From the NCBI GenBank assembly GCA_900155495.1, contig FTLJ01001005.1, forward strand, positions 1 through 16,755: a DNA stretch of 16,755 nucleotides, read 5' to 3'. This stretch comes from Porogramme epimiltina (lineage: Eukaryota > Basidiomycota > Agaricomycetes > Polyporales > Polyporaceae). The notes beneath the pieces were generated by a model. It did no database searches. It was not told where the DNA came from and was given only the letters and a program-made list of their open reading frames with translations. Positions 1 through 16,755 of this stretch are shown here, piece after piece. How positions within the stretch are numbered: the stretch's first letter is position 1; every line of letters starts with the position of its first letter. The position numbers were made by a program, and so were the translations under genes.

Positions 1-498
1 CGCGTAGGCTGGCGGAGGGGGGGAGAAGGGGGAGGGGAGGGCGCGGGAGGTCAGCTCGGGCGGGGGCCGGGAGGGCGGGGCCGGGGAGGGGCATACGGAC
101 CTTTCTCCCCCGTGTGGACAAGGAGATGCTGCAGGGCCAATGAGCATGTTGCGTAGCAGGATTTCACCAAGTTGCTCACCTTCTTGAGGGTGCTGGGCCT
201 GGGAGAGAGCGGGGTCGGGGCGAGGGTCAGTCTGATCGCAGCGAGGGACGGGCGGCGGGCGCGGGGAAGGAGCGGGCGCGACGTACCTGTCGAACGCTTT
301 GTGGCACATCCAGCAGGGGTAGACACGCTTCTTGGCGTCCTTGTCGCGCGGAGCGGACGCGGGCGGTGGGCCGCGGCCGCGACCGCCGTCCGAGTCGTTT
401 CCGTCGTCGTCCTGGGCGCGGCGGGGCGCAAAGGACGCGGCAGTGGTGGTGGTGGTGGTGGTGGTCGAGTAGCGAGTGGTGGGGAGAGTGATGGCCAT
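1..498 (-). CDS. C2H2 zinc-finger transcription factor, 5' part (runs off left edge)
   Basis: Exons on the minus strand are 498..287, 198..180, 128..101 and 8..1 (continuing outside the window). The start at 498 has a good context (ACA before ATG, G after) and I found no in-frame upstream ATG down to about 640. The first 58 or so residues are disordered: eight Thr in a row encoded by ACC repeats, an Asp-rich patch, then Gly/Arg/Pro-rich and Lys-rich segments. A classical finger follows: YPCWMCHKAFDR, then PSTLKK, then HLLVHTGEK, giving C-x2-C-x12-H-x3-H and a TGEK linker. The next exon reads A-Y-A, as expected at the start of a second finger. Introns of 88, 51 and 92 nt have GT-AG ends; the 88- and 92-nt introns contain CTGAC branch sites. 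It probably acts in the nucleus as a DNA-binding regulator. The RPSTLKKHLLVHTGEK wording resembles C2H2 factors of mushroom-forming fungi, some of which control fruiting; that link is inference. The second finger and the C-terminus are not visible. Confidence 0.85.
   Translation of the reverse strand, partial: MAITLPTTRYSTTTTTTTTAASFAPRRAQDDDGNDSDGGRGRGPPPASAPRDKDAKKRVYPCWMCHKAFDRYVAPAPSPRPPPVPRCDQTDPRPDPALSQAQHPQEGEQLGEILLRNMLIGPAASPCPHGGERSVCPSPAPPSRPPPELTSRALPSPFSPPPPAYA
180..198 (-). other. 19-nt microexon of the zinc-finger gene
   Basis: This exon is bounded by a CTCTCTCCCAG acceptor and a GTGAGC donor. It supplies the last base of an Arg codon and then P-S-T-L-K-K, which is the part of the finger helix that contacts DNA. 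It enters in phase 2 and leaves in phase 0, so skipping it would break both the finger spacing and the reading frame. Confidence 0.8.
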
Positions 499-1215
499 TG
501 TGAGCGAGTCGAAAGTTGGATGTGGTTGCCAGGTCGAGGGGAGAGCTTGCGAGTGGGTTTTATGGGAGGGCGGTCTGAGAGCGGGCTGTGGCGCGGGATA
601 GATATCTCGAGGGAGGGCCGCGGCGGAGGCATAGGCATAGCCTATTCGAGCGGCGGATTGGGCCATGAGCCCGTAGGGGGCCGGCCCTGGGAGGAGGTAG
701 ACCGCATGATCATGCGGCGGGGATCCCAGCGAGAAGCGGGCGTGCGTGCTGGGCGCATGGGCTGGAGCGTGTGGCGTCGCGTACGCGAACGCAGACGGGG
801 GCTGCATTGACGGCCGTGGGCGCTGGCGATGGCGGATGTTTGGTAGATGCGGGGCGGAGCTGGGAGGGGGTCAGTACAGACGGGTGGTGCACGGCGGGGG
901 GAGGCAAGCTGAGGCGAGCTGGGCTGGGCTGGGGCAGGCGGCGTGGGCTGGGTGCGTCTCAAGGCCGAAGCTGAACGTGCGTGTGCTGAGGTGAGCTGAA
1001 CTGAGCTGGGCTTGGGTTGAGCGGGGCTGGGACAGGCACGGCGTGCAGGGCGGAGACGGAGACCGGGCGCGGTCGCGGTCGGACTCTGGGTCGCAGGTGA
1101 GACCTTGGGTCGTGGGGCGTGACCTGGATGGGGACGGTCGAGCAAGGCGTAGTGTCCTGTACGTGCGTGCGGGGGTGTCCGTGGGGCAAGGACCGGTCCA
1201 CAGCAGCGACAGGAC

Positions 1216-1222
1216 TATATAA
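1216..1222. promoter_or_regulatory. TATA-like box (TATATAA)
   Basis: TATATAA on the plus strand reads TTATATA on the minus strand. It stands out in very GC-rich DNA. Read on the minus strand it could drive the zinc-finger gene, which would then have a leader of roughly 690 nt. Read on the plus strand it lies only 24 bp before an ATG at 1240, which is too close for a normal start. The direction is uncertain. Confidence 0.4.
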
Positions 1223-1765
1223 CCGCTATTAGCATTACCATGCGCCCATGCGCCCTCGCTCGCGGCCATGGCCCGTGGCCCGTGGCCCGTCGCTCGCGCC
1301 GTCGTGAATTCGAATTCGGCCCAGGGAAGCACGCCCACGTTGTCCGCCGGGTCCTCTCCCTGTGCCTTTCCTGCCTAACCCGCCGACGCCGTCCCCCCGC
1401 CCAACCTTGGCCCACGAGCCCCTCGCGCTTCGCGGCCTCTCACCCGCGAGCCCAGAGTTTAGCGGCCTTGACGCTGGGGTCTTCGCCTGTCTTCGCGCGC
1501 AGCCGCGACCCGTCCCGCGCGCTCCCCGAACCCACCAAGCGGGGCCGCCGGGGCCGTTCCTGCCTTCTTCCCCCGCGCCCGCACGCCTTGAGGCCTCCAA
1601 GGACGCCCCGCGAAGCAGACAGACGCTGTGATAACGGCGACATTCGCAGAGAAGCCCGCGTTTGGGAACAAGTGCGGGGCGATAATGATCAGATCGTCCG
1701 CCCCCCACCATCGAGGCTGCCGTGACACGGTCAGCCGGGGCCACGCTTGTCCACCATCGCAGTCT

Positions 1766-1792
1766 GCGTCAGACCGCGTCAGGTCGCGTCAG
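1766..1792. promoter_or_regulatory. Three 10-bp-phased GCGTCAG elements (ATF/CREB-like half sites)
   Basis: GCGTCAG occurs at 1766-1772, 1776-1782 and 1786-1792, exactly ten bases apart. The reverse complement is CTGACGC, containing TGACG, the core half site bound by ATF/CREB-type bZIP proteins. Ten-base spacing puts all copies on the same face of the helix. The site lies in the shared upstream region of a transcription factor gene and a chromatin remodeller gene. A regulatory role is inferred. Confidence 0.45.
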
Positions 1793-2497
1793 TGTCCCCG
1801 CCCCGTTCCCCGTTCTATCCGCATCTGGATAGCGCGACCGGCGCACGGGCAGAAAGGTAAGAAGTATACATTGACTGTCCTACCAGTCCACGCGCCGTCC
1901 CACACCCGGGCGGGCCTCTGCGAGCGGACTCGAGCGTAAGCCAGCGCACGCCAGGTGGCATCATCGCCCCCGCCCTCGCCGCGGTCGACGATCCATCAGC
2001 AGACGACGACGAGGTCGTGCACGGCTCCTCGCCGCCGTCTCAGCCGTTCTAGACGGCCCCTGGCTGGGCCCCGCCCCCGCAGCCCCCTAGGCGACATACG
2101 GAAACAGCCAACACGAGCCGCGCTAGTGCGTCTGGGGTCGTTAGAGAGCAGATAAACATTGCACCCCGCCCGCCCCCTCGCCGGGTCCCTTCCCGTTCTT
2201 TCGCAGGTGGGTGAGAACGCCCTCCAGGAGCCTGTCTGACAGTTCCGAGAGCCCTCACACGAGCCCAGACGCCAGTGCTGCGCCCAAGAGCTTAACACAT
2301 GTCGTCCCGCGGCAATGAACGCGGCCGCGCGAATGTCATGGGGACATTAAAGCCGCGTGGACCCTGTGCAGCCTCTCGCGCGCGCACCGTCCGCGGCACG
2401 CGCGCCGACACGAGTGCCGCCGTGTATGGCAGCCTCCTCCTTCGGCGGCGAGGCGTCGGACCTGCGCCCAGTCGCCCGCCGTGCGCCCGCCCACCCA

Positions 2498-2505
2498 TGA
2501 CGTCG
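2498..2505. promoter_or_regulatory. CRE-like site TGACGTCG
   Basis: Seven of eight bases match the palindromic cAMP-response element TGACGTCA. It lies about 1.1 kb upstream of the Rsc-type start. In high-GC DNA such sites arise fairly often by chance, so support is weak on its own. Confidence 0.3.
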
Positions 2506-3599
2506 CTTCTGAGGGATTTATCAAAAGAAGCTCGCGTGCGACAGAGGGAATGCGACGCCGACCAACAAACCAAAGACGCCGCAGAGAGCACGCCCGCGGC
2601 GGAGGACAGTAGTCGTCGTTGGATGGGGGCCGGAGCGTGCATCACGCACCGTCATGGCGTGCGCTCACCGTCCGCTCCGCCGACGGGCAGGAGAGACGGA
2701 TCAGTGCCTGCTTCCCGGCACTGCTTGGAGAGCTTCGTGTCCTGGATCTGTCGCGCGGTGTGCTTCCAGGCGTCGCCAAGGGCTCCTGCGGGCAATGGGC
2801 AGTCTCCTCGGGGAGCGGGAGAAGGATGCGCGCACAACGGACGCAGGCCGCCTGCCGGGGAGGCCACCGTCATCGAGGGAGTCTTCCTGCCAGCCTAACA
2901 CGCTGCGCTCATCGACCCCCGCCGCGGCGAGCGCCACACCCCACTCGACGCCCGCTGAGAAGGGCCCGTTCGGGCGATTATTGCGTCCGCGCCAGGCGGC
3001 GCGTTTCCCTCTCTTGCACCCTCGCCTGTGCGCGGTGGCGCATCCACGCATGGGCAGAAAGCAAGGGCTGCATGACGCTCGCCATATGCGTGAGCCGGGG
3101 TGGCGCACGCGTGGAAGAAACTTCAGAGCCTCCAGCGCACCCCGCGGCTCCCCAGATCCTGAGTACTGAGTTCTGACGGTCATAAACTGCGCCTCGCCCA
3201 AAGTTCAGTGCGGACGAGCGCCGAGCGGCTGGAAGCTTGCGCGAGTTGGCAGGAAACGGGGTTCGAACGGGCCACACACCTCTGCGTCCTCGCCGGTGCC
3301 GCACCTGCGTCCGTCGTCGGGGTGGGAGGGGGACGTGTTCGCGAAAATAAGCGTGGCCCCGCCAAAGACTTGGGAATCCTGGGATGTGTGGCCGGCCAGC
3401 CACACCCACGTGGCACGCCCGCGGGAGATGCCGGCCCCGGCCCCGGGCGCGGCGCGTGGCGGACCGACGGACGCGTGGCGGCCTACGCCCCCGCCGCCAC
3501 TTTCGCGTTCAACGCGTCTACGGCTTGTTTGCGCGCGTCGCCGACCCTCTCCTAGTACCCCTCTCCTCGTTTGACGGCCCCCGCCCCCTTTCCACTGCC

Positions 3600-6500
3600 A
3601 TGCCCGTCACCGCAGCCCAGAAGACGGCCATTGAGGAGGTCATCAAGACCATTCTGGGGGCTACCAGCAAGCGCACCAAGCGGCGCCTCGCGGACATGTT
3701 TCTCGATCTGGTAGACAGGGCTTCATGGCCAGAGTATTACGAGGTTCGTCCCGTATCCCCTCTTGCTGCACGTCGGCGCCGTGGAGCCGATCGACGCGCC
3801 TCAGGTAATACCCCAGCCTCGTTGTCTCCATGGTGTCAAGTCGACCCTCGCTCAGAACAAGTACAAGCACACGCTTGACGTGTTCGAGGACCTCAATCTG
3901 GTCTTTCTCAACGCCCTGCACTATAACGAAGAAGGCAGTCAGATCGCGAAGGACGCAACCACGCTGAAGGTGAGACATCTGATTTCTCATGCTGGCCACC
4001 TTCCGTGATCTCGTCGTCTCCAAAGGGCATCTTGGCGAGCGAGTGGAAGCAGCGTTCCGTGCTCCCGACACCACCCTCCTCTCCCCCTCCGTCGTCCCCT
4101 CAAAAAGTGCACGCGCAGAAGGAACAGAAGGAGCGTGTTTCTGTGACACCGGCGCCTGCCAAGCCTCAACCTTCGTCGTCAAAGTCACGGCTCAAACCTT
4201 CGACTCCTGTGCCTGTGCCTATGGACGTAGACCCCACCCCAGCGACCCAGCCGACCCAGCTGCAGCTGCCCAAGGGTGCCCCGAAAACAACCCCTAAAAC
4301 GCCCGAGCTCCCCCCTTCTTCGGATATGGATGTGGATATTGGAGGCACGCCAGAGCCTGAGCCTATGGGGCAAGACGCGGCAAGGGACGACGAGATTGTG
4401 AGGCAATTGGAGAGGGGACTGCCTAGATGGGAGGGGTTCGCTGAGGTTGGCTGGGCACAGGACATATCTTCTGTGAGTATGCGCCCATAGCGTTCGCGGT
4501 TGGACGTCGTCGGTCCGTGTGCTGAGGGCACCGCAGGAGCGCATGATACAGGTCGTGGACTTGCTTTCCAACTATAGGGACGCGAGGTGAGTGTGGTGCT
4601 CGCACAGCCGGTGATGTGGTCTCATTCCATTGCGGAGGACAGCGGCAAGAGGCCTGCGGACAGTATCGAGAGTGTTCCGGAAGAGACGACTGTGCCCGAT
4701 TTATCTTTCAATGTGCGGAGTTGCTCCTCTGTACGACCGAGCCCTGACCCTGACCACCCAGCCACCCCATAGACCCCCCTGTCCTTCCGCCTCGTAGAGG
4801 TAAAACATTCATGTCCGAGGGGTTGGTCGTGACGGACGCTGACACTGCCGCCCAGAGCCGAACACGAGCGGGCCACTATGCGTCCGGCCAGGCGTTTGAC
4901 AAGGAAATGACCCAACTTTTCCTGAAGGCCCGCCGGTGCTGTGACGCAGGCACCGAGGCCTACGGTCGTATACTCGTGTTGCAGGTGCGTTTCGCGTAGG
5001 GCACGGCCCACGGCGCGCTTCGATCTCTCATTGGCACTCGCCCCAACACTTCTCCACCAGAGGCTCTACCACGCCCTCACGTCACCGCACCCGCCTTCAC
5101 CGCCACTCAGCTCGACGACCAACTTTGCGGGCCTGCCCGCGGGCCCAGGGAACGCTATGCCCCTGAACGCGGCCGAGGGCGACGGAGTTACCATGTTCCG
5201 CGTTTCGCTCAAGGACCGCAAGATCGTAGACGAAGTCCAGTTCAAGGGCTGGACCGTCCGACTGGCCGACTGGCTCCACCTCAGTAACCCGGACGACCCT
5301 AGCAGACCCACCGTTGGGCAGGTCTTCAAGTGCTACATCTCAGAAGAAGGGTGCGTCTGTCCGGATCCCGAATTACGCGGCACGTAATTGAGCGCGTTTG
5401 TAGTCCGCGAAAGGGGCAGTATGGCGTGACCGTCTGCTGGTACTACAGGCCAGAGCAGGTGAGTAGCTCGGGCGCCGACCACTACAAATTGCACCAACAC
5501 CTGGCTTCTATAGACGTTCCACCCCTCTGAGCGGCTGTTTTATGAGAGGGAGGTCCTGAAAACTGGTTCGTCTGTGATCGGCGCGCATCGCTACCATATT
5601 AACGTGCGAGCTGTGCAGGGCACTTTGTCGACCATCCGATCGAAGATATCATCGAGAAGATCGCCTGCCAGTTCACCGCTCGGCATGTCCGCGGTCGTCC
5701 ACGCCCCCCCTTCTGGTACCCGGGCTGGCCGCTGTACGTGTGCGACAATCGATATCACGAACGCGAGCGCGCTTTCGTGCGGATCAAGAACTGGAACTCG
5801 TGCATCCCGGACGAGGTCCGCAAGAACCCGGATTTCATGCCGATATACCCTTTCGAGAGCGCTGTCTTCCCGCGGCGCGTCGCGAGCCCGTTCCTCGCCG
5901 ATCCGGGGCTCAACACACCGGGCGGGATCGCCGACGCAAATACAAATACCTCCACCGGCGCGGGGGCTGGGGCTGGGGGTGTGGGGGACAGGGCGGACGA
6001 GAACGGCGCGACCGCGGCGGCGGCTAGTGGGCTGAGGAAAAGGCCGAAGAGGGCGGCTGCGGCCAAGTCGGACGCGGAGCGGCTTGCCGTACTCAAGGGC
6101 CTTGCACCTCTGACGAGCTCCTCTCACCACTCACAGCAGCAGCAACAGCAGCAACAACAACAACAAACGCAACACGCTGCGCCGCCTGCGCCTGCAAAGG
6201 ACGACCGCTCGATTATCGCCGCGGCGGGGGGTCTCGCAGCGCTCGGCCACAGTGCTTCGATGGAGGAGCTGCCATTCGAGACAGGTGTGCATGATCGCCG
6301 CCGTGGGTTCACGGACGTCTTCCACTGACCTCACCGCGCCGTCCTGCAGCGAGGTACTTTGACCGCGACCCGGAAACGAACGAGGTCCTGTGGTTCGCCG
6401 CGCCGCCGGTCGACATTGTGCACACGCCACCCCCGAGGCACAGCCTGGCGTATCTCGCGCACGTCGTGCGGAAGCGGAAGGCGTCCGCAGCGGCGGCGGC

Positions 6501-6681
6501 GGCGGCGGAGCAGGAGGTGGCGGCGACGACGTCAGCGGCGGGCGCGACGACGCCCCAGGCTGGTCCAGACGAGGGCGCGATGGACTCGGGTGGAGCGTCC
6601 GTGGCGTCGAAGCGGCGGAAGATGCCCACGACTGCGACGGAGACGTTGGCGGCGATTTTTCAGAAGCATGGGGTGCTCTGA
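3600..6681 (+). CDS. rsc1: RSC chromatin-remodelling subunit, Rsc1/Rsc2 type (two bromodomains plus BAH)
   Basis: Twelve exons: 3600-3743, 3805-3969, 4026-4472, 4537-4586, 4643-4712, 4773-4799, 4856-4984, 5061-5350, 5404-5458, 5514-5565, 5619-6284, 6350-6681; 2427 nt, 808 residues, introns of 53-76 nt. Bromodomain 1 covers about residues 5-115, with WPEYYEVIPQP in the ZA loop and the acetyl-lysine Asn in HYNEEGS (N89). A Ser/Pro/Lys-rich linker follows. Bromodomain 2 covers about 250-352, but its equivalent of the Asn is Cys (RRCCDAGTE, C330). A BAH domain covers about 385-540, with VCWYYRPEQ, the THHP-like TFHPSERLFYE and GHFVDHPIEDIIEKI. The tail has Gly/Ala-rich stretches, a basic RKRPKR patch that may be a nuclear signal, an 11-Gln run (649-659) and a second basic patch (KRRK). 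BD-BD-BAH order and length fit Rsc1/Rsc2 of the nuclear SWI/SNF-like RSC complex, which reads acetylated histones and slides or ejects nucleosomes. The symbol is by family; the BD-BD-BAH order argues against Rsc4. The 27-nt exon 6 is required to keep the ZA loop. Confidence 0.9.
6134..6166 (+). repeat. CAG/CAA repeat encoding polyglutamine
   Basis: Eleven consecutive CAG or CAA codons lie in exon 11 of the Rsc-type gene, downstream of the BAH domain. The mixture of CAG and CAA suggests selection for Gln rather than a recent pure triplet expansion. Such tracts are common in fungal transcription and chromatin proteins and vary in length between strains. Confidence 0.9.
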
Positions 6682-7039
6682 GTTCTGCTCGGCTGGGGGT
6701 TCTAGGGAGGACTCGGGACGGTGGTACGCTAGCGCGGCCGTTCTTCGGGCACCTCGCCTGTTGCGTATGTCGTGAACTTATTGTTTGTTTATGTCACAAT
6801 ACGGTTGAATATCGATGTAAGCTTTAGTGTTCTGCGCCGAGCTTTTGGCACGCCTTTGGCCAATCCGAGTTATCGTCTCCAGCCGTCGGGTGCAGTTGAA
6901 GGACTTGAGAGGAAGAAGGGGTGTCTGTTGCGCGAGAGCGGGGGTGGATACTATACATGTGTGCGTAGTAGGTATACAGTGCAGTGTCGATGTGTATAAG
7001 GATGTGAGGGTCATGAACGTCTACGCGCCAAAGCTCACG
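6682..7039. other. Convergent 3' intergenic region
   Basis: This 358-bp stretch separates the stop codons of the Rsc-type gene and the ADAL gene, which point at each other. Its AT content is clearly higher than in the flanking genes, particularly about 6775-6835 and 6940-7020, with TTGTTTGTTTATG and TATACATG/TATACAG-like stretches of the kind seen in fungal 3' ends. No canonical AATAAA was found. I see no gene in it. Confidence 0.6.
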
Positions 7040-8250
7040 TTAGTGAAAACGGGAGTCCATGCTCATTTTTGCCAACTTCTCGATCTCTGCCTCTGTCAGT
7101 CCGAGACCTAACGGCTGCTGTGCCATCAGGAGGGCATATTCCCCGAGCAAGGAGTTGCGGAACGGAAGAATGTCGTCGGTCTGAATAGAAGCGGCTTGAG
7201 AATTGGCATTGGGCGATGACGACAAGGGCACTCACGCAAATGGCGACAGGGTGGTCGTGTCCGAGGTAGTATCTGAGGTGGTGGGCGTCCAGGGAGGGCA
7301 CCGTCTTACAAAGCAGATTCGAGGACAAGCAGATCTCGATGCACATCTCCTCGGTGTGCACGATCTTCTTCGCGTCATCGTCGAGGAACGTGGCGTGGCC
7401 CAGCCTGTCGGGCTTGTATGACAGAAGCTGGAGCGTCTCCGGCGCGGGGCAGGATGTGACCTGTGTGTGGCCAAACGTTATTTTCTGCTGCGAGAGCGAG
7501 AAGGTTGATCTTACTTCGGCAATGTGAAGCGTGACACCGAGGCCCGCTTCTTTGGCAGCGCGGAAGTGCCGCTCAAACTCTGCCATATCGCCAGCCTGTC
7601 AAACCTCCCCGTCAGCCGTCCGCAACACACAGGGCCTAGGCAGCGACCGTGGCACCCACCGTCGGGTCCCCGCAGAGGTCGACGCCGACGACGCGGCGGC
7701 CCGCCCTGCGCAGGCTCACGGCGATCTCGATGCACTCCGCGGCGACGTCCGCGCTCATGCGCCGGTCCAGGCTCACGATGAGCGCGGCGCGCTCGGGCGG
7801 GTAGCGCTCGACCTCGGCGAGCACGGTCTCGACGTACGCGCGGCGCGTCATCGCGGGCGTCGCGCGCGGGCCGCTGCGCAGCTCGAGGTACGCCGCCTGT
7901 GGGGCGGGGCCGTCGAGGAAGTGCGCGAGGACGCCGCGGGCGGCGCGCGCGAGCGCAGCGGGCGTCGAGGTGAGCGCGTAGATCGCGGGGAAGAGGCCGA
8001 AGAAGTCGCCGAGGGCGTCGAGGGGCACGCCCGCGGCGAGCTGGGCGATGCTCGCTCTAATCGCGGTTGGGTCCGCGGTCGGGTCGGACGCGAGGTGCTC
8101 CGAGGCGAGCTCTTGGAGGAGCGGGAGGGGGATGGAGCCGTTTAGGTGGGCGTGGAGCTCGGCCTTGGGCAGGCGCTGGAGGAACTCGACCTGCTCGGGG
8201 GCCAGGCTTTCGAGCGCGGCGGCCGCATAACCCGCGATCTGGTGTGACAT
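7040..8250 (-). CDS. ADAL: Adenosine deaminase-like protein (ADAL, N6-methyl-AMP deaminase type)
   Basis: Exons on the minus strand are 8250..7660, 7595..7515, 7460..7236 and 7180..7040; 1038 nt, 345 residues, the usual length of the family. All three introns (64, 54, 55 nt) are in phase 0. Motifs of the zinc-dependent adenosine/AMP deaminase superfamily appear in order: LPKAELHAHLNGSI with metal ligands H33 and H35; VGVDLCGDP; LHIAE with H221 and catalytic E224; RLGHATF with H246; and CTDD with D301/D302. The Asn in HLNGS is typical of ADAL; fungal adenine deaminases and adenosine deaminases generally have HLEG or HLDG. ADAL enzymes remove methylamine from N6-methyl-AMP to give IMP, clearing modified nucleotides from RNA turnover in the cytosol; that activity is known for plant and human members and inferred here. 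The start is supported by the N-terminal fit; a CAG directly precedes the ATG, so a leader intron ending there is possible. It is transcribed divergently from the GPALPP gene. Confidence 0.92.
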
Positions 8251-8676
8251 CTGTATAGGTTGTGTAGGTAGAAGAGAGAAGGGTGGGTAGGATGCGCGGA
8301 GTGTCCTCCGATGCTCTTAACTGCGGAGAAAAAACTTGGCGAATGAAATGCGCTATATCGCAGCCGAGCTGAACCTCGTGGGTGTGGTTTGGGGTGACTC
8401 GCGCAGGGTCACTGGCCTGCGGGATTACGGCAAATATGAGGCTCTTTCATTGATGAGGAAGAACAAACCACCATAGACTCACCAGTTGACGTCGGGAGAA
8501 AAAGCTGGACGAGTCAGGATCGCCACCGGCTCAACGACGGCATCCCGTCCGGGATCGCCGGTCCGCGCCACGGACGTCCTCCCGCTCCGTTCCCCACAGC
8601 GCGCTCGCTCCAAGTTTGTTCTGGACGTCCACCACTTCGAACCACTGCTTATCCGCCTGCACCCTCGGGATTGTCA
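8251..8676. promoter_or_regulatory. Shared divergent promoter region of ADAL and GPALPP genes
   Basis: These 426 bp lie between two start codons on opposite strands, so both promoters must be here or overlap upstream genes. Visible elements are a pyrimidine-rich leader on the minus strand before ADAL (about 8260-8300), a GCTATATCGC stretch near 8350 and a CRE-like TGACGTCG at 8487-8494. No protein gene is supported. Confidence 0.6.
8487..8494. promoter_or_regulatory. CRE-like site TGACGTCG in the divergent promoter
   Basis: The octamer matches seven of eight bases of the ATF/CREB palindrome and lies 183 bp before the GPALPP start and 237 bp before the ADAL start. It is the same variant as the one at 2498. 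Confidence 0.3.
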
Positions 8677-9920
8677 ATGATTGGACCCGACATTCCAGCC
8701 CATCTCCTCGCGCAGCCCTCGTCCTCGGCGGCAGAAGACGACACGTCCGACAACGAGGCCGGCCCTGCTCCCCCCATTGGCCCGCAGATCCCCATCGGGC
8801 CCCAGGTCCCTCCCACCGTCTCAGCAGCTACCAAGGGCCCGCCTGCGCCTGTTGAGGACGAAGACGACGATGACGAAGACTACGCGCCCGCCCTGCCGCC
8901 CCACCTTGCAGCCGCACGCGATGCAACCGCGAGGAGGGTAGTCGGTCCGACACTGCCCACCGCCGCGCCCCGGTATGCCGACGACAGCGACGACGACGAC
9001 GTAGGGCCGCAGCCACTGCCGGCGGGAGTGGTGCTTGAGGAGAAGGACGGAGTGCAGGAGTTCATGGAGCGAGAGGAGAGGCGAAGGAAGCAGCTGGAGG
9101 TACGTGTCGGACCTGCGTTCAACACTCCGCCACCGTCTGCATATGGCGTGCGGGGCAACCACGCTACGTGTCCGACGGCGTCCCCGTCCTGCAGGCCCGT
9201 ACAAAGACCACGCCCGACTGACGTCCCCATTAGGAAGGGTCGAAACCGAAAGCCTTGAAGCGAGAAGAGTGGATGCTCGTCCCGCCGTCCTCGTCCGACC
9301 TCCTCGGATGTACGTCACCCCGTCCCCTTCTCCCTGCCGCCTCCCTACAGGCACTGACGCGCCCGTAGCGATCGATCCGACAAAGCTCACGCGCCCGCGA
9401 CAGTTCGCGCGCACAGCGCAGCCGTCGCGCAACGCGGACACGTCGCTGTGGACGGAGACGCCCGCGGAGCGGCAGCAGCGCATCGCGGACGAGGTCGCGG
9501 GGAAGCGGCGGCGCGCCGTGGACGTGGACCCCACCGAGGATGCGGGCGACACGCGCAAGCGGCGGCGGCACGAGGAGGAGGTGCGGCGCGGCGTCGAGGA
9601 GCACACCGTACGTCTTTCTTTCTCTCACTCTTTCTTTTTTTACTTTAGAGGAATGGACGTGCTTATGGGATTGTGTACAGAAAAAGATGCGCGGCTCGTC
9701 GCTGCTCGAGCAGCACGAGCGCACGTCTGCGCGCGCGGAAGCAGAGAAGGCGCGGCGCGGTGGCGACGACGAGGACGAGCCGCCCGCGATCTGGGACCAC
9801 GGGCGGGACATGGCGCTCGGGGGGCGGCTGATGGACGACAAGAGCCGGAGCAAGTTCATCCAGGAGGCGCGGGGGCTGGGCGACCGCTTCGGGAGCGGCA
9901 AGAGCGGAGGGTTCTTGTGA
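8677..9920 (+). CDS. GPALPP1: GPALPP motif / DUF3752-domain nuclear protein
   Basis: Exons 8677-9099, 9234-9309, 9351-9607 and 9681-9920; 996 nt, 331 residues. The N-terminus has repeated GPxxPP-like motifs: MIGPDIPAHL, IGPQIPIGPQVPP, YAPALPPHL, VGPTLPT and VGPQPLP, spaced by acidic Asp/Glu runs (EDEDDDDEDY and DDSDDDD). A KREEWML..PP segment, a KLTRPRQFART segment and a long charged Arg/Glu helix follow. The C-terminus aligns without gaps to the DUF3752 end (RGSSLLEQHE, then IWDHGRDM, then GDRFGSGKSGGFL). The start at 8677 is chosen because the family begins MIGP. Proteins of this family are poorly characterised and probably nuclear; no reaction is known. The first intron is long for this window (134 nt) and the second short (41 nt). 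The last intron has two usable acceptors, and I chose 9681 because it keeps the family spacing. Confidence 0.88.
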
Positions 9921-9997
9921 GCCTTTGTCGAGAGGGGCGGGTCTCTCGAGGGCGTCCAGTGTACGAGCGTCGAGACCTCGAGTTGGTCATGCTTTGT

Positions 9998-10005
9998 TGA
10001 CGTCA
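9998..10005. promoter_or_regulatory. Perfect CRE palindrome TGACGTCA
   Basis: The full ATF/CREB consensus lies within TTGACGTCAA, 78 bp after the GPALPP stop and 507 bp before the SDR start. The extra flanking T and A extend the palindrome to ten bases. Binding by a bZIP protein is inferred. Confidence 0.45.
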
Positions 10006-10330
10006 AATCCGACTGACATATAGAGGAAGCACGGAGAGGCGTTGTGTCGTCCGGCGCACTCGTCGCCGGCTCCGTGCTGGAGAGTGCTCACGAGGACCTC
10101 CCGAGTGCCGAATCACGCACATCATTACGGTCGGGTACGCCTTCACATGATGACCCCAGTCTTGGGTGGCTTGGGCTGCTGTGTATATGTATTCGTGCTG
10201 TTGTACGAGTACCGCGTTTGTTTGCTATCGAATCTACTCGTCGGACAACTCTGAGAGACAATGCTGCTCTGGGCTCGTACTTGTAGGGATTGCCTGAAGC
10301 AAACGCGAAGGCTACAAACACTTGACAAAC

Positions 10331-10336
10331 ATATAA
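10331..10336 (+). promoter_or_regulatory. TATA-like box of the SDR gene (ATATAA)
   Basis: ATATAA lies in GC-rich surroundings 176 bp upstream of the SDR ATG and about 110 bp before a pyrimidine-rich block. It is the best TATA candidate on the plus strand in this interval. Confidence 0.45.
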
Positions 10337-10511
10337 CCGGGCCGCTGCGTCGTGCGGGGAAACATGCGCGCCCGACCGGCACATGCGGGGCAGCGGTTGC
10401 CGGAGCCGCCGGGGCCATTTAGACGTTGCGTACGTCGTCGCGTCCCTCTCCCTCCTTCCCCTCCTCCGTGACCCCCGGCCCCTCCGCTACCACAACCACA
10501 ACCACCACACC

Positions 10512-11924
10512 ATGTCCGAACGCCTCTCGCAAGTCTCTGGCCATCTCTCTGGCGCGCTCTCCCGCGGGCTGCTCGCGGGCGAGGTCGCCATCATCACCGG
10601 TACGCGCTCTCGCCTCGTCCTCCTCTCACGCGGGGAGGCTCCTCGCGGAGCCGCCTTCGCCGAGGCTCGGTGTTACGGCGTACTGACGAGAACGACGTGG
10701 GCTCTGTTTAGGTGCTGCTCAGGTACGGACGATCCGGGGAAATGACGTAGAGGGACGCGGACTGAACGGGGGGATGTGCGCTAGGGAATCGGCCGCAGCT
10801 GCGCGCTGCTCTTCGCGAAGGAGGGCGCAAAGGTCGTCGTCACCGAGTGCGTGCTTCTATCCTCGTCGCTGTCCGAGCCTCCTTGCTGACGACGAGAGTG
10901 CTGGCGTGCCTTTTGGCTTGTTACCCCACATTCGCATTTTCACGTGATATTTGGCTCCGGTACAGCCTTGACGAGAAGAAGGCGCAGGTCGTCGTGGACG
11001 AGATCAAGGCGGCTGGCGGTGACGCGCTCGCCGTCGGCGGGGATGTGTCCGCGGACGACTTCCCGGAGAAGGTGATCACTGCGACGATCAAGTGCGTAGT
11101 CCCGCGCGTATTGCGCAATACAGAAAGCGAGGCTGACGGAAACGTGTAGGAAGTTCGGCAAGCTTAACCACATTGTGAACAACGCCGGGTTCACGTACGA
11201 CCGGATGCTGCACACGACGCCCGACGACGCGTGGGACATCATCCTGAAGGTGCACGTCCGCGCGCCGTTCCGCCTCGTCCGCGCCGCTGCCCCGTACATG
11301 CGCATTAAGGTGAGTAGCAGAACGCACCACTGTGGACGAAGGGCAGGACCGGGGTAGAAGAGGACTGACGGCGGCTGGGGCAGGGGAACACGGAGAACCG
11401 GTCGATCGTCAACGTGTCGTCGACGTCTGGGCTGCACGGGAACGTGGGGCAGGCGAACTACGCGGCGGCCAAGGCGGCGGTTGTTGGGCTGACGAAGACG
11501 ATCTGCAAGGAGTGGGGCGCGTTCGGCGTGCGGGCGAACACGGTCGCCTTTGGGCTGGTGCAGACGCGGTGCGTGGTATTCTTGTCTTGTGCGGGAGGAG
11601 CCAGATGCTGAGACGAATATCGGTTGTGATGGGAAACAGGCTGACGGCGGCGAAAGAGGAGGGCGCGAGCATCGAGATTGACGGCAAGAAGGTTGCGTTG
11701 GGCATCCCGGGCGCGGGCAAGAACGCGAGTCTCGCGCACGCGATGATCCCGCTCGGCCGCGGTGCGACGCCCGACGAGGCGGCAGGCGGTGTCCTCTTGT
11801 AAGTCTCTCTTCTTGTCGTCCGTGCTCACGTGGCGAATGCTGACGGGTGTCCAGCCTGGCGTCTCCGCTGGCTGCATTTGTGTCGGGCCACACGCTGGAG
11901 GTTACCGGTGGCGCTGGCATCTAA
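10512..11924 (+). CDS. Short-chain dehydrogenase/reductase (FabG / 3-hydroxyacyl dehydrogenase-like)
   Basis: Eight exons: 10512-10599, 10712-10722, 10785-10846, 10966-11091, 11150-11309, 11384-11568, 11640-11798, 11855-11924; 861 nt, 286 residues. The Rossmann glycine motif TGAAQGIG (residues 29-36) is complete only when the 11-nt second exon is included. Other classical SDR signatures are an acidic residue after beta-2 (VVVTD, D54), NNAG (106-109), catalytic S162, and YAAAK with Y175 and K179. The C-terminus HTLEVTGGAGI fits the family end. The acidic D54 suggests NAD(H) rather than NADP(H). The fourth-helix position that is usually Asn is His (KVHV, H131), as in the dehydrogenase part of peroxisomal multifunctional beta-oxidation enzymes. 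There is no SKL-type peroxisomal signal. The Ser/Arg/Leu-rich first 25 residues could be a weak mitochondrial presequence, which is uncertain. The substrate cannot be told; 3-oxoacyl or 3-hydroxyacyl thioesters are reasonable guesses. Residues about 214-240 form an insertion before the last helix. Confidence 0.9.
10712..10722 (+). other. 11-nt microexon of the SDR gene
   Basis: GTGCTGCTCAG lies between a CTCTGTTTAG acceptor and a GTACGG donor. It completes the Gly codon begun in exon 1 and adds A-A-Q, finishing the TGxxxGxG cofactor loop. Both flanking introns (112 and 62 nt) have good branch sites (TACTGAC and ACTGAAC). Skipping it shifts the reading frame. Confidence 0.85.
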
Positions 11925-11950
11925 CCTTGCTCGTCCCAGCGGCGATGGAC

Positions 11951-11965
11951 GGGGGCGGGCGGGCG
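11951..11965 (+). repeat. G-rich tract just after the SDR stop codon
   Basis: GGGGGCGGGCGGGCGG begins 26 bases after the stop codon on the sense strand, with three runs of at least three G and a final pair. It could fold into a G-quadruplex in the 3' untranslated RNA and affect 3'-end formation. This is pattern only. Confidence 0.4.
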
Positions 11966-12810
11966 GTAGCCCAAGTACACTAAGTACTCGTATTCAGCTC
12001 TCTTGTTGTATCTCCTCGGCTCTCCTTCGGATCCAATCTGGCGTTCCAAGTCCGTCCACCGTCCGTGGCCTGCCCGTGTGGCCGTGGCGTCCAGAATGGC
12101 TTGATGACGCGGGCCATTCGATGACATCAGAAGGACGAGCGGGGAAGGGCTTGGGGCGTGCCCCCGTCAGACGGTGGCGCACCCCCCAGCTCCCGGGCGG
12201 CGCCGCAGCGCACGCGCCGATCCCTCCGAGTCCTCGTCTCCGGTCCCCGCCCTGCCGTGCGACGCCACCCATCTCTTCCTCTCCCCGCGGACGGACGGCA
12301 CCTGGTCTATCAGGAGCCTAGCATATATTCAGTGTCGGCCGGCACAATCAGAACGGCCTGCGCCGTGCGTACGTACACGGAGGCCACCACAAGACGCTGC
12401 AGGCGGCGGCGGTGGCCGCATGCTATCACCGTGCCTCCCCCTCCCCCGCGGCGCTCGGGCGCGCTGGGGTCTGCGCAGCGCTGCATGAGACCGCTTGCGG
12501 TGGCTCTTCTCTCGCACCCTGCAGGGCGCGGTGTGAGTCTGACAACAATATTCCCAACGGCGGGCGGGTCCCCGGGCGCGCGCTGGACAGGCCTGAGTGG
12601 CGATCGCCCTCCCTGCTCGAGAGGGGCGGTTGGCCTAGCGCACGCTTGGTAGCGCCGCAAGACCGAGTGTGGCGATCGACGAGCAAGGCCTCGACTCTGC
12701 CTGCACCTGTTGAGAGATGTAGAGGCAATAAGGAAGAACGTCGGCGCGGGCGGGTGAACCGAGCTCGACGAGGAGGTCTCGGATGAGATCATCGCTCAGA
12801 CCAGGCGTGC

Positions 12811-12840
12811 GGCGGGGGACGGCGGGGGACGGCGGGGGGC
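12811..12840 (+). repeat. Three tandem copies of a 10-bp G-rich unit
   Basis: GGCGGGGGAC occurs twice and is followed by GGCGGGGGGC, all adjacent. It is followed within a few bases by TGACGTA, a CRE-like heptamer at 12844. The unit period equals one helical turn. Confidence 0.8.
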
Positions 12841-13824
12841 GCATGACGTAGGGCGAGGTACGCGCGGGCCGGGGAAGCCTGGCGAGGGCGAGGCACGCTC
12901 TGCGCCACAGAAGGCTAATGTCCTCGCGACACATGCAGCGCACCCGGCGACGCGCGTTGACTTATCGGGCTCCGTGTGGGCGGGGGCGGACGTGCGGGGA
13001 GGCAGACGCGGCCGCACTCGTAATAATAGAACGGAGACCGGCCTACAGGGCGCATACGAGACAAGGACATGATGCACATCGACGACGCGAAGCTTGCTAC
13101 CGGGTGCGAAGCGAGGACGGGGGAGGGAGACATGGGGAGGGGTTCGAAGGTTCGATCGGGGAGCGGGGTGATTAGGGGCAAGGAACGTCTCGGAGGGCAG
13201 CGGCAGCATCAGAGTATTAGATTATGGTGTAGCGTGCGAGACGAGATACGTGGTGCTAAACAGACGTGGATGCGAGCAGGACTGTGAGACGATGCGAGAC
13301 GGAGGCGCAGACGAACATGGAAAACCAGACTGGAAGGGATGGGAGTGGAGTGGTATGATGCATGGGGTGGGGTGTATACGAATGTGGCTAAAGAAGAGCG
13401 AGACGCGCGGCGAAGCGAAGGCGAAAGCGTTGAGCGGAGCGCAGAAGTCCGTGTCCATCGACGCGGCCCTTCCCCGGCCCCAGGGCCGTGCGCGCGTAAC
13501 GGCGTCCGGCGCAAAACTTGTATGGTGCAGACGGGGCCGACCGAGGACGGCCGTCGCCCGACGGACGAATTATACACGATTAATCCGCGAATATTGCGCG
13601 TGCGCGTCGTCGCCAGAACGACCAGAATGTGAATCCGCCTCCACCGCTCCGCACGCCCCTCGTCCGCCCGCGCGCGAGAAAGCCCTGGGGAAGAACGGGT
13701 CGTGGGTCCAGGGGGGTGGCCGGCGGCAGCGCCCGCCCCATCAAGCTCGATCCGCGCGTGGCCGACGGCGTGGCGCACGGACGAGCGCGGCGCGGACGCA
13801 CGGATTGATGATAAGTGCGGCAGG

Positions 13825-13847
13825 CCCCCCGCCCGCCCGCCCGCCCG
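13825..13847 (-). repeat. G-quadruplex motif (minus strand)
   Basis: On the minus strand this reads GGGCGGGCGGGCGGGC followed by six G: five G-runs with single-base loops, which is the most stable class of predicted quadruplex. It is a CCCG tandem repeat on the plus strand. It lies about 265 bp from the TATATA box at 14111. Confidence 0.75.
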
Positions 13848-14110
13848 AAAAGAACGCGTGCGCGCGATCCTAGTGCTGCCCGAGCCCTGCGCCGCGCCAC
13901 CGTCTGCCCCATCAGAGCATGATTTCTCGAATCTGCCAGCGCACGTTCCAAGGTCGATGGGGATGGGCACCGCGCGATGCAGATGGCGGGAGAAACAGAA
14001 AGCGGAAGGGGGGTAAACAACGTCAGCGACCGCCTTCCCTAGCTCGGGCGCGACAGGGGCGCCGCGCGCCTTTCCCCACCCCGGGTACTGATGCGGAGCG
14101 CCCCCGAGCA

Positions 14111-14116
14111 TATATA
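14111..14116. promoter_or_regulatory. Orphan TATATA box
   Basis: CATATATAG lies in GC-rich DNA with no assigned gene on either side. On the plus strand it would start a transcript near 14140 running antisense to the end of the G-alpha gene. On the minus strand it would point into the gene-free region. The first plus-strand ATG (14140) opens only 56 codons. Confidence 0.4.
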
Positions 14117-14619
14117 GAGACCGACTCACGTTCTTGCTGATGATCGTGCTGCATCACCCCAACACCCCCCCGTGCATTCCCGCCGCCAGCACGCCCCGGC
14201 CGTTCCGGTGGGAGGCGTCGGGTGCGGAGTGCGTTGCGTTGCCCGCAATTGCGTCCGTGTTTTGTATCCGAGGGGTTTCGCGGCGAATGGCCGGCGGGGG
14301 CAGGAAATGAAAGAGCAGGTCATGATGAGTCACCATTGTCACGGATATGCGCGAGAAACATGACGAAAACGAAAGCGAAGGTGAATGGATGAAGAAAGGG
14401 AGAACGAAAACGGGAGAGCAGAATGATCCAGGTGCCGCGACGAAAAGAGAATGAGAACGGGGGAGAAGGCGAGCGGTCGAAGGGAAGCAGAAGCGGAACA
14501 ACGCGAAATCGTCGCCGGTGACAGCACGTGGGAGGTCGACAGGGCGGGCCCGGGTCTTAAAAATCGGCCGGACTACAGTACACATATACAACAGCTCCGG
14601 CTCCAAATAGATAGCGGTC

Positions 14620-14625
14620 AATAAA
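14620..14625 (+). terminator. AATAAA motif on the plus strand
   Basis: AATAAA followed by AAG lies 22 bases beyond the G-alpha stop codon, on the strand opposite to that gene. It could be a poly(A) signal for a transcript starting at the TATATA box about 510 bp upstream, or simply part of the AT-rich 3' end of G-alpha. Confidence 0.3.
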
Positions 14626-14647
14626 AAGCGTAGGAGACCGACAGCCT

Positions 14648-16470
14648 CTAGATCAGAGCTGCCGTTTCCAGACTGTTGCGTAGGATGATGCTGAGGGGGG
14701 AAGGGGGAGATAAAAGCAAGGCGCAACCGTAAGCGCAACGTTCTCTTGACGATCGGACCCGCGGCCAAAAGAATGTGCCAGAAGGGCGAAAGGGAGTGGG
14801 GAAGGAAAAGCGGGGTGCGAAGAAAAGAAGGAACCACTCACTCTGCGGGGACAAGAAAGACGACTGTCAGCGAACCCCACACACGGGACAGCCAGTGGGA
14901 ACCACCACGCACCTTCTACTGCAGCCATGACCACTCTCAGCATCGCGGTGTCAGTTGCCGTCGTCACGCTTACACGGGTGTTAGCTCCAGCCGTCCTGCG
15001 CGGGAACGGTCTTAGCGGCGGGTGGATGTCATGACGTACTGGATGTAGATCTCCCGCTCCTTGGCGTTCGCTTTCTGCGCGAGCCTCGCGAACCGCTTCT
15101 TGAAGTACTCGCGACCAGCTTTTGCGTCTCCCGCCTCGCCATCAAAGTCCTGCGGGGGTCCACATCAGGGTCAGCCGTCAGGCACCGGGGATCATCCGTC
15201 GAGCACGGACCGGGAAGAAGTTCTTAATGTCCGAGTGTTGCACTTTCTTCTCGAACAGGTCGTTCTTGTTCAAGAAGAGGATCTAGAAAACAAGGCGCTT
15301 AGCTTCGACGACAGGTGCTCCTCCCTACCCCCACCCGCATACGCTACATCGCGCGCGCATACATCGCGACAGCACTCACAATAGACGTCTGCTTGAACCA
15401 CTGAGAGTGACATATTGAGTCCCAGATCGTCATCGCGTCTTGCATTTGATTCTACGCGCGCGCGCTCGGTTAGTTCGCAAGCGTTGACAGGCATGCAACA
15501 CGATCGAGTCCACGTACGGCATCCTTGTCCTCGACGAGGCACTGATCGAACCCACTCAAGCTGACCAGGAAAAGAATACTCGTGACGTCCTGGAAGCAGT
15601 GAATCCATTTCCGCCGCTCGCTCTTCTGCCCGCCGACGTCGACCATGAGCATATCGTGGTCACGCAACGTGAACACCGTCTCCGTGATACCAATTGTCCG
15701 TGCACGCGCATGGACAATGTCCTGCTCGTTCGGGGCGTATGATGGCTCGAACAGCCGGTCGAGGTCTGCAAAGTAGTACAGCAGGCTGCAAGAGCGAGCG
15801 TCACGAGGGAGCACGGGGAGACCGTCATCAGCAGCCGCGGCGACGCGGGGACAGCGCGGGGAAGACGCACTTTTCTGGCAACGCCGCCTCGTTACCGCGC
15901 GCGTATGCGGCTTGCACATTCGGGTCCTCCCAAAGTCGTCGCAGGACGTCGCGGTATTCGGGTGGGTAGGGTTCACTGTCCTTGATGTCCGAGGCGTCCT
16001 CGACGTAGTGGACGATGTCGCGGTTCTCTTCCGATACGTCGAGCTCCATATCCTCCATAGCGGTGATGACCTTGTGGAGGCCATCCGTAAGGTTGTTGAA
16101 CACGAGCTGACGGTAGGATTCGATTTCTTGCGAAGAGAAGGGGACGCGGTGGATGAGGCGCATCTGCTTGAGGATGGTCGACTTGCCCGAGTCTCCCGAA
16201 CCGAGCAAGAGGACCTGGGGAAACGGGTCGGGGAGTGTTACGAGGATTCCGGGGACACGGGTGTGAGAAGGAGACCGACCTTGACCTGTTTGGCCATCTT
16301 GATCTTTGCCTAGCATACATGAAGTGACGATACAGCAGACGAGGTGAGGGCGCTGTAGAGGAGCAAGAGAGATGAATACGGACCTCCTTGAGGCTCTTCT
16401 CGGCCTCTCTGTGCATCCTCTTGTCCTCCTCGGTGATCTCCACCGCGCCAGACGACATACAAGCCCCCAT
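14648..16470 (-). CDS. Heterotrimeric G-protein alpha subunit
   Basis: Exons on the minus strand: 16470..16384, 16309..16280, 16214..15871, 15785..15518, 15451..15380, 15282..15211, 15149..15040, 14968..14913, 14842 (one base) and 14690..14648; 1083 nt, 360 residues, the normal G-alpha length. The N-terminus MGACMSS fits N-myristoylation at Gly2 and palmitoylation at Cys4, so the protein sits on the inner plasma membrane. Nucleotide-binding motifs are P-loop GSGDSGKST (44-52), switch I RARTIGITE with catalytic R181 and Mg-binding T184, DVGGQKSER (203-211) with Q207, NKND (272-275) and TTATDT (330-335). The tail ends LETAALI without the Cys used by pertussis toxin. It relays signals from seven-helix receptors, for example pheromone or nutrient receptors, to effectors such as adenylyl cyclase; the pathway cannot be told. 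Compared with common G-alphas, switch I has Ile for the second Thr and the segment before YYFADLDRL is shorter. It may be one of the expanded basidiomycete paralogues. A 30-nt second exon encodes AKIKMAKQVK. Confidence 0.93.
14842..14842 (-). other. Candidate single-nucleotide exon of the G-alpha gene
   Basis: On the minus strand the sequence is TCTTGTCCCCGCAG, then A, then GTGAGTGG. The exon before ends in G (14913) and the exon after begins with C (14690), so G+A+C gives Asp347. This restores the conserved Asp in the last helix and the exact number of residues after the TTATDT motif. The upstream intron is 70 nt with a CTGAC branch site; the downstream one is 151 nt, starting with a perfect GTGAGT. 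Two-step splicing in which the first splice creates a new donor would give the same RNA. Confidence 0.65.
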
Positions 16471-16472
16471 TG

Positions 16473-16636
16473 CTAGAAAGGGAGAAGGAAAGGAAAGAGC
16501 GGAAGGGGAAGGGTGGGAAGAGGCAAGGTGCGGGCGGCCTGGAGCTCGGGCTCGGTGCTCAGGTGGACGGGGGGCGTCAAGAAGAGTCGAGAGTGCGAGA
16601 AGATCAAGGAGGATGGAGTGATGGGAACAGGCTCAC
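16473..16636 (-). other. Possible intron in the 5' leader of the G-alpha gene
   Basis: On the minus strand, GTGAGC at 16636 and a long pyrimidine tract ending TTTCTAG at 16473, two bases before the ATG, have the look of an intron of 164 nt. No coding sequence depends on it. The pyrimidine tract alone could also be the usual fungal leader. The remaining sequence to 16755 is GC-rich and shows no gene. Confidence 0.35.
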
Positions 16637-16755
16637 AGCATCCGCCGAAGACACGCGGGCGCACGCTGCGGGAGAAGGCGGGGGAGATGAGGGAGCGGGA
16701 GCGACGGCCAGGCGGCGTCGTGCGGGGGGCAAGGGCGGGACGAGAAGGGGAGGGG

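What the first reader, a model, noticed from the sequence alone, without database searches (positions are those of the whole stretch)
14691..14912. Single-nucleotide exon in a G-protein alpha gene
Direct observation: on the minus strand, two back-to-back introns (14912-14843 and 14841-14691) leave exactly one base, A at 14842, between a strong acceptor (pyrimidine tract plus CAG) and a consensus donor GTGAGT. Joining G|A|C gives Asp. Family knowledge: G-alpha subunits such as Gi have 25 residues from the end of ATDT to the C-terminus with an Asp at the twelfth place; the spliced product matches both. Using the two outer splice sites directly breaks the frame. The only competing model I found uses a weak GTGGTG donor four bases further on, replaces Asp by Gly-Ala and makes the tail one residue too long. 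One-nucleotide exons have been reported very rarely, for example in a plant gene.
Basis: partly seen in the sequence, partly recalled or inferred. Interest (0 to 1): 0.88.

Follow-up and report, generated by a model that had tools for sequence, protein, structure and literature searches.

The report
One-base exon feeding two G-alpha tails
A mushroom-relative fungus gene for a G-protein alpha subunit is predicted to contain an exon only one base long, and that base would be spliced to either of two encoded endings, likely giving two proteins with different receptor-contacting tails; none of the 93 database gene models of relatives examined has the expected joint followed by either ending.

Summary
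On the minus strand, A14842 stands between a polypyrimidine-CAG acceptor and GTGAGT. Of 147 enumerated GT-AG solutions that keep the tail (30 one-intron, 117 two-intron), one gives the family's VED-IIL joint: the one-base exon. Orthologs agree: 77 of 77 proteins from short, transcript-like contigs read VED at the joint, whereas 0 of 93 NCBI/nr models have VED followed by either tail, and 28 of 93 end exactly in VEE, what reading through acceptor-A-GTRA (GAG TRA) would give. Those 28 include species of four orders of Agaricomycetes, so the layout is probably old and systematically mis-modelled.

Two further exons downstream (14148-14130, 13932-13912) encode another tail, DTIISKNIREIML, in the same phase, which also needs the A. 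Transcript-like orthologs carry either tail (43 A, 33 B, 1 odd), interleaved on a tree of protein bodies; one A/B pair is 96.4% identical up to the Asp. The one-base exon most likely joins to alternative last exons that swap the alpha-5 tail. No RNA from this species was available. One-nucleotide exons are known; one as hub for alternative tails was not found in print in ten searches.

The parts
14913..14968 (-). exon 8 (56 nt), ends GTA GAA G in phase 1
14843..14912 (-). intron 8 (70 nt), GTGCGT...CTGACAG...CCCCGCAG
   Evidence: branch-like CTGAC read by eye
14842..14842 (-). exon 9: the single base A, middle of the Asp codon G-A-C
   Evidence: orthologs
14691..14841 (-). intron 9a (151 nt), GTGAGT...CCCCTCAG, leads to tail A; if retained, GAG TGA stops the frame after VEE (347 aa)
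14648..14690 (-). exon 10a (43 nt with stop): tail A, (D)IILRNSLETAALI
   Evidence: 43 of 77 transcript-like orthologs have a tail of this length
14149..14841 (-). intron 9b (693 nt), same donor GTGAGT, distal acceptor GGGTGATGCAG, leads to tail B
   Evidence: predicted
14130..14148 (-). exon 10b (19 nt): (D)TIISKN
   Evidence: 33 of 77 transcript-like orthologs have a tail of this type
13933..14129 (-). intron 10b (197 nt), GTGAGT...GCTGGCAG
   Evidence: predicted
13912..13932 (-). exon 11b (21 nt with stop): IREIML
14648..16470 (-). whole coding span of isoform A (10 exons, 360 aa): 16470-16384, 16309-16280, 16214-15871, 15785-15518, 15451-15380, 15282-15211, 15149-15040, 14968-14913, 14842, 14690-14648; isoform B (11 exons, 359 aa) shares exons 1-9 and ends at 13912

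Best explanation
The gene encodes a heterotrimeric G-protein alpha subunit whose ninth exon is predicted to be the single nucleotide A14842, and this base would be spliced to either of two encoded last-exon sets, likely giving two proteins that differ in the receptor-facing C-terminal tail. Seen in the sequence and calls: exon 8 ends in phase 1 (G), both tail exons begin with the C that needs two bases before it, and the lone A between CAG and GTGAGT is the only GT-AG way found to supply the conserved Asp; both tail types exist in transcript-like orthologs. Inferred: the two introns are removed one after the other (intron definition in a recursive-like order, probably intron 8 first, because one base cannot hold both an acceptor complex and U1 at once); the GTGAGT donor, now at the end of a normal-sized exon, then pairs with the near pyrimidine-rich acceptor (tail A, perhaps the default) or the far G-rich one (tail B, perhaps regulated and tied to poly(A) site choice). 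Keeping intron 9 would stop translation at once (VEE). The tail swap would change receptor coupling, as the end of alpha-5 does in animal G-alphas (recalled).
For: Exon phases and sites; 1 of 147 solutions gives VEDIIL; 0 of 20000 shuffles hold CAG-A-GTGAGT; VED in 77 of 77 transcript-like orthologs (47 of 47 from the full-length search, 30 of 30 added by the tail searches), against VED plus either tail in 0 of 93 NCBI/nr models, of which 28 end in VEE; Asp invariant in both 26-row alignments; tails A and B both encoded behind the same A; A and B interleaved on the body tree, 20 changes among 74 rows against a shuffled mean of 24.7; P0133 and P0155 are 96.4% identical up to the Asp and differ after it; both tails keep the Pfam G-alpha score at 395.9 bits against 392.7 for the GA rival; alpha-5 modelled as a helix running into the tail in relatives with either tail.
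Against: No RNA from this species. No genomic DNA of the relatives was read, so the one-base exon in them is inferred from VEE ends. Labels cluster somewhat on the tree (12 and 22 of 500 shuffles as low) and the nearest neighbour shares the tail type in 49 of 77. One tail is 11 long (P0052) and one of length 13 is atypical (P0135, SVDSI end). The acceptor of exon 10b is G-rich and its intron (693 nt) is much longer than the others (61-151). The tail A model is poor at its end (residues 397-404 below pLDDT 50). No RNA structure beyond chance (z +1.44, 20 of 20 shuffles as stable). Pfam barely separates the models (3.2 bits).
Confidence: 0.87

Rival explanations
1. The one-base exon is real, but tail B is a relic or is hardly used in this species, so there is one working tail.
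For: Weak distal acceptor and 693-nt intron; no RNA.
Against: Exons 10b and 11b are intact, in frame, with GTGAGT and CAG sites, and the encoded 12 residues fit the tail B consensus of 33 orthologs.
Confidence: 0.06
2. Tails A and B in the databases belong to two old paralogous genes, not to isoforms of one.
For: Mild clustering of tail type on the body tree; clustering of the database at 90% identity hides most same-species pairs.
Against: Both tail exon sets lie behind one gene in the window; 20 changes of tail type on the tree, at least 8 forced by starred branches; A/B sisters at 96.4%. Among the fetched loci of this genome only those of the window's own contig matched the last 70 residues closely.
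Confidence: 0.04
3. A single intron with the GTGGTG donor at 14908 joins to 14690 and replaces Asp by Gly-Ala.
For: It keeps the frame with one intron; 52 of 93 NCBI/nr models read VEG at this place.
Against: Donor lacks G at +5; tail of 26; VEG in 0 of 77 and VED in 77 of 77 transcript-like orthologs; 3.2 bits lower with Pfam.
Confidence: 0.02
4. Intron 9 is normally retained and the product ends in VEE, as in many database models.
For: 28 of 93 NCBI/nr models end so.
Against: 0 of 77 transcript-like orthologs end so, though the tail searches favour full tails (47 of 47 in the full-length search alone); the product lacks the end of alpha-5.
Confidence: 0.01

Closest known systems
Single-nucleotide exon of Arabidopsis APC11 (PMC4674806; abstract and Discussion read)
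   Same: One base between a spliceosomal acceptor and donor, needed for the frame; removal of the introns one after another is the mechanism proposed there
   Different: Plant gene, described as constitutive with one downstream partner; proven by experiment. Here two downstream partners are predicted, in a fungal signalling gene
Single-nucleotide exon of Fusarium CYP621A P450 genes (PMC12940212; abstract, first third of the text and Discussion read)
   Same: Fungal, found through a phase conflict in a conserved motif, kept among orthologs, middle base of a codon
   Different: Base is G (AG-G-GT), ascomycete genus, no alternative partner described in the parts read; supported there by RNA reads. 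Here base A, Agaricomycetes, two tails
Alternative C-terminal exons of animal G-alpha-o (recalled; one search gave nothing useful)
   Same: Alternative splicing exchanges the C-terminal part of a G-alpha
   Different: Ordinary exon sizes, animal gene, no one-base exon
Recursive splice sites (recalled; named in the PMC4674806 Discussion)
   Same: Acceptor and donor back to back, stepwise removal
   Different: There nothing stays between the sites; here one coding base would stay in the mRNA
One-base-pair exon of placozoan mitochondrial cox1 (PMC5436844; search listing only)
   Same: Exon of one base
   Different: Mitochondrial gene, not spliceosomal

Membership tests
Single-nucleotide exon | One base flanked by acceptor and donor of good quality | tested here: met
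   CCCCGCAG-A-GTGAGT
Single-nucleotide exon | The frame and a conserved motif need the base | tested here: met
   VED in 77 of 77 transcript-like orthologs
Single-nucleotide exon | Same arrangement in orthologous genes | tested here: inconclusive
Single-nucleotide exon | RNA of the same species shows the base between the two exons | not testable with these tools
   no reads held
Alternative last exons | Two complete terminal exon sets in one gene, in a compatible phase | tested here: met
Alternative last exons | Both products found among transcripts | tested here: inconclusive
   both tail types in transcript-like orthologs, one pair 96.4% alike in body, but not shown for one species
Alternative last exons | Regulated use, or different function of the products | not tested
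   needs RNA from several conditions and receptor assays
Heterotrimeric G-alpha subunit | Full-length match to the G-alpha profile with P-loop and switch motifs | tested here: met
   PF00503, profile positions 2-333 of 333; aligned to Gi/Gt chains of solved structures
Heterotrimeric G-alpha subunit | Couples to receptors through its C-terminal tail | not testable with these tools
   recalled from animal G proteins

The most novel reading that the evidence does not exclude
Across mushroom-forming fungi (Agaricomycetes) a single-nucleotide exon, kept since before several of their orders split, is the switch point of a G-protein alpha gene: one base is joined to one of two terminal exon sets, exchanging the receptor-reading tail, and database gene models of it miss the true end in species after species.
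Probability: 0.7. Interest if true: 0.92.

Novelty: new variant of a known kind. Interest (0 to 1): 0.86.

Why it matters
One-nucleotide exons test the lower limit of splice-site recognition, and my searches turned up two nuclear cases. This one is likely conserved over several orders, lies in a signalling gene, and would double as the branch point of alternative last exons, so it is a natural system for the order of splicing around a one-base exon. It also implies that the C-terminus, the receptor-selective part, is wrong in the 93 NCBI/nr models of this group examined here (none has VED followed by either tail), which bears on work on mushroom G-protein coupling.

Tried and rejected
RNA structure over 14912-14130 as a guide of tail choice: no signal (z +1.44, 20 of 20 shuffles at least as stable). 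Genome-wide search for sites of the same form: 9 hits against 8 for the reversed control, so the motif alone does not point to other one-base exons; the other 8 hits were not examined for coding context. Pfam scores separate the models little (395.9, 395.9 and 392.7 bits). Structure models of relatives P0155 (tail A) and P0133 (tail B) have mean pLDDT 73.8 and 80.0 and are weak support only. Ten literature searches listed no report of this exon or of alternative tails in a basidiomycete G-alpha; the library holds no preprints and lacks most subscription papers. Old paralogs as the source of the two tails were tested and found unlikely; three transcript-like proteins under 300 aa (P0142, P0148, P0149) were left out of the tree, and P0052 (tail of 11) was labelled B in it. 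The first scan of loci for paralog tails read one strand only and was redone. Of 12 other contigs with G-alpha matches, seven showed a tail read across the joint in one frame, five of them only by weak matches (E of 0.09 to 9), and five showed none. The rest of the window was looked at only through ORFs and one Pfam scan.

Full report
What was checked. The gene was rebuilt from the minus strand. Ten exons, introns all bounded by GT and AG, give 1083 nt and 360 aa. The protein matches the G-alpha profile over positions 2-333 of 333 (PF00503, 395.9 bits). Its best database hit is a 'heterotrimeric G protein alpha subunit 4' of Daedaleopsis nitida, 92% identical over 96% of the query, a member of Polyporales. 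Between exon 8, ending GTA GAA G, and exon 10a, beginning C ATC ATC, lies the stretch of the finding. One base, A14842, stands between CCCCGCAG and GTGAGT. The flanking introns are 70 and 151 nt; the other seven are 61-97 nt. Both hold branch-like motifs, CTGAC and CTTAC (read by eye).

Is it forced? I listed the GT-AG solutions that keep the end of tail A, with introns of 40 nt or more: 30 with one intron, 117 with two. One of the 147 gives VEDIIL, and it is the one-base exon. No one-intron solution leaves 25 residues after ATDT. With GTNNGT donors and YAG acceptors two solutions remain, the other adding seven residues. CAG-A-GTGAGT arose in 0 of 20000 shuffles of the stretch, the loose YAG-A-GTNNGT in 61, and YAG-A-GT in 742. 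A 15-base form of the site occurs 9 times in the 41.9-Mb genome, against 8 for a reversed control.

What orthologs say. The full-length search listed the best 120 of 3571 matches; the two tail searches (best 120 of 184 and of 196) added 50 proteins. By their source columns 77 of the 170 come from JGI, Logan or ENA contigs of 1.1-3.2 kb; since these hold most or all of a many-intron gene as one reading frame they are probably transcripts (inference). The other 93 are NCBI/nr entries. All 77 have VED at the joint (47 of 47, 30 of 30 added later). Of the 93, 28 end exactly in VEE, 52 read VEG, 10 read VEA or VEV, one has VED but a wrong sequence after it (P0097), and 2 go other ways (P0164, P0165). 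VEE is what acceptor-A-GTRA gives when read through: G|AG TRA, Glu then stop. The window's own read-through would be 347 aa, the length of the Daedaleopsis entry. The VEE entries include Daedaleopsis nitida, Coprinopsis cinerea, Russula earlei and Punctularia strigosozonata, of Polyporales, Agaricales, Russulales and Corticiales. The tail searches favour complete tails, so the count is the fairer one. The DNA of these relatives was not available.

The second tail. Of the 77 transcript-like proteins 43 have 13 residues after VED (mostly I-V/I-L-R-x-N-L-x-x-A-A-L-I), 33 have 12 (mostly x-I-I/V-S-K-N-I-R-x-I-M-L) and one has 11 (P0052); P0135 has 13 but an atypical end. The window encodes both types. 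Downstream of tail A, exons 10b (14148-14130) and 11b (13932-13912) give DTIISKNIREIML in frame when joined to the single A; both tail exon sets begin with the C that needs G plus A. On a tree of protein bodies, tails left out, tail type changes 20 times among 74 labelled rows against a shuffled mean of 24.7 (12 and 22 of 500 shuffles were as low; three short proteins were left out and P0052 was counted as B): interleaved, with mild clustering. P0133 and P0155 are 96.4% identical up to the Asp and then carry tail B and tail A. The nearest neighbour shares the tail type in 49 of 77. This looks like isoforms of one gene sampled one at a time rather than two old paralogs. Five divergent rows (P0136, P0137, P0139, P0145, P0152) all carry B, which may hint that B is the older tail.

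Only this gene, as far as seen. Of 12 other contigs of the genome with G-alpha matches, seven show a tail that reads across the equivalent joint in one frame, five of them only by weak matches, and five show none.

How it most likely works. Seen: positions, phases, sites, and the tails in relatives. Inferred: introns 8 and 9 are removed in sequence, as was proposed for Arabidopsis APC11 (PMC4674806, Discussion). After intron 8 leaves, the exon ends GAAGA, and its GTGAGT donor chooses between the near, pyrimidine-rich acceptor (tail A) and the far, G-rich one (tail B). Keeping intron 9 would stop translation at once. The tail is the part of G-alpha that reads receptors (recalled), so the switch would alter coupling. 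Models of relatives put the tail on the alpha-5 helix: one helix 378-402 with tail B, 378-395 and 398-403 with tail A, the last eight residues of the latter at low confidence. No RNA fold that could steer the choice stands out.

Against what is known. One-nucleotide exons have been reported in Arabidopsis APC11 (PMC4674806) and Fusarium CYP621A (PMC12940212); the latter paper calls itself the second example and the first in a fungal gene. Listings also name mitochondrial cases (PMC5436844, PMC12308204; not read). [quoted passage not shown] Alternative C-terminal exons are known for animal G-alpha-o (recalled). One base as the common stem of two tails did not appear in ten literature searches. 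I file it as a new variant of a known kind.

Noticed in passing
window 7035-8250, minus strand: Two ORFs (7636-8250 and 7035-7586) match Pfam adenosine deaminase (PF00962; 31.3 bits, above the cut-off of 27, and 23.9 bits, below it), probably exons of one adenosine-deaminase-like gene.
   Followed up: partly
own genome, eight other places of YYYYNCAGAGTRAGT (loci L031-L036, L038, L039): Further acceptor-A-donor strings, no more than the reversed-pattern control; their coding context was not examined, so another one-base exon among them is not excluded.
   Followed up: no
database proteins P0136, P0137, P0139, P0145, P0152: Divergent relatives that all carry a tail of type B, which may mean that B is the ancestral tail.
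   Followed up: partly
database protein P0162 (Lactarius tabidus): Gene model reads VEG-T-IRDIML, as if the model skipped exon 10b and kept 11b, hinting that the intron between 10b and 11b is shared by Russulales.
   Followed up: no
window 8671-9258 plus; 3384-6328 plus; 10940-11920 minus: Other ORFs searched gave no Pfam match at E 0.001.
   Followed up: partly
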